DNA from: a virus
IMG/VR virus record: IMGVR_UViG_3300002835_000049
Span: 1 to 64,000 of that record
Reading direction: 5' to 3' (one strand)
DNA: 64,000 bases
Shown in pieces: positions 1-64,000 of this stretch (the first letter of the stretch is position 1; each line of letters begins with the position of its first letter). The notes beneath the pieces were generated by a model, which worked only from the letters and a program-made list of their open reading frames with translations, had not been told where the DNA came from and ran no database searches. Made by a program: the position numbers and the translations under genes.

Positions 1-57
1 CCAGATGGTGATATTCAATATTTACAAGCTAATAATACAGTAACAATATTTTCATAA
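1..57 (+). CDS. 3' end of a tandem copy of the surface protein downstream
   Basis: Only the last 18 codons lie in the window, ending at TAA 55-57. The first 48 bases are identical to 961-1008, the end of the next gene, so this is the tail of a paralogous gene. After position 48 the two copies use different last codons (Ile-Phe-Ser here, Ile-Ile-Glu-Ile downstream). Confidence 0.75.
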   Translation, partial: PDGDIQYLQANNTVTIFS

Positions 58-85
58 AATAATAATATTTATAAATAAAAATAAT

Positions 86-1021
86 ATGAAAGGTCAAAGA
101 TTAATAATTAGAAATAATGGTATAACAAAAATTATAATAAATTATCAAAATTTAAACGATTTCTCATTGAGGAATGGGGTAATATTAAACCCAAATCAAA
201 TTAGACACATATGGTGCGTTAAAGGAACTTTTACACACACATTTGGTGCGTTAGAGATAATATCAAATATTGATTGGCCGCCAGTTAAATCTGTTCGTAA
301 ATCACCAACACCAACACCTACACCAACACCTACTATAACTCCAACACCGACAAATACACCTACACCTACTATAACTCCAACGAACACACCAACACCAACA
401 CAATTACCGTTGTCGTTAAATTTAACATTCGATAATATTGAAAATACTAGTAGTTTTGTTCATGACCCTAATAATATTTCTGATTGGAATACATTCTTTG
501 ATTTACCTACCAATGGAAACCCATTTACAAGTGTAAATATTATTGGAAATGAGGTAAGTTTATTTGGAGGTAGTAATATTACAGTGAAAAATGATTTATT
601 TTCTAGTAGTGATTTAGTAGAAATTAATGATTACCTTGGATGTTTAATAATTGCTGGAAACTTTTCTTTTTATGATTGTAGTCTATTAAGTGTTGTTAAT
701 TTACCTGTTTTAACACAACTTGGTACATCTTGTTTAGAAAGTAGTGGAAATTTTCAACCAACCTTAATTGTTAATTTACCTTTAGTAACAACTATTGGAA
801 ATACTTGTTTTCAAGGAAGTCAAACAATGATAAATATTAATATATCAAGTTGTATTAATTTAGGAACTTCAGTAGCAAATAATAATATATTTAGATATAT
901 TACAGGACAAAATATTACCTTAACTATTCCAGCAACATTAATGACTTGTAATTCTGGTTCACCAGATGGTGATATTCAATATTTACAAGCTAATAATACA
1001 GTAACAATAATAGAAATATAA
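86..1021 (+). CDS. surface protein with Thr/Pro linker and LRR-like C-terminal domain
   Basis: The 311-residue product has an N-terminal beta-rich part (1-72), a Thr-Pro repeat linker (about 73-106) and a C-terminal domain (about 110-311). The C-terminal domain has spaced Leu, Asn and Cys resembling BspA-type leucine-rich repeats (segments such as SVVNLPVLTQLGTSCLE and LIVNLPLVTTIGNTCF). No signal peptide is seen. Extended Thr-Pro linkers joining beta domains are common in tail-fibre and host-recognition proteins of Bacteroidota phages, so a virion surface or receptor-binding role is likely but inferred. It follows a paralog in tandem, and a hairpin terminator lies just downstream. Confidence 0.8.
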   Translation: MKGQRLIIRNNGITKIIINYQNLNDFSLRNGVILNPNQIRHIWCVKGTFTHTFGALEIISNIDWPPVKSVRKSPTPTPTPTPTITPTPTNTPTPTITPTNTPTPTQLPLSLNLTFDNIENTSSFVHDPNNISDWNTFFDLPTNGNPFTSVNIIGNEVSLFGGSNITVKNDLFSSSDLVEINDYLGCLIIAGNFSFYDCSLLSVVNLPVLTQLGTSCLESSGNFQPTLIVNLPLVTTIGNTCFQGSQTMININISSCINLGTSVANNNIFRYITGQNITLTIPATLMTCNSGSPDGDIQYLQANNTVTIIEI

Positions 1022-1060
1022 ACATTATTTTCATAAAATAACGTAATTAATTAAATAAAA

Positions 1061-1090
1061 AAAACCCCCTCTGAAAAGAAGGGGTTTTTT
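1061..1090. terminator. bidirectional hairpin terminator
   Basis: An AACCCC/GGGGTT stem flanked by an A-run and a T-run sits between the ends of two convergent genes. The same core (CCCCTCTGAAAAGAAGGGG) recurs at about 36251-36275. Confidence 0.8.
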
Positions 1091-1116
1091 ATGAAACCTT
1101 GTTATTTGTTTATTTT

Positions 1117-1935
1117 TTAAAATTTAGTTCCACAAGATGAACAAAATTTATCAGAATCTTTTTTTCTTTTTTTACCACAATTCCCACAATACACTTTTAA
1201 GTCTTGTTTTTCAAAAACTTTTTGTGACTCCGGTAATATCTTCCATACAGAAGTAGAACATGAGTAGTGATTAAACGATTTATTTACCGTTTGGAATGAT
1301 TGGTCACTTTTACCACCTTTCTCAACTCTACCGGTCTCTAATGAATCCATAGTGACCTCTTTTTTATTTCCAATGAATTCTTTATTACTTAAACTACAAA
1401 TGTTTAAATTTCCCGATGAGGCATTAAACATTGTTGAATTAACCCCTGCTGTTAATGTACTGTACGATGCCGTTCCGGTTGTTGAACCAGCAAATCCATT
1501 AGTTGTAAATGTAACTCCACCAGTATTTGTTGAATAAGTATGGATTGGTCCATAATAACTAATATTATTTGTCCACACCGGTTGTTTATACTCATCAAAG
1601 AAGTCAATAACAACATCCCCATTTCCGGAGATGGCATCCAACACCTCATTTGATGTCCCGTCAACCTCATAAGTTTCAAACTTGAATTTACGAGCATCGT
1701 CAAGATATCTCTCAAGAAAAATTCGTTGTCCCGGTTTAAGAACAATCCCTCCTCCGGAGATATAATTTCCGTCAAGTTTAATTTTAGATAATACTGTGTT
1801 AGTGGAGGGATTAAATAATTCCAGTTGGAATTCATCCCCATTTTTAAGATAGACATTTTGTCCAACTTGTTTAAGACGTTTTTTGTCTTTTGTGATATAC
1901 GCACAAGGCGTACCTGTTTTTGTTTGGTAATACAT
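1117..1935 (-). CDS. hypothetical protein with C-terminal zinc ribbon
   Basis: The 272-residue protein has a beta-rich N-terminal half and a Thr/Ser/Gly-rich middle (about 135-185). It ends in a zinc ribbon with Cys250-x2-Cys253 and Cys265-x2-Cys268, inside VYCGNCGKK and FCSSCGTKF. The family is not recognised. Its place beside the surface proteins suggests a virion-associated role, but nothing in the sequence proves it. Confidence 0.8.
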   Translation of the reverse strand: MYYQTKTGTPCAYITKDKKRLKQVGQNVYLKNGDEFQLELFNPSTNTVLSKIKLDGNYISGGGIVLKPGQRIFLERYLDDARKFKFETYEVDGTSNEVLDAISGNGDVVIDFFDEYKQPVWTNNISYYGPIHTYSTNTGGVTFTTNGFAGSTTGTASYSTLTAGVNSTMFNASSGNLNICSLSNKEFIGNKKEVTMDSLETGRVEKGGKSDQSFQTVNKSFNHYSCSTSVWKILPESQKVFEKQDLKVYCGNCGKKRKKDSDKFCSSCGTKF

Positions 1936-2075
1936 AATTTCCTTATTTTATTTTTTATGTTTATTGAACTTCTCTTCGTTGGTATCAATTCCAACTCAAA
2001 TGCCACTTTGGACACGAGAACCTCAGCAACAAGGTTTCATTTATAAATATAAGGATGTTTTATTTTTTTGTAAAT

Positions 2076-2105
2076 AAAAAACCCCCAAGTTTCCTTGAAG
2101 GTTTT
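2076..2105 (-). terminator. terminator at the end of the tRNA belt
   Basis: On the minus strand CCTTCAAG and CTTGGGGG pair across a GAAA loop and are followed by TTTTTT. It lies downstream of the last tRNA in the direction of transcription. Confidence 0.65.
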
Positions 2106-2217
2106 ATGTAGGAGTTCCCGGGTATCTACACTGATTAACGACAATCAGACCATCGTTCGCGACCTGTAAGAGTCCAACGACTGATATTATACTATACTTA
2201 CACTCAAATATCTATTG

Positions 2218-2291
2218 TGGTCCCGGAGAATTACGATATCCCGACTTCTACATTATGAGTGTAGCACTCTAACCTCTGAGTTACGAGACCA
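2218..2291 (-). tRNA. tRNA-Met (CAT)
   Basis: Acceptor TGGTCTC pairs with GGGACCA, and the anticodon stem CTACA/TGTAG holds loop CTCATAA. The D-loop has GG. The T-arm is irregular, with one mismatch and loop TCGTAAT instead of TTCRANN. It could be an Ile tRNA read after lysidine modification. CCA is not encoded. Confidence 0.8.
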
Positions 2292-2330
2292 ATTATGGGT
2301 TTTTAATGAACCCATAAAACATATGTCAAT

Positions 2331-2564
2331 CTATTGGTGGTGCTTAATGTACCTCCCAAATTTATCAACCCTCACAGAGAGTTTCTCCAATCTAAAGTTC
2401 CAATTATCGAACTTTCCTAAGCCAGATTTTACTCTCGCCTGTTTAACCGCAGATACTTCTGCCTTCTCACGTCCTTTTTCCGTAGTTTCTACGAAAAAAG
2501 TGGGAGCCTGAACACCAGTCTTACTGGTAGGGACTACTCTCCAAATTCTCAATTTCTGAGTCAT
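2331..2564 (-). CDS. hypothetical protein, 77 aa, inside the tRNA belt
   Basis: This basic 77-residue protein begins MTQKLRIWRVVPTSK and carries a Lys/Glu-rich central helix. It fills the gap between tRNA-Met and tRNA-Leu on the same strand as the tRNAs. No family is recognised. It is kept because it fits the gap exactly and does not overlap a tRNA. Confidence 0.55.
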   Translation of the reverse strand: MTQKLRIWRVVPTSKTGVQAPTFFVETTEKGREKAEVSAVKQARVKSGLGKFDNWNFRLEKLSVRVDKFGRYIKHHQ

Positions 2565-2632
2565 AAATTTTAGCTAATAGCTAAAACTATGTGGAGTTGG
2601 GTTGGTTGTTTTTCATATTTTTAAATTTTTTG

Positions 2633-2712
2633 TATCCCCGGTGGGAGTCGAACCCACACGCCGAAGCAACAAGTCTTAAGCCTGTCGTGTATACCAGTTT
2701 CACCACGGAGAT
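2633..2712 (-). tRNA. tRNA-Leu (TAA)
   Basis: Acceptor ATCTCCG/CGGGGAT, anticodon loop CTTAAGA (TAA) and T-arm GTGGG-TTCGACT-CCCAC are visible. A short extra arm (TGCTTCGGC) fits class II leucine tRNAs. CCA is not encoded. Confidence 0.9.
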
Positions 2713-2927
2713 GTGTTCCCCCAATGAGATTAGTTTGGGGTAGATTTTTTCTGTTTTCCTATTCAAAAGTCGAGACGGTCTTACCCGCACATAAAAGTCA
2801 ACTATTACTTGGAGGTGAGTTAGTATGCTCCCTTTTCCCAAAGACCTCATCTGTAAAACCGTTTGAGGCGTCAGCCACATCATTATTTCGAACGATGCCA
2901 AATCATTGAGTATCTCTATCTCAATTG

Positions 2928-3007
2928 TAGTCAGGACAGGACTCGAACCTGTAATTCCGGTTAAACCCCTCGACGGGGCCGCGTCTATCCAATTCCGCCA
3001 CCCGACT
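2928..3007 (-). tRNA. Leu-type tRNA with abnormal anticodon loop
   Basis: Acceptor AGTCGGG/CCTGACT, a leucine-like D-arm (GTGGCGGAATTGG) and T-arm ACAGG-TTCGAGT-CCTGT are clear. The anticodon arm folds as GCCCC/GGGGT around only five bases (GTCGA), so no anticodon can be assigned with the standard seven-base loop. It may be a decayed copy or may use an alternative fold. Confidence 0.65.
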
Positions 3008-3081
3008 ATTTTCCCGTCTTTCCGAGATGTCAACTACTTACCAATTAGCCTCATTGGTCAATCCTCTTATAGTCGATTTTG

Positions 3082-3158
3082 ATGGTAAGGTGGGATTCGA
3101 ACCCACATCCTTTCAGCCAATTAAGACCGAACGCTTTCGCCGTTTGAGCTTCTTACCA
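3082..3158 (-). tRNA. tRNA with enlarged anticodon arm, identity unclear
   Basis: A perfect acceptor TGGTAAG/CTTACCA and T-arm GTGGG-TTCGAAT-CCCAC are present. The anticodon arm is 20 rather than 17 nt: TTCGGTC and GGCTGAA pair around TTAATT. TAA or CTT could be read as anticodon depending on the register, so no amino acid is assigned. Confidence 0.65.
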
Positions 3159-3390
3159 AACATTTTGGAAAAACTTGATGATTACGTTTACCATCTTCGA
3201 CTTGAGTTTGTCTTATTCATTTTCCCATTTTTTTTTGAGAGATTTCCCTGTAAAATACAGTCAATCTCGTCCTAAACCAAATCATTCTTTCTTTTAAGGT
3301 TAAGAAACATTTAACTACCTATTTGACACCACTGACTTTTCTTAACTACAAAAAACAGACTCTCAAACTGAACCCCGGAAAAACGACTCG

Positions 3391-3463
3391 AGCTTCCGAC
3401 CGGTCTCGAACCGACAACTTCGACCTTACAAGGGACGCACTCTACCAATTGAGTTACGGAAGC
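3391..3463 (-). tRNA. tRNA-Thr (TGT)
   Basis: Perfect acceptor GCTTCCG/CGGAAGC, D-loop with GG, anticodon loop CTTGTAA (TGT), and T-arm with TTCGAGA. Confidence 0.92.
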
Positions 3464-3815
3464 CTGTTGCAGAGTATTTTTTTTAAGTAGAAGTCAACTC
3501 TGTCTCTTAAACTACTAAAAGAAACTGTCCAAGGTCTATCCTGCTTTCGCTGTCCAGATTTTTCTCTGTTTCTTAAAACATCATCACTTCGGCCACATTG
3601 GGAGAACCGCAGTTCCCACGTAGTTTAAGGAGGTAGTTGGCGGCGTATCACACCGAGTTATGATAATGTATTAAAAAAAAAACCAACAACCGGATTTGAA
3701 ACTTACCTACGCACAGTGAGGTATCCGGTCTTCATCGTTCGCATTGCCTAATCATTGAGTACTATTTCATTTCGGCTGCCGTGCGTGTCATTAGTGATGG
3801 TTTTAATCTTTATTG
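3464..3815. other. 352-nt gap in the tRNA belt without a gene
   Basis: No ORF or tRNA can be supported. There are short self-complementary stretches (for example CCGGAT at 3692 with ATCCGG at about 3725), so a structured transcript spacer is possible, but no closing stem as convincing as in the later gaps was found. Confidence 0.4.
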
Positions 3816-3888
3816 TACCCCAGGAGGGAATCGAACCCTCAAAATCTTGTGCCTAAAACAAGCGTGTCTACCGTTCCACCACCGGGGC
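3816..3888 (-). tRNA. tRNA-Leu (TAG)
   Basis: Anticodon stem CTTGT/ACAAG holds loop TTTAGGC (TAG). Acceptor GCCCCGG/CTGGGGT and T-arm GAGGG-TTCGATT-CCCTC are present. The variable loop is short for a leucine tRNA, which is odd. Confidence 0.85.
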
Positions 3889-3998
3889 GTTTTGGTGGGT
3901 CTCGACCCCACCTGTTTGAATTACTTGTTGATTCCTCTTACTTTTCTCACCTAACTAGTATGTGGTGTGTAAAACCAATCTACCATCACTCAACCCAT

Positions 3999-4262
3999 TT
4001 ACTTCGTCTCAATAATATTATAGGTTCCTTGAACCATTCCGAAACTTGAATCCTCGTGGAATTTGTAAGTCTCAGGGACTTCTCCTTCTCTCATAGGCCT
4101 TGAAACAGTCCAAAGATGTTCATCTTTCCAAGTAACGTTTACCAACTTTTCACCCTGAGGTAATTTGATGGTTCCGGTCCCTCCAAAACTTTTCACTCTT
4201 TGATTCTCTGTACAAGATGCCAAAGATACTAATAATATTAAACTTAAAACAACTTTTTTCAT
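3999..4262 (-). CDS. small lipoprotein
   Basis: The 87-residue protein starts MKKVVLSLILLVSLASC, a type II signal peptide with a LASC lipobox, so the mature part would begin at Cys17 and be membrane anchored. The remaining 70 residues are polar and not recognised. It sits between tRNAs. A lipoprotein made during infection could act in lysis or superinfection exclusion, but this is inference. Confidence 0.8.
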   Translation of the reverse strand: MKKVVLSLILLVSLASCTENQRVKSFGGTGTIKLPQGEKLVNVTWKDEHLWTVSRPMREGEVPETYKFHEDSSFGMVQGTYNIIETK

Positions 4263-4290
4263 AAAAATAACAAATAAAATTAAAAAATTG

Positions 4291-4362
4291 TGACCCCACA
4301 GGGATTCGAACCCCGATTGAAAGCTTAGAAGGCTTTAGTCCTATCCGTTGAACGATGGAGCC
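4291..4362 (-). tRNA. tRNA-Arg (TCT)
   Basis: Acceptor GGCTCCA/TGGGGTC, anticodon stem AAAGC/GCTTT with loop CTTCTAA (TCT), D-loop AACGGATA and T-loop TTCGAAT. Confidence 0.92.
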
Positions 4363-4366
4363 AAAG

Positions 4367-4440
4367 AGCAACATGCCGGTCTCGAACCGGCCTTATTTCA
4401 CATTGGAAGTGTGATGCCATACCTACTAGGCGAATGTTGC
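4367..4440 (-). tRNA. tRNA-Gly (TCC)
   Basis: Perfect acceptor GCAACAT/ATGTTGC, anticodon loop CTTCCAA (TCC) on stem TCACA/TGTGA, and T-loop TTCGAGA. Confidence 0.92.
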
Positions 4441-4444
4441 AGTT

Positions 4445-4522
4445 TAGATGAACTTCGGACTTGTGTACCGAAATGAGACCCAATAATTAAATCACTAACC
4501 CTAGGTGTGGTCTATTCATCTA
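4445..4522. ncRNA. candidate structured segment closed by TAGATGAA/TTCATCTA
   Basis: An 8-bp perfect closing stem encloses 62 nt with inner complementary pairs (CGG/CCG and AGACC/GGTCT). At 78 nt it is tRNA-sized and directly follows tRNA-Gly, but no anticodon arm or canonical T-loop is seen. It could be a decayed tRNA or another small RNA. Confidence 0.4.
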
Positions 4523-4573
4523 TTTTTTTAAACTTATACCTTGAAAATAAATTTAAATTTTAAACTTGTAAGT

Positions 4574-4747
4574 TTAAACTTTTGTTTTAAGGTTGTTGAT
4601 TTCTCTCTCAATTCTTTTCTTATCAGAATCAGTTAAAGGAATCTTGGTATTCATAGTACCCTTTTCGGTTTTTACACCATTTTTTAATTGTTTCTCCAAC
4701 ACTTCAAGAACTCTTTGTTGTCTTGACCTTTTCGCTACTGTAGCCAT
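4574..4747 (-). CDS. small basic coiled-coil protein, 57 aa
   Basis: The product reads MATVAKRSRQQRVLEVLEKQ and ends in a charged helix (SDKKRIEREINNLKTK). It is predicted all-helical and basic. It lies on the tRNA strand between tRNA-Gly and tRNA-Met. A 9-bp palindromic hairpin (TTTAAACTT/AAGTTTAAA) overlaps its stop and may end its transcript. No family is recognised. Confidence 0.7.
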   Translation of the reverse strand: MATVAKRSRQQRVLEVLEKQLKNGVKTEKGTMNTKIPLTDSDKKRIEREINNLKTKV

Positions 4748-4770
4748 ACGGATTTAGTTATTAAATTAGT

Positions 4771-4841
4771 AGCGTAGGGCAGGTAACGCTCCTGCTTTAG
4801 TCGGCTTATGAGACCGATGAGATACTATACCTCCCCCTCGC
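4771..4841 (-). tRNA. tRNA-Met or Ile2 (CAT) with rewired elbow
   Basis: Anticodon stem TCGGT/GCCGA holds CTCATAA (CAT). The T-arm GCAGG-AGCGTTA-CCTGC has a non-canonical loop, and the D-loop GTATAGTAT lacks GG. The acceptor GCGAGGG/CCTACGC has one A-A mismatch. Confidence 0.8.
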
Positions 4842-4849
4842 GATGTTAG

Positions 4850-4946
4850 CTGATTAATAAGGATTTGAACCTTATTCCTGTTTCCACCCTCGGTCTCGCA
4901 TAATTCGGACCTAATAGCTTCTACCGTGCTCCATACACCATAATCA
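4850..4946 (-). tRNA. anomalous 97-nt tRNA-like element
   Basis: Acceptor TGATTAT/TTAATCA (6 of 7 pairs), a D-arm GTG-TATGGAG-CAC and a canonical T-arm TAAGG-TTCAAAT-CCTTA are visible. The 51-nt middle is too long for a class II tRNA and gives no standard anticodon arm, although GGTC and GACC can pair. A second isolated T-arm (GATGG, loop TTCGAAA) lies just upstream at about 4953-4970. It may be a pseudogene. Confidence 0.4.
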
Positions 4947-4998
4947 ATCGATGGTTTCGAACCCATCAGTCTTAAAATTAATTACTTCTTAAGATTTG

Positions 4999-5069
4999 CG
5001 GTCTATGACGGTAACGCTCCGTCTACTCAACAGTGACAGTGTTGGATGATGCTTCTTCACTAATAGACC
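4999..5069 (-). tRNA. tRNA-Asp (GTC) with rewired elbow
   Basis: Perfect acceptor GGTCTAT/ATAGACC and anticodon stem CAACA/TGTTG with loop CTGTCAC (GTC). The D-loop is AGAAGCA without GG, and the T-loop is AGCGTTA on stem GACGG/CCGTC. Confidence 0.88.
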
Positions 5070-5127
5070 TTGTTTTTATTCTCTACAAAGATAGTCATTA
5101 AGTTTTTAATAACCAAATTTATTTTTG

Positions 5128-5199
5128 TGGAGGTACACGGTAACGCTCCGTGTTCTGTGATTTGCAAAACCACTGTAATTGCTTTTATACGATACCCCC
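5128..5199 (-). tRNA. tRNA-Ala (TGC) with rewired elbow
   Basis: Acceptor GGGGGTA/TACCTCC, anticodon stem GTGGT/ATCAC with loop TTTGCAA (TGC), T-arm CACGG-AGCGTTA-CCGTG, and a D-loop containing AAAGCA instead of GG. Confidence 0.88.
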
Positions 5200-5263
5200 G
5201 TTTATTCGTCTTTCCGAATCGTCAACATTGTGTAATTAGGGGACACGTTGTTCATAACCCTTG

Positions 5264-5335
5264 TACTGCCACGGAGAATCGAACTCCGATTTTATGGATG
5301 AAAACCATATATCCTGACCGTTAGATGATGGCAGC
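5264..5335 (-). tRNA. tRNA-Glu (TTC)
   Basis: Acceptor GCTGCCA/TGGCAGT, anticodon stem TATGG/CCATA with loop TTTTCAT (TTC), D-loop with GG and T-loop TTCGATT. Confidence 0.92.
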
Positions 5336-5440
5336 GAATTTTGGATAGATGAGGTTCTATCCGGACCAGGACCTTCTCCCTTGGGAGATGTCATTTTAAT
5401 ATTACCAATATTTCAATTAACTTGTTTCTTTTTGATGGTA

Positions 5441-5471
5441 CAAAGATAATACTTTATTTCATTATACCAAA
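5441..5471 (-). promoter_or_regulatory. Bacteroidota-type promoter upstream of the first tRNA block
   Basis: On the minus strand TTTG (5468-5471) is followed after 19 bp by TATCTTTG (5441-5448), matching the Bacteroidota primary sigma consensus TTTG/TAnnTTTG. It points into tRNA-Glu, Ala and Asp. Confidence 0.8.
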
Positions 5472-5473
5472 CT

Positions 5474-5581
5474 TTATTCTTCTTTTTTTTCTGTTGAATC
5501 ATCCTCAACTAAAACATTTTTCAATCCGTAGGTTACTCCCAATATCGGTGAGTAATCCATAACCAATTCTTCTCTAATCAT
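5474..5581 (-). CDS. small hypothetical protein, 35 aa
   Basis: A 35-codon ORF starts MIREELVMDYSPILGVTYG and ends in an acidic, lysine-mixed tail. The promoter above overlaps its 3' end. There is no homology I can name. The peptide composition is ordinary, so it is kept with moderate confidence. Confidence 0.5.
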   Translation of the reverse strand: MIREELVMDYSPILGVTYGLKNVLVEDDSTEKKEE

Positions 5582-5589
5582 AATAATTA

Positions 5590-5700
5590 TTATTTTTTTG
5601 TTATTTTATCAACATATCCTTTACCTAGAACTACCAATACCACTAAACATACCAATAATCCCCCCATTATAACAATTATTTGTTCTCCTGTATAATCCAT
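5590..5700 (-). CDS. small single-pass membrane protein, 36 aa
   Basis: Starting at the internal Met 5700 (MDYTGEQIIVIMGGLLVCLV), the product has one hydrophobic helix and a basic C-terminus. A longer frame to 5820 exists but would overlap 104 nt of the lipoprotein gene, and its extra part is not convincing. AAAGAT precedes the chosen start. Confidence 0.6.
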   Translation of the reverse strand: MDYTGEQIIVIMGGLLVCLVVLVVLGKGYVDKITKK

Positions 5701-5716
5701 ATCTTTAATTTGTTTT

Positions 5717-5947
5717 TTACCAATTATTGGTGTTATAAATACAAAATTGTGAACCCACTTGGGCGTTTCTCCAATCATTCGGGTATAGATAAAACAATTT
5801 ATCGTCTCCGGTACATTCATTTCTAATTACAACAGAATAATCTCGTACTCTATTACTAATTACTAACCCACAATTACAACTCACATATCCATCAACAGAA
5901 CAAGATAAGAATAGTGGGATGACCATAATTAAAATCAATTTTTTCAT
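5717..5947 (-). CDS. small lipoprotein, 76 aa
   Basis: MKKLILIMVIPLFLSCS is a lipoprotein signal with a lipobox at FLSC. The mature part is short, rich in Cys and Asn, and of unknown function. It lies upstream of the small membrane protein, and the pair resembles the arrangement of phage envelope or lysis accessory proteins. Confidence 0.75.
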   Translation of the reverse strand: MKKLILIMVIPLFLSCSVDGYVSCNCGLVISNRVRDYSVVIRNECTGDDKLFYLYPNDWRNAQVGSQFCIYNTNNW

Positions 5948-5967
5948 AAATTATTTCTTTTAAACTT

Positions 5968-6153
5968 CTAATTCCAATCTTCATATTCTACACTACCATC
6001 ATCATCCCAAGCGTCTTCCTCTTCATCTTCATCCTTTAATCCACACTCACCTCTAAAATCTAAGTAAGGTATCATATCATCTTCGTGACCATTCTTTTGA
6101 TGTTTCTCCCAAGATTCTCTACATTTTTCTTCTGTCATGATTTCTTGTTTCAT
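5968..6153 (-). CDS. acidic hypothetical protein, 61 aa
   Basis: The product begins MKQEIMTEEKCRESWEKHQK and ends in a stretch almost purely of Asp and Glu. A strong promoter lies 18-48 bp upstream. A DNA mimic or small inhibitor is conceivable for so acidic a protein, but there is no direct evidence. Confidence 0.65.
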   Translation of the reverse strand: MKQEIMTEEKCRESWEKHQKNGHEDDMIPYLDFRGECGLKDEDEEEDAWDDDGSVEYEDWN

Positions 6154-6170
6154 AATCCTTTTATTTGATA

Positions 6171-6201
6171 CAAAGGTAATACATTATTTCATTCTGCCAA
6201 A
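6171..6201 (-). promoter_or_regulatory. Bacteroidota-type promoter
   Basis: Minus-strand TTTG (6198-6201), 19 bp, TACCTTTG (6171-6178). It drives the acidic protein and lipoprotein block. Confidence 0.8.
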
Positions 6202-6475
6202 TAAAAACCAAAAAAAAATCCACCTTTTTTTGAAGATGGATTTTAAAATATTTTTTTACTTAAATATATATCATACCATCGACTTCCAAGTTGTATCTCT
6301 ACCCTCAGTTCCCGCTATCGTAAGTAATATGTTTAAAGTTTGCATTTTTTGTGTTATTGTAATTTCTTATAAATATACGCTAATTTACCAAAGTGTCAAG
6401 TGATTTTAAAATTAATTTTTTAATTAATCTCAATTTCAAGATATTTATAGTAAATAAACTTTTAAAAATTCAATT

Positions 6476-6640
6476 ATGAATAAAGAACAAATTTTTGGTG
6501 TTATTCGCCACGTATTCACTGCCATTGGTGGTATTGTCATTGCACAAGGGTATATATCTGATAGTATGTACACTGAATTATCCGGAGCGGTATTAACATT
6601 AACTGGTGTAATTTGGTCAATTGTTTCTAAAAAACAGTAG
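6476..6640 (+). CDS. putative holin, 54 aa
   Basis: The product (MNKEQIFGVIRHVFTAIGGI...) has two hydrophobic segments, about residues 9-25 and 35-50, around a short polar turn, and a basic tail SKKQ. This is the layout of the small Pam3-gp28-type holins, which often read RHxxTxxGG near the N-terminus. It would form pores in the inner membrane at lysis. It is one of few plus-strand genes here and has its own terminator. The endolysin gene is far away at 34540. Confidence 0.8.
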   Translation: MNKEQIFGVIRHVFTAIGGIVIAQGYISDSMYTELSGAVLTLTGVIWSIVSKKQ

Positions 6641-6653
6641 TATAATAAACAGA

Positions 6654-6684
6654 AAAAAGGTTAGAGAAATCTAACCTTTTTTTT
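6654..6684 (+). terminator. terminator of the holin gene
   Basis: AAAAAGGTTAG and CTAACCTTTTT pair around AGAAAT and are followed by a T-run. Confidence 0.85.
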
Positions 6685-6708
6685 ATGCCTATAAGTTAAA
6701 TAAAAAAA

Positions 6709-6912
6709 GTTTAACAACCCCGCCCTCGGGTCGTAGCGGGCAACTTGAGAATCACTTCTCGTGGGAATTCCGGAATTGGTTGTGTTCCTCACCGGCGTAC
6801 CAGTCCTTATTTATCCTTTACCGTATTTCTACGGTGCTACTGTTGGGAGGTCACCCCTATCAACACAACTAGTCCATTAGTTTTTTAGAGTATGGACACC
6901 CCGGTTGTTAAA
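6709..6912 (-). ncRNA. candidate ornate structured RNA, about 204 nt
   Basis: The segment is closed by a perfect 11-bp stem (GTTTAACAACC at 6709-6719 with GGTTGTTAAAC at 6902-6912). Inside, on the minus strand, are GTTGTGTT/AACACAAC (8 bp), GTCCAT/ATGGAC, ACCGTA-GAAA-TACGGT, ACTGG-TACG-CCGGT, GAGAA-GTGA-TTCTC and a GC-rich hairpin. Several loops are GNRA or UNCG tetraloops, as expected of a selected RNA fold. No ORF is supported. The strand is inferred from the tetraloop sense and the flanking tRNAs. Confidence 0.7.
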
Positions 6913-6978
6913 CTTTTTAATTTACATTCACCGTATTTCTACGGCGATAATCGCCGGTATCTCACCGTATTAATAAAT

Positions 6979-13626: not shown

Positions 13627-13699
13627 TGTGAAAGGCGGGGTTCGAACCCGCACTCTTCCGGACCACAACCGGACGCTTTACCAATTCAGCTACAATCAC
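13627..13699 (-). tRNA. tRNA-His (GTG)
   Basis: Anticodon stem TCCGG/CCGGA with loop TTGTGGT (GTG), D-loop with GG and T-arm GCGGG-TTCGAAC-CCCGC. The acceptor GTGATTG/CTTTCAC has two internal T-T mismatches, and the discriminator reads A rather than the expected C, so charging may be weak. Confidence 0.82.
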
Positions 13700-13765
13700 C
13701 ATATAAAACCCCACTTCCCCGGCTTAACGGACCGAGTGCCATATAGGAGGTGTGGGGAAACCTCG

Positions 13766-13839
13766 CTCCTCAACCTGGGTTTGAACCAGGAACTTCCACT
13801 TTAACAGAGTGGCACTCTAACCAATTGAGTTATTGAGGA
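13766..13839 (-). tRNA. tRNA-Asn (GTT)
   Basis: Perfect acceptor TCCTCAA/TTGAGGA, anticodon stem CCACT/AGTGG with loop CTGTTAA (GTT), T-loop TTCAAAC and G discriminator. Confidence 0.93.
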
Positions 13840-13989
13840 ATATTTGACCACTATGTTATTTTGCGAACGTATGAAGCTCGTATCATTATTAAGTCATAGT
13901 AGTCCAAGGCGTTACGCACCCATCTGGTAACTTTACTTCTCTTGAGTCCGGGTAAGCGCTTACCAACTCGGGGGTTGTTTCCTTGTTTG

Positions 13990-14062
13990 TGGGGACTACC
14001 GGTTACGCTCCGGTCTCCTTGATTCTTCAGACCAATGCTTTCACTAGATTAGCTTAATCCCC
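13990..14062 (-). tRNA. tRNA-Phe (GAA) with rewired elbow
   Basis: Acceptor GGGGATT/AGTCCCC, anticodon stem TTGGT/ATCAA with loop CTGAAGA (GAA), D-loop AATCTAGTGAA without GG, and T-arm ACCGG-AGCGTAA-CCGGT. Confidence 0.87.
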
Positions 14063-14066
14063 AATT

Positions 14067-14202
14067 AAAATGATGGTGAGATACCCGTTTCGTCTCACTC
14101 TTGACTGCTTCTTCAGTTTTACTGTGCACAGGCAGAGGGTTATAATTTCGTTTGTTGTAATCAGAATTGTCGACATTCTTTCATACAGAAATTCATCATT
14201 TT
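14067..14202. ncRNA. inter-tRNA segment closed by a 9-bp stem
   Basis: AAAATGATG (14067-14075) pairs perfectly with CATCATTTT (14194-14202), and GTGAGA/TCTCAC forms an inner hairpin next to it. The stem spans the whole gap between tRNA-Phe and tRNA-Tyr, so it could be a processing element or a separate RNA. Confidence 0.4.
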
Positions 14203-14203
14203 G

Positions 14204-14284
14204 TGGGACACTATGGAATCGAACCATACCCTACTACAGAACGGTGTTACAGACCGCTTATCACACCAGTGACTGAAGCATCCC
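14204..14284 (-). tRNA. tRNA-Tyr (GTA)
   Basis: Acceptor GGGATGC/GTGTCCC, anticodon stem GCGGT/ACCGT with loop CTGTAAC (GTA), T-loop TTCGATT and an extended variable region as in class II Tyr tRNAs. Confidence 0.88.
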
Positions 14285-14332
14285 AATTAATTTATTCTAT
14301 TTCACACGACCGGACTTTATCAGGATGTGGTT

Positions 14333-14405
14333 TTTACCTTGCAGGACTTGAACCTGCGTCTTATCGGCTCCCGCCGATTGTTCCACCAACCGCAACTAAA
14401 GGCTG
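14333..14405 (-). tRNA. tRNA-like, anticodon loop lacks T33
   Basis: T-arm GCAGG-TTCAAGT-CCTGC, D-stem GTTG/CAAT and anticodon stem ATCGG/CCGAT fit a 73-nt cloverleaf. However, the loop is CGGGAGC with G at position 33, and the acceptor CAGCCTT/AAGGTAA has only five pairs. GGA or GGG could be the anticodon. It is probably decayed. Confidence 0.5.
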
Positions 14406-14415
14406 AATAAATTTG

Positions 14416-14486
14416 TACCTCGTAGTGGAATCGAACCACTGCCATTTGCATGTAAAACAAATACGCTTCCATTACGCCAACGAGGC
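14416..14486 (-). tRNA. tRNA-Val (TAC)
   Basis: Acceptor GCCTCGT/ACGAGGT, anticodon stem TTTGT/GCAAA with loop TTTACAT (TAC), D-loop with GG and T-loop TTCGATT. Confidence 0.88.
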
Positions 14487-14551
14487 TGGCAAGAGGTTTA
14501 GGTATGGCTCACCTCTCTTTGACTGACGTCCTACCTTAACAGTCTAATTTG

Positions 14552-14623
14552 TACCGATGGGTGGTATCGAACCACCGACAACTTCCGTATGAAAGAAGTG
14601 CTCTACCACTGAGCTACATCAGT
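14552..14623 (-). tRNA. tRNA-Met (CAT)
   Basis: Acceptor ACTGATG/CATCGGT, perfect D-arm GCTC-AGTGGTA-GAGC, anticodon stem CTTCT/GGAAG with loop TTCATAC (CAT), and T-loop TTCGATA. Confidence 0.9.
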
Positions 14624-14677
14624 ATTGTGGTGGACATAGGCTCATCACCTACTCGTGGGTTTCCACCGAACCCCTCG

Positions 14678-14748
14678 TTGCCTATGAAAGTACTGACCTT
14701 CCTCCGATGCTGTCAAAGAGCATTGTACCACCTTTATACGAATAGGCA
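14678..14748 (-). tRNA. tRNA-Gln (TTG) with unusual T-loop
   Basis: Perfect acceptor TGCCTAT/ATAGGCA, D-arm GTA-TAAAGGTGG-TAC with GG, perfect anticodon stem ATGCT/AGCAT with loop CTTTGAC (TTG), and T-arm GGAAG-GTCAGTA-CTTTC. The T-loop keeps T55 and C56 but not T54 or A58. An outer 8-bp stem, ATTGTGGT (14624) with ACCACAAT (14775), encloses it. Confidence 0.82.
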
Positions 14749-14850
14749 AAATATTTTTTAGTTAAAGAACGGTTACCACAATTACGTTCGCTCCCGGATT
14801 CCCTCCGGAGATTCTTTTTTGGGTGTGGATTAAACTATTTAACTAACCCG

Positions 14851-14934
14851 AAGAGAGCGTGAGACTCGAACTCACAATGGTATCACCCATTATCACTTTT
14901 CAAGAGTGACCCCTCATCCCGCCGGATGCTCTCC
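14851..14934 (-). tRNA. tRNA-Ser (TGA)
   Basis: Acceptor GGAGAGC/GCTCTCT, anticodon stem TCACT/AGTGA with loop CTTGAAA (TGA), long variable arm around AATGGGTGATACCATT, and T-loop TTCGAGT. Confidence 0.92.
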
Positions 14935-14985
14935 ATTTTATTCTTACCAATATGTCAAATAACTAATTCCTTTATTTTGATGGGA

Positions 14986-15016
14986 CAAAGGTAATCCTTT
15001 TTTTCTAACTTCCAAA
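14986..15016 (-). promoter_or_regulatory. Bacteroidota-type promoter for the distal tRNA block
   Basis: Minus-strand TTTG (15013-15016), 19 bp, TACCTTTG (14986-14993), pointing at tRNA-Ser about 50 bp downstream. It is probably the main promoter of the second half of the belt. Confidence 0.82.
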
Positions 15017-15035
15017 CTTTTTTTAAAATAAATGT

Positions 15036-15072
15036 AAAAAAAAAATCCCGAACTTTTTGAGTTCAGGATTTT
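15036..15072 (-). terminator. hairpin terminator
   Basis: On the minus strand AATCCTGAAC and GTTCGGGATT pair around TCAAAAA and run into a T-stretch. It ends the transcript of the two small genes upstream. Confidence 0.75.
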
Positions 15073-15314
15073 GGTTATATTTTATGTTTAACTTTTATAT
15101 TGTCGTTAAATCATTTAATAAACTATCTGAACTTGTATGCGAAATACGCGGATACGAACAATTACTAAATTGTTGGTTCCAAATCACGACATTCATATGT
15201 TTATTAGTATTTTTCATTTTCTTTTTTTTGTGGTATCTCTACCTGTGTTTCTTATAATTATATCAAACTTACGAAAAGTTTATCAAAAGTCAAATATTTT
15301 TTTCATTTTTTTTA

Positions 15315-15581
15315 TTATACCAATTTTTTAATGATATTGGTTATTACAATTTCATCTTCAGATGACAGTAAATGTTTTGAATAGAACAGTTTACTTAATC
15401 CGTCTTTCCACTCATCATCTATTGTACTATTATGATTATTTGATGGTCTAACTTTCCCGTTAAACCTATCTAAATGACCATCTTCAACAAGAATCTCAAT
15501 TAATTCTATAATCTCACTATGAGAACACTCTGACACATATTCCGAAGGGTCAATGTCAATATCGGTACTAAAATCCGCCAT
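15315..15581 (-). CDS. hypothetical protein, 88 aa
   Basis: An acidic protein (MADFSTDIDIDPSEYVSECS) that is helical in its central part. It lies 3 nt after the gene upstream and before a terminator, so it is the last gene of a two-gene unit. The family is seen in Bacteroidota phages without a known function. Confidence 0.75.
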   Translation of the reverse strand: MADFSTDIDIDPSEYVSECSHSEIIELIEILVEDGHLDRFNGKVRPSNNHNSTIDDEWKDGLSKLFYSKHLLSSEDEIVITNIIKKLV

Positions 15582-15584
15582 AAT

Positions 15585-15848
15585 TTATAAATTTTCTAAT
15601 CTGTTAATAATTTTTGTTACTTCTTCTTTTGTGTTCCATCCCGATACATTGTCACCATCTTCAAACGGAACAAATTTATCAAGAGTTTTATAAAACGCAG
15701 CAACTTCAAAAGTCGTTACACCATCCCCATACACTCCATCACCTCCAACAACAGAAACTTCAATATCGTTTCCTAAATCCAATTTTGCTTGAACTCCATT
15801 TCGTATAAAAAATGTTGGTTTAAACTCTAAATCGTCAAATGTTTTCAT
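15585..15848 (-). CDS. hypothetical protein, 87 aa
   Basis: A beta-rich protein with DIEVSVVGGDGVYGDGVTTF and the ending WNTKEEVTKIINRLENL. It is the first gene after the promoter at 15853-15883, with almost no leader. No function is known to me. Confidence 0.75.
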   Translation of the reverse strand: MKTFDDLEFKPTFFIRNGVQAKLDLGNDIEVSVVGGDGVYGDGVTTFEVAAFYKTLDKFVPFEDGDNVSGWNTKEEVTKIINRLENL

Positions 15849-15852
15849 AGGA

Positions 15853-15883
15853 CAAAAGTAATATAAATTATTTAATAAACAAA
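15853..15883 (-). promoter_or_regulatory. Bacteroidota-type promoter
   Basis: Minus-strand TTTG (15880-15883), 19 bp, TACTTTTG (15853-15860), ending 4 bp before the ATG at 15848, so the transcript would be nearly leaderless. Confidence 0.7.
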
Positions 15884-16006
15884 ATTTATTTTAAAAAAGT
15901 TTTAGGCAACAAAAAGATGTCCGAAGACATCTTTCTGCTAGATGTGGTATTTTCCCCTTTCTTTTTAAATGGTTAATACCATCCGGTTTCTACACCGGAG
16001 GTAAGT

Positions 16007-17650
16007 TTACTTACTTAACACTTTTTCTTTCATTTTATCGGTAGCTGTCTCTATTTTATTTTTAACACCACCTAATAGGGGACATATAAGAGTAGATAAA
16101 TTTCTCTCAACAGATTGTCCGAAATCGGAATTTTCTACCATCTCAGCTAATGAGTTTCTTAATATATCATAAAAAGGACCTGTCATACCAACAGATTTTT
16201 TAATTTTATCAGCCGCCTCTTCAACAATTGATTTTGTTAAAACAGGTACTAAAAAATTACAATTAGTTAATTTACCTATATCGGCAACATCTACGTTACC
16301 TATTGCTTTAACAACTATACCACCAATCCATCCATCAGTATCTAACGGTGTTAATTTAGTAATAAGTTGTTTTGCCAAATATTCTTTAAAGTATTGGAAT
16401 GTTCCTTCTGCACCAGTTCCGAATAATCCTTTTAATGCGTCCCAAAATTGTTCGTTAATTAATTGTTCACTAAACCCTTGAGAATTTAAATAATTTGATT
16501 CAATTAATATTTCATTAAAGAATTTATCTCTTTGAGATTCTGTTTTAAGTTCTCTATTCTCAATTAAAAATTTGGTTCTATTTCCAATGATATTAGATTC
16601 TGTAATTAAATTTTGTTTTTTAAGTTTAGAACTTTCCGCTAAACTATCTTTAATGATTGATTTTAATTCTTTTTTCATTGATTCGTTTTGTATTCCACCT
16701 ATATGGAAAATGTAAGGACTTGGTGTTGGTAAATATTTTCTTTTATCACCTCTTAATAATTTCACAATGAAGTCAAATCTTAATTTATTTCTAAATAATT
16801 TGAAAGGATTTTTATCATCAGGAACACCTGGATAATCAGCTTTATCTATTCCGGAGAAACTATTGTACTTACCACTACCATAACAACTATTAATCTGACC
16901 TTGCATTTTTAAAACATCGGGTCTTGATGGTAAATTATTGTACGCGTATTGGAAAGCTGAATTTAAATAAGTTTTTAATATGGTATTACAAGTTGTTTCA
17001 TCTAATTTCATATCCACAGTAGTTGGAGTTTCCATTGATGCTTGTGGTAAATAAATTGAGATATTCTTCCAACCATAATCAGAATTTATTTGTTCTGGTG
17101 ATGTACCATCATATTTGATTTGTAAATCAGAAGTTTTAGCCGGTAATGACCAATCAATAGAAATTTCCCTATTTTCCACATCTTTACCTACTTTTTTCTT
17201 TAATAAATTTGTGTCTTGAAATACATTAGTTAGTACTTCATTCCATTTTTGGAATATATCTGACACAGCACCTCGTTCAATTAATCCTTGTAATGTTGTT
17301 GTAATTTGTTTTGCTTTTTCAGCATCGTTAGAGGTTAACCCAAAATTGGATAAGATGACACTATTTTTTGTTTGATTTTGATTCGTTGAATCGACTTGAG
17401 AACAAGACCATTTTTTTTGAAGTTTAGTTACTAAATTTTTAACTACACCATTTTCATAAAAGAATACTGTTTCACCTTTTTTATTTTTACCACTAACAAC
17501 ACTTACACCACTAGTAGTCTTTTTTGGTTGGATTCCCGGGTCAATGTCAAACCAAGTATTATATACATCAAAACATTTATACTTAACTGATTGAGTTAAA
17601 TCAAATTTTTGAGGGTTACTTTGTTCTGAAATTATTTTTTTATTTTTCAT
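16007..17650 (-). CDS. large tagged protein, 547 aa, candidate virion protein
   Basis: The N-terminus MKNKKIISEQSNPQ carries the I-S-E-Q ending seen in other tagged proteins. The first 300 residues are mixed alpha/beta. Residues about 330-400 contain repeated processing-like sequences (LAES, LITES, LIEN, LIES, INEQ). The C-terminal third is helical and weakly hydrophobic (WIGGIVVKAIGNVDVADIGK). No known fold is recognised. Because of the multiple L/I-x-E sites, cleavage by a prohead-type protease is a reasonable hypothesis. The gene lies directly downstream of the PG-binding protein gene. Confidence 0.8.
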   Translation of the reverse strand: MKNKKIISEQSNPQKFDLTQSVKYKCFDVYNTWFDIDPGIQPKKTTSGVSVVSGKNKKGETVFFYENGVVKNLVTKLQKKWSCSQVDSTNQNQTKNSVILSNFGLTSNDAEKAKQITTTLQGLIERGAVSDIFQKWNEVLTNVFQDTNLLKKKVGKDVENREISIDWSLPAKTSDLQIKYDGTSPEQINSDYGWKNISIYLPQASMETPTTVDMKLDETTCNTILKTYLNSAFQYAYNNLPSRPDVLKMQGQINSCYGSGKYNSFSGIDKADYPGVPDDKNPFKLFRNKLRFDFIVKLLRGDKRKYLPTPSPYIFHIGGIQNESMKKELKSIIKDSLAESSKLKKQNLITESNIIGNRTKFLIENRELKTESQRDKFFNEILIESNYLNSQGFSEQLINEQFWDALKGLFGTGAEGTFQYFKEYLAKQLITKLTPLDTDGWIGGIVVKAIGNVDVADIGKLTNCNFLVPVLTKSIVEEAADKIKKSVGMTGPFYDILRNSLAEMVENSDFGQSVERNLSTLICPLLGGVKNKIETATDKMKEKVLSK

Positions 17651-17675
17651 CTTATTAATTTATATATTTTTTTAA

Positions 17676-18476
17676 TTAAACACCTCCTTGGTTAGTCACT
17701 AAATCTTGTGAAGTATCAATTGTTTCATCTGGGTTTGGAGCTGAAGCTGGTGGTGTTGTACTCATATTACATATTTTAGTAATATCTGCATCAGTAAAAC
17801 CATTATTATAACCTTTTGCTTGTAAAGCTGCTTGTGTTTTAGGTCCAAAAAACCCATCAGGTTTAAGTCCTAAACAACCTTGTATTTGTATTATAGCGTT
17901 TGATTTACACCCTTTAGTGTAAGTCCCTTTACAAAATTTGTAAGAACTTTTAGGTTTACCACCTACCGCCGGTTTTTCACCAACCGGAGATGTTCTTTTT
18001 TTTGTTAAACAAAACCCTTTTAATTCGTTTTGGATTGATTTAATTAACTTTGATTTAATATCGTTAAATTGTGGTTCTCCTTCTTCCGTTGATGATTGGA
18101 TAAGACCCATTAGGTCCTTATTTTTCATATCTGAACCGCTAATAGATGCTAATGTTGTAAAATAATCTAAAAGATTCCCCGATTTGGTAGCTTTCATGTA
18201 TAGATTAATTTTACTTAAAAGACAACTACCATCTTCGTATACTTTCCCAAACACTTGGTTATTTAAAATATCTTGAACATCTTGTAAATCAGAACTTTGC
18301 ACATCCCCCATAAATTGTTGGTAAATACTGTGTGTTATGTCGGCGGCATCGCTAGGGTTGACCTGTTCAAGAATTATTTCAGTATTTTCTTTTAAAGTCT
18401 TTGTATTATCGTATTTCATCATAAGAAGAACTCTTTTAAGAGCATCGTTCCCCTCGTTTAAATTAAATTTTTCCAT
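17676..18476 (-). CDS. tagged protein with peptidoglycan-binding domain, 266 aa
   Basis: An N-terminal helical region ends in EIILEQVNPSD (about residues 32-42), again an L-x-E-Q type sequence. A central helical region (45-160) is followed by a PG_binding_1-like domain: SNAIIQIQGCLGLKPDGFFG and PKTQAALQAKG (about 190-225). The tail is Pro/Thr/Asp rich. Four or more Cys suggest disulfides outside the cytoplasm. It could anchor a virion part to the cell wall during entry. It precedes the 547-aa gene by 25 nt. Confidence 0.82.
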   Translation of the reverse strand: MEKFNLNEGNDALKRVLLMMKYDNTKTLKENTEIILEQVNPSDAADITHSIYQQFMGDVQSSDLQDVQDILNNQVFGKVYEDGSCLLSKINLYMKATKSGNLLDYFTTLASISGSDMKNKDLMGLIQSSTEEGEPQFNDIKSKLIKSIQNELKGFCLTKKRTSPVGEKPAVGGKPKSSYKFCKGTYTKGCKSNAIIQIQGCLGLKPDGFFGPKTQAALQAKGYNNGFTDADITKICNMSTTPPASAPNPDETIDTSQDLVTNQGGV

Positions 18477-18536
18477 ATTATTGTTTTGTTATAAATATCG
18501 TTATAAATATAAATATTATTTTACCTTAATAAACCA

Positions 18537-18779
18537 TTAATTTAATGGGTTCGCTTTCCCCCTCGTTAAGCCTGATTCCCATTTTTCACCTTTCAAACCT
18601 AGTCTATTGGCTTTACCTCTAACTAAACCGGTTTCCCATTTTGTTACGGTATTGGTTGAGCCACCACCAGAACTGGCACCATCTACGGGAGCCTCTTCTT
18701 GTTCCCCAAGTTCTTCATTTGAATTTGTTGTTGTAAATTCTTTCATTAAAGAAATAATACGGTCAATATCTGTAATCAT
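18537..18779 (-). CDS. small tagged protein with duplicated KW-x2-GL-x-RGKAN motif
   Basis: The 80-residue protein has an N-terminal helix (MITDIDRIISLMKEF), a Gly-Glu-Gln-Glu segment at about 25-28, a Gly/Ser linker, then two copies of a 16-residue unit: KWETGLVRGKANRLGL and KWESGLTRGKANPLN. The basic repeats after an acidic, cleavable-looking leader suggest a DNA- or wall-binding peptide released by processing. This is inference. Confidence 0.75.
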   Translation of the reverse strand: MITDIDRIISLMKEFTTTNSNEELGEQEEAPVDGASSGGGSTNTVTKWETGLVRGKANRLGLKGEKWESGLTRGKANPLN

Positions 18780-18784
18780 ATTTG

Positions 18785-19093
18785 TTAAAATAATTGGGTA
18801 TCGGGTAACCTTTTAGGGTAAATTAGGTAATATTCATTTAAAAATGATATTATTTCTTCCTCTTCAAAATCTTGGTCAAAAAACTCATCAAAATAGTCTT
18901 CCTCTTCTTCTTCATCTTCATAAAAATTATCGGAATTATTTTGGGTTAATACATATCCAAATGTTTTAGATTCTTCTAAATCTATTTGGTCTGTTCTAAT
19001 TTCATCCTCATTATCGGAATGAATTCTAAATGTAACTTCTAAAGTTTGTGATGTTTCGTTAATATAGAAAGACACCAATTCTTTAATTTCCAT
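18785..19093 (-). CDS. acidic hypothetical protein, 102 aa
   Basis: A short beta-rich N-terminus (EVTFRIHSDNEDEIR) is followed by a run of Asp, Glu, Tyr and Phe (about 58-85). It is flanked by two other acidic or tagged genes of the same unit. Unrecognised. Confidence 0.72.
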   Translation of the reverse strand: MEIKELVSFYINETSQTLEVTFRIHSDNEDEIRTDQIDLEESKTFGYVLTQNNSDNFYEDEEEEEDYFDEFFDQDFEEEEIISFLNEYYLIYPKRLPDTQLF

Positions 19094-19104
19094 ATTCTAT
19101 TAAT

Positions 19105-19728
19105 TTAATTATATTTCATAAATCTTTTGAACATATCCAAAGATTCGGTAATGTTTGAAATTATATCGTCTTGTTCACCTTGTTCAAATTCGTCAACCTC
19201 ATCTTCAAGACCAAATAAATCAATAATATTTAAATCAAAATCATCATCACTATCATCAGGATTGGTCAATGCCATTATATCATCGTCATTAAATAATTCA
19301 TCTTCTAACTCTTCAAAATCTTCATCATCTTCAAATGTTCCGTGTTCTAAATCATCATCTCCATCGCCAATCATATCTAATTGCTTACCAACTGAAACAT
19401 AATGTCCTTCATCTTCTTCACTTTCAAATGATTCTTCAGGAGCATTTGCTCCACCATAAGGAATGAACTGTTCGTTTTCTTCATCAGAGAATAATCCAGT
19501 ACTTTTTCCATCAGCATGCATCTCATTAATGTTCATATTTTTATATGATGAAACTTCACCCTTATTATTAACATTAATACCTTCTTTGTCGTTTGCGTAA
19601 TCTTGAGTGTATAATGGTTGTTGATTTGTTTGTGAATAATTCGTCACATATCCATCATAAATCTCTTTATGTTGGTCAAGGATATTATTTTTCTCCTCAT
19701 TTGTCATTTTAAAAAAATATGCATTCAT
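19105..19728 (-). CDS. very acidic protein, 207 aa, probable virion cargo or scaffold
   Basis: Starting at either Met1 or Met8 (MTNEEKNNILDQHKEIYDGY), the protein opens with a helix of the form EEKNxILxxHK, then a Gln/Asn/Tyr-rich part. The C-terminal half (about 120-190) is almost solid Asp and Glu. Such acidic, low-complexity proteins are common among scaffolding or internal head proteins, but no homology proves it here. Confidence 0.75.
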   Translation of the reverse strand: MNAYFFKMTNEEKNNILDQHKEIYDGYVTNYSQTNQQPLYTQDYANDKEGINVNNKGEVSSYKNMNINEMHADGKSTGLFSDEENEQFIPYGGANAPEESFESEEDEGHYVSVGKQLDMIGDGDDDLEHGTFEDDEDFEELEDELFNDDDIMALTNPDDSDDDFDLNIIDLFGLEDEVDEFEQGEQDDIISNITESLDMFKRFMKYN

Positions 19729-19759
19729 AATTTTTGGTTTTTATTTATAAATATATTGT

Positions 19760-20359
19760 TTAATGTAAGTATACATAATTTTCAAGAACTTTTGTTGAAT
19801 AAAGTCTGAGATATCTATTAATATTCTCTAACGAATCTTCCTTTTCCTCTGATTCCAAAACATTAATAACACCATTTATCATTTCTGATTGGGCTTGGTC
19901 AGCCAATTCTAAAACTTTGTTAAAGGCTTCTTCATTGTTAACCCCTTTATATTTAAATTCGTGCTCAATTCTTTCTTTACCCATATAAAGATATGGTGCA
20001 GACTCAAACATATTAACAATTCCCGATTTACTAACCAATTTAAGATATTTGTATAAAAATCCCATATTGAACAATTTAAATACTTTAGAATTTTTACTTA
20101 ATTTTTTTAAATTTTCCGCATCATCTTCCGTTATTCCTTGTTTTTTCTTTTGTTTTTTTAATGGTTCAAATCCCCACATATCCTCACCATCTATTAACAT
20201 TAATGTACTACCATTATCCCAATTAACACTATAATGGTCTTCACCAAATATATGTTGGGCCTTTGTCACCGTTCCATAAGTATTTACTGGTATAGAATAT
20301 TCTCCGGGCATATAGTGGAGACACACTCTATCTCCGACTTTTAATCTAGGATTTGACAT
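19760..20359 (-). CDS. hypothetical protein with N-terminal SH3/KOW-like domain, 199 aa
   Basis: From Met 20359 (MSNPRLKVGDRVCLHYMPGE) the first 60 residues form an SH3-like pattern: VGDRV, then GTVTKAQ, then YSVNWDNG, usual in proteins binding nucleic acid or proteins. A basic link (KKQKKKQG) joins it to a helical C-terminal domain of about 130 residues. The 24-nt longer frame adds an unlikely Asn-rich start. Confidence 0.75.
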   Translation of the reverse strand: MSNPRLKVGDRVCLHYMPGEYSIPVNTYGTVTKAQHIFGEDHYSVNWDNGSTLMLIDGEDMWGFEPLKKQKKKQGITEDDAENLKKLSKNSKVFKLFNMGFLYKYLKLVSKSGIVNMFESAPYLYMGKERIEHEFKYKGVNNEEAFNKVLELADQAQSEMINGVINVLESEEKEDSLENINRYLRLYSTKVLENYVYLH

Positions 20360-20411
20360 ATTTTTATTGTTTCTATTTAACAATAAATATAATTAAAGTA
20401 TTTATTATCAT

Positions 20412-21041
20412 ATGAAAAGGTTATTAATAATTAACGAACAACAAAAAAAATTGATTTTAACTGAATCAATCATTAATGAATTCACAAAATCTATAGAAGA
20501 AGGGTATGACTATACCTCTAAAGTATTGAAAGAAGTGAATGAAAATTATAAATTAAATTTTGAGTTTCTTATAACTTGGGGTGCTAGTATTGGGGGTTTT
20601 ATATCTCCGATAAGCGAATTTTTGCAAGGTAGATTCCCTGAAATGTCTGATTTGGATTTAAGTTTGGTCTTAACAGGTATTATTGCCGTTAATTTTATTG
20701 ATAATAGAAAAAGTGTAGAAAAAGTACTTAAACTAATTAGAGAGGAGGGGTTATCTGATATTTTTAAAGTTGGTTTAGATAAATCAATTGAGTTGAAAGA
20801 GGTTATGTTTAAATTTTTAGAGAGTTTGAATATAACATTATTTAAAATCACAAAAATGATGTCTTACGCTTTTATCATACCTATTTTAGTTATGTTATAT
20901 ACAATGGTGATAAATAAACAAATTAATGAGTCTGATGCTAAAGAAATAACTTTAAGAATTTTAGGTAGTGGATTAGTTAATGTTGGTGGAATTATGATAA
21001 AAGATTTAATTAGTAAATTAATTACTCGTTTTAAAAGTTAA
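20412..21041 (+). CDS. tagged membrane protein, 209 aa
   Basis: The N-terminus MKRLLIINEQQKKLILTES is a variant of the tag. Hydrophobic segments lie near residues 55-70 (WGASIGGFISPIS), 83-97 (SLVLTGIIAVNF) and 150-166 (YAFIIPILVMLYTMVI). Near the end is a Gly-rich amphipathic stretch (LGSGLVNVGGIMIKD). A membrane-active protein carried in the head or used in entry is one possibility. It runs opposite to its neighbours and overlaps the end of the next gene by 4 nt. Confidence 0.75.
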   Translation: MKRLLIINEQQKKLILTESIINEFTKSIEEGYDYTSKVLKEVNENYKLNFEFLITWGASIGGFISPISEFLQGRFPEMSDLDLSLVLTGIIAVNFIDNRKSVEKVLKLIREEGLSDIFKVGLDKSIELKEVMFKFLESLNITLFKITKMMSYAFIIPILVMLYTMVINKQINESDAKEITLRILGSGLVNVGGIMIKDLISKLITRFKS

Positions 21042-21808
21042 AATTCTCCATTAATAAAATCACACATTTTATTACTAAAAGTACTCTGACTAACATAATC
21101 ATAACTATCAATTGGAATATCATTTATAGTTCCCATGTTAACATATGTGTGAGTCCAAATTTCACAATCCATTAATTCCATATATTTATTTATTTCATCC
21201 CAAATAGCTTCGTCTAATCCTTGTTTAATATAATCCGTTTCAATAATGTATCCTGTTATTAACTCAAGTATTTCTTCGTTTGTAATATTAATTAACACAC
21301 CATCCAACGAAATTCCGATACAATCTAGTGTGATGTTACTAACAATACCATCATCAATATACATATCGGAACCATAATATCTTAAATATAATTTTAATAT
21401 TCTTTTTTTATTTCCACAATAAAAATATGTCTCAACAGATTTTACAGTGTTAGCTTTAAACAATTCGTGAGATTTATCTTTAAACCATTCTGGTAAATAA
21501 CCACCATATCTTTCAATTTTTTTAACACCCAAATATATATCCTTAAGATTTCCTTTAACTTTTCCAAAGTCAGTTCCAATAAATTCACAAGCACTTTCTA
21601 TTATATGATTTGATTTACAGTAAAAATAATCCCATAACCAAGGAATATCTTTTTGGTCGTAATTTATATATAAATCATAATCAAATATTAATTTACCATC
21701 ATTAATATTTGTATCTTTAATATCAAAATTAAATTTAAAAGCTCCTACCCTGTTGGTACTTTTAGTTAGATATATTTTTAATCCAAGTAGGTCTGATTGT
21801 GTTATCAT
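21038..21808 (-). CDS. hypothetical protein, 256 aa
   Basis: A beta-rich, Tyr- and Asp-rich protein (for example FNFDIKDTNINDGKLIFDY). Its start overlaps the stop of the metallopeptidase gene (4 nt), so the two are translated together and may act together. It could be a partner or substrate-binding subunit. No family is recognised. Confidence 0.78.
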   Translation of the reverse strand: MITQSDLLGLKIYLTKSTNRVGAFKFNFDIKDTNINDGKLIFDYDLYINYDQKDIPWLWDYFYCKSNHIIESACEFIGTDFGKVKGNLKDIYLGVKKIERYGGYLPEWFKDKSHELFKANTVKSVETYFYCGNKKRILKLYLRYYGSDMYIDDGIVSNITLDCIGISLDGVLINITNEEILELITGYIIETDYIKQGLDEAIWDEINKYMELMDCEIWTHTYVNMGTINDIPIDSYDYVSQSTFSNKMCDFINGEF

Positions 21809-22764
21809 TTATTTAATAATGTGTTTATTACGATTTTTTCTTCTTCATCGTTTAAATTATGTATTTCTTTATGAGTATCAAACCAGTTTTGGATAACCTG
21901 TTTATACGGTAATTTTCTTAATTTCGCAAGTCTTCTAAACCCAACTCTTTGAGATTTAATTTCTTGAGGTTGTAGATAATATTCTAAAGATTCCTTTGGG
22001 TATTCTTCATCAACATCTTCACCTCTAAAATATTGGTGTAAATGTTCCAATTCGTGAGCAATAATATCGTTTAATTCTCCTATAATATTGTAGAAATTTT
22101 TCTTTAATGTTTTAGGGTTAAATCTGATTAACAATTCTATAACATCATTATAATCAACACATCTAGATGTTGTCTTATAACCCTCCAATTCATTATCTAT
22201 TTGAAGTGTTAAATCTACAGTATAACTAAAAGGTAAATTTGTAAATATATATTCGTCGTCATTATTTGGTAATCTAAAATTACCCGATTTACCATCCTTT
22301 AATTTATAAACCACATCCTTAACCGTTGTTCTAACAGCCACCCGACTCATTCTTGATTCGGTAATAGGTTTGGATTCGGGTAAATCAAAGTTAAGATTAT
22401 CAATTGTTACTCTAACATAATCATCATCAAAAAATCTTAAATAACTTGCAATCGCTTGATTTAACCCATTATAAAAAGGGTATAGTTGAGTTTTAAACAT
22501 TGATTCAAAATTGTGATGTTTATTTTTCTCATCAAATCCAAATACTAATCTAGATAAGGGGTCATTCAACCCAGTAATTGTCACATTAATTAATAAATAA
22601 TCGTAGTATTCACCAACACTCATCATTTTTTTAACACCGGTTATTTTAAACTTATATTCTATATTTATATTAGTTGTTGAGCCAGGAATTAATTCACCAC
22701 TATATTTAAAGGTTTTCTTTCCAACTAGCTCATTGATTCTTTCTATTAATTTTTGACTTATCAT
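21805..22764 (-). CDS. HExxH metallopeptidase-like protein, 319 aa
   Basis: A zincin motif stands at residues 237-241 (DIIAHELEHLHQYF), followed by an E at the end of YYLQPQEIKSQRVGF (about 275), which would serve as third ligand. The N-terminal 220 residues are beta-rich and contain SKPITESRMSR in the middle, similar to the tag. This may mark an internal processing site separating a pro-domain from the protease. It precedes a coupled hypothetical gene. Confidence 0.8.
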   Translation of the reverse strand: MISQKLIERINELVGKKTFKYSGELIPGSTTNINIEYKFKITGVKKMMSVGEYYDYLLINVTITGLNDPLSRLVFGFDEKNKHHNFESMFKTQLYPFYNGLNQAIASYLRFFDDDYVRVTIDNLNFDLPESKPITESRMSRVAVRTTVKDVVYKLKDGKSGNFRLPNNDDEYIFTNLPFSYTVDLTLQIDNELEGYKTTSRCVDYNDVIELLIRFNPKTLKKNFYNIIGELNDIIAHELEHLHQYFRGEDVDEEYPKESLEYYLQPQEIKSQRVGFRRLAKLRKLPYKQVIQNWFDTHKEIHNLNDEEEKIVINTLLNK

Positions 22765-22823
22765 ACCTATAAATACTTTTATTATTAATTAATTTAGTTA
22801 TATTGATAATAAAATAGATTATT

Positions 22824-22982
22824 ATGTCACATTATAAAGAATTACTCAATTGGATTGAGTCAGAGCAGGAGAAATTCCCCGATGAAGATATTCAAAATGC
22901 TGAAATGGTTGCTTACGCAACTTTAGAATTAGTTAAAAGAAAAATAATGGAATTGCAAGAAAACAATGAAAATCATAAATAA
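22824..22982 (+). CDS. hypothetical protein, 52 aa
   Basis: MSHYKELLNWIESEQEKFPD begins a helical, acidic protein ending LVKRKIMELQENNENHK. It is a convincing short ORF in an otherwise empty stretch, divergent from the peptidase gene. Confidence 0.6.
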   Translation: MSHYKELLNWIESEQEKFPDEDIQNAEMVAYATLELVKRKIMELQENNENHK

Positions 22983-23024
22983 TTACATTTATGACGATAT
23001 TTATAATATAAAATTAATTCAGTT

Positions 23025-23537
23025 ATGAAAAAAATAGTTATAAACGAAAAAGAACTTCGTAAATCAATTAGACAACACCTATTAGAACAATCACAGGTTG
23101 ATGCTAAAGATAATAGAGAAGAAAAACAAAGATGTGTTGCAGGTAATGTAATACCTTTAGATACAATGATTGGCCCATCTGACAAATTTAATAATTACAC
23201 ATCAAGTGTATTGAAACGAGATGGTGGAATTAACGGAATGGTAGATACTTTAGATGTGTTAAGAACATTAAGATTACACAACGGTATTGAGGATAAAGGA
23301 GAACATTTGGCTTATAATTTAATGAATCACATCAATACCTTTAGAAATAAAAATTATTTTGATGAAACAAATAATGAATGTCAAAAGGCGATGGATAAAG
23401 TAATTGAATTGTATAAAGAAAATAATCATGGTGAAGAACTTGTTAAAGATATTGAAAAAGTATTAGGTCATTCTGACCCATCACCTAGAGCTAAAGAATA
23501 CCTTAAAAGATGTTTAATCTTAGTTAAGGAAAAATAA
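23025..23537 (+). CDS. tagged hypothetical protein, 170 aa
   Basis: The leader MKKIVINEKELRKSIRQHLL is followed by LLEQS, a candidate L-x-E cleavage point at about residue 21. The mature part is hydrophilic and mostly helical (MVDTLDVLRTLRLHNGIEDK) and ends with a Lys-rich helix. Unrecognised fold. A terminator lies just downstream. Confidence 0.78.
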   Translation: MKKIVINEKELRKSIRQHLLEQSQVDAKDNREEKQRCVAGNVIPLDTMIGPSDKFNNYTSSVLKRDGGINGMVDTLDVLRTLRLHNGIEDKGEHLAYNLMNHINTFRNKNYFDETNNECQKAMDKVIELYKENNHGEELVKDIEKVLGHSDPSPRAKEYLKRCLILVKEK

Positions 23538-23588
23538 ACCTCATTCATTGGGGACATTTAGGACCGTTATCAGTGATGGTAACAAAAT

Positions 23589-23622
23589 AAAGAGGAAAGT
23601 TCGCTACTATCCTCTTTTTTAT
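23589..23622 (+). terminator. terminator
   Basis: AAAGAGGA and TCCTCTTTT pair around 13 nt and are followed by a T-run. Confidence 0.75.
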
Positions 23623-23673
23623 TTTTTGTAATATTTATAATTGAGTAAATAAACATATTAAACCTTAATTAAA

Positions 23674-23808
23674 ATGGCGAAATCTAAAGGTGGTTCATCA
23701 TCAAATAATAAACTTTCTTTTAACAAAATAAAGTTTTCAGGTAAACACAAAAAATCAAAAAACAAACACGACAGAACAGAGCAGAACTATCGAGGGCAAG
23801 GAAGATAA
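23674..23808 (+). CDS. small basic protein, 44 aa
   Basis: MAKSKGGSSSNNKLSFNKIK continues with alternating Lys, Asn and His to an RGQGR end. It is strongly basic and probably unstructured, like small DNA- or RNA-binding or condensing proteins. It has its own short gap on each side in a plus-strand run. Confidence 0.65.
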   Translation: MAKSKGGSSSNNKLSFNKIKFSGKHKKSKNKHDRTEQNYRGQGR

Positions 23809-23842
23809 TCTTTACTCATAAATTTTTTAACATTAAAATATT

Positions 23843-24124
23843 ATGAAAAATAAAAAGTATTTTTTTGGATGGACGAACATTAAATGGTTCATTACCGAAA
23901 TTGGAAAACAATATAGTAATTCAAGTTCCTATTTTTCAAAAAAAAGAGTGGAATCGGGAGTTGCTTTTAGTATAGGACAATTAGGTATGATATTTTTTTT
24001 AATTAAAAAATACGAAACATTAACAATGTCAGATGTCCTTATGTGGGCGGCGGTAGAATTCGCAATTGCTGGATATATTGTGAATCAGATTCAAAAAGAA
24101 AAACAAGAAGAAACCCCCAATTAA
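23843..24124 (+). CDS. membrane protein, holin-like, 93 aa
   Basis: After KYFFGWTNIKWFITEIGK and KKRVESGVAF come two hydrophobic segments (about 43-56 and 67-82), with a charged C-terminal KEKQEE. The pattern FSKKRxESGxAFxxxQxGMIFFLIKK is a conserved small membrane family in Bacteroidota phages, often proposed as a holin. The stop codon lies in the loop of the terminator. Confidence 0.75.
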   Translation: MKNKKYFFGWTNIKWFITEIGKQYSNSSSYFSKKRVESGVAFSIGQLGMIFFLIKKYETLTMSDVLMWAAVEFAIAGYIVNQIQKEKQEETPN

Positions 24125-24134
24125 GGGGGTTTTT
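24111..24134. terminator. bidirectional terminator containing a stop codon
   Basis: AAACCCCC and GGGGGTTT pair around AATTAA. The TAA of the upstream gene is in the loop, and the stop of the convergent gene lies at the edge. Confidence 0.85.
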
Positions 24135-24604
24135 TATTTACATTTAATCCTATTTTTCAACTCGTGTAATGCTGATATGGCGAGTTCAGTATTATCATCC
24201 GGAATCACTCTCATAGATTCAACAACATCAGTATCATTAGTTCGTTTCATCACCATTGCGTGAGGTCTCACATTTCTTATTATGTTTTCTAACTCATCAA
24301 TTTGAGCAATTATTTCCTTTTCTCTTTCTATCCTTTTATTCGTACATTGTGATTGGCCATCAATCACTTCTTGGGTTAAATCATTAACTCTAAAGGACAA
24401 AGTATCTAATTGTGTATTCAGAGATATTATTTCTTTTTTTTGTCTTTTAACAACCAAAATCAATTGTGATGGGTCTGGTTTTAAAACACCAATTATATCT
24501 GAACCAAATGTTATAAAAAAAGTTGATACACATAAAATGGTCAAAACCCAAAGTCGTTGGGTGATTGAGAATAGTGAGATAATATCTTTAAAATACTGTA
24601 ACAT
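24134..24604 (-). CDS. membrane-anchored coiled-coil protein, inner-spanin-like
   Basis: The 156-residue protein has an N-terminal transmembrane helix (WVLTILCVSTFFITFGS, about 19-36), then a long coiled coil (RQKKEIISLNTQLDTLSFRV onward). This N-in topology is typical of i-spanins that bridge the periplasm at lysis, and the opposite holin-like gene supports a lysis context. No o-spanin lipoprotein gene lies adjacent, so the assignment is tentative. Confidence 0.7.
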   Translation of the reverse strand: MLQYFKDIISLFSITQRLWVLTILCVSTFFITFGSDIIGVLKPDPSQLILVVKRQKKEIISLNTQLDTLSFRVNDLTQEVIDGQSQCTNKRIEREKEIIAQIDELENIIRNVRPHAMVMKRTNDTDVVESMRVIPDDNTELAISALHELKNRIKCK

Positions 24605-24615
24605 ATTAATAAATA

Positions 24616-25209
24616 TCAGTCATTCAAATATTCTAATAGTTTTTCTTTAACTCCTGATTGTTTGATTCCCTCATTTTCTCTTGGTGTATGAACGAAATTG
24701 GATAACCCCCATTTTCTATCAAACCCATAAGAATCTTTTTCTCCTAACTGTAAATCGTCGATACAAACCCAATGTGTGATATCGGGATGGTCGGTTAGAT
24801 ATTGTCTAACTTCTATACATCTTTGTTGTTCGTACATCGTACTTCGTTTCCATTCAAATTCATCTGGTTTATCACAACCGATGTATCGTTTGGTGAATGC
24901 GATTGGGGCTTTTAAGATTCCTTTTGATAGGTAGTATTCTCCGATTTCTTCCAATGTTGCGTGTAATCTCCAATCAGAGGAAACAACAAGTTCTGCTCCG
25001 GTTTCGTCTAATACTTGATTTAATACTTTGACAGCTTTCTTATCAAAATCATCAAATCTAACCTCAACGGGAGCCATTGTGTCGCTGGTTACTTCGGGAT
25101 TAAGTTTTTTATACTTCTTCCATTTTTTCATACGACCACCCCAATTATTGGAGAGACAGATTACTCCGTCGTTATCCAAGAAAATTACTACTTTTTTATT
25201 TGTTTCCAT
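24616..25209 (-). CDS. HAD-superfamily phosphatase, RNA-repair-type
   Basis: Motif I is VVIFLDNDGVICLS with Asp12 and Asp14. Motif II is ELVVSSDWRLH, and motif IV is WVCIDDLQLG. The SSDWR form is characteristic of the HAD domains found in Swiss-army-knife RNA repair proteins (Pfam HAD_SAK type), which are thought to remove phosphate from RNA ends. It overlaps the end of the next gene by 14 nt. A second HAD gene lies at 26498. Confidence 0.82.
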   Translation of the reverse strand: METNKKVVIFLDNDGVICLSNNWGGRMKKWKKYKKLNPEVTSDTMAPVEVRFDDFDKKAVKVLNQVLDETGAELVVSSDWRLHATLEEIGEYYLSKGILKAPIAFTKRYIGCDKPDEFEWKRSTMYEQQRCIEVRQYLTDHPDITHWVCIDDLQLGEKDSYGFDRKWGLSNFVHTPRENEGIKQSGVKEKLLEYLND

Positions 25210-25591
25210 CTATTTCACCAATTTCTCTTTTCCAAATATAATTTTTATATTTAGGTATTATTCTTATTTCATATGGGATTCTTAAAACCGCTAATCTAAC
25301 ATTTGAAAAATGATTAACATACTTATCTATATCTTCAGAAAATAGAGGTAAGTTTTTTTCTCTTGCTCGTATTACCCATTCTAATTTATATCTTTCAATA
25401 CAGAGATATTTTTGTCTTTCAACTAACTCCCATAACAATTCAGGTGTTAGAAGTCCTAATTTCTCTAAAGTTATAATTGCTTTACTAGTTGAGGTGCTTA
25501 ATAATGAAATGTTTATGAGTTTCCCTTTTGCTCGTTTATAACTCAATTTTTTTAATGAATCAAAACTTCTTACTTTAATTATTCCTTTCAT
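25196..25591 (-). CDS. hypothetical protein, 131 aa
   Basis: A basic helical protein (MKGIIKVRSFDSLKKLSYKR) with LLTPELLWELVERQKYLCIE. It overlaps both neighbours, suggesting coupled translation with the HAD gene. Not recognised. Confidence 0.75.
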   Translation of the reverse strand: MKGIIKVRSFDSLKKLSYKRAKGKLINISLLSTSTSKAIITLEKLGLLTPELLWELVERQKYLCIERYKLEWVIRAREKNLPLFSEDIDKYVNHFSNVRLAVLRIPYEIRIIPKYKNYIWKREIGEIDGNK

Positions 25592-25872
25592 TGTTCTTCG
25601 TTATATTTATTTATTTCGTCCCAAATTTCTTGTGATGTAGATACTTCACCCATTTCTCCGGTAAATCCTTTAATACCATTTTTACTTGGGAACCATTCAC
25701 CCTCACCATTTAATCTAATAAATGTTGAAAAGGCGTTTAGATTCCATATTGATTTTGTTTCTCTATTTGGATTGTCTGCACAATCTCCCATCCAAATATC
25801 AATACATCCTTCGGTACAATTAAATCGTGAGAATCTAACCCACCCTTCTTCTATTCTTTCCGGTGTTATCAT
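25588..25872 (-). CDS. hypothetical protein, 94 aa
   Basis: The N-terminus MITPERIEEGWVRFSRFNC and GCIDIWMGDCADNP are compact and rich in Trp and Cys. It ends with SQEIWDEINKYNEEQ. Start and stop both overlap neighbours by 4 nt. No function is known. Confidence 0.75.
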   Translation of the reverse strand: MITPERIEEGWVRFSRFNCTEGCIDIWMGDCADNPNRETKSIWNLNAFSTFIRLNGEGEWFPSKNGIKGFTGEMGEVSTSQEIWDEINKYNEEQ

Positions 25873-26018
25873 TCTTTAATTCTTTTAAAAAAATATTTTC
25901 TTAAACTCACAACATCATTTGTCTCAACAGAAATCAATTCCCAACCCTCATTGCCAAGTTCATTTAATTTATATGTTCTGATAATACCCCACTCAATTTT
26001 ATACTCCCACTTTACCAT
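25869..26018 (-). CDS. DUF4177-like small protein, 49 aa
   Basis: The product (MVKWEYKIEWGIIRTYKLNE...) contains LGNEGWELISVE and ends FFKRIKE, the WEYK ... LNxLGxxGWELV ... KR pattern of the DUF4177 family. Its TGA overlaps the next ATG. Confidence 0.75.
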   Translation of the reverse strand: MVKWEYKIEWGIIRTYKLNELGNEGWELISVETNDVVSLRKYFFKRIKE

Positions 26019-26027
26019 AACTCAATA

Positions 26028-26183
26028 TTAATCATTTTCCTCTTCCCATTCATCTTCTTCTTCCTCTTTCATCTCATTCGCCTTAATTATTTTTCCCTCC
26101 GTTAAATTGTAAAGGACATCACCCAAACTATCCTGTGATAGGATGTATGTTTTAATTTCTTCTATTGTAAATGTTCTGCTCAT
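26028..26183 (-). CDS. acidic hypothetical protein, 51 aa
   Basis: MSRTFTIEEIKTYILSQDSL leads to a C-terminus of Glu and Asp with one Trp. It belongs to the same minus-strand run. Unrecognised. Confidence 0.6.
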   Translation of the reverse strand: MSRTFTIEEIKTYILSQDSLGDVLYNLTEGKIIKANEMKEEEEDEWEEEND

Positions 26184-26236
26184 AATGTATGTTATTTAAA
26201 TCACTATATCGGTTGAGTGTCCGGAATAACGGACAT

Positions 26237-26494
26237 TTATATGTATGTATTAACTCTGTATGCCTCATAATTATAAAGATTGGCGGAGTAATGTGGATAC
26301 TTGGGGTCAACCAAATATTTGATAATGTTACCAGTCTTCAAATTCTTACTTTCCCAAATATATTGACCTGTCTCATTTAATGTCGGTAAAGTCATTACCT
26401 CACATTTAATTCCAACACCCAACTCATATTCATAATGAATATCTCCAATTTTAATCTCCTCAACAATTACGTCTCCTTTTGTGTATGTTTTCAT
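26237..26494 (-). CDS. hypothetical protein, 85 aa
   Basis: It contains IKIGDIHYEYELGVGIKCEV and YIWESKNLKTGN, a beta-rich family often seen in Bacteroidota phages and plasmids with no known function. The gene follows the HAD gene by 3 nt. Confidence 0.75.
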   Translation of the reverse strand: MKTYTKGDVIVEEIKIGDIHYEYELGVGIKCEVMTLPTLNETGQYIWESKNLKTGNIIKYLVDPKYPHYSANLYNYEAYRVNTYI

Positions 26495-26497
26495 CTA

Positions 26498-26998
26498 TTA
26501 CGAGTTTAATATTCTTATTGCTTTATTTGTACATTCATTGGTTAATCCATACCCTATATCTATTGAGTCGGGATGATTGATGTTATTTGCTGTTCTAACA
26601 AAATGTCCTCTTTGGTGAGTTAAAAAATCGTTATCATCATCCAATATAACATAATTGGTAACATTTGGGTTCTCATCCAACCATTGTTCTACCTCATGAC
26701 CTCTCTCAACAGTATCATAAAATTCTGCTCTACCCTCATCAACAATTTGAACACAATCAACTGTTACATCAATTAATTCACCAGGCAGATTTCGGTCAAT
26801 CCACATTTGTTTCATTTTTTCTAAACCAGCAAATCTCCAAGTTGAGGACATAACAATTTTGGCTCCCGTCTCATCAACAATCCTTTTAAGATTATCTACG
26901 AACTCGGGATGAAATAAACGACCATAATCATCGTGCCCGGGATACCCGACATTCAGTACACCATCTATGTCCAAAAATATGACCTTAATCTTTTCCAT
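26498..26998 (-). CDS. HAD-superfamily phosphatase, RNA-repair-type, second copy
   Basis: Starting at Met 26998 (MEKIKVIFLDIDGVLNVGYP), motif I has Asp10 and Asp12, motif II is KIVMSSTWRFAG, and motif IV is NYVILDDDNDF. It is clearly a diverged paralog of the HAD at 24616, with the SSTWR variant. The longer frame to 27040 would overlap the upstream gene by 56 nt, whereas this start overlaps by 14 nt. Confidence 0.85.
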   Translation of the reverse strand: MEKIKVIFLDIDGVLNVGYPGHDDYGRLFHPEFVDNLKRIVDETGAKIVMSSTWRFAGLEKMKQMWIDRNLPGELIDVTVDCVQIVDEGRAEFYDTVERGHEVEQWLDENPNVTNYVILDDDNDFLTHQRGHFVRTANNINHPDSIDIGYGLTNECTNKAIRILNS

Positions 26999-27503
26999 TT
27001 TTCTTTTTTGGTATTTCGTAATTTTCTTCCAACCATTCAAATAATTCGTTGGGTAAAATACACGGGTAAAAATCTATAAAATCAAATAAGATTTCTTCCC
27101 AATCATTTTCTAATTGTTTTTGCTTATGTTCTGAAATAAATTGTTTTATACCTTCTCTTTTCTCGTCATTAAAGACATCTTCAACTTTAATTTCTTTTTC
27201 CGCAAAATACATAAACTCAAGACATTTATATACACTTATCCCACATCTCCAACTATCCATAATGTATTCATCATACTTTTCAAAATCCTCGTCGGTATAT
27301 TTGTAATCGTCCTCTGTTCGTCTATCTTTTAATCTTATCAAATATTCGTCAAATGTTTCATTATATAAACCTAAATCCTCGTCATTATTCATCATATCAA
27401 TTAGATGTTGTTTTTGTTCTTGTTTAAGTGGAGAATGCTCCCAAGTATTTTGAAGACCATTTCCTAAATCATCATATTCCGGATTATCATAACATTTACT
27501 CAT
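26985..27503 (-). CDS. acidic hypothetical protein, 172 aa
   Basis: A helical, Asp/Glu-rich protein (DDEDLGLYNETFDEYLIRLK) ending in PKKKNGKD. It is first in the unit leading to the HAD gene, preceded by a promoter-like TATCTTTG at 27523-27530. No known domain. Confidence 0.75.
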   Translation of the reverse strand: MSKCYDNPEYDDLGNGLQNTWEHSPLKQEQKQHLIDMMNNDEDLGLYNETFDEYLIRLKDRRTEDDYKYTDEDFEKYDEYIMDSWRCGISVYKCLEFMYFAEKEIKVEDVFNDEKREGIKQFISEHKQKQLENDWEEILFDFIDFYPCILPNELFEWLEENYEIPKKKNGKD

Positions 27504-27534
27504 AGTTATTTATTTTATTGGACAAAGATAAACA

Positions 27535-27567
27535 AAAAACCCCAATAAAAAAATTATTGGGGTTAAA
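27535..27567 (-). terminator. terminator of dnaK
   Basis: AACCCCAATAA pairs with TTATTGGGGTT, with a T-run on the minus-strand 3' side. Confidence 0.85.
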
Positions 27568-27585
27568 AATCATCAATATAATTTA

Positions 27586-29460
27586 TTATTCAGATTTTAT
27601 CTCTTCAAATTCAACATCAGACACATCAATATCAGATTCTGAAACATCACCCTCATTAACACTTGAGTATAAATCTTGAGATATTTGTTGGAACTTTTGA
27701 GATAGTTCTTCCGACAATACCTTAACATTTTCAATATCTCTACTAGAATGAGCTTCTTTCAACTTATCCATTGATTCAGTTATTGTTGTTTTTTGTTCTT
27801 CAGAAATTTTATCTTCCAAATCCGTCAAAGATTTACCTGTTTGGAAAATCAGGTTGTCAGCAGAATTTAATGTATCCACATCCTCTTTAAGTTTTTTATC
27901 AGATTCAGCATTTTCTTCAGCCTCCAATTTCATTCTTTCAATTTCCTCTTGAGATAATCCTGAAGATGCCTCAATTCTGATTGATTGTGTTTTGTTTGTT
28001 GCTTTATCAACAGCGGAAACATTAATAATACCATTCGCATCAATATCAAAAATTACTTCAATTTGAGGTGTTCCCCTCATTGCCGGTGGTAACCCATCTA
28101 AATGGAATCTACCGATTGTTCTATTGTCTTTCGCCATTGGTCTCTCACCTTGTAATACGTGAATTTCAACAGATGGTTGATTATCAACGGCCGTTGAGAA
28201 TACTTGAGATTTTTTAGTTGGAATTGTGGTGTTAGATTCAATAAGACGAGTTAAAACACCACCCATTGTTTCAATACCTAATGAAAGAGGTGTAACATCT
28301 AACAATAATACATCTTTCACATCACCAGCTAACACACCACCCTGAATAGCCGCTCCTAAAGCAACAACCTCATCCGGATTAACACCTTTTGATGGTTCTT
28401 TACCGAAGAACTTTTTAACAGCTTCCTGTATCGCAGGAATTCTAGTAGAACCTCCAACAAGAATAACCTCATCAATATCGGTAATCTTTAATTTAGCATT
28501 TTTCAAAGCTGATTTACACGGAGCAATAGTTCGTTTAATCAAATCACTTGCAAGTTGCTCAAATTTAGACCTTGTTAATGTTTTCACCAAATGTTTTGGT
28601 CCGGTAGCATCAGCACTTAAATAAGGTAAGTTAATCTCTGTTTGAGGAGAAGAAGATAATTCAACTTTAGCTTTTTCAGCACCTTCTCTCAATCTTTGTA
28701 ATGCCATCGGGTCTTTTGTAATGTCTAAACCATCATTATCATTTTTAAATTCATCAACTAAATAGTCAATAATGATTTGGTCGAAGTCATCACCACCTAA
28801 ATGGGTATCACCATCTGTAGATAATACTTCAAAGACACCACCACCTAATTCAAGGATGGATACATCATGCGTTCCACCACCACAGTCAAACACAACGATT
28901 TTACTATCACCTTTTTTATCAATACCATAAGCCAATGCGGAACTTGTAGGTTCAGAGATAATTCTCAAGACATTTAATCCGGCAATTTGACCTGCCTCAA
29001 TTGTTGCTTGTCTTTGAGAGTCATTAAAGTAAGCTGGTACGGTGATAACCGCGTCAGTGATAGATTCTCCAACATAATCTTCAGCAGTTTGTTTCATTTT
29101 TTGTAAAATGATTGCTGAAATTTCTTGTGGAGAGTATTCTCTATCGTCAATTTTAACTCTTGGAGTGTTTCCACTACCTTTAACCACAGAATACGAAACT
29201 TTAGATAGTTCATCTACGATACTATCGTAATTAGCCCCCATGAATCGTTTAATTGATGATATAGTTTTTGTTGGGTTGGTTACAGCCTGTCTTTTTGCTG
29301 GGTCACCAACTTTTCTTTCTCCATCAGTTAAGAAAGCCACAATTGAAGGTGTTGTTCTTTTACCTTCGCTATTTGCGATAATTATGGGTTCGCCGCCCTC
29401 CATAATGGCACAACACGAGTTTGTTGTCCCTAAATCAATTCCTAGAACTTTTTTGCTCAT
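27586..29460 (-). CDS. dnaK: chaperone DnaK (Hsp70)
   Basis: The full 624-residue Hsp70 has the ATPase domain with [17 protein letters not shown] at the N-terminus, [15 protein letters not shown], a phosphate-2 loop written [16 protein letters not shown] (His where Phe is usual) and [14 protein letters not shown] linker ([19 protein letters not shown]) joins the substrate-binding domain and lid, and the C-terminus [10 protein letters not shown] is close to the cellular end. All expected parts are present, so it is probably active. No dnaJ or grpE lies in the window, so it would rely on host co-chaperones. Hsp70 is rare in phages. It may help head assembly or replication-complex remodelling. 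Confidence 0.97.
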
Positions 29461-29537
29461 AATTTAATAAGTTTTTTTTAAGTATATATGTTTATTTTTA
29501 ATGTGTCAAACACATTTCACATATATTAAAAATTATA

Positions 29538-29570
29538 CCAAAAAGAAAACCATGACAAATTGTCATGGTT
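29538..29570 (-). terminator. terminator
   Basis: AACCATGACA/TGTCATGGTT is a perfect 10-bp stem with a 3-nt loop, followed on the minus strand by TTTTCTTTTT. Confidence 0.8.
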
Positions 29571-29593
29571 CATATGTTATTGTGTCAGTATTG

Positions 29594-30163
29594 TTATTTT
29601 GATATATTATATTCCAAATAATTATCCATTATTTCAATAATCTCGGGTGTCATATTTGGGACATCATTAATATTATATCCAAAACTTCGTAAGTAGTTGT
29701 CACCTGAATCATAAATGTCGTTATCATTCCCATAATATACGGCATTCAAACCAAAATTATTCACATCTTTAATTAATTCCTCGTAATACTCTAAAGCAAT
29801 TTCATCAGATTCAAAATTATAATTCAAAACATCATTAACATATTCCAAATCATCATATTCGTTTCTCAATCTATGTAATGAGTATATTTCATAAAAAGTT
29901 GGATTTCCGGTTATACCTTTTTTAATTGGTGTTGGGTGTCTTTGAGCAATCACCATAGATGTTCCCTGGTGATGTTGTTCCCACTCATGGACATCTCTAA
30001 TAATACACCATTGACAATATGTTGCGTATTTACGTAATGCTCTATGAGTTAATGGTATAACAACCACAACTTCTTCGTCTCTATATAACTCAATTCGTTC
30101 TTCTCTTGGAACTCTAACCTCCAATAACAAATCATTTTGTTTTTCTGTGATAATAAATTTCAT
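29594..30163 (-). CDS. tagged protein, 189 aa
   Basis: The tag reads MKFIITEKQNDLLLEVR. The body contains ALRKYATYCQWCIIRD, a YxxxTxWCI-type motif known from several phage and plasmid protein families of unclear activity, and MVIAQRHPTPIKKG. The acidic C-terminal half is Asn/Asp/Tyr rich. No catalytic residues can be named. Confidence 0.78.
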   Translation of the reverse strand: MKFIITEKQNDLLLEVRVPREERIELYRDEEVVVVIPLTHRALRKYATYCQWCIIRDVHEWEQHHQGTSMVIAQRHPTPIKKGITGNPTFYEIYSLHRLRNEYDDLEYVNDVLNYNFESDEIALEYYEELIKDVNNFGLNAVYYGNDNDIYDSGDNYLRSFGYNINDVPNMTPEIIEIMDNYLEYNISK

Positions 30164-30191
30164 ATTTATAAATATATTAAAAAAAAAGTTA

Positions 30192-30199
30192 TATCTTTG
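30192..30199 (+). promoter_or_regulatory. promoter -7 element
   Basis: TATCTTTG ends 4 bp before the ATG at 30204, so the mRNA would be leaderless or nearly so. No good TTTG is seen 19-20 bp upstream. Confidence 0.5.
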
Positions 30200-30203
30200 C
30201 AGG

Positions 30204-30578
30204 ATGAAAATATTTTTAGACGATAATAGAGTTCCTTACGATGTATTTAAAAACACAATTGACCCAATTTATGAAAATAATAATGATTGGATAGTGGTTA
30301 AGGATTATTTAGAATTTGTAAACACCATTTTAGAATACGGATTACCGGAAGTAATATCGTTTGACCATGATTTATCTCAAAATCATTATTTACCCGAAAA
30401 TCAAACAAATATTAGTTATGATACCATAAAAGATAGGACAGGATTTGACGCCGCATTATGGTTAATAGGTTATTGTAGAATGAATAATATTAAATTACCA
30501 AAAGTTAAAGTTCATTCGGCAAATCAGGAGGGTAAAAAGAATATTGAAAGATTATTTTTCGGAGACAAAAGCTCTTAA
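30204..30578 (+). CDS. cyclic-phosphate-processing receiver-like protein (cREC type), 124 aa
   Basis: From Met 30204 (MKIFLDDNRVPYDVF) the protein shows LDDxRxP, EVISFDHDLSQNHY, GFDAALWLIGYC and KVHSANQEGKKNIERLF. This set of Asp, His and Ser residues is typical of the receiver-like domain predicted to process cyclic-phosphate RNA ends (Pfam cREC_REC). It converges on and overlaps the ParB-like gene by 27 nt. It may work with the HAD proteins nearby. Confidence 0.8.
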   Translation: MKIFLDDNRVPYDVFKNTIDPIYENNNDWIVVKDYLEFVNTILEYGLPEVISFDHDLSQNHYLPENQTNISYDTIKDRTGFDAALWLIGYCRMNNIKLPKVKVHSANQEGKKNIERLFFGDKSS

Positions 30579-31133
30579 TTTCACTTTATCCCAATTTTTA
30601 AAGTCCTCACCATTATCACCAAGTTTTAATGTGGACATTGCTCTATGCCATCCCTCAACAATTTCATACTTACCATACTTATCTTTATGCACAATTATTG
30701 GTTCGTTTTTACCTGTTGGGGTGGCTAGTTCTTTTTGTATTTCCATCCTTTTTTTGTCATCTTTAACAAAATAAGCATCAACCTCACCAAATTCTCTCTC
30801 AATGAAGGAGTTTATATTGTTCTCAACAAAATCTTCAGGGTTAACTTTAATTATTTGTAATTTCCAAGGGCCTTTTAAATAATTATAAATCATTTTACCT
30901 AAAAAAGGTATTGGGTCTCCGTGATATTGTCCCATCACAGTTTTATAACTCTCTTCATCACCACATAAAACATTCGTCACAAATTCTTTTAAGATATATT
31001 CCGGAGTATTTGGAAACTCTTTTTTGAATCTATTATAAAATGATTTACATACTGATGTTGCCGGCTTATAGAGGGGGATTGATTGGATGTCCTCCCATAA
31101 TTTATATTGTTGTTCTGTTATTATTATTTTCAT
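30552..31133 (-). CDS. tagged protein with ParB/sulfiredoxin-like domain, 193 aa
   Basis: The tag is MKIIITEQQYKLWEDIQ. The C-terminal region has EPIIVHKDKYGKYEIVEGWH followed by RAMSTLKLG, the pattern of a ParB-type nuclease fold, where GxHR would be the usual site and here reads GWHRAM. The N-terminal 90 residues are helical. It could be a nuclease or CTP-binding protein carried in the virion. This is inference from the tag and fold. Confidence 0.8.
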   Translation of the reverse strand: MKIIITEQQYKLWEDIQSIPLYKPATSVCKSFYNRFKKEFPNTPEYILKEFVTNVLCGDEESYKTVMGQYHGDPIPFLGKMIYNYLKGPWKLQIIKVNPEDFVENNINSFIEREFGEVDAYFVKDDKKRMEIQKELATPTGKNEPIIVHKDKYGKYEIVEGWHRAMSTLKLGDNGEDFKNWDKVKLRAFVSEK

Positions 31134-31134
31134 A

Positions 31135-31596
31135 TTACATTCTATCTTTTATATCGTCCAACATACTCTCATCAAATTCAACTCCGTGTCTTTCTTGGAA
31201 ATGGTCTAATAATATTCTAATTGGTTCGTAATATCCTTTATTCTGTAATAGTAGATACGCTCCCAAATCAGCTTCCAACTCGTCTTTTTCGTCTCTAGGT
31301 CCATCGTGACCCAACAATACATGAGTAATCTCGTGAGCTTCAATAAATTTTAAAATACTTGTGGCATCCGGTTGTCCCTCCAATATCTGTCCATCAATAA
31401 TGATTAAATTCTTACCAGGAACCATAAATCCAAAACCATATTCTTCAAAAAACCCCTCAACTTGGTTATATAACGGGTCGTTCTCAAATACCACAACAAC
31501 CGTGACTTCATCTAAAAATTCACTGGTATATTCTACTTGAGAATCGTCTTCTTTAATTAACTTTTTATATTGAGATTCTGTAATTATTAATTTCAT
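31135..31596 (-). CDS. tagged HExxH metallopeptidase-like protein, 153 aa
   Basis: The tag is MKLIITESQYKKLIKEDD. A zincin motif at residues 88-92 lies in KFIEAHEITHVLLGHDGP, with DELEADLGAYLLL (about 105-117) offering the third acidic ligand. The fold matches short minimal gluzincin-like proteases. It sits between two other tagged genes, with overlaps of a few nt. A packaged protease injected with DNA is a testable idea. Confidence 0.82.
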   Translation of the reverse strand: MKLIITESQYKKLIKEDDSQVEYTSEFLDEVTVVVVFENDPLYNQVEGFFEEYGFGFMVPGKNLIIIDGQILEGQPDATSILKFIEAHEITHVLLGHDGPRDEKDELEADLGAYLLLQNKGYYEPIRILLDHFQERHGVEFDESMLDDIKDRM

Positions 31597-31985
31597 ATTT
31601 TATGAACCCCCCCCTTAAATGTTGATTGAGCATTTTCACCATATGTTTTATTAAACCATTCTAATATATCATTCTCAAACCACATTGTGTATTGTTTGGC
31701 TCTATTATATATTTTTGTGTTAACATATAATCTATTTGGAGCTTCAGAACCTACTTCACCAACACCAGATTTCCAATCAGATGGTGAATCAATTATTAAA
31801 GTAAAAAATATTTCATTTGTTTTTGGGTCGTAATATCTACGAGTAAGACCTCTTGACGAACTTTTAATTCTATCCATTTTTAAATCCCCAATATTTGGAT
31901 ATCTAATTTTTAAAAATGTATCAAAATCTGGTTTATTGTTTTCAACCAATATTTTATACTGACTTTCTGTTATTCTAATTTTCAT
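31593..31985 (-). CDS. tagged hypothetical protein, 130 aa
   Basis: The tag is MKIRITESQYKILVENN. The body is beta-rich and basic (SSRGLTRRYYDPKTNEIFFT). The gene overlaps the start of the protease gene by 4 nt. No family is recognised. Confidence 0.75.
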   Translation of the reverse strand: MKIRITESQYKILVENNKPDFDTFLKIRYPNIGDLKMDRIKSSSRGLTRRYYDPKTNEIFFTLIIDSPSDWKSGVGEVGSEAPNRLYVNTKIYNRAKQYTMWFENDILEWFNKTYGENAQSTFKGGVHKI

Positions 31986-32033
31986 ATTGATAAATACTTT
32001 GAAATTATGTATCTTTACACAAAACTATAAATT

Positions 32034-32738
32034 ATGATAAAAAATACAACCCCTTACATCGGAAAAATCAGATTAAAATTTGAAAAGTATCCTGAATACA
32101 CCGGAAAATCAAAATTAAACAAAATTCACCTTGATTTAGGTTTCACAAAACTGGTTTCAAGAATCACCCCCAAAAGAGATTTAAGTGGATGGATAGTCAA
32201 TCCGGAATGTGTTTATAAAATTAATAAGTACACTGGTGGTGTTATTAAAGAACACACTTTTGGAGATATAGACGAATATCCCCTACCAAATTCATTCTTA
32301 TCAAAAGAAGGTGATTATATTGGTGATATTGAACGTGGTTGGTGGTATTACAAAAATAATATGGAGGTTTGTAACGAATACCCTAGAGGTGTTGCTAAAA
32401 TAATGAATGAAGTCACTTATGTTAATCATCACTTATTTCCTGAAATAGAAGGTTATCACGGATACACCCATAGAGGTGGTCAAACATTTAAACTTGGTGA
32501 TAGATTATTTGACGCATCTTACGAACCAAAAGAAGAAGATTATGAAGAGTGGGAATGGGCTGGATGGAAACTTGAATATGATAAAAATTTATCTGAAAGT
32601 GACGATTTTGATAAAAAATGGAGGTTAGAATCCGGTATCTCTAGTGTAATCCCATATAAAAAACGAGGTAGTAAAGTTATTGGAACTTTGGAAGATGCTT
32701 TACAAGCCGCTATCAATATGTCAAATGAATTGTCTTAA
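32034..32738 (+). CDS. hypothetical protein, 234 aa
   Basis: An aromatic, beta-rich protein with GDIERGWWYYKNNMEV and GYHGYTHRGGQTFKLGDRLF. This family recurs in Bacteroidota phages without a known role. TATCTTTA at 32010-32017 is a likely promoter element. No tag is present. Confidence 0.78.
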   Translation: MIKNTTPYIGKIRLKFEKYPEYTGKSKLNKIHLDLGFTKLVSRITPKRDLSGWIVNPECVYKINKYTGGVIKEHTFGDIDEYPLPNSFLSKEGDYIGDIERGWWYYKNNMEVCNEYPRGVAKIMNEVTYVNHHLFPEIEGYHGYTHRGGQTFKLGDRLFDASYEPKEEDYEEWEWAGWKLEYDKNLSESDDFDKKWRLESGISSVIPYKKRGSKVIGTLEDALQAAINMSNELS

Positions 32739-32744
32739 AACAAT

Positions 32745-32771
32745 AAACCCCCTTAATTGGGGGGGGGTTTT
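32745..32771. terminator. bidirectional terminator
   Basis: AAACCCCC/GGGGGTTT around TTAATTGG between convergent genes. Confidence 0.85.
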
Positions 32772-32780
32772 ATTTAGTAA

Positions 32781-33284
32781 CTATTCAATGTAATAAAGAT
32801 TATTACCCTCATTACTAACACATTTATACCCTAATTTATCTATATTATTATCAGTTCCATTTAAATTTATTATCACTAAATCCGGTAAATCACAAACATT
32901 TACATCTGAAAAATCTGCATACTCACAATTTATAACCCTCAAAAGTTGAATATTTCTTAGTAATGGTAATATTGAAATGAATCTTTTAGTTATTTCAGAT
33001 GATTTATTTTCAATAATTATATACTCCCGACGCGAGGAGTAATCTACTTCATCAAATAAATTATATTTTTTAAGTATTAACTCATTTTCCTCTTTTCCAA
33101 TATCATAATCGTAATCATCATTGACATCACTGACATCTCGTGATATTGGAGAGTCCATTGTTGTTGTTTGTGTCCAATATCCGGTGTTATTAGGTTGTTC
33201 TTGTTCTGATATAACTCTTCCCCGTTTATACCCAAAAAGGTATTTTATATTTGCGATGTCTTCGTTAATTAATTTTTTATCCAT
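32781..33284 (-). CDS. tagged protein, 167 aa, long-leader form
   Basis: The leader MDKKLINEDIANIKYLFGYK runs into RGRVISEQ. It is nearly identical to that of the next gene upstream, after which the two proteins differ completely. The body has repeated short leucine-rich-like strands (LLRVINCEYADFSDV, LPDLVIINLNG), so the mature part may be a small LRR or beta-helix. Confidence 0.8.
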   Translation of the reverse strand: MDKKLINEDIANIKYLFGYKRGRVISEQEQPNNTGYWTQTTTMDSPISRDVSDVNDDYDYDIGKEENELILKKYNLFDEVDYSSRREYIIIENKSSEITKRFISILPLLRNIQLLRVINCEYADFSDVNVCDLPDLVIINLNGTDNNIDKLGYKCVSNEGNNLYYIE

Positions 33285-33289
33285 TTTTA

Positions 33290-33670
33290 TTAAAAATCTT
33301 CATTAAAATCACCTTCTTCGTAATCAAAATCACCCATTTCAGTACCACCAAATTTTGTTCCATAAGGAATATCGGTTGGATGATGTTCAAACCCTAATTC
33401 TTCTCCGTGTGCACTAGGGTGAAACCCAACACCATGTTTGTGTGTTCCAACAATTTCACCAGTGTCAGAATGTTTTACCAATCTTGAAGGTCGTTTTTTT
33501 TCAGTATTAAAATTTACTTTTTCCGTATCCCATAAATCTTCATCTAATTCAGTATCTAAATAACCTTCAGTGGTGTAATCATAATCTTGTTCTGAAATAA
33601 CTCTTCCAGCTTTATACCCAAAAAGATATTTCATATTAGCAATATCTTCATTAATTAATTTCTTATCCAT
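33290..33670 (-). CDS. tagged protein, 126 aa, long-leader form
   Basis: Start at Met 33670 gives the same leader as the neighbour with two substitutions (Ile to Met, Arg to Ala), ending RVISEQD. The body contains LVKHSDTGEIVGTHKHGVGF and HPSAHGEELGFEHHP, rich in His and Gly, and an acidic tail. A metal-binding role is possible. The extra 9 codons of the longer frame do not resemble the leader family. Confidence 0.8.
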   Translation of the reverse strand: MDKKLINEDIANMKYLFGYKAGRVISEQDYDYTTEGYLDTELDEDLWDTEKVNFNTEKKRPSRLVKHSDTGEIVGTHKHGVGFHPSAHGEELGFEHHPTDIPYGTKFGGTEMGDFDYEEGDFNEDF

Positions 33671-33703
33671 TTTAATTGTTTTTATTATAAATATCAAAAT
33701 ATT

Positions 33704-34363
33704 TTAAATATACTTGAACGTATACCCTTTTACTTGATTCCTTTTACCATTAGCAACCATACTAGCTTTACTACCATCATTTTTCGGACATAACCCAACA
33801 CTCCTACAAGCCTCTGAGATTGAATGGTAAATACCAATAATTTCTTTAGTATTATAATTTAATAATAAAGTTTTTTTTGCTTGACCTGATTTAATTGTTC
33901 TTAATGATTGTTTATGTTTTTCTTCCTCAGACCTTTTTTGACCAGTTAAAGATTTACTTCTTTTTAATCTGGTTTCTTCCGATGGTGATTTACCAAAATT
34001 GGGGTTTTTATTCCCTAATTTAGATTGTCTCATTTTTTCTTTAGTGTCGTCAGACATAATATAATTCCATATACCGTCACCACCATCCGTCATATTACAT
34101 AAAATCCCAGTACTCAAATCTTTTCTACCGTATAATTTAATAAACTCTTGTTCTTTTTCCGAAGCTTGATTTTTAGTTAAATTTTCTAAAATAATCTCAA
34201 TTTCAATATCAGATTTATTAAAAATTTTACACCAAATTTCATTACGTCTGTCAGGTTCGGTTTGATATGCTCTCGCATAATTTTTTTTATTACCAATACC
34301 AATGTAAAAAGGTTCATTCTTGTCTAGTCTAACGTGTCTATAAACATACCAATTATTTTCCAT
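33704..34363 (-). CDS. GIY-YIG-type endonuclease with NUMOD repeats, 219 aa
   Basis: The N-terminal WYVYRHVRLDKNEPFYIGIG is a GIY-YIG variant in which the first motif is YVYRH. Catalytic-type Arg and Glu follow in YARAY and ASEKEQEFIKLYG. SKLGNKNPNFGKSPSEETR and similar copies are NUMOD3, and the C-terminal IGIYHSISEACRSVGL is a NUMOD1-type DNA-binding unit. This is the usual plan of free-standing homing endonucleases in phages. Confidence 0.87.
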   Translation of the reverse strand: MENNWYVYRHVRLDKNEPFYIGIGNKKNYARAYQTEPDRRNEIWCKIFNKSDIEIEIILENLTKNQASEKEQEFIKLYGRKDLSTGILCNMTDGGDGIWNYIMSDDTKEKMRQSKLGNKNPNFGKSPSEETRLKRSKSLTGQKRSEEEKHKQSLRTIKSGQAKKTLLLNYNTKEIIGIYHSISEACRSVGLCPKNDGSKASMVANGKRNQVKGYTFKYI

Positions 34364-34490
34364 CATACTTTTTTATTTCGTTAAGTATTAATTTTTCAAC
34401 CCAATCATTTAATTTAATAGAATTATCTTTACAATAATCTTTTAATTTTTGGTGGGTTTCTTTACTAATTATTAAAGTTTTTCTTTCCAT
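34353..34490 (-). CDS. small ribbon-helix-helix-like protein, 45 aa
   Basis: From Met 34490 the product is MERKTLIISKETHQKLKDYC then KDNSIKLNDWVEKLI, a beta-strand followed by two helices like the Arc/MetJ fold. It overlaps the start of the endonuclease gene by 11 nt and could regulate it. The longer frame begins with a low-complexity hydrophobic stretch overlapping the endolysin end. Confidence 0.65.
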   Translation of the reverse strand: MERKTLIISKETHQKLKDYCKDNSIKLNDWVEKLILNEIKKYDGK

Positions 34491-34539
34491 AATAATAAAT
34501 ATCATGGAAATATAAAAAAGTATAAAAAAGTATAAAAAA

Positions 34540-35355
34540 TTACGACAATAATTTATAAAATTCATTAAAATGTTTCAATCTATCCTCAATCCCTATTACC
34601 CCCCCATTTACACATCTTGTAACACTTTTCACTATTTCTCTTGACGAACCACCATCACATTTTTTAATACAATTTTTACTAAAGAACCAAGACGCTGACA
34701 ATAATGGGTATTTTTCAGCAACTAATTCTGGATGTGAAACTAAATCAACACCGATTGATTTACCGAATGCAATATAATTGTCTTTACCTGTCAACTGGAT
34801 AAAACCTTTACCTGAAAATTTATATCCCTCCTTTGTTGATTCATTACCATTACCCATTCTACCACCATATACTTTTGATGCAATTTTTTCAGGGTTTTTA
34901 GCGTAAGATTCTGATAAGTTACCAGGAAAATATTTTGGAAAGGTTTTTTTAAGACCTTCAGCTGAATAATTTAAATTTTCTTTCACTATTTTAAATCCAC
35001 CCGATTCGTGACTACATTGAGATAAGAAATGAGACAACCTTAATGGGGTATTAATTTTGAATTTTTCAACAACTTCAGGAATTTGAGCAATAACCGAATC
35101 CGGAACATGACCTTTTAATTTATCCAATTTTAATCCCCCTGAAGATGGAATTACAACATCCTCTTTTATCACTTTAGGAAACATCTTATTCCAAGTTCCA
35201 TCTCCAACAATTCCGTCAGCGGTTAACCCGTTTTTGGTTTGCCATTCTTTAACCAATTTCTCTGTTCCTGGACCAAATGACCCATCAGAAGTGGTACCTA
35301 ATTTTGTTTGTAGTTTTTTTACATCGTCACCTACTGACCCTATTTTTAATAACAT
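34540..35355 (-). CDS. endolysin: PG-binding domain plus GH19 lysozyme
   Basis: Residues 1-60 form a PG_binding_1 domain (VKKLQTKLGTTSDGSFGPGT and GIVGDGTWNKMF). Residues about 100-271 form a GH19 chitinase/lysozyme domain with LSQCSHESGGF (Glu117 as acid), AEGLKKTFPKYF and SGKGFIQLTGKDNY. It would cut peptidoglycan glycan strands at lysis, released through the holin. No signal peptide or tag is present, which sets it apart from the tagged lysozyme at 40600. Confidence 0.93.
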   Translation of the reverse strand: MLLKIGSVGDDVKKLQTKLGTTSDGSFGPGTEKLVKEWQTKNGLTADGIVGDGTWNKMFPKVIKEDVVIPSSGGLKLDKLKGHVPDSVIAQIPEVVEKFKINTPLRLSHFLSQCSHESGGFKIVKENLNYSAEGLKKTFPKYFPGNLSESYAKNPEKIASKVYGGRMGNGNESTKEGYKFSGKGFIQLTGKDNYIAFGKSIGVDLVSHPELVAEKYPLLSASWFFSKNCIKKCDGGSSREIVKSVTRCVNGGVIGIEDRLKHFNEFYKLLS

Positions 35356-35399
35356 AATATATAATTAAATGATGTTTATTTAATTATAAATATCGTTTA

Positions 35400-35458
35400 A
35401 TTATTTATTCTTCGTGTGTTTATTAGTTTTTGGTGTTGTGTGTTTATTAGTTTTTGAT
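35400..35458. repeat. short tandem repeat
   Basis: GTGTGTTTATTAGTTTTTG occurs twice in direct order upstream of the endolysin end region, separated by a few bases. No gene is seen here. Confidence 0.6.
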
Positions 35459-35460
35459 GT

Positions 35461-35493
35461 AAAAAAAAAGATTACACTTTACGTGTAACCTTT
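35461..35493 (-). terminator. terminator overlapping a stop codon
   Basis: GGTTACAC/GTGTAATC on the minus strand around GTAAA, followed by nine Ts. Confidence 0.8.
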
Positions 35494-35645
35494 TTAACTG
35501 TAACTCTCGGACTCTTACTTTTTATTTCAACTTCATAAGGACCAAACTTATTCTTGGAGGTATCGTATCTCCAAATAATTGTTTCATCGGGGTCGTCAAA
35601 AACTTGTTCCCACTTTTTTCCTAATTCTTTTATAACTTTACTCAT
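35472..35645 (-). CDS. small basic protein, 57 aa
   Basis: From Met 35645: MSKVIKELGKKWEQVFDDPD, ending in basic beta strands (VEIKSKSPRVTVKKVTRKV). Its 3' end forms the terminator stem. The longer frame to 35711 adds an unconvincing start. Unknown function. Confidence 0.65.
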   Translation of the reverse strand: MSKVIKELGKKWEQVFDDPDETIIWRYDTSKNKFGPYEVEIKSKSPRVTVKKVTRKV

Positions 35646-35790
35646 AGGCCAAAGGTAATAAATTATTTTATAATTACCAAATGAACTTGGAGGAAATTCC
35701 GCCAAGTTCAATTAATATATACTTATTGGTAATAATTACACTATATTCAGATATGTTTTACTTTTTAAATCATCCATTTATATTTATAAT

Positions 35791-35973
35791 ATGAACGACA
35801 CAGAAAAAGCCCAAAGATACAACCAGTTAACTTATAATTTTGATAAGCTGGCAAATGAAATTTCATCAATTAAAGGTGAGAGTATTGATTTAAATCCACA
35901 ACAATTAACAAAGATTAGACAACTTCAAGAACAACAACAAAGGTTGATGGCTGAACTACAAAGATTAATGTAG
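35791..35973 (+). CDS. small coiled-coil protein, 60 aa
   Basis: MNDTEKAQRYNQLTYNFDKL is followed by a Gln-rich heptad helix (RQLQEQQQRLMAELQRLM). Probably oligomeric. Unrecognised. Confidence 0.65.
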   Translation: MNDTEKAQRYNQLTYNFDKLANEISSIKGESIDLNPQQLTKIRQLQEQQQRLMAELQRLM

Positions 35974-36004
35974 AAAATTTTAGTAAATTAAGATATTTAT
36001 TGTT

Positions 36005-36244
36005 ATGGAAAAGATAATTAAATTAACCGAAAAAGATTTAACAGAAATTGTTAAACGAGTTATTTCTGAACAAAATGATAATTTTAATCCCGATAGATTA
36101 TATAGAAAAGAATCTATGATTGGTAGAATTAAAAGAGGTCCAAAATTTATTCACAAATATGTCAAAACATTACCCGACTTAAAAAAAGAAGGTTCTGATG
36201 AAGTATGGACTAAAATACCTCAAGTAGTTTGGCAAAACATATAA
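36005..36244 (+). CDS. small tagged protein, 79 aa
   Basis: The leader MEKIIKLTEKDLTEIVKRVI ends in SEQ, the same type as MAKIIKLTESELKDIIKLIM-TEQ at 55649. The mature part (about 24-79) is small and basic. It stands alone before a terminator. It may be a peptide packaged in the head. Confidence 0.75.
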   Translation: MEKIIKLTEKDLTEIVKRVISEQNDNFNPDRLYRKESMIGRIKRGPKFIHKYVKTLPDLKKEGSDEVWTKIPQVVWQNI

Positions 36245-36249
36245 AAAAC

Positions 36250-36279
36250 AAACCCCCTCTGAAAAGAAGGGGTTTTTTA
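36250..36279. terminator. bidirectional terminator
   Basis: The same AACCCC-TCTGAAAAGAA-GGGGTT core as at 1063-1086, between convergent genes. Confidence 0.85.
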
Positions 36280-36981
36280 TTATACAAACTCTAATTCGTT
36301 TGTTTCCGGATTCCAATCAACTGTCATTGGTTTTTGAGTGTAAGTATATCTTTCATTCAAAACAGAAGAGTTAAAGTGATGAGTATCCCCTTTTCTAACA
36401 TAACCATATCCGGTGTGGATATGACCTACATTATGAAGTTTAACATTAAGAACTTCCAATCTTTCCGCCATTAACTCACATCCCAAGTTTTCACTTCTTC
36501 TACCATCAACGGTATCTAAAATACCAAATGCCGGTCCGTGAGTAAGTAAGATATCGGTATCATCAGGGATTGCTTCCCATTTGGTAGATAATCCTGGACC
36601 ATTTTTAGGTAAGTTAAACGCCCAACCGTGAAATTCTGGTTGCCAAGGAGCTCCATAGATTTTTACTTCTCTTTCATCCCCAATTTTAACTTTAACCTCA
36701 CTATCTTGAAGGTAAGTAATTCCACTGTAGAATTCCAAAATCTCTTTCACCTTATCAACATTGTCTTGGAATCCCCAATCGTGGTTTCCAGCAATGAATA
36801 TCTTGTGAGTATAACCTTCAATTTTGTTGAACCATTTACAGAACTCTCTGATTTCGTGTTCGTAACCCATAGATGTTAAATCACCACTATGTAGTAAGAT
36901 ATCACCACCAGGTAAATCCAATGTGATTTGTTTGTGTTTATTGTGAGTGTCCGACAAAAGTGTCATTCTAATATTTCCCAT
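36280..36981 (-). CDS. calcineurin-like metallophosphoesterase, 233 aa
   Basis: Metal-binding motifs are in order: SDTHNKH (Asp11, His13), HSGDLTS (Asp34), AGNHDWG (Asn66, His67), LLTHGPAFGILD and VGHIHTGYG. This is a complete active site of the class III YfcE/MPPED type. The substrate is unknown. RNA or nucleotide phosphodiesters are possible. Confidence 0.93.
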   Translation of the reverse strand: MGNIRMTLLSDTHNKHKQITLDLPGGDILLHSGDLTSMGYEHEIREFCKWFNKIEGYTHKIFIAGNHDWGFQDNVDKVKEILEFYSGITYLQDSEVKVKIGDEREVKIYGAPWQPEFHGWAFNLPKNGPGLSTKWEAIPDDTDILLTHGPAFGILDTVDGRRSENLGCELMAERLEVLNVKLHNVGHIHTGYGYVRKGDTHHFNSSVLNERYTYTQKPMTVDWNPETNELEFV

Positions 36982-37018
36982 TATTTCTATTTTTTTTTAC
37001 AAAGATAATAAATTAATA

Positions 37019-37231
37019 TTATTCTTTGTCATAATCTTTACTAAATTCTTCATCTTCTAATCCGTCCATTAATGTGACATCCCAATCTGATATATCATCA
37101 TCAAAATCAAATCCACTAAATTCCTCACCTTTATAATCAGGATGATTTTTTTGCATATAATCAATTCCCGACACCCATAATAATGAGATGACCGTAACCA
37201 CCAAAAACATAACTAAATAAACTATCCACAT
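37019..37231 (-). CDS. single-pass membrane protein, 70 aa
   Basis: A transmembrane helix (WIVYLVMFLVVTVISLLWV) at the very N-terminus is followed by an acidic cytoplasmic or periplasmic tail. It follows its upstream gene by 4 nt. Confidence 0.72.
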   Translation of the reverse strand: MWIVYLVMFLVVTVISLLWVSGIDYMQKNHPDYKGEEFSGFDFDDDISDWDVTLMDGLEDEEFSKDYDKE

Positions 37232-37235
37232 ATTT

Positions 37236-37496
37236 TTAAAATTTAGATTCTCTTTGTAATATAATCCCTTTAACTATTTTATTTTTTTTCAAAGGTGTAT
37301 CCTCTTCGGTTATTTCGTGGGGACCGTAATAAGATTCATTATTAACATTTAAATCTATTGTACTAATTTCAGGAACTCCTCCTTCGGTATATTTTATTTT
37401 TATATCCGCATATCCACCTTCGTAACCTCTAACAAGGACAACAATAGATTTATCTTTAATACCGTTTAAAACATTAATTAATTCTTCTACTGTCAT
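37236..37496 (-). CDS. hypothetical protein, 86 aa
   Basis: MTVEELINVLNGIKDKSIVV leads into VRGYEGGYADI and a beta-rich rest. The same pattern occurs in small Bacteroidota phage proteins of unknown role. Its ATG overlaps the stop of the next gene upstream. Confidence 0.75.
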   Translation of the reverse strand: MTVEELINVLNGIKDKSIVVLVRGYEGGYADIKIKYTEGGVPEISTIDLNVNNESYYGPHEITEEDTPLKKNKIVKGIILQRESKF

Positions 37497-37666
37497 ACCC
37501 CATGTTTTTTTATTCTTAATTCTGTATATCGTTCATCATCACCAGGTTGTGTATAACCCTGCGTTAGAATATATTCTAAATTGATTAACTCTTGATATTC
37601 CTCCAAGGTTAAATTTCCTCGGAGTTCTTCTGACACTTTATCCCAAATTTCTTTAAATGTCCTCAT
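37493..37666 (-). CDS. hypothetical protein, 57 aa
   Basis: MRTFKEIWDKVSEELRGNLT continues with LEEYQELINLEYIL and ends KKHGV. It is helical. The start overlaps the GIY-YIG stop by 4 nt and the stop overlaps the next start, so the endonuclease sits inside a coupled unit. Confidence 0.7.
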   Translation of the reverse strand: MRTFKEIWDKVSEELRGNLTLEEYQELINLEYILTQGYTQPGDDERYTELRIKKHGV

Positions 37667-38355
37667 AGTTTAAATTTAAAAATAAAACCACCGGCTGTTT
37701 TTTTTTTATTGTGCAAATTACCTGATATTGAGGTTCTACTTATTCCTAACTCAATAGACGCTGTTTTAGTGCTATCCCATTCCTTGATAAATTCATCGTC
37801 TTCTGTATATTGTAAAATTGGTTTAAATTGTTGTGGAGCGGGTTTTCCAAATCTTATAGAATGGTTTGTTTTATAAAACTCTTTCATTTTACTTGCAGCG
37901 TTTTCACTTCTTTTTTTTCTTTCTTCATCGGTTAAACTATCCCAATATTTTTTAACACCTTCTCGTCGTTTTTCTTTTTCTTTTTCAGCGTTTTCACCGT
38001 GAAGTTCATCGTAGGTTTTATCTTTAAAAAATTCTTGTATTTTGGTTTTACTTTTTTCCGTATGGTGTTTTTTAAATCCTTCTCCACCATCCGTTAGATT
38101 ACATAACGAACCCGTTTTATTCGATATTTTACCATAAAGTTTTATTAATTCCTCTTCTTTTTCACAAGCTTCCTCCCAACTGATATTATCGAACAAAATA
38201 TCTACAATATATTCAGTTTTTTTTATTATTTTATACCAAAGATAATTTCTTTTATATGTGACATAAGCTCGTTTATAGTTATCTAAATGAGAACCAATAC
38301 CGATGTAAAAAATTTCATTATTATCTAATCTTGTGTGTTTATATACGTAAGCCAT
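37663..38355 (-). CDS. GIY-YIG-type endonuclease with NUMOD1, 230 aa
   Basis: AYVYKHTRLDNNEIFYIGIG parallels the protein at 34363, with YKRAY and ACEKEEELIKLYGK following. The middle is Lys/Glu rich (KEKEKRREGVKKYWDSL), and the end is a NUMOD1 unit (STKTASIELGISRTSISGN). The two genes are homologs at separate sites, as expected of mobile endonucleases. Confidence 0.86.
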   Translation of the reverse strand: MAYVYKHTRLDNNEIFYIGIGSHLDNYKRAYVTYKRNYLWYKIIKKTEYIVDILFDNISWEEACEKEEELIKLYGKISNKTGSLCNLTDGGEGFKKHHTEKSKTKIQEFFKDKTYDELHGENAEKEKEKRREGVKKYWDSLTDEERKKRSENAASKMKEFYKTNHSIRFGKPAPQQFKPILQYTEDDEFIKEWDSTKTASIELGISRTSISGNLHNKKKTAGGFIFKFKL

Positions 38356-38420
38356 TTATAGTTTTTACTATAAATGGTTTGGAAATATTGAAAAGTGGTG
38401 GATTTATTAAAAAATCTCAA

Positions 38421-39056
38421 CTAATTCCACCATTTTTCAATTTCTGACTCCATTATTTTGAATAATAATTTTCTTGCTCTGTCGTGATTTATGTGACCAA
38501 TATTCATTGCGATTATTTGTTTATCTTCCTCACGACCTTCTCTACCAAAAACACCTTCACCATTTAACACTCTTTTGTAAATTAATGGATATTTTTTGAA
38601 GTAATCATCAAAATTTTCTTCTAATAAACGTGATTCCCAAGATGAATAACCCGGTTTTTCCGGCAAATCCTCAAACCAGTGTTTAGTGTTATGATAATCG
38701 GTGTATTCCGTCGAATAAAACTCATCTTGAACCAACCCCATTAATTTTACACACAATCTCATTCTTTTAGCGTCTTGTTGTGCTCTGGTATGTAAGTCTC
38801 TACGACCGATATAATTCGCTTGAGCAGAGATTTTATGTTTCATTATCTCAAAAATATAATGACTATCCCAATTTCTATCTTTCCATATGATTGGGAGCCA
38901 ATAAATTAGGTTTTTTACACCAAATTTAATATATTTGTGGTAATATTTACCATCGTGATTCCACCACGCTGGAATGTATCGTAATTTTTTAACAATCCAC
39001 GATTCTTTTTCTCTTTCTTCAGACCATTGGTCAAATATGTCTTTTTCTGGTTCCAT
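38421..39056 (-). CDS. conserved phage protein, 211 aa
   Basis: Trp- and Tyr-rich (RYIPAWWNHDGKYYHKYIKF) with RRDLHTRAQQDAKRMRLCVK and IAMNIGHINHDRARKLLF. This family is widespread in large Bacteroidota phages, and its role is unknown. Promoter-like TATCTTTG lies at 39069-39076. Confidence 0.8.
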   Translation of the reverse strand: MEPEKDIFDQWSEEREKESWIVKKLRYIPAWWNHDGKYYHKYIKFGVKNLIYWLPIIWKDRNWDSHYIFEIMKHKISAQANYIGRRDLHTRAQQDAKRMRLCVKLMGLVQDEFYSTEYTDYHNTKHWFEDLPEKPGYSSWESRLLEENFDDYFKKYPLIYKRVLNGEGVFGREGREEDKQIIAMNIGHINHDRARKLLFKIMESEIEKWWN

Positions 39057-39154
39057 TTCTTTTTTTTACAAAGATAGTCAATTATTTTATATAAAAAAAT
39101 GGATTGATAAAAAATAAATTGAATTTCCTCATTTTTTTATTTATATTTATTAAT

Positions 39155-39424
39155 ATGAAAAGAGTCGTGGAAATATTAATAAATAAAACCCATAAAAAAG
39201 AATTATCAATATTGTTTGGTGAAGGGTCTCATGTAAAGGTTAATGATGTGAAATATATTTCAAACAATAAAACATATATAATAGATTGTAAATTATACAC
39301 AAGTGACCCCGAAACTTGTGCCGATACATACCCTTCTGGATTAGATTTTATCGCAAGAGAATCTTGGAAATATATAGGATTTACCCAAAATATTTCCGTA
39401 CTATCCTCAATTGATGTTATATAA
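39155..39424 (+). CDS. hypothetical protein, 89 aa
   Basis: From Met 39155 (MKRVVEILINKTHKKELSIL) it is a beta-rich protein with ETCADTYPSGLDFIA. The longer frame begins with a hydrophobic stretch that looks random. It converges with the next gene and overlaps it by 8 nt. Confidence 0.65.
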   Translation: MKRVVEILINKTHKKELSILFGEGSHVKVNDVKYISNNKTYIIDCKLYTSDPETCADTYPSGLDFIARESWKYIGFTQNISVLSSIDVI

Positions 39425-39608
39425 AAAGATATACCTCATCAATTAAACCTTCCTTAATAAACCTTTCAAAAACATCGTCAGATATTTCACAAAGACTTTT
39501 AGTAGAGTTTTCTTCTTTAATTTTAGTGATTTCAGATGAGAATTCTTTGAATACACCAGATAGATAAGCAAAATGGAATTGTTCGTCCATAATTTGTTCG
39601 TTTGACAT
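39417..39608 (-). CDS. hypothetical protein, 63 aa
   Basis: A helical acidic protein (MSNEQIMDEQFHFAYLSGVF). Unrecognised. Confidence 0.65.
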   Translation of the reverse strand: MSNEQIMDEQFHFAYLSGVFKEFSSEITKIKEENSTKSLCEISDDVFERFIKEGLIDEVYLFI

Positions 39609-39728
39609 TGTAAAACAAGGGTTTAAGAAAGATTATTATTATTATAATTATAGGATAAAAAGATTTTTTAATCAATATGTTTGACTATTATTTTAATTCT
39701 ATTTATCTTTATAAAAAATATTTAAAAT

Positions 39729-40157
39729 ATGAAAAAAATACAAACTGGTGACACTGTAAAAGTGAACTACACGGGAAAATTAGAAGACGGAACAATCTTT
39801 GATTCTTCATTAAATGAAGGTCGTGAACCATTAGAGACAACTCTAGGTCAAGGACAATTAATTAAAGGTTTTGAAGATGGTTTATTTGGTATGTCTGAAG
39901 GAGAAACCAAAACGATTGAAATAGAACCTTCTGAAGCTTATGGTGAAATAAACATAGAGTTGATTAATTCAGTACCAAAGGCAAATGTCCCTGAAGGTGT
40001 TCAAGAAGGTGAAATGTTGCAAGGTAACGGTCCAATGGGAGCCGTAAATGTTAAAGTAATTGAAGTTAATGATGAAAATGTTGTTTTAGACGCTAATCAT
40101 CCTTTAGCTGGAAAAAAATTAACCTTTGAATTAGAAGTAGTTAGTATCTCCGAATAA
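39729..40157 (+). CDS. FKBP-type peptidyl-prolyl isomerase, SlyD-like
   Basis: The 142-residue protein follows the SlyD plan. An FKBP core has VKVNYTGKLEDGTIFDSSLN and LGQGQLIKGFEDGLFGMSEG. An insert-in-flap domain (about 75-120, EAYGEINIELINSVPKANVP) comes next, and the closing core strand is GKKLTFELEVVSISE. The His-rich metal-binding tail of SlyD is absent. It would speed prolyl isomerisation and hold unfolded chains. With DnaK and ClpP it forms a phage proteostasis set. Confidence 0.95.
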   Translation: MKKIQTGDTVKVNYTGKLEDGTIFDSSLNEGREPLETTLGQGQLIKGFEDGLFGMSEGETKTIEIEPSEAYGEINIELINSVPKANVPEGVQEGEMLQGNGPMGAVNVKVIEVNDENVVLDANHPLAGKKLTFELEVVSISE

Positions 40158-40547
40158 TTATTTGTACATAAGTTCAGTATTTTCAGGGTTAGATTTCTCG
40201 TATTTCTTCATGATTGAACCTGATTTAGCATTTGCTTCATCTTCGTTCTTTCCACCGATATCCGGTCCTTTATCCCTGTTTAATATTGTCCTTTGGTATT
40301 CGTGTACCCATTCATGAATTAGAGTTCTTAAAATGTCTCTATTTAATCTTCCTTTTGATAATACCTTAATCTCGTCGTTATTATTACGCTGACCGGTAGT
40401 CATAGTTCCTTCTCGATTTCCCAAAAAATAAATGGTTAAATCGTGATTTAATGGAATCTCCTTTTGTAGAAATTTAATAAAATCATCATATAGTTTGAAA
40501 TATTTTTTATTAACTCCGGAATTATTATGTACAATGGTTACTTTCAT
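40158..40547 (-). CDS. HExxH metallopeptidase-like protein, 129 aa
   Basis: The zincin motif is at residues 78-82 (LRTLIHEWVHEYQRTI), and NEDEANAKSGSIMKKY supplies a downstream acidic ligand. Short SprT-like or minimal gluzincin folds look like this. The N-terminus MKVTIVHNNSG is not a tag. It abuts the FKBP gene. Confidence 0.78.
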   Translation of the reverse strand: MKVTIVHNNSGVNKKYFKLYDDFIKFLQKEIPLNHDLTIYFLGNREGTMTTGQRNNNDEIKVLSKGRLNRDILRTLIHEWVHEYQRTILNRDKGPDIGGKNEDEANAKSGSIMKKYEKSNPENTELMYK

Positions 40548-40599
40548 AGTAATAAATATAACAAACTTTCATAGTATTTATATATAAACAACTTTTACA

Positions 40600-41211
40600 A
40601 TGAAGAAAAAATTCATAATAACTGAAGAAGAAAAAAACGAAATAAAATCGTTATATAATTTAACTGAACAAGTTTCTGATAATATAATCAGTACTATTAT
40701 CCAAAAAGCCGCTGAATATGCTAAAAATAAGTTAAAGTCAGGGTCAAAAGATTCTTCTCTTGATTTATCTACTTCACCATTATCCACAAAAACAACATCT
40801 GATGATGATTTCTATAAAAACATTTTAAAATGTATTGGAGCTCAACCAACAAGAAATAATATGTTATTTATGTATGCTTGGAGACAAGCCGAAGGTGGTG
40901 GTTCCGCTAATAACCCATTTAACACAACTCAACCTTGGCCGGGAGCTACAGTATTAAAAGGTAGTTCGGTAGGAGTTAAAAATTATAAAACACCTGAAGA
41001 TGGAATACAAGCGACTTGTAAGACATTAAAAAATGGTAGATACCAAAATATAATAGATGGGTTTAAAAATGATGTCGGATTATCCAAATTAACCGACGCT
41101 GTTGTAAATTCAAAGTGGGGTACAAAAGATTTATTGGGAAGAATAACTAAAGATTATTTAGCCGGAGTCTCACCAAAACCACATCCAATCAATAAAACTG
41201 CAATTGCTTAA
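40600..41211 (+). CDS. tagged lysozyme-like protein, 203 aa
   Basis: The leader MKKKFIITEEEKNEIKSLYN ends in LTEQ. After a Ser/Thr linker (50-70), a muramidase-like domain contains MYAWRQAEGGGSANNPFNTT, GVKNYKTPEDGIQATCKTL and NGRYQNI, as in phage glucosaminidase/lysozyme domains. A tagged cell-wall enzyme fits a virion hydrolase used in entry rather than in lysis. Confidence 0.85.
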   Translation: MKKKFIITEEEKNEIKSLYNLTEQVSDNIISTIIQKAAEYAKNKLKSGSKDSSLDLSTSPLSTKTTSDDDFYKNILKCIGAQPTRNNMLFMYAWRQAEGGGSANNPFNTTQPWPGATVLKGSSVGVKNYKTPEDGIQATCKTLKNGRYQNIIDGFKNDVGLSKLTDAVVNSKWGTKDLLGRITKDYLAGVSPKPHPINKTAIA

Positions 41212-41217
41212 AACAAC

Positions 41218-41243
41218 AAAACCGACAGATGTCGGTTTTTTTT
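41218..41243. terminator. bidirectional terminator
   Basis: AAACCGACA/TGTCGGTTT stem with T-run, between convergent genes. Confidence 0.85.
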
Positions 41244-41580
41244 ATATTAAATGTAGTAGAATATAACTTAATTTATACCCCGCAAACGCTCCTAATGCTG
41301 ATGGTAATGGGAACACAATTAATTTTCCCAAATCTGTAACATACTTTGGTCTATTAACAATCTTACCCAAAAATAAGTAATATGTCACATATCCTAAAAA
41401 TACTGCAACATCCGTTCTAGTTGCAATAAAAACCACTAATGTTGCCGATAAAAACCCAAATAAAAAATTATCCAAAGCACCACCCCAAACTTCTTTTTTA
41501 GACGCAGAATTGTAATCTCTAACAATTTTCCTTATTTTTACTTTATTTTTCTTACTTAATGTTGGTATTGGATTATACAT
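41242..41580 (-). CDS. membrane protein, 112 aa
   Basis: Three hydrophobic segments (about 40-57, 59-74, 92-110) follow a basic N-terminus. The glycine-containing helices (PSALGAFAGYKLSYILLHLI) suggest packed membrane helices. Not recognised. Confidence 0.72.
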   Translation of the reverse strand: MYNPIPTLSKKNKVKIRKIVRDYNSASKKEVWGGALDNFLFGFLSATLVVFIATRTDVAVFLGYVTYYLFLGKIVNRPKYVTDLGKLIVFPLPSALGAFAGYKLSYILLHLI

Positions 41581-41587
41581 ATCTTAT

Positions 41588-41737
41588 TTACATTTTTTTA
41601 TGTTCAGGGTCATAACTAACTCTACCATTTCTTTCGAAGGTTTGAAAAGTTTCTTCTGATATACAATGAACATCGCCGTTGGGTGTCATAACAATGTATT
41701 TATCGTCTTCTTTTTTTATTACTACTATATCCCACAT
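41588..41737 (-). CDS. hypothetical protein, 49 aa
   Basis: MWDIVVIKKEDDKYIVMTPN then CISEETFQTFERNG, a small beta-rich protein typical of phage accessory genes. It lies between two genes of the same strand with short gaps. Confidence 0.65.
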   Translation of the reverse strand: MWDIVVIKKEDDKYIVMTPNGDVHCISEETFQTFERNGRVSYDPEHKKM

Positions 41738-41740
41738 AAT

Positions 41741-41923
41741 TTAATTTATTTGTTTATATAATTCTTCTAAATTCTTCTCATCCAGTTCTGTTGTTGTGAA
41801 TTGTTCATTTGTTGATTCACATAGGTAGAAGTGGTTTATCACATTGTATTCTTTCCCTTTGTATGTTAATGTGGATGGTTCCGACATTAATTTCATTTCT
41901 CTTCCGGTTAATGGACTTTTCAT
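41741..41923 (-). CDS. MqsA/YgiT-like N-terminal domain protein, 60 aa
   Basis: MKSPLTGREMKLMSEPSTLT and EYNVINHFYLCESTNEQFTT match the N-terminal domain of YgiT/MqsA-type regulators, but the helix-turn-helix half is missing and the usual zinc Cys pairs are reduced to one Cys. It may be a captured or shortened antitoxin part. It is not clear that it is functional as a regulator. Confidence 0.7.
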   Translation of the reverse strand: MKSPLTGREMKLMSEPSTLTYKGKEYNVINHFYLCESTNEQFTTTELDEKNLEELYKQIN

Positions 41924-41926
41924 AAC

Positions 41927-42112
41927 TTAATTTAAAACCCATTTAATTAACGCATTCATTTGATGTTGTTCATTTTCATAATTAATATGTTCATGAATGT
42001 TTTCAATATTTACATCATCATATTTGTCAGGATTTCTAACTTTATCCATCAATAATTCAGTATTTTTTAACATTTCTTCATATTTTTCTAAAATTTCCTT
42101 TTCTGTTTTCAT
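41927..42112 (-). CDS. hypothetical protein, 61 aa
   Basis: A helical acidic protein (MKTEKEILEKYEEMLKNTEL), 1 nt downstream of thyA. Unrecognised. Confidence 0.68.
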   Translation of the reverse strand: MKTEKEILEKYEEMLKNTELLMDKVRNPDKYDDVNIENIHEHINYENEQHQMNALIKWVLN

Positions 42113-42113
42113 A

Positions 42114-43574
42114 TTAATTTGATAATGGTGCTTTAATTGTTGGGTGTGATTGATAATTCTCTATTTCAAATTCACTTATTTCAAATCCTTGTAAATTAGT
42201 ATCCAACGGTCCTACTCCACATTCTCCACTTTGTGTATTCCAGAATTCTGTATTGATGTTTAGTGTTGGTAATGGATAAGGTTCTCTCGTTCTTTCAGGA
42301 ACACTTCCTTGGTGTCTATCAGATAGAAATATATGTTTACGTGAATCAGATGTTAACTTATTATACGTATCCATCGCATATTCATTTTCTTTATTACCCC
42401 ATAATTCAAATCTTTCTTCAATAGTAAAATATCTTCCAATTTGTTCCTTAGCAGCATCAATATGATTTGAATACAAATGACAATCACCGAGATTTCCAAT
42501 TAACTCATCCGGAACCATATTAACTTCTTTTGCAATTATTTCTAATAACAATCCATAAGAAGCAATGTTGAATGGTAAACCTAAGAATGTATCTACTGAA
42601 CGTTGATTCCACATTAAAGAGATTGCTCTGGATGGTATTGTATCTTTGTACTTTTCATAATCCATTCCAATATCTCCATACTTTTTAATATACAAATCAA
42701 CTCTTTCTTCTCTATTTAACTCTCTTGTATAAACTTGAAATCCATAATGACAAGGTGGAAGAACCATTTGGTCTAATTCTCCAACATTCCAAGCATTAAC
42801 CATTAATCGTCTTGAGTCTGGATTTGTTTTAAGGTCGTTGATTAGGTTTTGGATTTGGTCTTTCCCACCAATATATTTGTCAAACTTATCATCAATTACT
42901 TTAGCAACTTGAATTGAATAAAAAGATTTTTCATCGTAACCAAGTGTTATATTTTTATAGTAAACTTTTTTACCTTCATCTTCATCACTGTAAAGAGATT
43001 GGTCAGAATCCTGTATTGGTGTTGTTAACCACTCAGTACCATTAGCAAATGAATGTAAATCACTCCACTTAACAGTCCATCCATTATCAGTTTTGTGTAA
43101 AAAACCTGTTTGTTTGGTGTCTTTCCATCCACCCCAGTTACGCCATTGTAATCCGTATATTTTTCCTAACTCACCCCACTTGTTAGCAAACTCATCATCT
43201 GTTTTGATTTTGTTGATGAATTCTTCTTGTGATAAATGAGAAGAAATCTGTTTCATTGATTTTTCAGAAAAATCCTTACCCCCTTTAGAAATATAATTCT
43301 TATAAGCATCACCATTCCAAATATGACAATTATTATCAACCAAATACTTAATATTTGTATCACCTCGAAGAAACCAAAGAAGTTCTGTTACGATTGTTTT
43401 GAATGGCATCTTCTTTGTAGTAAGTAAAGGAAAACCATCTTTCATATTGTGACGTATTTGTCTACCGAATACTGAGATTGTTCCTGTACCTGTTCTATCC
43501 TGCTTTGTTACTCCATTATCAAGAATGTCTTGGAGAAGTGCTTGGTAATCTTTATCTAGTTTATTCATTTTCAT
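42114..43574 (-). CDS. thyA: thymidylate synthase with large insertions, 486 aa
   Basis: ThyA converts dUMP to dTMP with methylene-tetrahydrofolate. The core is intact: TKQDRTGTGTISVFG, NPDSRRLMVNAWN with the phosphate-binding Arg pair, MVLPPCHYGFQVY with catalytic Cys275, LGLPFNIASYG and HLYSNHI. The protein is almost twice the usual length of about 265. Insertions are at about 151-237, 285-315 and 381-430. The first is rich in Trp, Asp and Lys and resembles no domain known to me. The enzyme fits phage DNA synthesis. Confidence 0.95.
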   Translation of the reverse strand: MKMNKLDKDYQALLQDILDNGVTKQDRTGTGTISVFGRQIRHNMKDGFPLLTTKKMPFKTIVTELLWFLRGDTNIKYLVDNNCHIWNGDAYKNYISKGGKDFSEKSMKQISSHLSQEEFINKIKTDDEFANKWGELGKIYGLQWRNWGGWKDTKQTGFLHKTDNGWTVKWSDLHSFANGTEWLTTPIQDSDQSLYSDEDEGKKVYYKNITLGYDEKSFYSIQVAKVIDDKFDKYIGGKDQIQNLINDLKTNPDSRRLMVNAWNVGELDQMVLPPCHYGFQVYTRELNREERVDLYIKKYGDIGMDYEKYKDTIPSRAISLMWNQRSVDTFLGLPFNIASYGLLLEIIAKEVNMVPDELIGNLGDCHLYSNHIDAAKEQIGRYFTIEERFELWGNKENEYAMDTYNKLTSDSRKHIFLSDRHQGSVPERTREPYPLPTLNINTEFWNTQSGECGVGPLDTNLQGFEISEFEIENYQSHPTIKAPLSN

Positions 43575-43773
43575 ACATTGCCTTTAAAAGTTGATTTTCT
43601 AAATCCTCTCTCTCATTTTGGAATTTAATTGCCTCTTCAAATCTTTCATTGGTTAATTGTTCCAAATTAATTATACTAAAGTGCTGTGTTGGTATAGTGA
43701 ATACTCTATAACCATGTTTTGTTTTATCAATGGTAATACCATCAATAATGTATTTGTTATCTAATTTATTCAT
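43561..43773 (-). CDS. hypothetical protein, 70 aa
   Basis: MNKLDNKYIIDGITIDKTKH leads to a helical C-terminus ending MYENE. It overlaps thyA by 14 nt, so the two are likely coupled. Unrecognised. Confidence 0.7.
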   Translation of the reverse strand: MNKLDNKYIIDGITIDKTKHGYRVFTIPTQHFSIINLEQLTNERFEEAIKFQNEREDLENQLLKAMYENE

Positions 43774-43939
43774 ATTTCAAAATATCTACGTAATAATTAT
43801 CGGTGTTATAACCGTATTTAATTCTGTTTTGTTCTGCCTCTTCTTTAGTTTTGAAAGGAGCCAAAATTACATTATGTTCTTTGCTCCCGTGTGCCGGTGA
43901 TTTTTCATACACAGCATAAAGATTATTTATAAGTCCCAT
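43766..43939 (-). CDS. hypothetical protein, 57 aa
   Basis: MGLINNLYAVYEKSPAHGSK, then FKTKEEAEQNRIKYG and a Tyr/Asp-rich end. The EEAEQNR block resembles small proteins that follow a beta strand and a helix, like phage-encoded DUF domains. It overlaps the downstream gene by 8 nt. Confidence 0.65.
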   Translation of the reverse strand: MGLINNLYAVYEKSPAHGSKEHNVILAPFKTKEEAEQNRIKYGYNTDNYYVDILKYE

Positions 43940-44025
43940 ATACTCTTTCTTTTTCGTTTTATTTTATTCAGTAGTGACTTCAGTATCATCACCATCACTT
44001 GTATCTTCTTCTTCATCTGTTTCTG

Positions 44026-44508
44026 CTATATGTTGATATAATCATATCTTACCATCACACCACACTGATTATTCTCATCAAACCCTATTATACCATCAAC
44101 AATGGTTACATCATATAAGTAAATCCCTTCCACATCTTCACGATTAGACATTTCTTCTTTTTTTCTTAATAACCATTCAAGATAAGTTTCATTATGTTTT
44201 AACATTTCACTTCTAACATTCCAATGAGGAGCAACATTTTTTAATACAATATTTTCATCCTTAATTGTTGTAACAAATTCCACCAATTCTAAATCCTCGT
44301 CTTTAGTATCACTATTCTGTAATGGTTTATAAACTTGTATTACTTTCATTTTTGTTTCTTTCTCTTTTTCTTCACTGAAGAAAACTGATTTTTCATCACT
44401 AAAGAAAACCGGTTTTTTATCGTCGTTAATTAAAGGTGCTGTCATTACTTCGTATATTATAAAGACCCATGCAGATGCGACGAACGCTATTAGTATATAA
44501 AGTCCCAT
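44026..44508 (-). CDS. membrane-anchored protein, 160 aa
   Basis: An N-terminal transmembrane helix (LYILIAFVASAWVFIIYEV) is followed by a repeated acidic stretch (DEKSVFFSEEKEKE) and a C-terminal beta-rich domain with a Tyr-rich end. It follows the secreted protein gene by 1 nt. Function unknown. Confidence 0.75.
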   Translation of the reverse strand: MGLYILIAFVASAWVFIIYEVMTAPLINDDKKPVFFSDEKSVFFSEEKEKETKMKVIQVYKPLQNSDTKDEDLELVEFVTTIKDENIVLKNVAPHWNVRSEMLKHNETYLEWLLRKKEEMSNREDVEGIYLYDVTIVDGIIGFDENNQCGVMVRYDYINI

Positions 44509-44509
44509 C

Positions 44510-44899
44510 TTAATTCGGTACTTGTTGATACTCGTAAGTGCCTTTCTGAGTATGTACTCTGAATACTCCTATGTCGAATAGTTGCATTATTACTTTTTGT
44601 TTACTCTCATTACGAGTTTCAATGTACCTGTATTTGAAGCCATCTTTAGATGTTCCATCATAAATTCTACCAGTCTTGTAATATCTTTCAGCACGAAGGT
44701 CTAAACCTGTATTGGTTAATATAATAATGTCTCCTTTATCATTTCCACTAAAGACAACAGTTGTACTAGTTTCTTCTAAACTGTCTATGGTACGAGTGAT
44801 TCCGTCTTTTAAAATGACATGGTCATAGTATCTTGTAAAGGTTTGAGAGCTCACCATCATTGAGATGAATAACGCAATCGATAATAATAATTTTTTCAT
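44510..44899 (-). CDS. secreted protein with signal peptide, 129 aa
   Basis: MKKLLLSIALFISMMVSSQT is a type I signal peptide of the form typical in Bacteroidota (cleavage after VSSQ). The mature part is beta-rich and basic. It is exported to the periplasm or surface of an infected cell, which suggests superinfection exclusion or a modified host envelope. This is inference. Confidence 0.78.
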   Translation of the reverse strand: MKKLLLSIALFISMMVSSQTFTRYYDHVILKDGITRTIDSLEETSTTVVFSGNDKGDIIILTNTGLDLRAERYYKTGRIYDGTSKDGFKYRYIETRNESKQKVIMQLFDIGVFRVHTQKGTYEYQQVPN

Positions 44900-44912
44900 T
44901 GTTTTTTGTTTT

Positions 44913-45194
44913 TTAATTGTTTAATTCTTCATCACCATAATAGTCAAAATTTTCACCTTCGTCAACCTTTTTGTCGACATATTCTCTTATTTCTTTCATA
45001 TATTGTAAGAATCCCATTCTTAATCTATGAAATTCTTCATCTTTAATTTCATCCCAATGACTATAGTGTTCAAAACAATAATCAATACCTTCTTCTTCAT
45101 CTTCTAATTCTGTTATATGTTGATACCACATCGGATTTGGTAATCCACTGTAATGGTCCCACAATTCGTCGTCAATCACTTGTGGATTACTCAT
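44913..45194 (-). CDS. hypothetical protein, 93 aa, paralog of 46069-46299
   Basis: Start at Met 45194 (MSNPQVIDDELWDHYSGLPN). Residues about 35-85 match the protein at 46069 almost exactly (GIDYCFEHYSHWDEIKDEEF and LQYMKEIREYV), showing duplication within the run. Acidic, helical. Function unknown. Confidence 0.75.
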   Translation of the reverse strand: MSNPQVIDDELWDHYSGLPNPMWYQHITELEDEEEGIDYCFEHYSHWDEIKDEEFHRLRMGFLQYMKEIREYVDKKVDEGENFDYYGDEELNN

Positions 45195-45465
45195 TTCTAT
45201 TTTGTTTTGATATGTAAAAATAAAGAGCTGTGATGGCATTACCCCACTCTTTATACAATTCACTATTTGTATTCATCTCATTATAGAATTCTTCTTTTGT
45301 TAGAAGTTCACCAGGATTAGGTGGTTGACAGGAATTATCCTTACTATATGTTCCGTTTTGAAACATCGGATGAATCCACCGATTAGTTGCCATAGAATGT
45401 TCTACTTCATAACATTCATACACTTGGTCTATGGTCTTAACCATATTGGGGTCTTGATTATTCAT
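45187..45465 (-). CDS. hypothetical protein, 92 aa
   Basis: Contains HPMFQNGTYSKDNSCQPPNP and a helical C-terminus. It overlaps both neighbours by 8 nt. Unrecognised. Confidence 0.7.
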   Translation of the reverse strand: MNNQDPNMVKTIDQVYECYEVEHSMATNRWIHPMFQNGTYSKDNSCQPPNPGELLTKEEFYNEMNTNSELYKEWGNAITALYFYISKQNRNE

Positions 45466-45781
45466 AATTAATTTCTTCTGTTATTTTATCTTTCAAATAA
45501 AATCTATATCCTGTTTTATATTCACCATTAATTTCATAAATTCCACGATTAAAAACGTAAGTAAATGGGTATTCTTCACCTTCAAACCAAAATAATGTAA
45601 CTTCATTTGATGACCCCAAAAAATATGAGAATATTCCATTATTTTGTCTTTTGCCATCGGCATATTTGTCAAAAAAATCATTCCAATCATCATAAACCTC
45701 ATCAAGTTGTTTATATTTTCCCTTCATTTCTGTTGGGATTCTTGTATTGTATTTGTGGTTTTTAATCTCCATCTTTTTCAT
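45458..45781 (-). CDS. hypothetical protein, 107 aa
   Basis: Helix then beta-rich: LDEVYDDWNDFFDKYADGKR and VTLFWFEGEEYPFTYVF. It overlaps its neighbours by 8 and 20 nt. Unrecognised. Confidence 0.7.
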   Translation of the reverse strand: MKKMEIKNHKYNTRIPTEMKGKYKQLDEVYDDWNDFFDKYADGKRQNNGIFSYFLGSSNEVTLFWFEGEEYPFTYVFNRGIYEINGEYKTGYRFYLKDKITEEINYE

Positions 45782-46082
45782 TTAAATCTATTATATTAGT
45801 ATAATGTCCAACAATCATTTTCAAAATATATGATTTGAAGGATTGTTTTTTATCCACTGGGATTGTATCACCTAACCATCTATCCCACCAATTCTTAATC
45901 CGTTGTTCTTCTAATGTTCCATACCAACTCCCATCATATGTTAATAGAGTTTCACAGAATCTATGACAAGACATTGCTCCCATACAGGAATCACAAGCCA
46001 AATCTATTGGTAACCACCACTCACAATATTTTTTATGAGCATCTTTTAATATCTGTAATCTCTCATCTTTATTCCCCATCAA
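45762..46082 (-). CDS. hypothetical protein, 106 aa
   Basis: Four Cys in LACDSCMGAMSCHRFCETLL may bind metal. The rest is helical and Trp-rich. It overlaps the next gene by 20 nt. Unrecognised. Confidence 0.7.
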   Translation of the reverse strand: MMGNKDERLQILKDAHKKYCEWWLPIDLACDSCMGAMSCHRFCETLLTYDGSWYGTLEEQRIKNWWDRWLGDTIPVDKKQSFKSYILKMIVGHYTNIIDLNEKDGD

Positions 46083-46299
46083 ATCCTCCCTCTAATTCAA
46101 AGTCTTCACCTTCGTCAACCTTTTTATTGACATATTCTCTTATTTCTTTCATATATTGTAAGAATCCCAATCTTAACCGGTGGAATTCTTCATCTTTGAT
46201 TTCATCCCAATGACTATAGTGTTCAAAACAATAGTCAATACCCTCTTCTTCCATTCTATATTGGACTGATTGCCAATATTCTAATTCGTCTTCTGTCAT
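46069..46299 (-). CDS. hypothetical protein, 76 aa, paralog of 44913-45194
   Basis: MTEDELEYWQSVQYRMEEEG precedes the shared block GIDYCFEHYSHWDEIKDEEF. It ends in an acidic Gly-rich tail. The high identity with the copy about 1.1 kb away suggests a recent duplication. Confidence 0.72.
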   Translation of the reverse strand: MTEDELEYWQSVQYRMEEEGIDYCFEHYSHWDEIKDEEFHRLRLGFLQYMKEIREYVNKKVDEGEDFELEGGFDGE

Positions 46300-46463
46300 T
46301 TTGTTTCTTTTATAATTAATCGGACAATACCACCCACTTTATTAAATTTATCCGCCCATTCTACATGAGTTTTTGGTTCACCAAATAATCCAAGGTATAT
46401 TTTATCCGCCAAAGGTAAAACATTTGAATAATCTTTCCAACTAATTTCTGATTTTTTATTCAT
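46296..46463 (-). CDS. hypothetical protein, 55 aa
   Basis: MNKKSEISWKDYSNVLPLAD and GEPKTHVEWADKFNKVG. Its stop overlaps the next ATG by 4 nt. Unrecognised, but the coupling supports it. Confidence 0.68.
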   Translation of the reverse strand: MNKKSEISWKDYSNVLPLADKIYLGLFGEPKTHVEWADKFNKVGGIVRLIIKETK

Positions 46464-46464
46464 T

Positions 46465-47076
46465 TTATTGTATTTCTTGTTTATTTGTTAGGTATAACTC
46501 CTCAACATCTTTTTCCAAGTAAAATTGTAATTGGTTATTGGTTGTTGTAATCTCTTTATATCGTTCCTCCGCCATATTAATGTGCTCATAAACATGACGC
46601 TTTGTTGTTGTTATCCCCTCTTTGTATTGTTCATCCACCTGTTTTTGTAGACGCCAACCGAACTCCTGTGTTGATTTTACACCCACTTTGTAGTGTTCCT
46701 CCACCATTGATGTCCAATTAACGGAAATAGAACCAGTTGTTGCGACCCCCACTTTGTAGTGTTCCTCCACCCTTTCCATCAATATTTCTTTCCACTTCTT
46801 CGATTCTGTTGTTATCCCCACTTTGTAGTGTTCCTCCACCCATATCTTTGTGATGTCCTTAATTTGTTGATTAGACATACCAAACATATTTTCAAAAAAC
46901 TTCCAAATTTCACTATAACTCACATAGACATACCCATTTTTTTTATTATGTTGCAGAATACATTTCCCATTTTTCATATGAAAGATATAATCAGGATATT
47001 CTTTCATTATAAATGGTTCCATATGATTGTAGTTATCGTTTAACCACTTGATACAAAGTTTTTCTATTTTAGTCAT
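46465..47076 (-). CDS. repeat protein with conserved/variable 22-residue units, copy A (203 aa)
   Basis: The N-terminal domain of about 85 residues starts MTKIEKLCIKWLNDNYNHME and ends in FENMFGMSNQQIKDITKIWV. Six units follow of the type VEEHYKVGVATT plus about 10 residues. The first part of each unit is well conserved (VEEHYKVG, VDEQYKEG, AEERYKE), while the second part is unrelated from unit to unit. The first part of the unit copies the last helix of the N-terminal domain. Function unknown. It may present variable surfaces. Confidence 0.82.
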   Translation of the reverse strand: MTKIEKLCIKWLNDNYNHMEPFIMKEYPDYIFHMKNGKCILQHNKKNGYVYVSYSEIWKFFENMFGMSNQQIKDITKIWVEEHYKVGITTESKKWKEILMERVEEHYKVGVATTGSISVNWTSMVEEHYKVGVKSTQEFGWRLQKQVDEQYKEGITTTKRHVYEHINMAEERYKEITTTNNQLQFYLEKDVEELYLTNKQEIQ

Positions 47077-47764
47077 TCTCTCGGATGTTTAATAATTCTT
47101 GCCAATACCCATCTTCCTGTTGGTATCTTCTAACAACCTCAACCTCATCAGGGAATCCCAAAGATAGTTTTTTCTGATTTGTATTATCAGCACTCATTAT
47201 GGTTTTAAACAAATTTGTTTTAAAGGAACCGGATGTTCCTTTCATAAAAAAAATAAATTCTAATTCTGCGTTGTTCATATCTACTTTTGTTTTAATTTTT
47301 GTTGCGTTTCTAATATGGCTACACCCATCACCAAACTTGTAATGAACCCACACACCATTCCGAAAACTACTATTGTCGTTAGTTAAACTAAACCTACTAA
47401 TTATATGTGGGTTACCATATTGAGATACCTTTATTGTATCACCTAAAGTAAAAACTTCACCATCTGATAATCGTTTTACTGAATGTATTGGATGGTATTT
47501 AGATTTATTTATATTATCCCAATCTTCATGCCCCTCATAGTAAAGATATTTTGTATCACCAAATCTTGGTGACCAATACGATATTATTTCATAATCGTTT
47601 TCAATCACTTCTTCCCATAATTCAGGAAAATCATTAGGGTTAAACCAACTACCTTCCCAATAGAAATTATTTGTATTTTCGTTGTCTTTTTCTACTTTGG
47701 GTTCTAACACCTTACCTAACAATGGGCTTCCAGGGTAGGTTTTTATTAATTTATACTTTTTCAT
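47069..47764 (-). CDS. hypothetical protein, 231 aa
   Basis: MKKYKLIKTYPGSPLLGKVL opens the protein. Further on are VKRLSDGEVFTLGDTIKV and a helical C-terminus. Related proteins with this opening occur repeatedly in Bacteroidota phages, with unknown role. It overlaps the next gene by 8 nt. Confidence 0.78.
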   Translation of the reverse strand: MKKYKLIKTYPGSPLLGKVLEPKVEKDNENTNNFYWEGSWFNPNDFPELWEEVIENDYEIISYWSPRFGDTKYLYYEGHEDWDNINKSKYHPIHSVKRLSDGEVFTLGDTIKVSQYGNPHIISRFSLTNDNSSFRNGVWVHYKFGDGCSHIRNATKIKTKVDMNNAELEFIFFMKGTSGSFKTNLFKTIMSADNTNQKKLSLGFPDEVEVVRRYQQEDGYWQELLNIREND

Positions 47765-47770
47765 ATCTAA

Positions 47771-48022
47771 TTAACACACTAAATCATCTATTTTAATTCC
47801 GTGTTCGTCCAATATTTCCAAAATACCATCACCCATTGCGTCAATACCATCAAAAACATCATTATTTGTGTTCTCGGTATTTTCAAATCGTCTTTCCATG
47901 GTTTTTCTCAATTGGAGAATATCCCATATTGCCATACTTAAATCTAATGATTTGACAGCTCTTAAATGAGCTATTCTATCATCAAAATCATTTAAATCAA
48001 ATTCTAAAATTGCTTTTGCCAT
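47771..48022 (-). CDS. hypothetical protein, 83 aa
   Basis: Helical: MAKAILEFDLNDFDDRIAHL then WDILQLRKTMERRFEN and an acidic end. Members of this family appear in many phages and sometimes sit near DNA metabolism genes. No function known. Confidence 0.72.
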   Translation of the reverse strand: MAKAILEFDLNDFDDRIAHLRAVKSLDLSMAIWDILQLRKTMERRFENTENTNNDVFDGIDAMGDGILEILDEHGIKIDDLVC

Positions 48023-48186
48023 AATTTTTTATAGTTTTTTTCATTATAATTATAAGGAATTTTTTTCTAAATTCCAACACATATCCAACCATTCCCCACC
48101 ATCGTAATTCTATTAATTTATTTAATATTAACGAGGTTATTTTTAATAAAAAAAATAAGACATTATTAATTATACCCATTTTTTTT

Positions 48187-48486
48187 CTAATCTCCGAATG
48201 TGTTAGAGTTTAATCTCCACACACTTCTTATTTTACCAATCAATTCATCAAAGTTATCACTAACATCATCTTGGGGACAACTATCACCCCAACTTTTACC
48301 TTCCGGTGTTTTTAACCAATACTCTACTTTCATTGAGTTTGTTTTTTCATCATAGTAAATTGAGATGCTTTCTACAATTGCATCATAAATAGCTAAATGG
48401 TCACCAGGTTTACCATTACTATTACTATGTCTTGAGATACCGTAAACGCTACTGTTAAGTTCGTAAAGTTCGTAATTTGTTTTCAT
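48187..48486 (-). CDS. hypothetical protein, 99 aa
   Basis: Contains IYDAIVESISIYYDEKTNSM and EYWLKTPEGKSWGDS, beta-rich. Its ATG overlaps the stop of the frame continuing from the repeat gene upstream (48483-48485). About 160 nt downstream to 48023 hold no supported gene. Confidence 0.75.
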   Translation of the reverse strand: MKTNYELYELNSSVYGISRHSNSNGKPGDHLAIYDAIVESISIYYDEKTNSMKVEYWLKTPEGKSWGDSCPQDDVSDNFDELIGKIRSVWRLNSNTFGD

Positions 48487-48955
48487 AATTTTTTAATTTT
48501 TGTTTTGTAATGTTCCTCCACCAATACGAATTCACGACCCAAAGTTTTAGACGTTGTTGTTATCCCCAATTTGTAATGTTCCTCCACCATGGTTTCGTAA
48601 TCCTTAAAGAATCCGGAGTTGTTGTCGCCCCCAATTTGAAATGTTCCTCCACCGAAAAGTTACGGGGATTGGCACACACGATAGTTGTTGTCGCCCCCAA
48701 TTTGAAATGTTCCTCCACCCATTCCTTCGTTAATCCCTGAATTTGCGTGTAATTCATACTAAAATAGTTTTCAAAAAACGACCAAATTTCCCTATAATTG
48801 ATATAAGCACGCCCATTTTTTTTATTGTAATCAAAGATAAGTTTACCATTTTTTATATAGAAAACATAATTAGGATATTCCGGTGATTCAAATATTTCTA
48901 AATCACCGTAGTTATCGTTTAACCATTTGACACCTATTTTATTTAACTTGCTCAT
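48483..48955 (-). pseudogene. repeat protein with 22-residue units, copy B, interrupted by a 1-nt deletion
   Basis: The N-terminal domain starts MSKLNKIGVKWLNDNYGDLE and is followed by VEEHFKLGATTT units. One 66-nt unit is only 65 nt long (about 48591-48655), so the original frame stops at 48560 as a 131-residue product. The -1 frame continues the repeats (VEEHYKLGITTT, VEEHYK) to a TGA that overlaps the next ATG by 4 nt, as in a normal coupled gene. This points to a deletion or a sequencing error, or less likely a programmed shift. Confidence 0.75.
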
Positions 48956-49347
48956 AATTTTTTAATCCATTTATTATCCGAGTTCAACAAAAATTCTCCA
49001 ACAAAATCTTTTCCACGATTCCATTCATCTGGGCCGATAAGCGATAATGTTAATTCTTCAGCAAAGATATATAAAAAATATGACTTTCCAACTATTGGCT
49101 CAAAAGAAATTTTAGATTCCCAAACCATAATAGATGTATTGTACTCATCATACATTTTTTCAATCCTTTCTTTTATCTCTTGATGTTCCCTGTTGAAGAC
49201 ATCCATCATCTTTTTTGACGCTTCACTTCTAAACAAGGGAACATTGGGTAAATCAAAACTTTGACTACCGTTACTGGTGGGATATGTCCTTAACTTTGCA
49301 TCATACCCATCTTTTTCACTCCAAACAATTAAATCAGGTCTTTTCAA
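48952..49347 (-). CDS. hypothetical protein, 131 aa
   Basis: MKRPDLIVWSEKDGYDAKLR and later SFEPIVGKSYFLYIFAEELT. Mixed alpha/beta. Start and stop overlap neighbours by 4 nt. Unrecognised. Confidence 0.75.
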   Translation of the reverse strand: MKRPDLIVWSEKDGYDAKLRTYPTSNGSQSFDLPNVPLFRSEASKKMMDVFNREHQEIKERIEKMYDEYNTSIMVWESKISFEPIVGKSYFLYIFAEELTLSLIGPDEWNRGKDFVGEFLLNSDNKWIKKL

Positions 49348-49598
49348 TTTAAATAACTTTCTTTGTTTATAACAATTTCACATCCTGTGAAATCGCTTAA
49401 TTTCTGACTCTCCTTTTCAGTATTTTCCCACAATATTTTATTACCTGAAGTGGTTGTAATTATTACAAATAAGGCCGGAGAATCTTTAACCCATTCATTA
49501 TTTTCATTTAATGTGTTCCTATCAAACACCGTATACTCCGAGACAATACAACCAGGGTAAAAACATTCAATTAATTTATCAAATATTTTTCTTGTCAT
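49344..49598 (-). CDS. hypothetical protein, 84 aa
   Basis: MTRKIFDKLIECFYPGCIVS, then a beta-rich middle (ALFVIITTTSGNKILWE). Unrecognised. It overlaps the small membrane protein gene by 4 nt. Confidence 0.7.
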   Translation of the reverse strand: MTRKIFDKLIECFYPGCIVSEYTVFDRNTLNENNEWVKDSPALFVIITTTSGNKILWENTEKESQKLSDFTGCEIVINKESYLN

Positions 49599-49750
49599 AC
49601 AATAATAGAACTAATAATCAAATAAATTATTAACGACACCACTATATTATAGATGTAGTTTATCATTTCCTCTTTTAAGGTTGGTTTAGGTTTTGAATAG
49701 GAGTATACCACTAGTCTAAAAATGGTTACCCAAAATATAATGTTCATCAT
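49595..49750 (-). CDS. small membrane protein, 51 aa
   Basis: MMNIIFWVTIFRLVVYSYSK then a second hydrophobic segment (IYNIVVSLIIYLIISSIIV). The two helices flank a short polar loop. The TGA overlaps the ATG of the next gene. Confidence 0.68.
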   Translation of the reverse strand: MMNIIFWVTIFRLVVYSYSKPKPTLKEEMINYIYNIVVSLIIYLIISSIIV

Positions 49751-49809
49751 ACCATCAAGTATAATAAAAATATTTTTAATAAAAAGTTGTTGTGTTAGTT
49801 TTTTTTATA

Positions 49810-49817
49810 TATCTTTG
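49810..49817 (+). promoter_or_regulatory. promoter -7 element before the clpP unit
   Basis: TATCTTTG, with TTG at 49787-49789 in the -33 position, 35 bp upstream of the ATG at 49852. Confidence 0.65.
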
Positions 49818-49851
49818 TGGTCTAAATAATATTAATCTAAAACACTTTAAA

Positions 49852-50082
49852 ATGGGAAAACCAAGCACAAGAGGTAAATATGTTGTTAAAGCAGGTCTTT
49901 ACGACATTTATGTTAAAATAATGTCCAAACCGGACGCAACAAAAAAACACGGATATTCAATGTCCTACGAGTTTTGTATCTACAAATCCGGAAAACTTAT
50001 TGAGAAGGGGTTAAAATCAAGAGATGCTGCCGTGGCAAAGGCTCTCACAATTGTCCCATCTAAACCAAAACAAAAAGCATAA
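49852..50082 (+). CDS. hypothetical protein, 76 aa
   Basis: From Met 49852 (MGKPSTRGKYVVKAGLYDIY), a basic beta-rich protein containing SYEFCIYKSGKLIEKGLKSR. Its stop shares bases with the clpP start (TAATG), so it is coupled to clpP. It could be an adaptor or substrate, but nothing shows it. Confidence 0.75.
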   Translation: MGKPSTRGKYVVKAGLYDIYVKIMSKPDATKKHGYSMSYEFCIYKSGKLIEKGLKSRDAAVAKALTIVPSKPKQKA

Positions 50083-50819
50083 TGAATTACGGAAAAGATT
50101 TTCAAAAGTTCGCAATGAGTGATAGAGGTATCTCAGGTCTTAACTTGGATTACTATCAAAAACATATGGAAAATTCATTAACCCCGTATATTTTGGAAGA
50201 ACGAGAGATGAGGGCAACTCAGATGGATATTTTTTCAAGATTAATTCTTGATAGAATTGTTTGGGCATCAGGACCAGTAGATGATAGAATGGGTGATATT
50301 ATTCAAGCACAATTAATATTTTTAGACACCACAGATAAAAAAGATATTAATCTTTATCTAAATAGCCCTGGTGGGTCAGTGATGATGGGTCTTGGTATTA
50401 GAGATGTTATGAATTATATTAAAGCCGATGTTTCAACAACTAATCTTGGAATGTGTGCATCTATGGGTTCAATATTATTGTCTTCGGGAGCTAAAGGTAA
50501 AAGAAATTCATTAATTTTTTCTAAAGTTATGACTCACTTTGTAAGTTATGGGACATCGGGAAATATCCAAGATACTCGTATAAGTCATATGGAAGCCGAA
50601 AAATATAACTATATGTTATTCAAAATATTATCTCAAAATTGTGATAAAACTTTTGATGAGATTTATGAAATTTCAAGACGAGATAAATGGTTTAACTCTG
50701 AAGAATCAAAAGAAATTGGGTTAATTGATAACATTATTGGTTTAGAAAATAGTCCCTCAATCAGTCAAATGATGGAAGGTTTTGAAGATTACTATTCAAA
50801 AGAAATTTACAATAAATAA
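50082..50819 (+). CDS. clpP: ClpP-like serine protease, 245 aa
   Basis: The catalytic triad is intact: Ser127 in GMCASMGSILLSSGAKGKR, His152 in VMTHFVSYG and Asp201 in RRDKWFNSEESKEIGLID. LNSPGGSV provides the oxyanion loop. The N-terminus is about 50 residues longer than cellular mature ClpP. No ClpX or ClpA lies in the window, so it may use the host unfoldase or work alone, for example in prohead maturation as in some phage ClpP-fold proteases. It is near tagged proteins that could be substrates. Confidence 0.93.
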   Translation: MNYGKDFQKFAMSDRGISGLNLDYYQKHMENSLTPYILEEREMRATQMDIFSRLILDRIVWASGPVDDRMGDIIQAQLIFLDTTDKKDINLYLNSPGGSVMMGLGIRDVMNYIKADVSTTNLGMCASMGSILLSSGAKGKRNSLIFSKVMTHFVSYGTSGNIQDTRISHMEAEKYNYMLFKILSQNCDKTFDEIYEISRRDKWFNSEESKEIGLIDNIIGLENSPSISQMMEGFEDYYSKEIYNK

Positions 50820-50822
50820 ATT

Positions 50823-50848
50823 AAAAGTCCGGTTTTCCGGACTTTTTT
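50823..50848. terminator. bidirectional terminator
   Basis: AAAAGTCCGG-TTTT-CCGGACTTTT, between clpP and the convergent endonuclease gene. Confidence 0.88.
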
Positions 50849-51722
50849 ATTTTAAGAACTCCCACCCATTCCAACCTATATTTTTATATTGGTTTGATGG
50901 GGATGAAGGAAGATGGTATTTATCTCTAATTGTTTTATCTATTTTCTTATACTGATAACCACTTTTAATGTCAAGTTTTTTAAGTGTTTGTGTAAATTCT
51001 TCAAAAGAAATAAATTTTTTATCAATATTAGCCACTTTATCATTACTCAAATAATCCGACCAACTAATCCACCCTCTTTTACCATAATATCTGAAAGGTT
51101 TTAATGGAACATCAAACGGGATTAACCCATTTCTATGATGAGCCCTATAATCTTCAGAACATTTAAATTTAAAATCATTTAATTTTAATTTTGCCTCATC
51201 ATATGATATATAAGAGACATCGTTATCGTATTTATTATTTGTCCCCAAAAAATCAATCCAACTAATCCAACCCCTTTTTTCATAAGATTGGTCAGGATAT
51301 TTACAAATATATTCTGGTAGTTTAAGAATTTTAATTTGATTATACCAATCCGATTTTGATTTAATCTTTAAATTTTTTTGAACCCAAGATTTAGTTTCAT
51401 TATATGTCATTTTATAAATTATTCCACACCCACCTAACCCTCCCGATGATGTGTTTGTTAGATTTGGATATTTTAAGATATATTCTTTTTCTTTTTCATT
51501 CCATATTAAATAATTACATTCTTCAAGAATGATAAAATCAATTTCATAATTATTTTTAATTATCCAATAATCTTTATGAGTTAAATTCTTACCTTTATTC
51601 ACAGAATGTTTTGTCAAATATTTATGTCTTTTTAATCTATCTGATGGATTATCTGATTTTCCAATATATCTAACCTCATTAGGGGATTTTTTACTAACTA
51701 ACCCATAAATAAATGTATTCAT
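50847..51722 (-). CDS. GIY-YIG endonuclease with C-terminal repeat domain, 291 aa
   Basis: TFIYGLVSKKSPNEVRYIGK is a GIY-YIG start with the conserved Arg-Tyr-Ile-Gly, then RLKRHKYLTKH and NEKEKEYILKYPN with the catalytic-type Glu. The C-terminal half has three related units of the form SYDEAKLKLNDFKFKCSEDY ... YYGKRGWISWSDYL, which resemble phage DNA-binding repeat units. It is a free-standing homing endonuclease candidate next to clpP. Confidence 0.85.
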   Translation of the reverse strand: MNTFIYGLVSKKSPNEVRYIGKSDNPSDRLKRHKYLTKHSVNKGKNLTHKDYWIIKNNYEIDFIILEECNYLIWNEKEKEYILKYPNLTNTSSGGLGGCGIIYKMTYNETKSWVQKNLKIKSKSDWYNQIKILKLPEYICKYPDQSYEKRGWISWIDFLGTNNKYDNDVSYISYDEAKLKLNDFKFKCSEDYRAHHRNGLIPFDVPLKPFRYYGKRGWISWSDYLSNDKVANIDKKFISFEEFTQTLKKLDIKSGYQYKKIDKTIRDKYHLPSSPSNQYKNIGWNGWEFLK

Positions 51723-51834
51723 AACTTCTCTTTTATTATAAATATCAACAATTTATAAAAAATCATAGTTTTACTTCAGGTGGTGTTGTTTTTGTTTATT
51801 TTTTTATTTATATTTAAATAAAAACGATAATACA

Positions 51835-52353
51835 ATGGCGAACACGATGACAACTTATGTTAAGATAGGAAACCTTAACGAAGAAACCCACAAGAAGTTT
51901 GTAGAGTTATTTGAAGAAATAGATGACCTATTAAACCACTACAATAAATTATACGGAACAGATTTTAAAAGTTTTGAAGATATTGATAGAGAATGGATGT
52001 CGGAGAATGTTGGAACGAAATGGTTGGGGGTTGAGTGTGATGATTTAGATTACCACGACAATATGGATTTGGTTATTGAATCCTCTTGGGCAGTCCCAAC
52101 CCAGTATCTTCAAAAGATTGTTGAGTTTATTGGTGGTGATGTTGTTGTTTATGGAACTTACGAAGACGATGGTTACGACCCAATCGGAGCATTTGTATAT
52201 GCGGTGGGTTACGATGATATTGAAGATTACGATGAGGTTGAAACCGACAAAATGTTTCAGGACGATGATTATATGGAAGAGATTTACGATGGTTTATATG
52301 AACTCCGTGATTCTTTATATGAAGGTTATCTTGAAGTAAAAAACGAAGAATAA
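51835..52353 (+). CDS. acidic protein, Api92-like, 172 aa
   Basis: MANTMTTYVKIGNLNEETHK, then NVGTKWLGVECDDLDY, ESSWAVPTQYLQKIVEF and a very acidic C-terminal half. The order KW, SxWxxPxxxL, and G-x-D-D fits ferredoxin-like Api92-type phage proteins of unknown role. The match is by pattern only. Confidence 0.72.
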   Translation: MANTMTTYVKIGNLNEETHKKFVELFEEIDDLLNHYNKLYGTDFKSFEDIDREWMSENVGTKWLGVECDDLDYHDNMDLVIESSWAVPTQYLQKIVEFIGGDVVVYGTYEDDGYDPIGAFVYAVGYDDIEDYDEVETDKMFQDDDYMEEIYDGLYELRDSLYEGYLEVKNEE

Positions 52354-52356
52354 ATT

Positions 52357-52455
52357 ATGGAACCATTATTTGTGGGAATCGGAATAGGATTTATTTTAGG
52401 CGCTGCGGTAGTAGGGTTTTTTTGGAGTGAATATAAAAAATCAGAAAATGAGTAA
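52357..52455 (+). CDS. small membrane protein, 32 aa
   Basis: MEPLFVGIGIGFILGAAVVG is a Gly-rich transmembrane helix, followed by FFWSEYKKSENE. It lies 3 nt after the upstream gene and overlaps the next start by 8 nt. Confidence 0.65.
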   Translation: MEPLFVGIGIGFILGAAVVGFFWSEYKKSENE

Positions 52456-52729
52456 ACAAGAAACGCTTGAAGAAGTGAAAGATTTATCATATTGGAAAGA
52501 AAATGCGGAAGAAGATTACTTACAAGTACCGATTAGTGTGTTGAGATATATCTCTGAACTTGAGCAAAGAAGTTATATCGAGGAGGAAGTTAGAGAGTTA
52601 TTAGAAACACAAAGAGGTAATTGTTATGTTGCATTACTATCTCACACAAAGAATGATGACACGTCATCAATAGCTTTACAAGCGCCGGAACCTGGTGGTA
52701 AAAATGGGACCTGGGTTAAATCAATTTAA
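52448..52729 (+). CDS. hypothetical protein, 93 aa
   Basis: From Met 52448 (MSKQETLEEVKDLSYWKENA), a helical acidic protein with a Gly-rich end (APEPGGKNGTWVKSI). It is the last gene of a three-gene plus-strand unit ending in a terminator. Confidence 0.72.
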   Translation: MSKQETLEEVKDLSYWKENAEEDYLQVPISVLRYISELEQRSYIEEEVRELLETQRGNCYVALLSHTKNDDTSSIALQAPEPGGKNGTWVKSI

Positions 52730-52737
52730 CAAAAAAT

Positions 52738-52765
52738 AAAAACCCTCACTTAACGGTGGGGGTTT
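52738..52765. terminator. bidirectional terminator
   Basis: AAACCCTCAC/GGTGGGGGTTT stem with A- and T-runs. Confidence 0.8.
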
Positions 52766-52769
52766 CTTT

Positions 52770-53081
52770 TTAAAATAAAATGAGGGATGTAATTCGTTTA
52801 TCCGTAATCCTTTCAACAACTTCAGCCATCAAAGATTTTAATCTTTTATAATCAATACCTAATTGATTTGTGATATCACTAATGGTTTTAATACTAAACG
52901 CCATATCATCACCTATTTCATCATAAATAATGATAATATCACCATTTCTCGTTGATATCCATTGTTCTTCGTCACCATAAGTATCATTACTTCTCATTTT
53001 GGAAACTACTTTTTTCTCCAATGGACCAATAAATTTGATGATAACATCAATTAATTTATTTTCAGTAATCAATACTTTCAT
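52770..53081 (-). CDS. tagged small protein, 103 aa
   Basis: The tag MKVLITENKLIDVIIKFIGP merges into the first helix of a small domain. The middle has ISTRNGDIIIIYDEIGDDMA, the end LMAEVVERITDKRITSL. It resembles the small paralogous proteins at 60263 and 60865 in plan. Function unknown. Confidence 0.75.
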   Translation of the reverse strand: MKVLITENKLIDVIIKFIGPLEKKVVSKMRSNDTYGDEEQWISTRNGDIIIIYDEIGDDMAFSIKTISDITNQLGIDYKRLKSLMAEVVERITDKRITSLILF

Positions 53082-53177
53082 ACTATTAAATACTATTATT
53101 TTCCATTATAATGTAATATAATCCAATATTAAGACATTTTTTTCCACTAAAAGTGGTATTTTGGTAAATATTTTCCA

Positions 53178-53570
53178 CTATTCTATTGTTTTAACAGGAA
53201 CATTAAAGTTATCCCAAAACCAATCAATAAATGGTTGTTTCCATCTATCACCAAATAAACTATTTAATTGGTCTAATTTATCAGTGTCTTCAAATTCTAA
53301 TATCGGAGATTCATCAATCATTTCTTTTAAAAAAACAGGGCTTAAAGTTTCAGTTTCTTCACTACGCCAATAATCCTCACCATACCATCTGAATAGAGTG
53401 TTATCGCCACCATCTTCATAATCATCTGTATAGAATTCTACGGCGTAATCAACTTCATTACCCCAATCATCTATGCCGGGTGTCCATCCAATATTATCAA
53501 CATCAAACATACTATTAATATATTTGAGTATTAAATCATACACTTTATCTTCAGTTATTATAATTTTCAT
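53178..53570 (-). CDS. tagged small protein, 130 aa
   Basis: The tag MKIIITEDKVYDLILKYINS leads into an acidic Trp-rich body, with a final LNSLFGDRWKQPFIDWFWDN, similar to the closing helix of the domain in the repeat proteins. Unknown function. Confidence 0.75.
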   Translation of the reverse strand: MKIIITEDKVYDLILKYINSMFDVDNIGWTPGIDDWGNEVDYAVEFYTDDYEDGGDNTLFRWYGEDYWRSEETETLSPVFLKEMIDESPILEFEDTDKLDQLNSLFGDRWKQPFIDWFWDNFNVPVKTIE

Positions 53571-53581
53571 ATTTATAAATA

Positions 53582-54427
53582 TTAAATTAAATCGGATAAG
53601 GGTAAAATATCAATAGAATTATCACCATAATTGGTAACAATAACATTAGTATCATTTGACGCTATCCCATGAGGAAAACTAAATCCGGGGATTGTTTTAA
53701 TAAAACTTAACTTATCGTCGATTAGTTTAAAATGTAATAATGAATCTTGAGCTTGTAAGGTTATAAAACCATCCTCACCACTCAAACAAACCGCGTCAGT
53801 CTGACCATAAAAAGTTAATTCATCTATTTGTTTTAAACTAGGATATTCAAATAAATATAAAATAGAATCGGTCACAGTAACTTTATTTGTCGCCGATGGT
53901 CGGCTACTTGAAGATGAGATTAATATTCTATCGTTGATGATTAAAATATCTTTAGGGTAATGCTTGAAATTATTAAATTGACGAACATAACCACTGTTAA
54001 TATTCACATAGAAACATCCCCTATATGTATTATTACTTGTATTAGTAACAATCACATTATCATTATCAATGATTCTACACCCGTGTATTTGGTCTATTTG
54101 TTTTTTAACAATATCTTTAACAAAAACAATTTTATTATCAATTAAATTAAAAATAGAAATAACACCATATCCATTACCGGTTGATATTATTAACCCATCT
54201 TTATAATCAATTAAATCAGGACAATAATTTGTGGTAATTTCATCTATGATGGTAAAATCGCCATTCTCAATGGTAATTAAATATATTTTTTTATTTAAAA
54301 ATGATGCCACCAAAATTAAATTATCAGTCACAAATGAAACCGATGTTGCCGTCGCATGTCTTTTATTTTGTCCAGCAAAAACTGTTGGGTATTTTTCTAA
54401 ATTAAAATCCGGTAATTTAAATTTCAT
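53582..54427 (-). CDS. beta-propeller-like protein, 281 aa
   Basis: Regular repeats such as VIVTNTSNNTYRGCFYVNIN and GIASNDTNVIVTNYGDNSID form blades of about 45 residues, as in YVTN/lactonase-type six- or seven-bladed propellers. It directly follows the glycosyltransferase gene by 1 nt, so the pair may decorate DNA, capsid or cell surface. The ligand is unknown. Confidence 0.78.
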   Translation of the reverse strand: MKFKLPDFNLEKYPTVFAGQNKRHATATSVSFVTDNLILVASFLNKKIYLITIENGDFTIIDEITTNYCPDLIDYKDGLIISTGNGYGVISIFNLIDNKIVFVKDIVKKQIDQIHGCRIIDNDNVIVTNTSNNTYRGCFYVNINSGYVRQFNNFKHYPKDILIINDRILISSSSSRPSATNKVTVTDSILYLFEYPSLKQIDELTFYGQTDAVCLSGEDGFITLQAQDSLLHFKLIDDKLSFIKTIPGFSFPHGIASNDTNVIVTNYGDNSIDILPLSDLI

Positions 54428-54428
54428 A

Positions 54429-55136
54429 TTAATTAATTTTATAGTATTCTTTTATTTCTTTAATGGGGTTTGTCCATTTCCTTAAATATTTTTTTTTAGC
54501 AAATGCTTTCACATATACCGACCTTAATTTAGATGATAGATTTGTCTCTTTATCCACAGTTAGATTAACAGTGTGGATTCTTCTGTGAAATTGAGGTTCT
54601 TTAATTAACACAGATTTAATTTTATTATGTTTTAATCTATAGGAAAATTCAACATCTGCATGACATATCCAATTTTCAAAACCGATTAAATTATTAAATA
54701 ATGTTTTCTTAATCCCTAAGATTGCAAAAGCGGTTTCCTCACCCTTAATTGTTTTAATATCATCAACTATTTTAAAATTTAAAAATTTAAAATTAACAAC
54801 ATCAAATGATTCAATATTCTCATAAAAATTATTTAACATCCCATCAATCATTAAATCATCAGAATCAAAAAATAAAACATACTCAAACATTGATTCATTA
54901 ATTAAATTATTTTTAATAATGTAAGGACCAACACTCTCATTGAAATGGAAAACTTTTATGTCCCGATAAAACTCCTCGTTTTCTTGTATATGTTTTAATG
55001 TTTCTTCACAATTATCTATCCCCACAATTATCTCAACATCAAAATTAACATTTTGAGATTGGATGGATTGAATACATTCTTTTAAATATTCAGGGACTTT
55101 ATGTGTTGGTATTATTATTGAAATTCCGTTAGTCAT
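54429..55136 (-). CDS. family 2 glycosyltransferase, 235 aa
   Basis: GT-A fold signs are present: ISIIIPTHKVPEYLKECIQS at the N-terminus, VEIIVGIDN and YVLFFDSDDLMIDG with the DxD-type metal motif. The protein is shorter than most GT2 enzymes and has a basic C-terminus. It transfers a sugar from a nucleotide donor. In phages such enzymes modify DNA, virion proteins or host receptors. Confidence 0.88.
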   Translation of the reverse strand: MTNGISIIIPTHKVPEYLKECIQSIQSQNVNFDVEIIVGIDNCEETLKHIQENEEFYRDIKVFHFNESVGPYIIKNNLINESMFEYVLFFDSDDLMIDGMLNNFYENIESFDVVNFKFLNFKIVDDIKTIKGEETAFAILGIKKTLFNNLIGFENWICHADVEFSYRLKHNKIKSVLIKEPQFHRRIHTVNLTVDKETNLSSKLRSVYVKAFAKKKYLRKWTNPIKEIKEYYKIN

Positions 55137-55159
55137 ACTATTAAATAATGTTTAAATTA

Positions 55160-55184
55160 AAAAACCCCTCTAATTGAGGGGATT
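55160..55184 (-). terminator. terminator
   Basis: AACCCCTC/GAGGGGATT around TAATT at the end of the tagged gene at 55188. Confidence 0.75.
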
Positions 55185-55187
55185 AAA

Positions 55188-55649
55188 TTATATTTCTTCA
55201 CCAAATAAATCATCTGTCCATCGTTCAGGGACAAGAACCACAATATAACCTTTTGTGACATTAACAGCGGATGTTGGTAATAAGTTATTGATTTCTTCTA
55301 ATAGTTCCTCATTTTCCTTAAAAACGATTCGTAATTTACCATCTTCAGCGGTGTCAACGATTTTATGTCTATTATTTTCCATAATAGACTTAAAATTTTC
55401 TATATCACCAAATTTATCTTCAGTTTCTTCTGGTTCAATATCCAAATCACCAGCTAAAAATCTATCGGGAACATTACTCTCACCACCACTTTTTAAATAT
55501 TTGATTTCTTCGTCTGTCATTCCTTCAAGACCAACTTCATTATATAAATCCAAGATACTATCGTAATAATCGGTATCAAATTGTTCCGTCATAATTAATT
55601 TAATAATATCTTTTAATTCAGATTCTGTTAATTTTATAATCTTTGCCAT
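55188..55649 (-). CDS. tagged protein, 153 aa
   Basis: The leader MAKIIKLTESELKDIIKLIM runs into TEQ, with a predicted cut near residue 22-23. The body is acidic and contains EEIKYLKSGGESNVPDRFLA and a C-terminal alpha/beta part ending DLFGEEI. Unknown function. Confidence 0.75.
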   Translation of the reverse strand: MAKIIKLTESELKDIIKLIMTEQFDTDYYDSILDLYNEVGLEGMTDEEIKYLKSGGESNVPDRFLAGDLDIEPEETEDKFGDIENFKSIMENNRHKIVDTAEDGKLRIVFKENEELLEEINNLLPTSAVNVTKGYIVVLVPERWTDDLFGEEI

Positions 55650-55693
55650 AATTAGTTTTATCTATAAATATCTGATGAAATCATTTATCCATT

Positions 55694-55813
55694 TTACAAC
55701 ACTTTTTTTAATGTGATATAAATTAAATGTAATAAAAAAAGTAAGGATATTAACACCATAAACCCCAATAACACAGCACTTCCGGTTATTATAAATTTAA
55801 AAAAAGTTTCCAT
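55694..55813 (-). CDS. small membrane protein, 39 aa
   Basis: METFFKFIITGSAVLLGFMV and LISLLFLLHLIYITLKK: one long or two short hydrophobic helices with a basic end. Confidence 0.65.
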   Translation of the reverse strand: METFFKFIITGSAVLLGFMVLISLLFLLHLIYITLKKVL

Positions 55814-55844
55814 TTTTATTTATTTTTCACAAAGATAGTAATAA

Positions 55845-56021
55845 TTATTTACTTTGAACTAAAAAATAAACCACACCCTCTTTTTTAAAAAATACATTTC
55901 TCGGATTATCCACACCTGGTGCTGTGCTCCATAATTCCGTTAATCCTTCTTGGTCATCCATTGGTCTCATAATCGCCTTTTTGTCAGTGAACTTAATTGT
56001 TCTTGTAATTTCTTTTTCCAT
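55845..56021 (-). CDS. hypothetical protein, 58 aa
   Basis: From Met 56021 (MEKEITRTIKFTDKKAIMRP), a small beta-rich protein ending VVYFLVQSK. The longer frame adds a hydrophobic start that looks random. Confidence 0.65.
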   Translation of the reverse strand: MEKEITRTIKFTDKKAIMRPMDDQEGLTELWSTAPGVDNPRNVFFKKEGVVYFLVQSK

Positions 56022-56092
56022 ATATAAAATATAAGAAAATTTAAATAACAAGTAAATTTGATTGGTTGGAAATTAATAACTATATTTGGGTT

Positions 56093-56986
56093 ATGGAAGA
56101 AATAATTAACAAACTAATAAAATATCATATAAAGGGTGTGGATACTTACACTCACAATGGCTCCACTTGGTTAATCTTTACGAAGACCAAACAATGGGTG
56201 ATAGAATTAACCGATAGTAAAACTCTATGGTATAATTATACCATAGAATTAACCGAGGGTAAAACTCTATGGTATAACTACAACTTCTTCAATAGTGTTT
56301 TTTCTTATGCGTCGTTAGATGTCGTTCAGAACCAACACCTCATTACAAAATGGGTGGAAGATAATGTTATAAATGGGGTAAAGGAAACTTCCCACAACGC
56401 AACGATGTTCCAATCAATGAAGGTTGAAGACACCCTTGAAAATGGGGTGAAAGAAACACAATTTAATTGGCACGAAAATAAAAGTTGGGTTGAAGGCGTT
56501 ATTAAAGAAGGTGTGAAGGAAACTCTCAACACCGAGTATATGCCACAGATAATGGTTGAAGACACAATTGAAAATGGTGTAAAACAAACCTTACCTGGAG
56601 GAAAATATATTAACGATGTTGAAGAAGTTATTAAAGATGGTGTGAAAAGTTCTCATCCACTCCAATATAAATCAGAAGAGATAATTGATGAGGTGGTTAA
56701 TGATGGTATAAAAGAAACCCACGATGACACATACCACCACAAAGGAAGAATTGATGGCGTTATTAAAAATGGGATAAATCATACTCAACCTCATGTTATA
56801 AAAAATAAATATATCGTTGAAGAGGTAATTGAAGATGGTGTTAAAAGTTCTCACCCACTCCAATATATCTCAAAAGAGATAATTGGTGGTATAATAGAAA
56901 CCCACGATGACGCATATCACCACAAAGGAAGAATAGATGGCGTAATTAAGAATGGAGTTAAAGAAATAAAAAATCCCACCGGTTAG
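56093..56986 (+). CDS. repeat protein with 22-residue units, copy C (297 aa)
   Basis: From Met 56093 (MEEIINKLIKYHIKGVDTYT), the N-terminal domain of about 90 residues ends FSYASLDVVQNQHLITKWVED. About ten units follow, of the form VEDxIxNGVKET plus about 10 variable residues. Two unit types recur exactly or nearly so (SSHPLQYxSxEII and ETHDDxYHHKGR), showing recent internal duplication. The plan equals copies A and B although the unit sequence differs. It is on the opposite strand to its neighbours. Confidence 0.82.
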   Translation: MEEIINKLIKYHIKGVDTYTHNGSTWLIFTKTKQWVIELTDSKTLWYNYTIELTEGKTLWYNYNFFNSVFSYASLDVVQNQHLITKWVEDNVINGVKETSHNATMFQSMKVEDTLENGVKETQFNWHENKSWVEGVIKEGVKETLNTEYMPQIMVEDTIENGVKQTLPGGKYINDVEEVIKDGVKSSHPLQYKSEEIIDEVVNDGIKETHDDTYHHKGRIDGVIKNGINHTQPHVIKNKYIVEEVIEDGVKSSHPLQYISKEIIGGIIETHDDAYHHKGRIDGVIKNGVKEIKNPTG

Positions 56987-57000
56987 GATGGGGTTATTTT
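56971..57000. terminator. bidirectional terminator
   Basis: AATCCCA/TGGGGTT stem around a stop codon, with a T-run, between two convergent genes. Confidence 0.7.
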
Positions 57001-57117
57001 TTACATCTCAGATTTTAATCTTCTGATAATTTCGTTGTTTTTATTAATTATTTTTAATTTCTTAACAACATTTACTCTGTTTTTTTTAGGTTTCCCTGGT
57101 TTTCTTGATTTAGACAT
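57001..57117 (-). CDS. small basic protein, 38 aa
   Basis: MSKSRKPGKPKKNRVNVVKK and LKIINKNNEIIRRLKSEM: highly basic N-terminus and a helical end, likely to bind nucleic acid. Confidence 0.62.
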   Translation of the reverse strand: MSKSRKPGKPKKNRVNVVKKLKIINKNNEIIRRLKSEM

Positions 57118-57163
57118 AATAATAATTTATTAATAAGTATTACATACTTTAAATTTATTCAGA

Positions 57164-57535
57164 TTACCAAGTTCTACACGCCCAATATCTAGCTTTCCAT
57201 CTTGGTCCTGGATTATCACAATTCATTCTCGCTCTAAAAGATTTTCTTCTTGCCGGATTATTCTTTTTTATTACCATTCTTTTACCTTTGGCAGATTTTC
57301 CTCCAAATCCAAAATTTACCTTAACAACATTTCCTTTGTCGTTCTTAACATACACTTTGAATTTTTTAACATCTCCTTGCATAATTTTACCAAGTTGAAC
57401 TTTTCGTCCCTGATATTCGGCTTCCGTTAGTAAATCACCAACAACAAAGTTGGTTTCCTCAACGGAGCCATAAAAACTATCATCTATATTGTTAAATAGT
57501 TTTTCGTACTGTGATTCTGTAATTATTATTTTCAT
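57164..57535 (-). CDS. tagged protein with basic virion-type domain, 123 aa
   Basis: The tag is MKIIITESQYEKLFNN. The C-terminal part reads KFKVYVKNDKGNVVKVNFGF then ARRKSFRARMNCDNPG and RWKARYWACRTW. This basic Cys/Trp-rich domain is known from many large phages as a small conserved virion or structure-linked domain of unknown activity. It overlaps the next gene (DUF5872-like) by 4 nt, and both carry the tag. Confidence 0.85.
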   Translation of the reverse strand: MKIIITESQYEKLFNNIDDSFYGSVEETNFVVGDLLTEAEYQGRKVQLGKIMQGDVKKFKVYVKNDKGNVVKVNFGFGGKSAKGKRMVIKKNNPARRKSFRARMNCDNPGPRWKARYWACRTW

Positions 57536-58032
57536 TTCTTTTTGTAACTTGTCATTGTTGGTTTATTTCCTGTTCCCACCTTTGGGTCTTTCTTTTCCGC
57601 TCTTCTTTTTTGTTGGGTCATTGATTTTTTCTCATCCTTATCATATGATGATGCCACCTTTGGAGTTTCCGATGATACCTTTTTTGATGGACGACATTTT
57701 GGGTAAGCCTTTCCATCAGCATCCTTTCTTCCACAAGGAGGATGTTTTCCATCAACTTTTTTACTTACATCAACCCACTTTTCTTTAAACCATCTTTTCA
57801 AATCTTCATTAACAGCTTCGTTGGTTGATTTCTTTTTTCTCCAACCACCACCTTTTGATTTATATCGTTTGGCAGCAGCACCATTACAATACGCACTTGG
57901 ACATACTTTATATTTTGACCTTGCCCAAGCCAAACATTGAGCCCATAATTTTGGGTTGGTTGGTTTATTCTCACCTTCGGTCAAATAACCTTCCAATATG
58001 GTATGTTGTCTTTCTGTAATTATAAGTTTCAT
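57532..58032 (-). CDS. tagged DUF5872-like protein, 166 aa
   Basis: Start at Met 58032 gives the tag MKLIITERQHTILEGYLTEG. A Cys-rich block (LAWARSKYKVCPSAYCNGA and AKRYKSKGGGWRKK) is followed by WFKEKWVDVSKKVDGKHPPC then GRKDADGKAYPKCRPS, the DUF5872 pattern. The end is basic. Found in large phages and giant viruses. Role unknown. The tag again suggests virion localisation. Confidence 0.85.
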   Translation of the reverse strand: MKLIITERQHTILEGYLTEGENKPTNPKLWAQCLAWARSKYKVCPSAYCNGAAAKRYKSKGGGWRKKKSTNEAVNEDLKRWFKEKWVDVSKKVDGKHPPCGRKDADGKAYPKCRPSKKVSSETPKVASSYDKDEKKSMTQQKRRAEKKDPKVGTGNKPTMTSYKKK

Positions 58033-58306
58033 ATAAATAAATATCCCCCAATTCAAAAAGAAACTGGGGGATTACATATAATTTATATTTCTCGGAGAAC
58101 CATTTATTTACCACTTTATGATAATTTCCTGACCCAAACCAACTTACTAAATCTAAATGAACCTTACCTACTACACCAATTTGATTAAGACTTTTATGAT
58201 ATATCAAAACACCATTAATACCAATAGATTTTTCATTTTCATATACTTCTCTATTGCCATAGGTAAGTTCCAAATATTTTAGTATAATTTTTTCTTTCTT
58301 ATCCAT
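57971..58306 (-). CDS. small domain protein of the repeat-protein N-domain family, 111 aa
   Basis: MDKKEKIILKYLELTYGNRE and LVSWFGSGNYHKVVNKWFSE match the plan of the N-domain in copies A-C. After KYKLYVIP the frame reads through a hairpin (about 58041-58065) and 62 nt into the tagged gene, so the real stop may have been lost. The C-terminal 25 residues are unlikely to be part of the domain. Confidence 0.65.
   Translation of the reverse strand: MDKKEKIILKYLELTYGNREVYENEKSIGINGVLIYHKSLNQIGVVGKVHLDLVSWFGSGNYHKVVNKWFSEKYKLYVIPQFLFELGDIYLYETYNYRKTTYHIGRLFDRR
58041..58065 (-). terminator. hairpin inside the overlap of two genes
   Basis: ATCCCCCA and TTGGGGGAT pair around 13 nt. The flanking T-run is weak, so it may be an attenuator rather than a full terminator. 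Confidence 0.45.
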
Positions 58307-58563
58307 TACAAAACCATTAATACCGGTAAATTATACCTCTCTTTAAACCACTCACCCAAATAATCCTGAAATTCTTTTCTTTCAACACCAAACATTGCTG
58401 AAACCTCGTCAAGTAAATCACCTCCATAAAATACAATTTCAGTCTCATGCGAATATCCAAACCCTTTTTTATTATTGGGTTTTAACCAACCAGGGTCGTT
58501 AACATCCCCAATTAGTTCCCCATAATAAAACACATCAAAATATTTGAATATTGACTTTTTCAT
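58306..58563 (-). CDS. small domain protein of the repeat-protein N-domain family, 85 aa
   Basis: MKKSIFKYFDVFYYGELIGD and LLDEVSAMFGVERKEFQDYL-GEWFKERYNL. This shows the helix, beta-hairpin, FG-loop and WF-x2-RY pattern in its clearest form. It follows a promoter at 58568-58599 and is coupled to the 57971 gene. Confidence 0.75.
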   Translation of the reverse strand: MKKSIFKYFDVFYYGELIGDVNDPGWLKPNNKKGFGYSHETEIVFYGGDLLDEVSAMFGVERKEFQDYLGEWFKERYNLPVLMVL

Positions 58564-58567
58564 TTGG

Positions 58568-58599
58568 CAAAGATAATTAAAAAAAATTTATCTACCAAA
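58568..58599 (-). promoter_or_regulatory. Bacteroidota-type promoter
   Basis: Minus-strand TTTG (58596-58599), 20 bp, TATCTTTG (58568-58575), ending 5 bp before the ATG at 58563. Confidence 0.75.
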
Positions 58600-58983
58600 C
58601 AATTCAAAAAATTTATCTTGATTAGTTTTCTCTGGGGGGATAATTAATGATTCAACCTTAAATGTTACAAAATCCATACCAGCATATGTCATCTTGAAAT
58701 AATCATTTAACATTAACTCATAACTCGCCTTATCTCCCATAACCAACCAATTCTCATGACAAAATATATTAACACCAACAAGAAATTTTTTAATAGGTTC
58801 AAAAGTTTGGGGGTCATATACTGATGTCGTTCTAAATCCAGCTGATTCAATATCTCTAATCTCCGGACGAGTCCTTAAGACAACCGATTTAAAAGTATCC
58901 GGTATAACAATTTCCCTATTTTCTAAAGATTTCTCGCATAATACCCGAATCTCATCCATACTTAAATTATATTCATTTTCCAT
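58588..58983 (-). CDS. hypothetical protein, 131 aa
   Basis: MENEYNLSMDEIRVLCEKSL, then RDIESAGFRTTSVYDPQTFE and a helical end. Mixed alpha/beta. No family named. The promoter of the next gene overlaps its 3' end. Confidence 0.75.
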   Translation of the reverse strand: MENEYNLSMDEIRVLCEKSLENREIVIPDTFKSVVLRTRPEIRDIESAGFRTTSVYDPQTFEPIKKFLVGVNIFCHENWLVMGDKASYELMLNDYFKMTYAGMDFVTFKVESLIIPPEKTNQDKFFELFGR

Positions 58984-58986
58984 AAC

Positions 58987-59070
58987 CTATTTCTTTTTAA
59001 CAAATTCAATAACCAATCTTATCATAAGCCCGGCAATAATACCAAACAAAGCAAATATAGTTTCTCTCAT
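58987..59070 (-). CDS. very small membrane protein, 27 aa
   Basis: MRETIFALFGIIAGLMIRLV then IEFVKKK, a single transmembrane helix with a basic tail. It lies in a gap of the right size. Confidence 0.55.
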   Translation of the reverse strand: MRETIFALFGIIAGLMIRLVIEFVKKK

Positions 59071-59082
59071 AACTTTTATTTT

Positions 59083-59490
59083 TTAATTTCTCCCCCAACC
59101 ATAATTCACAATATCACCATTAATATATTCTTTCCATTTTTTTCTCCAAGGACCCGAAAATAATATTGTCATACATCCGTTGCTGTTGGAGATTCTATGA
59201 TATGAATCCCGGGGGAAATAAACTAATGTCTTTTCTCTTCTAACGATGTGAAAATCGCCGGTTAATTCATTGTCTAGTATATGCTCATCATATTCACCAA
59301 ACAGTTTCACAGACCACGCATTAAAAGCGTGGGTATGAAACCTATCCTGACTACCAAAGGATTTATGAAAATAAAAAAAGATGATGGAGAATAACCATTT
59401 ACATTCAAATAATACAAATTGACTAACGATTTGGTCCCCGAATTCAAATCTATTGTATTTTAATAGGGAAATTGTTTTTGTTTTTACCAT
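59083..59490 (-). CDS. cupin-like protein, 135 aa
   Basis: RFHTHAFNAWSVKLFGEYDE carries the HxH of cupin motif 1, and DSYHRISNSNGCMTILFSGP fits motif 2 (His then strands). Such small cupins may bind metal and act on sugars or amino acids. The family occurs across phages with no known substrate. Confidence 0.78.
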   Translation of the reverse strand: MVKTKTISLLKYNRFEFGDQIVSQFVLFECKWLFSIIFFYFHKSFGSQDRFHTHAFNAWSVKLFGEYDEHILDNELTGDFHIVRREKTLVYFPRDSYHRISNSNGCMTILFSGPWRKKWKEYINGDIVNYGWGRN

Positions 59491-59548
59491 AATTACTGTG
59501 TATCTTATGGAATTAAAATATAATCACAATATTTGGTTTAGTCAAATA

Positions 59549-59573
59549 AAAAACCCCCAATCAAGGGGGTTAA
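59549..59573 (-). terminator. terminator
   Basis: AAAACCCCC-AATCAA-GGGGGTT at the end of the acidic gene at 59577. Confidence 0.75.
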
Positions 59574-59576
59574 ATT

Positions 59577-59903
59577 TTATTCTTCTTCTTCGTCATCATC
59601 CTCATCGTCGTCCTCATCAACATCAACAAAGAATATTTCTTTTTCTTCGTCATAAATTTTGTCTTTGGTTTCATACATATTAGTCAAATCATCATACAAT
59701 GAGTCGCTATACGATTCCTCACCCTCTTCTTCAATTGGGTCCATATCCCAAAAATTTTCTTCAATATATTTTTTCATTTCGTTTTCGGTCATACCATCCA
59801 ATTCTGGGTAGTCCGATACGGTAATGGTTACAGGTGCGTGCCAAACGGCAATACAATGGGATTCTAATAATCCAAAACTGAGTTTTTTAGGTGCTTCTGA
59901 CAT
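59577..59903 (-). CDS. acidic protein, paralog of the next gene, 108 aa
   Basis: MSEAPKKLSFGLLESHCIAV, then SDYPELDGMTENEMKKYIEE and a C-terminus of Asp and Glu only. The block DYPELxGMxxxE is shared with the gene at 59906, so they are tandem duplicates. Confidence 0.72.
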   Translation of the reverse strand: MSEAPKKLSFGLLESHCIAVWHAPVTITVSDYPELDGMTENEMKKYIEENFWDMDPIEEEGEESYSDSLYDDLTNMYETKDKIYDEEKEIFFVDVDEDDDEDDDEEEE

Positions 59904-59905
59904 AA

Positions 59906-60199
59906 TTAAAACATTTTAGCCACAGCGTAAATTTCTTGGGTCTCATTCGTAATTTTGTCTCTACGAATATCCATATCGTTAAGTTGTTCCTCAAGTGAAT
60001 CATAACCAAATTCATCATTGGTTGGTTTCATTTTCGAAGCGTTGAATTCAACATAATCAATAGATTCTTCTTTACTCATACCTTCCAATTCAGGATAATC
60101 TTCAAGGTTTAATTCCACCGGTTCTTTTGTAATTGATGTTTCATAATATTCTCTAGCGAATACTGCAATTGTTTTTGGGTTTTCTGTTTGTTCTGACAT
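59906..60199 (-). CDS. acidic protein, paralog of the previous gene, 97 aa
   Basis: MSEQTENPKTIAVFAREYYE, then EDYPELEGMSKEESIDYVEF and DIRRDKITNETQEIYAV. It ends 2 nt before its paralog. Unknown function. Confidence 0.72.
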   Translation of the reverse strand: MSEQTENPKTIAVFAREYYETSITKEPVELNLEDYPELEGMSKEESIDYVEFNASKMKPTNDEFGYDSLEEQLNDMDIRRDKITNETQEIYAVAKMF

Positions 60200-60232
60200 A
60201 ATTTTTAAGTTTTTTTATAAAGATACAAATAA

Positions 60233-60259
60233 AAAACCCCACTGTCAAGGTGGGGGGTT
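60233..60259 (-). terminator. terminator
   Basis: AACCCCAC/GTGGGGGGTT around TGTCAAG, just after the gene at 60263. Confidence 0.75.
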
Positions 60260-60262
60260 AAA

Positions 60263-60541
60263 TTATTCTGAAATATCTTCAATACCGGCTTCAGGAAAAT
60301 TATCTTGGAGATACCTCAACATTAAATCATTTGAGTTTTTCCCAAATATATCCTCTAATTTATCTTCCATATCATAACTTGAGAATATAAAACTTTTACC
60401 ATTTTTCCACCCATAAACTTCCCCATGATTCTTCCAATTTCGAAACTCCCTATGCTCGGGGACATAAATTAAATTTGTTCGGTGATTGATATATTTAACG
60501 AACGCATCATACATTCTACTTTCTGTTATTAGTATTTTCAT
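60263..60541 (-). CDS. tagged small protein, N-domain-like, 92 aa
   Basis: The tag MKILITESRMYDAFVKYINH merges with the first helix. The rest has VYGWKNGKSFIFSSYDMEDK, LEDIFGKNSNDLMLRYLQDN, the same plan as the N-domain family. It links the tag and the N-domain families in one protein. Confidence 0.75.
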   Translation of the reverse strand: MKILITESRMYDAFVKYINHRTNLIYVPEHREFRNWKNHGEVYGWKNGKSFIFSSYDMEDKLEDIFGKNSNDLMLRYLQDNFPEAGIEDISE

Positions 60542-60542
60542 A

Positions 60543-60863
60543 TTAATAATTTAATTCTTGTATATATAATAATGTACTTAATAAATTGGGTTGACCGAAT
60601 TTATCGGCAACATATTCTTTACAAATATCTACCAATTCGGGGATGCCAATACCAAACATATTTTTAGCAGTACCAAAGTCATCACTATTAAAGACAATAA
60701 TTTCAGTTTCTGTGTCATAATGAAAAGCAACACGACCATCACCATTCATATATTCAAATAGAACATGGGGTGCTTTCATATTTATCGCTCGTCTTCCGTG
60801 TTTTTCGTAACCTCTGAAAACCGAATCAAAAAATTTAAACACAAGTCGTTTTATTTTATCCAT
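60543..60863 (-). CDS. small domain protein of the N-domain family, 106 aa
   Basis: From Met 60863 (MDKIKRLVFKFFDSVFRGYE), then ETEIIVFNSDDFGTAKNMFG and VDICKEYVADKFGQPNLL. It has the family plan without a tag. It lies between two tagged genes. Confidence 0.75.
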   Translation of the reverse strand: MDKIKRLVFKFFDSVFRGYEKHGRRAINMKAPHVLFEYMNGDGRVAFHYDTETEIIVFNSDDFGTAKNMFGIGIPELVDICKEYVADKFGQPNLLSTLLYIQELNY

Positions 60864-60864
60864 A

Positions 60865-61227
60865 TTATTCATCAACAAAGTTATTTATAATATAATCTAA
60901 TTCAATACCCAAATGTTGGATACCAAGAACTTTTAAAAAATCATATTCGTCAATTTTACGATTTTGTTTTTCGCTTAAAACCAATATACCATATTCTTTA
61001 CCTTGAGGTTGAACATAATAATTATTACCATCAATATGAAACAAATACATTGGACCAAAATTGTTAAGTAACCATCTAAACTCCTCTCTACCATCAGAGA
61101 ACAAGTGTTGACCTTTAGGTCCTAACTCAATCCAATTTGTAATTATCTCAATACGGTCAGACAAATCATATCCCACCACCTTGGTAATTAAATCTTTTAT
61201 TTTATTCTCCGTAATTATAAATTTCAT
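60865..61227 (-). CDS. tagged small protein, 120 aa
   Basis: The tag is MKFIITENKIKDLITKVVGY. The body includes EEFRWLLNNFGPMYLFHIDG and KEYGILVLSEKQNRKIDEYD, ending in a helix. Unknown function. First of a three-gene run. Confidence 0.75.
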   Translation of the reverse strand: MKFIITENKIKDLITKVVGYDLSDRIEIITNWIELGPKGQHLFSDGREEFRWLLNNFGPMYLFHIDGNNYYVQPQGKEYGILVLSEKQNRKIDEYDFLKVLGIQHLGIELDYIINNFVDE

Positions 61228-61317
61228 ATTAATAAATATAACAACATCCCAAAAAAAAAGGGGGGCGGGGGGTTTGAATACGACCGGAGGGAGTTCGGGT
61301 TATGTGAGACATCAATA

Positions 61318-61347
61318 AAAAACCCCCAACTACTTAAAGCGGGGGTA
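61318..61347 (-). terminator. terminator
   Basis: AACCCCC/GGGGGTAT stem with a minus-strand T-run, downstream of the gene at 61354. Confidence 0.6.
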
Positions 61348-61353
61348 TCAATA

Positions 61354-61908
61354 TTAATTAAACACATAATCATTCATCGTTGACATAGGGGTAAGATACT
61401 CCAATTGTTTAAAACCCTTTTCATGAGAGTACCTTTGTAATAAACTTTTAATTTGAACACAAGAATCAAACCACTCATGACTCATTATTTTAATATCCGA
61501 TTTAATTGAAATAGAAACTTCGGGGGGGTATACCTCACTACCTTTCCTACGATAAAAATTTATTGACTGTATAGATTTACCATAAATGGATTTCTTAATA
61601 TATTCCTTCAATTGAATAACATACTTATTGAAAAATTTATCCTTATTAACAATATTCAAAAATATATACTGTAAATCAAACCCAAAAGTAACATAATCCC
61701 CTTTATCATTTAATTCCTCAAGAATTTCCTCCATATGTAATTCCCCAAAAACATAGGACTCACAATCAATGTTTAATGTTAAACAAATTTTATCTTTACC
61801 ATCTTTTATCTCCTCACTAAAATACTCAAACTCATACCCCTCTTTAGAACCCTTATTTAAAAATCCCAAATAGTATCCCGCTTTCTTTGATACCTCTTTT
61901 TTATCCAT
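61354..61908 (-). CDS. hypothetical protein, 184 aa
   Basis: MDKKEVSKKAGYYLGFLNKG, a beta-rich centre (VTFGFDLQYIFLNIVNKDKF) and SISIKSDIKIMSHEWFDSCV. It is a single gene between two terminators. Unrecognised. Confidence 0.75.
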   Translation of the reverse strand: MDKKEVSKKAGYYLGFLNKGSKEGYEFEYFSEEIKDGKDKICLTLNIDCESYVFGELHMEEILEELNDKGDYVTFGFDLQYIFLNIVNKDKFFNKYVIQLKEYIKKSIYGKSIQSINFYRRKGSEVYPPEVSISIKSDIKIMSHEWFDSCVQIKSLLQRYSHEKGFKQLEYLTPMSTMNDYVFN

Positions 61909-61938
61909 ATTATTATTTTTTAATTAAAGATACAAATA

Positions 61939-61963
61939 AAAAACCCCACAATCAAGTGGGGGT
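61939..61963 (-). terminator. terminator
   Basis: AACCCCAC/GTGGGGGT around AATCAA, at the end of the gene at 61969. Confidence 0.7.
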
Positions 61964-61968
61964 ATAAA

Positions 61969-62439
61969 TTAATATCCAATATGTTCCCTTAATCCCGGAA
62001 TAATAATACCGTACTGTTCATAGACAAGATAATTCATAACTCCGGTTCCCTTTGTTAATTGGGTAATCTTCTTATGTTCATCCTTAGTCAACAATATAGT
62101 TGAAGAATATTTTTTAATTAATTCAGTAAACTCATCAACCCCCATATCAGGATTCTTATGTAACTCCTCAAACATAATCTCAGTAGACTTAACTCTCGGA
62201 ATGTAATGTTCGTTAACAGGTGTTCCCCCATTCTCAATTAACCCATTAGATTTAAACCCCGTTTTAAAATACTTAATTGTTGTAATATCAAATAAAGGAT
62301 TCCTATTCCTTGAACAGAACTCTTTTACCAATTCATCACCCCCACGATATTTACGGTATCTAACCAATAGACATTTGAAATCCTCTAAGGTTTCCTCAAT
62401 CATTCTCTGCTTTAACTTACTAATCTTTGGGATACCCAT
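61969..62439 (-). CDS. hypothetical protein, 156 aa
   Basis: Helical and basic: LKQRMIEETLEDFKCLLVRY, FKTGFKSNGLIENGGTPVNE and EHKKITQLTKGTGVMNYLVY. A nucleic-acid role is plausible from composition only. It follows the promoter at 62456-62487. Confidence 0.72.
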   Translation of the reverse strand: MGIPKISKLKQRMIEETLEDFKCLLVRYRKYRGGDELVKEFCSRNRNPLFDITTIKYFKTGFKSNGLIENGGTPVNEHYIPRVKSTEIMFEELHKNPDMGVDEFTELIKKYSSTILLTKDEHKKITQLTKGTGVMNYLVYEQYGIIIPGLREHIGY

Positions 62440-62455
62440 AATCGTTTATTTTTTA

Positions 62456-62487
62456 CAAAGATAATACATCCCCCCCTTATAATCAAA
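62456..62487 (-). promoter_or_regulatory. Bacteroidota-type promoter
   Basis: Minus-strand TTTG (62484-62487), 20 bp, TATCTTTG (62456-62463). Confidence 0.75.
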
Positions 62488-62549
62488 TTTTCTTATCCGG
62501 AAATTTTCCGGATTATAAACCATTATTTCCGGATTCCCCAAAATGGGGG

Positions 62550-62870
62550 TTAATTTACAAATCTCATTAGGTCACCCATTTTTTTTATATTATGTTTATC
62601 CCCAAACCAATCTCTAATAATTCTTGACACATCATCAGGATTCATTAAAAAGAAAGTGGATACCATATTGGTTAATTTACTACCCCTAAAAATAAGAATA
62701 CCCCCCGATGAATTAAAAATATTGAAATATAGTATAAGGGATTTATTCTTTTTTGATATAATATCATAAGTGTTATATTTCTCTCTTGGTTTTCCCTTAA
62801 TACAAACCACCTCATCCCCCAAATAATTATCCAAGAACTTATATATTATTTTTTTCATATTATTTTCCAT
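62550..62870 (-). CDS. small domain protein of the N-domain family, 106 aa
   Basis: MENNMKKIIYKFLDNYLGDE (or from Met5), then SLILYFNIFNSSGGILIFRG and SRIIRDWFGDKHNIKKM. The plan fits the N-domain family. The promoter at 62888-62918 lies directly upstream. Confidence 0.75.
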   Translation of the reverse strand: MENNMKKIIYKFLDNYLGDEVVCIKGKPREKYNTYDIISKKNKSLILYFNIFNSSGGILIFRGSKLTNMVSTFFLMNPDDVSRIIRDWFGDKHNIKKMGDLMRFVN

Positions 62871-63242
62871 AATTCTATATTTTGGGACAAAGATAATACA
62901 ATTTATTTAATAACCAAACATTATTTTCAGACATCCCCAAAATGGGGGGATTTTTTCCCCAAAAATTTTTCCAGAATTTTTTAGACAAATTTTCTATAAA
63001 AGTTTTTTTTACCCATACACAATGTAGAGAGGATTATCCCCCCTTTTGACGCCCAAAATACCCATATGGGGAGGGGGGATACCCCCCCGGGAGGGGGTGT
63101 AGGGGGTATATACGGGGGGATGGGAGGGTGTTTGGACAAAAAACCCCCTGTAAATAGATGGGGGGTGAGGGGGTATATTTGATTTATCCTAATAAATGGG
63201 GGAAAAGTTATCAACATGACATGGTGTCAGTTGTTCATAACT
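62871..63242. other. non-coding region with G-tracts and hairpins
   Basis: No gene is supported. CCCCAAAATGGGG occurs at 62937 (and at about 62537). From about 63066 to 63180 there are many runs of four or more G or C, a stretch able to form quadruplexes. CAACATGACA/TGTCAGTTG (63212-63233) is an imperfect hairpin. This could be an origin or a packaging signal. Confidence 0.5.
62888..62918 (-). promoter_or_regulatory. Bacteroidota-type promoter
   Basis: Minus-strand TTTG (62915-62918), 19 bp, TATCTTTG (62888-62895), upstream of the gene starting at 62870. Confidence 0.8.
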
Positions 63243-63272
63243 TTATTCATTATACACAATAAAGTTATGAAC
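63233..63272. repeat. 13-bp perfect inverted repeat at a gene end
   Basis: GTTCATAACTTTA (63233-63245) pairs with TAAAGTTATGAAC (63260-63272) around 14 nt. It overlaps the stop codon of the next gene. It could be a terminator-like hairpin or a protein-binding site. Confidence 0.65.
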
Positions 63273-63692
63273 ACTTGGTTGAGCTGGGTATATTCTATCG
63301 GGGTTACCCCACTTTGATTCATAGGTATACATTCTTTTGAGTTCATCGGGGATGTATTGATAAGTATTCTTGTAGTGGTCGCTTATCTTGGTTCGGAACT
63401 TGTGCATATCATCATCTTGAGTTGGGGATAGTTCCTCAAGGAACCCCCCAATTGCGTAAGAGGAGTTGTAGTCATTCTCTGGGTCCTTAAGTTTTATCTT
63501 CCAATAGGGGTTTAATGGAATGTTGAGGTAATCGGATAACATATAGAAGTCAACGTATAGGTCAATGACTGTTATAGAATCATACTTCTTATAATCATCC
63601 CCATACTTCCATCCTTTAATGAATGGGTATTTCTTTGCTGTAGCTTTGGTTGTTATATCAAACCCTTTATCTATTAATTTATTTTCTTTCAT
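63243..63692 (-). CDS. hypothetical protein, 149 aa
   Basis: From Met 63692 (MKENKLIDKGFDITTKATAK), with SITVIDLYVDFYMLSDYLNI, HKFRTKISDHYKNTYQYIPD. The 36-codon longer frame starts across the divergent promoter and is AT-rich, so the shorter start is preferred. Unknown function. Confidence 0.72.
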   Translation of the reverse strand: MKENKLIDKGFDITTKATAKKYPFIKGWKYGDDYKKYDSITVIDLYVDFYMLSDYLNIPLNPYWKIKLKDPENDYNSSYAIGGFLEELSPTQDDDMHKFRTKISDHYKNTYQYIPDELKRMYTYESKWGNPDRIYPAQPSVHNFIVYNE

Positions 63693-64000
63693 ATTGTATA
63701 AATATATTGAAATAATGTTTGTGTATGTAATATATAATTTGAATTTATTTGGTATTGTGAAAACAATATCATATCTTTGTACCACAGAATCGGTAATCAC
63801 TCCGGATGGGGGCGCGACGATAGGGTTGGAAGAGTAGACTCCACAGCGCTTTATATATTTTTATATAAATCCCCCATCCTATTCATTGAAAGATATCCCT
63901 TTCATATCTTCAGATATCTTTAATCCCCCCACTATCCATTGGTTCTTAACATCTATCTCACATATAATATTCTTATTTAAATTGTCACTCCACCATAACA
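63693..64000. other. intergenic region at the right edge
   Basis: It holds a rightward promoter at 63748-63779 and then about 220 nt without a supported gene. The stretch after 63780 may be the leader of a transcript continuing beyond the window. Confidence 0.5.
63748..63779 (+). promoter_or_regulatory. Bacteroidota-type promoter reading rightwards
   Basis: TTTG (63748-63751), 20 bp, TATCTTTG (63772-63779). Confidence 0.8.

Follow-up and report, generated by a model that had tools for sequence, protein, structure and literature searches.

Bacteriophage T4 loads its internal proteins into the head by means of a 10-residue N-terminal capsid-targeting peptide (CTS), and its gp21 prohead protease cuts after L/I-X-E (PMC9026906). 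The principle that proteins may share a leader and nothing else is already known from this phage, whose Ip1-3 each inhibit different restriction enzymes (PMC12373910). The T4 protein Alt is cut at ITE-6 (PMC5694885). Among the T4 sequences read for comparison, the junction is MKTYQEFIAE↓A in IPII and IPIII and FLTE↓A in gp23 (an arrow marks the cut, which is predicted for all sequences discussed below).

A comparable arrangement is found in IMG/VR virus record IMGVR_UViG_3300002835_000049, a 115-kb fragment of a giant T4-like phage whose first 64,000 nucleotides form the window, that is, the whole stretch of DNA analysed here (Table 1). Two neighbouring genes, A and B, begin with leaders that are identical at 26 of 28 residues and end in VISE↓Q, which upholds an earlier sequence-only reading of the locus that had described a common leader with two differences; these fall at residues 13 (I/M) and 21 (R/A). 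Their DNA alignment (blastn E 6e-30) starts shortly before the ATG and reaches codon 29, with 81 of 93 bases identical (87%); by codon 30 the likeness is gone, and when the whole proteins are compared by blastp residues 1-29 alone align (5e-16). Because both the DNA and the protein alignments stop there, the codon-level comparison that had been proposed places the breakpoint at codon 28-29, one residue past the predicted scissile bond E27↓Q28. The leaders differ at 11 of 84 bases, eight of the changes being silent, which corresponds to a dS of 0.87 against a dN of 0.045 (dN/dS about 0.05) and therefore indicates conservation of the peptide and no recent copying of DNA. The leader is under protein-level selection; the two copies have been separated for some time and kept constant as peptides. 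Inspection of the 28 residues reveals no long hydrophobic stretch, and the leader does not qualify as a Sec signal peptide.

Table 1. Coordinates of the genes, leaders and other elements of the window
Feature	Position	Strand	Remark
Leader gene, LNEGND class	17676..18476	-	Weak peptidoglycan-binding/endolysin-like match
DnaK-like (Hsp70) reading frame	27586-29460	-	Full length; also in G8 and G4
Leader gene, MKFIITEKQNDLLLE↓V	29594..30163	-	
Leader gene, MKIIITEQQYKLWE↓D	30552..31133	-	ParB-like body
Leader gene, MKLIITESQYKKLIKE↓D	31135..31596	-	Metallo-protease-like body; G1 and G7 orthologues without leader
Leader gene, MKIRITESQYKILVE↓N	31593..31985	-	
Terminator-like C-rich/G-rich inverted repeat	32742..32780	-	Downstream of A; seen in the sequence
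Gene A	32781-33284	-	167 aa
Body of gene A	32781..33200	-	Ordered C-terminal alpha/beta domain, possibly LRR-like
Leader of gene A, MDKKLINEDIANIKYLFGYKRGRVISEQ	33201..33284	-	28 codons; predicted prohead-protease site after E27
Gene B	33290-33670	-	126 aa
Body of gene B, HGEELGFEHH family	33290..33586	-	Without the ~90-codon C-terminal extension of the G3 and G8 orthologues
Leader of gene B, MDKKLINEDIANMKYLFGYKAGRVISEQ	33587..33670	-	28 codons
TATTTAT	33689..33695	-	Lies 25 nt before the start codon of B; candidate (late) promoter of the B-A pair
GIY-YIG-type endonuclease-like gene	33704-34366	-	Matches group I intron endonuclease model, below cut-off
Leader gene, MEKIIKLTEKDLTEIVKRVISE↓Q	36005..36244	+	
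Second GIY-YIG-type endonuclease-like gene	37663-38355	-	Judged by similar N-terminus alone
Leader gene, MKKKFIITEEEKNEIKSLYNLTE↓Q	40600..41211	+	
Proteins with ~20-residue repeats	46465-47076, 48560-48955, 56066-56986		VEEHYKVG.., VIKNGVKET..
Two short-leader genes, MKxLITE class	52770-53081, 53178-53570 (52770..53570)	-	
Leader gene, MAKIIKLTESELKDIIKLIMTE↓Q	55188..55649	-	
Leader gene, MKIIITESQYEKLF class	57164..57535	-	No distal [IL]xE beside the leader
Leader gene, MKLIITERQHTILEGYLTE↓G	57532..58032	-	
Two further MKxLITE-class genes	60263-60541, 60865-61227 (60263..61227)	-	

Behind the leaders, the bodies of A and B display no homology to each other by sequence. AlphaFold orders the C-terminal alpha/beta domain of A (residues 80-167, pLDDT about 90) and yields a poor model of B (mean pLDDT 50). 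Neither protein matches Pfam, PHROGs or NCBIfam, a fold search with the A model returned nothing significant (no PDB match below E 0.5), and neither the whole proteins nor leader-only queries matched cultured phages. The contention that the bodies are unrelated, which homologous bodies would have undermined, thus stands at the level of sequence, the structural side being limited by the B model; the LRR-like label given to A is at most tentative.

The A/B leader is not confined to this locus. IMG/VR was scanned with a degenerate DNA pattern for [I/M]KYL[F/L]GY..G.VI.E, in which I-x-E was fixed and the residue after E left free. The motif occurs at 91 places, representing 48 distinct leaders, with [ILV]xE upstream in all 91 copies and Q at the free position in 91/91. 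By blastp single linkage, the bodies that follow belong to 16 families. A search of bacterial and archaeal genomes gave no match to the pattern, and therefore provides no host link.

The converse, homologous bodies with different leaders, is also found among related records (numbered with the prefix G). The A body, which has the LINED leader here, follows an unrelated leader in two relatives: G1 has MKNLYNKISQQEKKRILEMHTGMKKTIKE↓Q and G2 a sequence very like it, TIKE↓Q or TIKE↓Y being their last residues. In G3 the A body forms the C-terminus of a larger protein that starts with a MKLIITESQYRILTE leader, and homologues with other leaders occur in L006, L007 and L008. For an ERYMFFSNL body the leader is LINED in G1 but of the LTEKDL class in G4; in L017 and L016 this body comes after the B body in one fused protein, with LFE↓Q or MTE↓Q at the junction. 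These fusions retain the LFE↓Q or MTE↓Q between the bodies, as if a polyprotein were cut twice. Two different leaders precede the TPPVTSG body inside one genome, and G8 holds two copies of one body whose leaders differ and end ILSE↓Q and LVE↓Q. When homologous bodies that differ in their leaders are aligned, the similarity resumes at [IL]xE(Q). The nucleotide sequence of gene A resembles a chimera of two genes that adjoin each other in G1: bases 1-93 match the leader gene (90%), and from base 201 onward the match is to the body gene (68%). Compared with G3, B is here shorter by its lost C-terminal extension, and A is an addition in front of the terminator-like repeat, which in G3 occupies the corresponding position after B. 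The module shuffling that had been claimed for this locus is therefore borne out in both directions, and the swaps agree with the description of the tag as a transferable signal, the kind of signal having been left unnamed.

An all-against-all comparison of the 115-kb record with G8, a syntenic relative of 322 kb, reveals further clusters of N-termini common to unrelated bodies. Profiles of seven leader classes retrieve 166 genes in nine related records, covering 69 body families, so that by sequence at least seven interchangeable classes are recognised; the 115-kb record alone has 30 tagged genes among 198, roughly one in seven. The typical ending of a leader is [I/L]-x-E, the gp21 cleavage motif, which is short and common. 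In classes other than MKxLITE a distal [IL]xE is present in 46 of 57 non-redundant bodies against 22.0 +/- 3.3 after shuffling, a count that is not independent of the site because the class profiles include it. In a second test, proteins were picked by their first ~10 residues alone. [IL]xE then lies at positions 12-30 in 105/185 picked proteins against 228/930 others (p 4e-17, a value that overstates independence because related genes are counted), and [IL]xEQ in 33 of the 185 against 28 of the 930. The same comparison finds no excess of [IL]xD at 12-30 or of [IL]xE further in. The MKxLITE class has the distal site in 0/11 cases, its sole possible site being the ITE near residue 7.

The leader genes also tend to follow a common upstream element. 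TATTTAT is present within 60 bases upstream of 83/91 leader genes that are preceded by a gap of their own, as compared with 219/678 other genes, and its reverse is not enriched upstream of leader genes. In G8 the element also precedes the genes for gp20, gp21 and gp22 and the one beside the capsid gene. Non-leader genes with TATTTAT encode portal, protease, tail tube and baseplate proteins, but others code for a helicase and for homing endonucleases; with this spread beyond structural genes, a late promoter is no more than a suggestion. Before the leader genes of all records the element has two preferred distances to the ATG, 11 and about 20-26 bases; were it a promoter, the shorter spacing would leave almost no untranslated leader. 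Two other promoter guesses, TATAAATA and TA..TTTG, were dropped as not enriched. A and B probably belong to one operon.

In relatives, the tagged genes keep company with T4-type head genes. This record, a fragment, yielded no gp21 or gp23. Of the 16 searched records that carry the leader and reach 100 kb or more, 15 encode both PF03420, the protease of gp21 type, and PF07068, the capsid protein of gp23 type; G8, clearly syntenic with this record, is one of them. The capsid protein of the relatives has a conserved N-terminus of ~60 residues that ends in LINE, with A or S as the very next residue and a variable stretch beyond it; every version read has LINE↓A or LINE↓S, the predicted end of a propeptide. 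The first segment of their scaffold protein ends SLTE↓Q, and the protein adjoining the capsid gene has four short N-termini (IKE, INE, ISE, LNE) before one common body. By its capsid protein (about 41% identity), the cultured Flavobacterium phage immuto is one of the nearest named relatives; on it the leader HMMs give weak matches only, one of the proteins reading MKKQILSEQFRRMQKLAGIITE↓S.

Most tagged bodies tested have no family match. The cargoes that do match include an Acb1-like 2H phosphoesterase of the anti-CBASS family (Pfam Acb1, 28.1 bits against a cut-off of 27), encoded outside the window at about 72230-72796 (-) of the G000 record, with the leader MELNEQITKIKTMMGINE↓N and two HxT motifs. 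Other matches are to a peptidoglycan-binding domain and, more weakly, to ParB-like, metallo-protease and endolysin families.

Because the leader stops at [I/L]xE and the relatives have T4-like head genes, the A/B leader is read as a T4-type capsid-targeting propeptide; most likely it is cut by a gp21-type protease and loads cargo for injection. Late in infection, the leader would draw each tagged protein into the prohead core, where the prohead protease would then cut after [I/L]-x-E (here VISE↓Q). The freed body would stay in the head, be injected with the DNA and act on the new host cell, genes A and B encoding two such cargoes. Bodies would be freely exchangeable because, as proposed, the leader alone is needed for loading. 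Such a role accounts for the common leader and the free choice of bodies, for the motif at the boundary, and for the association with genes for gp21 and gp23. We infer packaging, cleavage and injection of the tagged proteins from sequence, the protease genes having been seen in relatives. Several points count against the reading: the 115-kb record itself yields neither gp21 nor gp23, the MKxLITE class lacks the distal site, [I/L]xE is a short and common motif, and TATTTAT is found outside structural genes too. Further, by inspection the leader has no sequence homology to the T4 CTS MKTYQEFIAE beyond the motif, it is longer, and it prefers Q behind the cut, a place usually taken by A in the T4 proteins examined. 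With the motif alone in common, the leader is classed as working like the CTS and not as its proven homologue.

The tagged proteins might instead be scaffold-like components of the prohead core that are degraded at maturation, with nothing injected. The T4 core proteins gp67 and gp68 likewise start with [I/L]xE-rich peptides and are processed, and some tagged genes of G4 (35396, 37993, 54400) adjoin the capsid gene. However, the bodies vary greatly, both in whether they occur and in what they are, unlike a conserved core, and they include enzyme-like domains (Acb1-like, metallo-protease, ParB-like, peptidoglycan-binding), which makes a core role quite improbable. It would be similarly surprising if the leader served targeting or regulation unrelated to the head, through a phage compartment, a host partner or a degradation signal; the leaders do look amphipathic, a cut would expose an N-terminal Q and packaging is itself deduced, but the boundary coincides with the gp21 motif and the leader with gp21 and gp23 genes. 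That the leader is a functionless relic of DNA recombination, through local duplication or homing, is suggested by the homing-type endonuclease gene beside B and the 87% DNA identity of the leaders, but is rejected on the dN/dS, the codon-level result having largely refuted it, and is rendered extremely improbable also by the occurrence of the endonuclease gene in G3, where gene A is missing at that place, and by retention of the motif in the 48 distinct leaders across IMG/VR.

More broadly, a lineage of giant T4-like phages may have a general cargo-delivery platform, for which the chances appear even. About a tenth or more of the genes would carry interchangeable tags, each loading the head, with one protease releasing an injected pool that includes counter-defence (the Acb1-like anti-CBASS candidate), proteases and cell-wall enzymes; tags would be gained, lost and swapped between phages. 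If the capsid-targeting reading is right, the leader is a sequence rule that predicts which uncharacterised genes of such phages are packaged and injected, and natural tags are suggested for loading proteins into large phage heads. The few internal proteins of T4 turned out to be anti-restriction factors. The tens of tagged genes per genome would accordingly be testable candidates for host take-over and counter-defence.

Among known systems, the giant phages phiKZ and SPN3US also have N-terminal head propeptides that a prohead protease cuts after glutamate, and two SPN3US paralogues share a common N-terminus. Their motif is A/S-X-E, a form that the [I/L]-x-E leader sites do not take, their propeptides are mostly much longer and they represent a different phage group. 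Another is T4 Alt, an ADP-ribosyltransferase packaged in the head, whose MELITE↓ resembles the short MKxxITE leaders, although none of the tested bodies was recognised as an Alt homologue. A further likeness is to the CTS of T4 IPI, IPII and IPIII, a short N-terminal peptide ending L/I-X-E on otherwise unrelated proteins; as with the T4 internal proteins, the cargo slot is variable and T4-type head genes are at hand, here in the relatives. What appears to be new is the set of leader families, how many of them there are, and the LxE↓Q junction, no description having been found in a limited literature search. Whereas the T4 CTS spans 10-19 residues and forms one class, the leaders here span 23-45 residues and form at least seven classes with Q favoured after the predicted cut, and the three to about ten tagged genes of T4 compare with tens of putatively packaged ones per genome.
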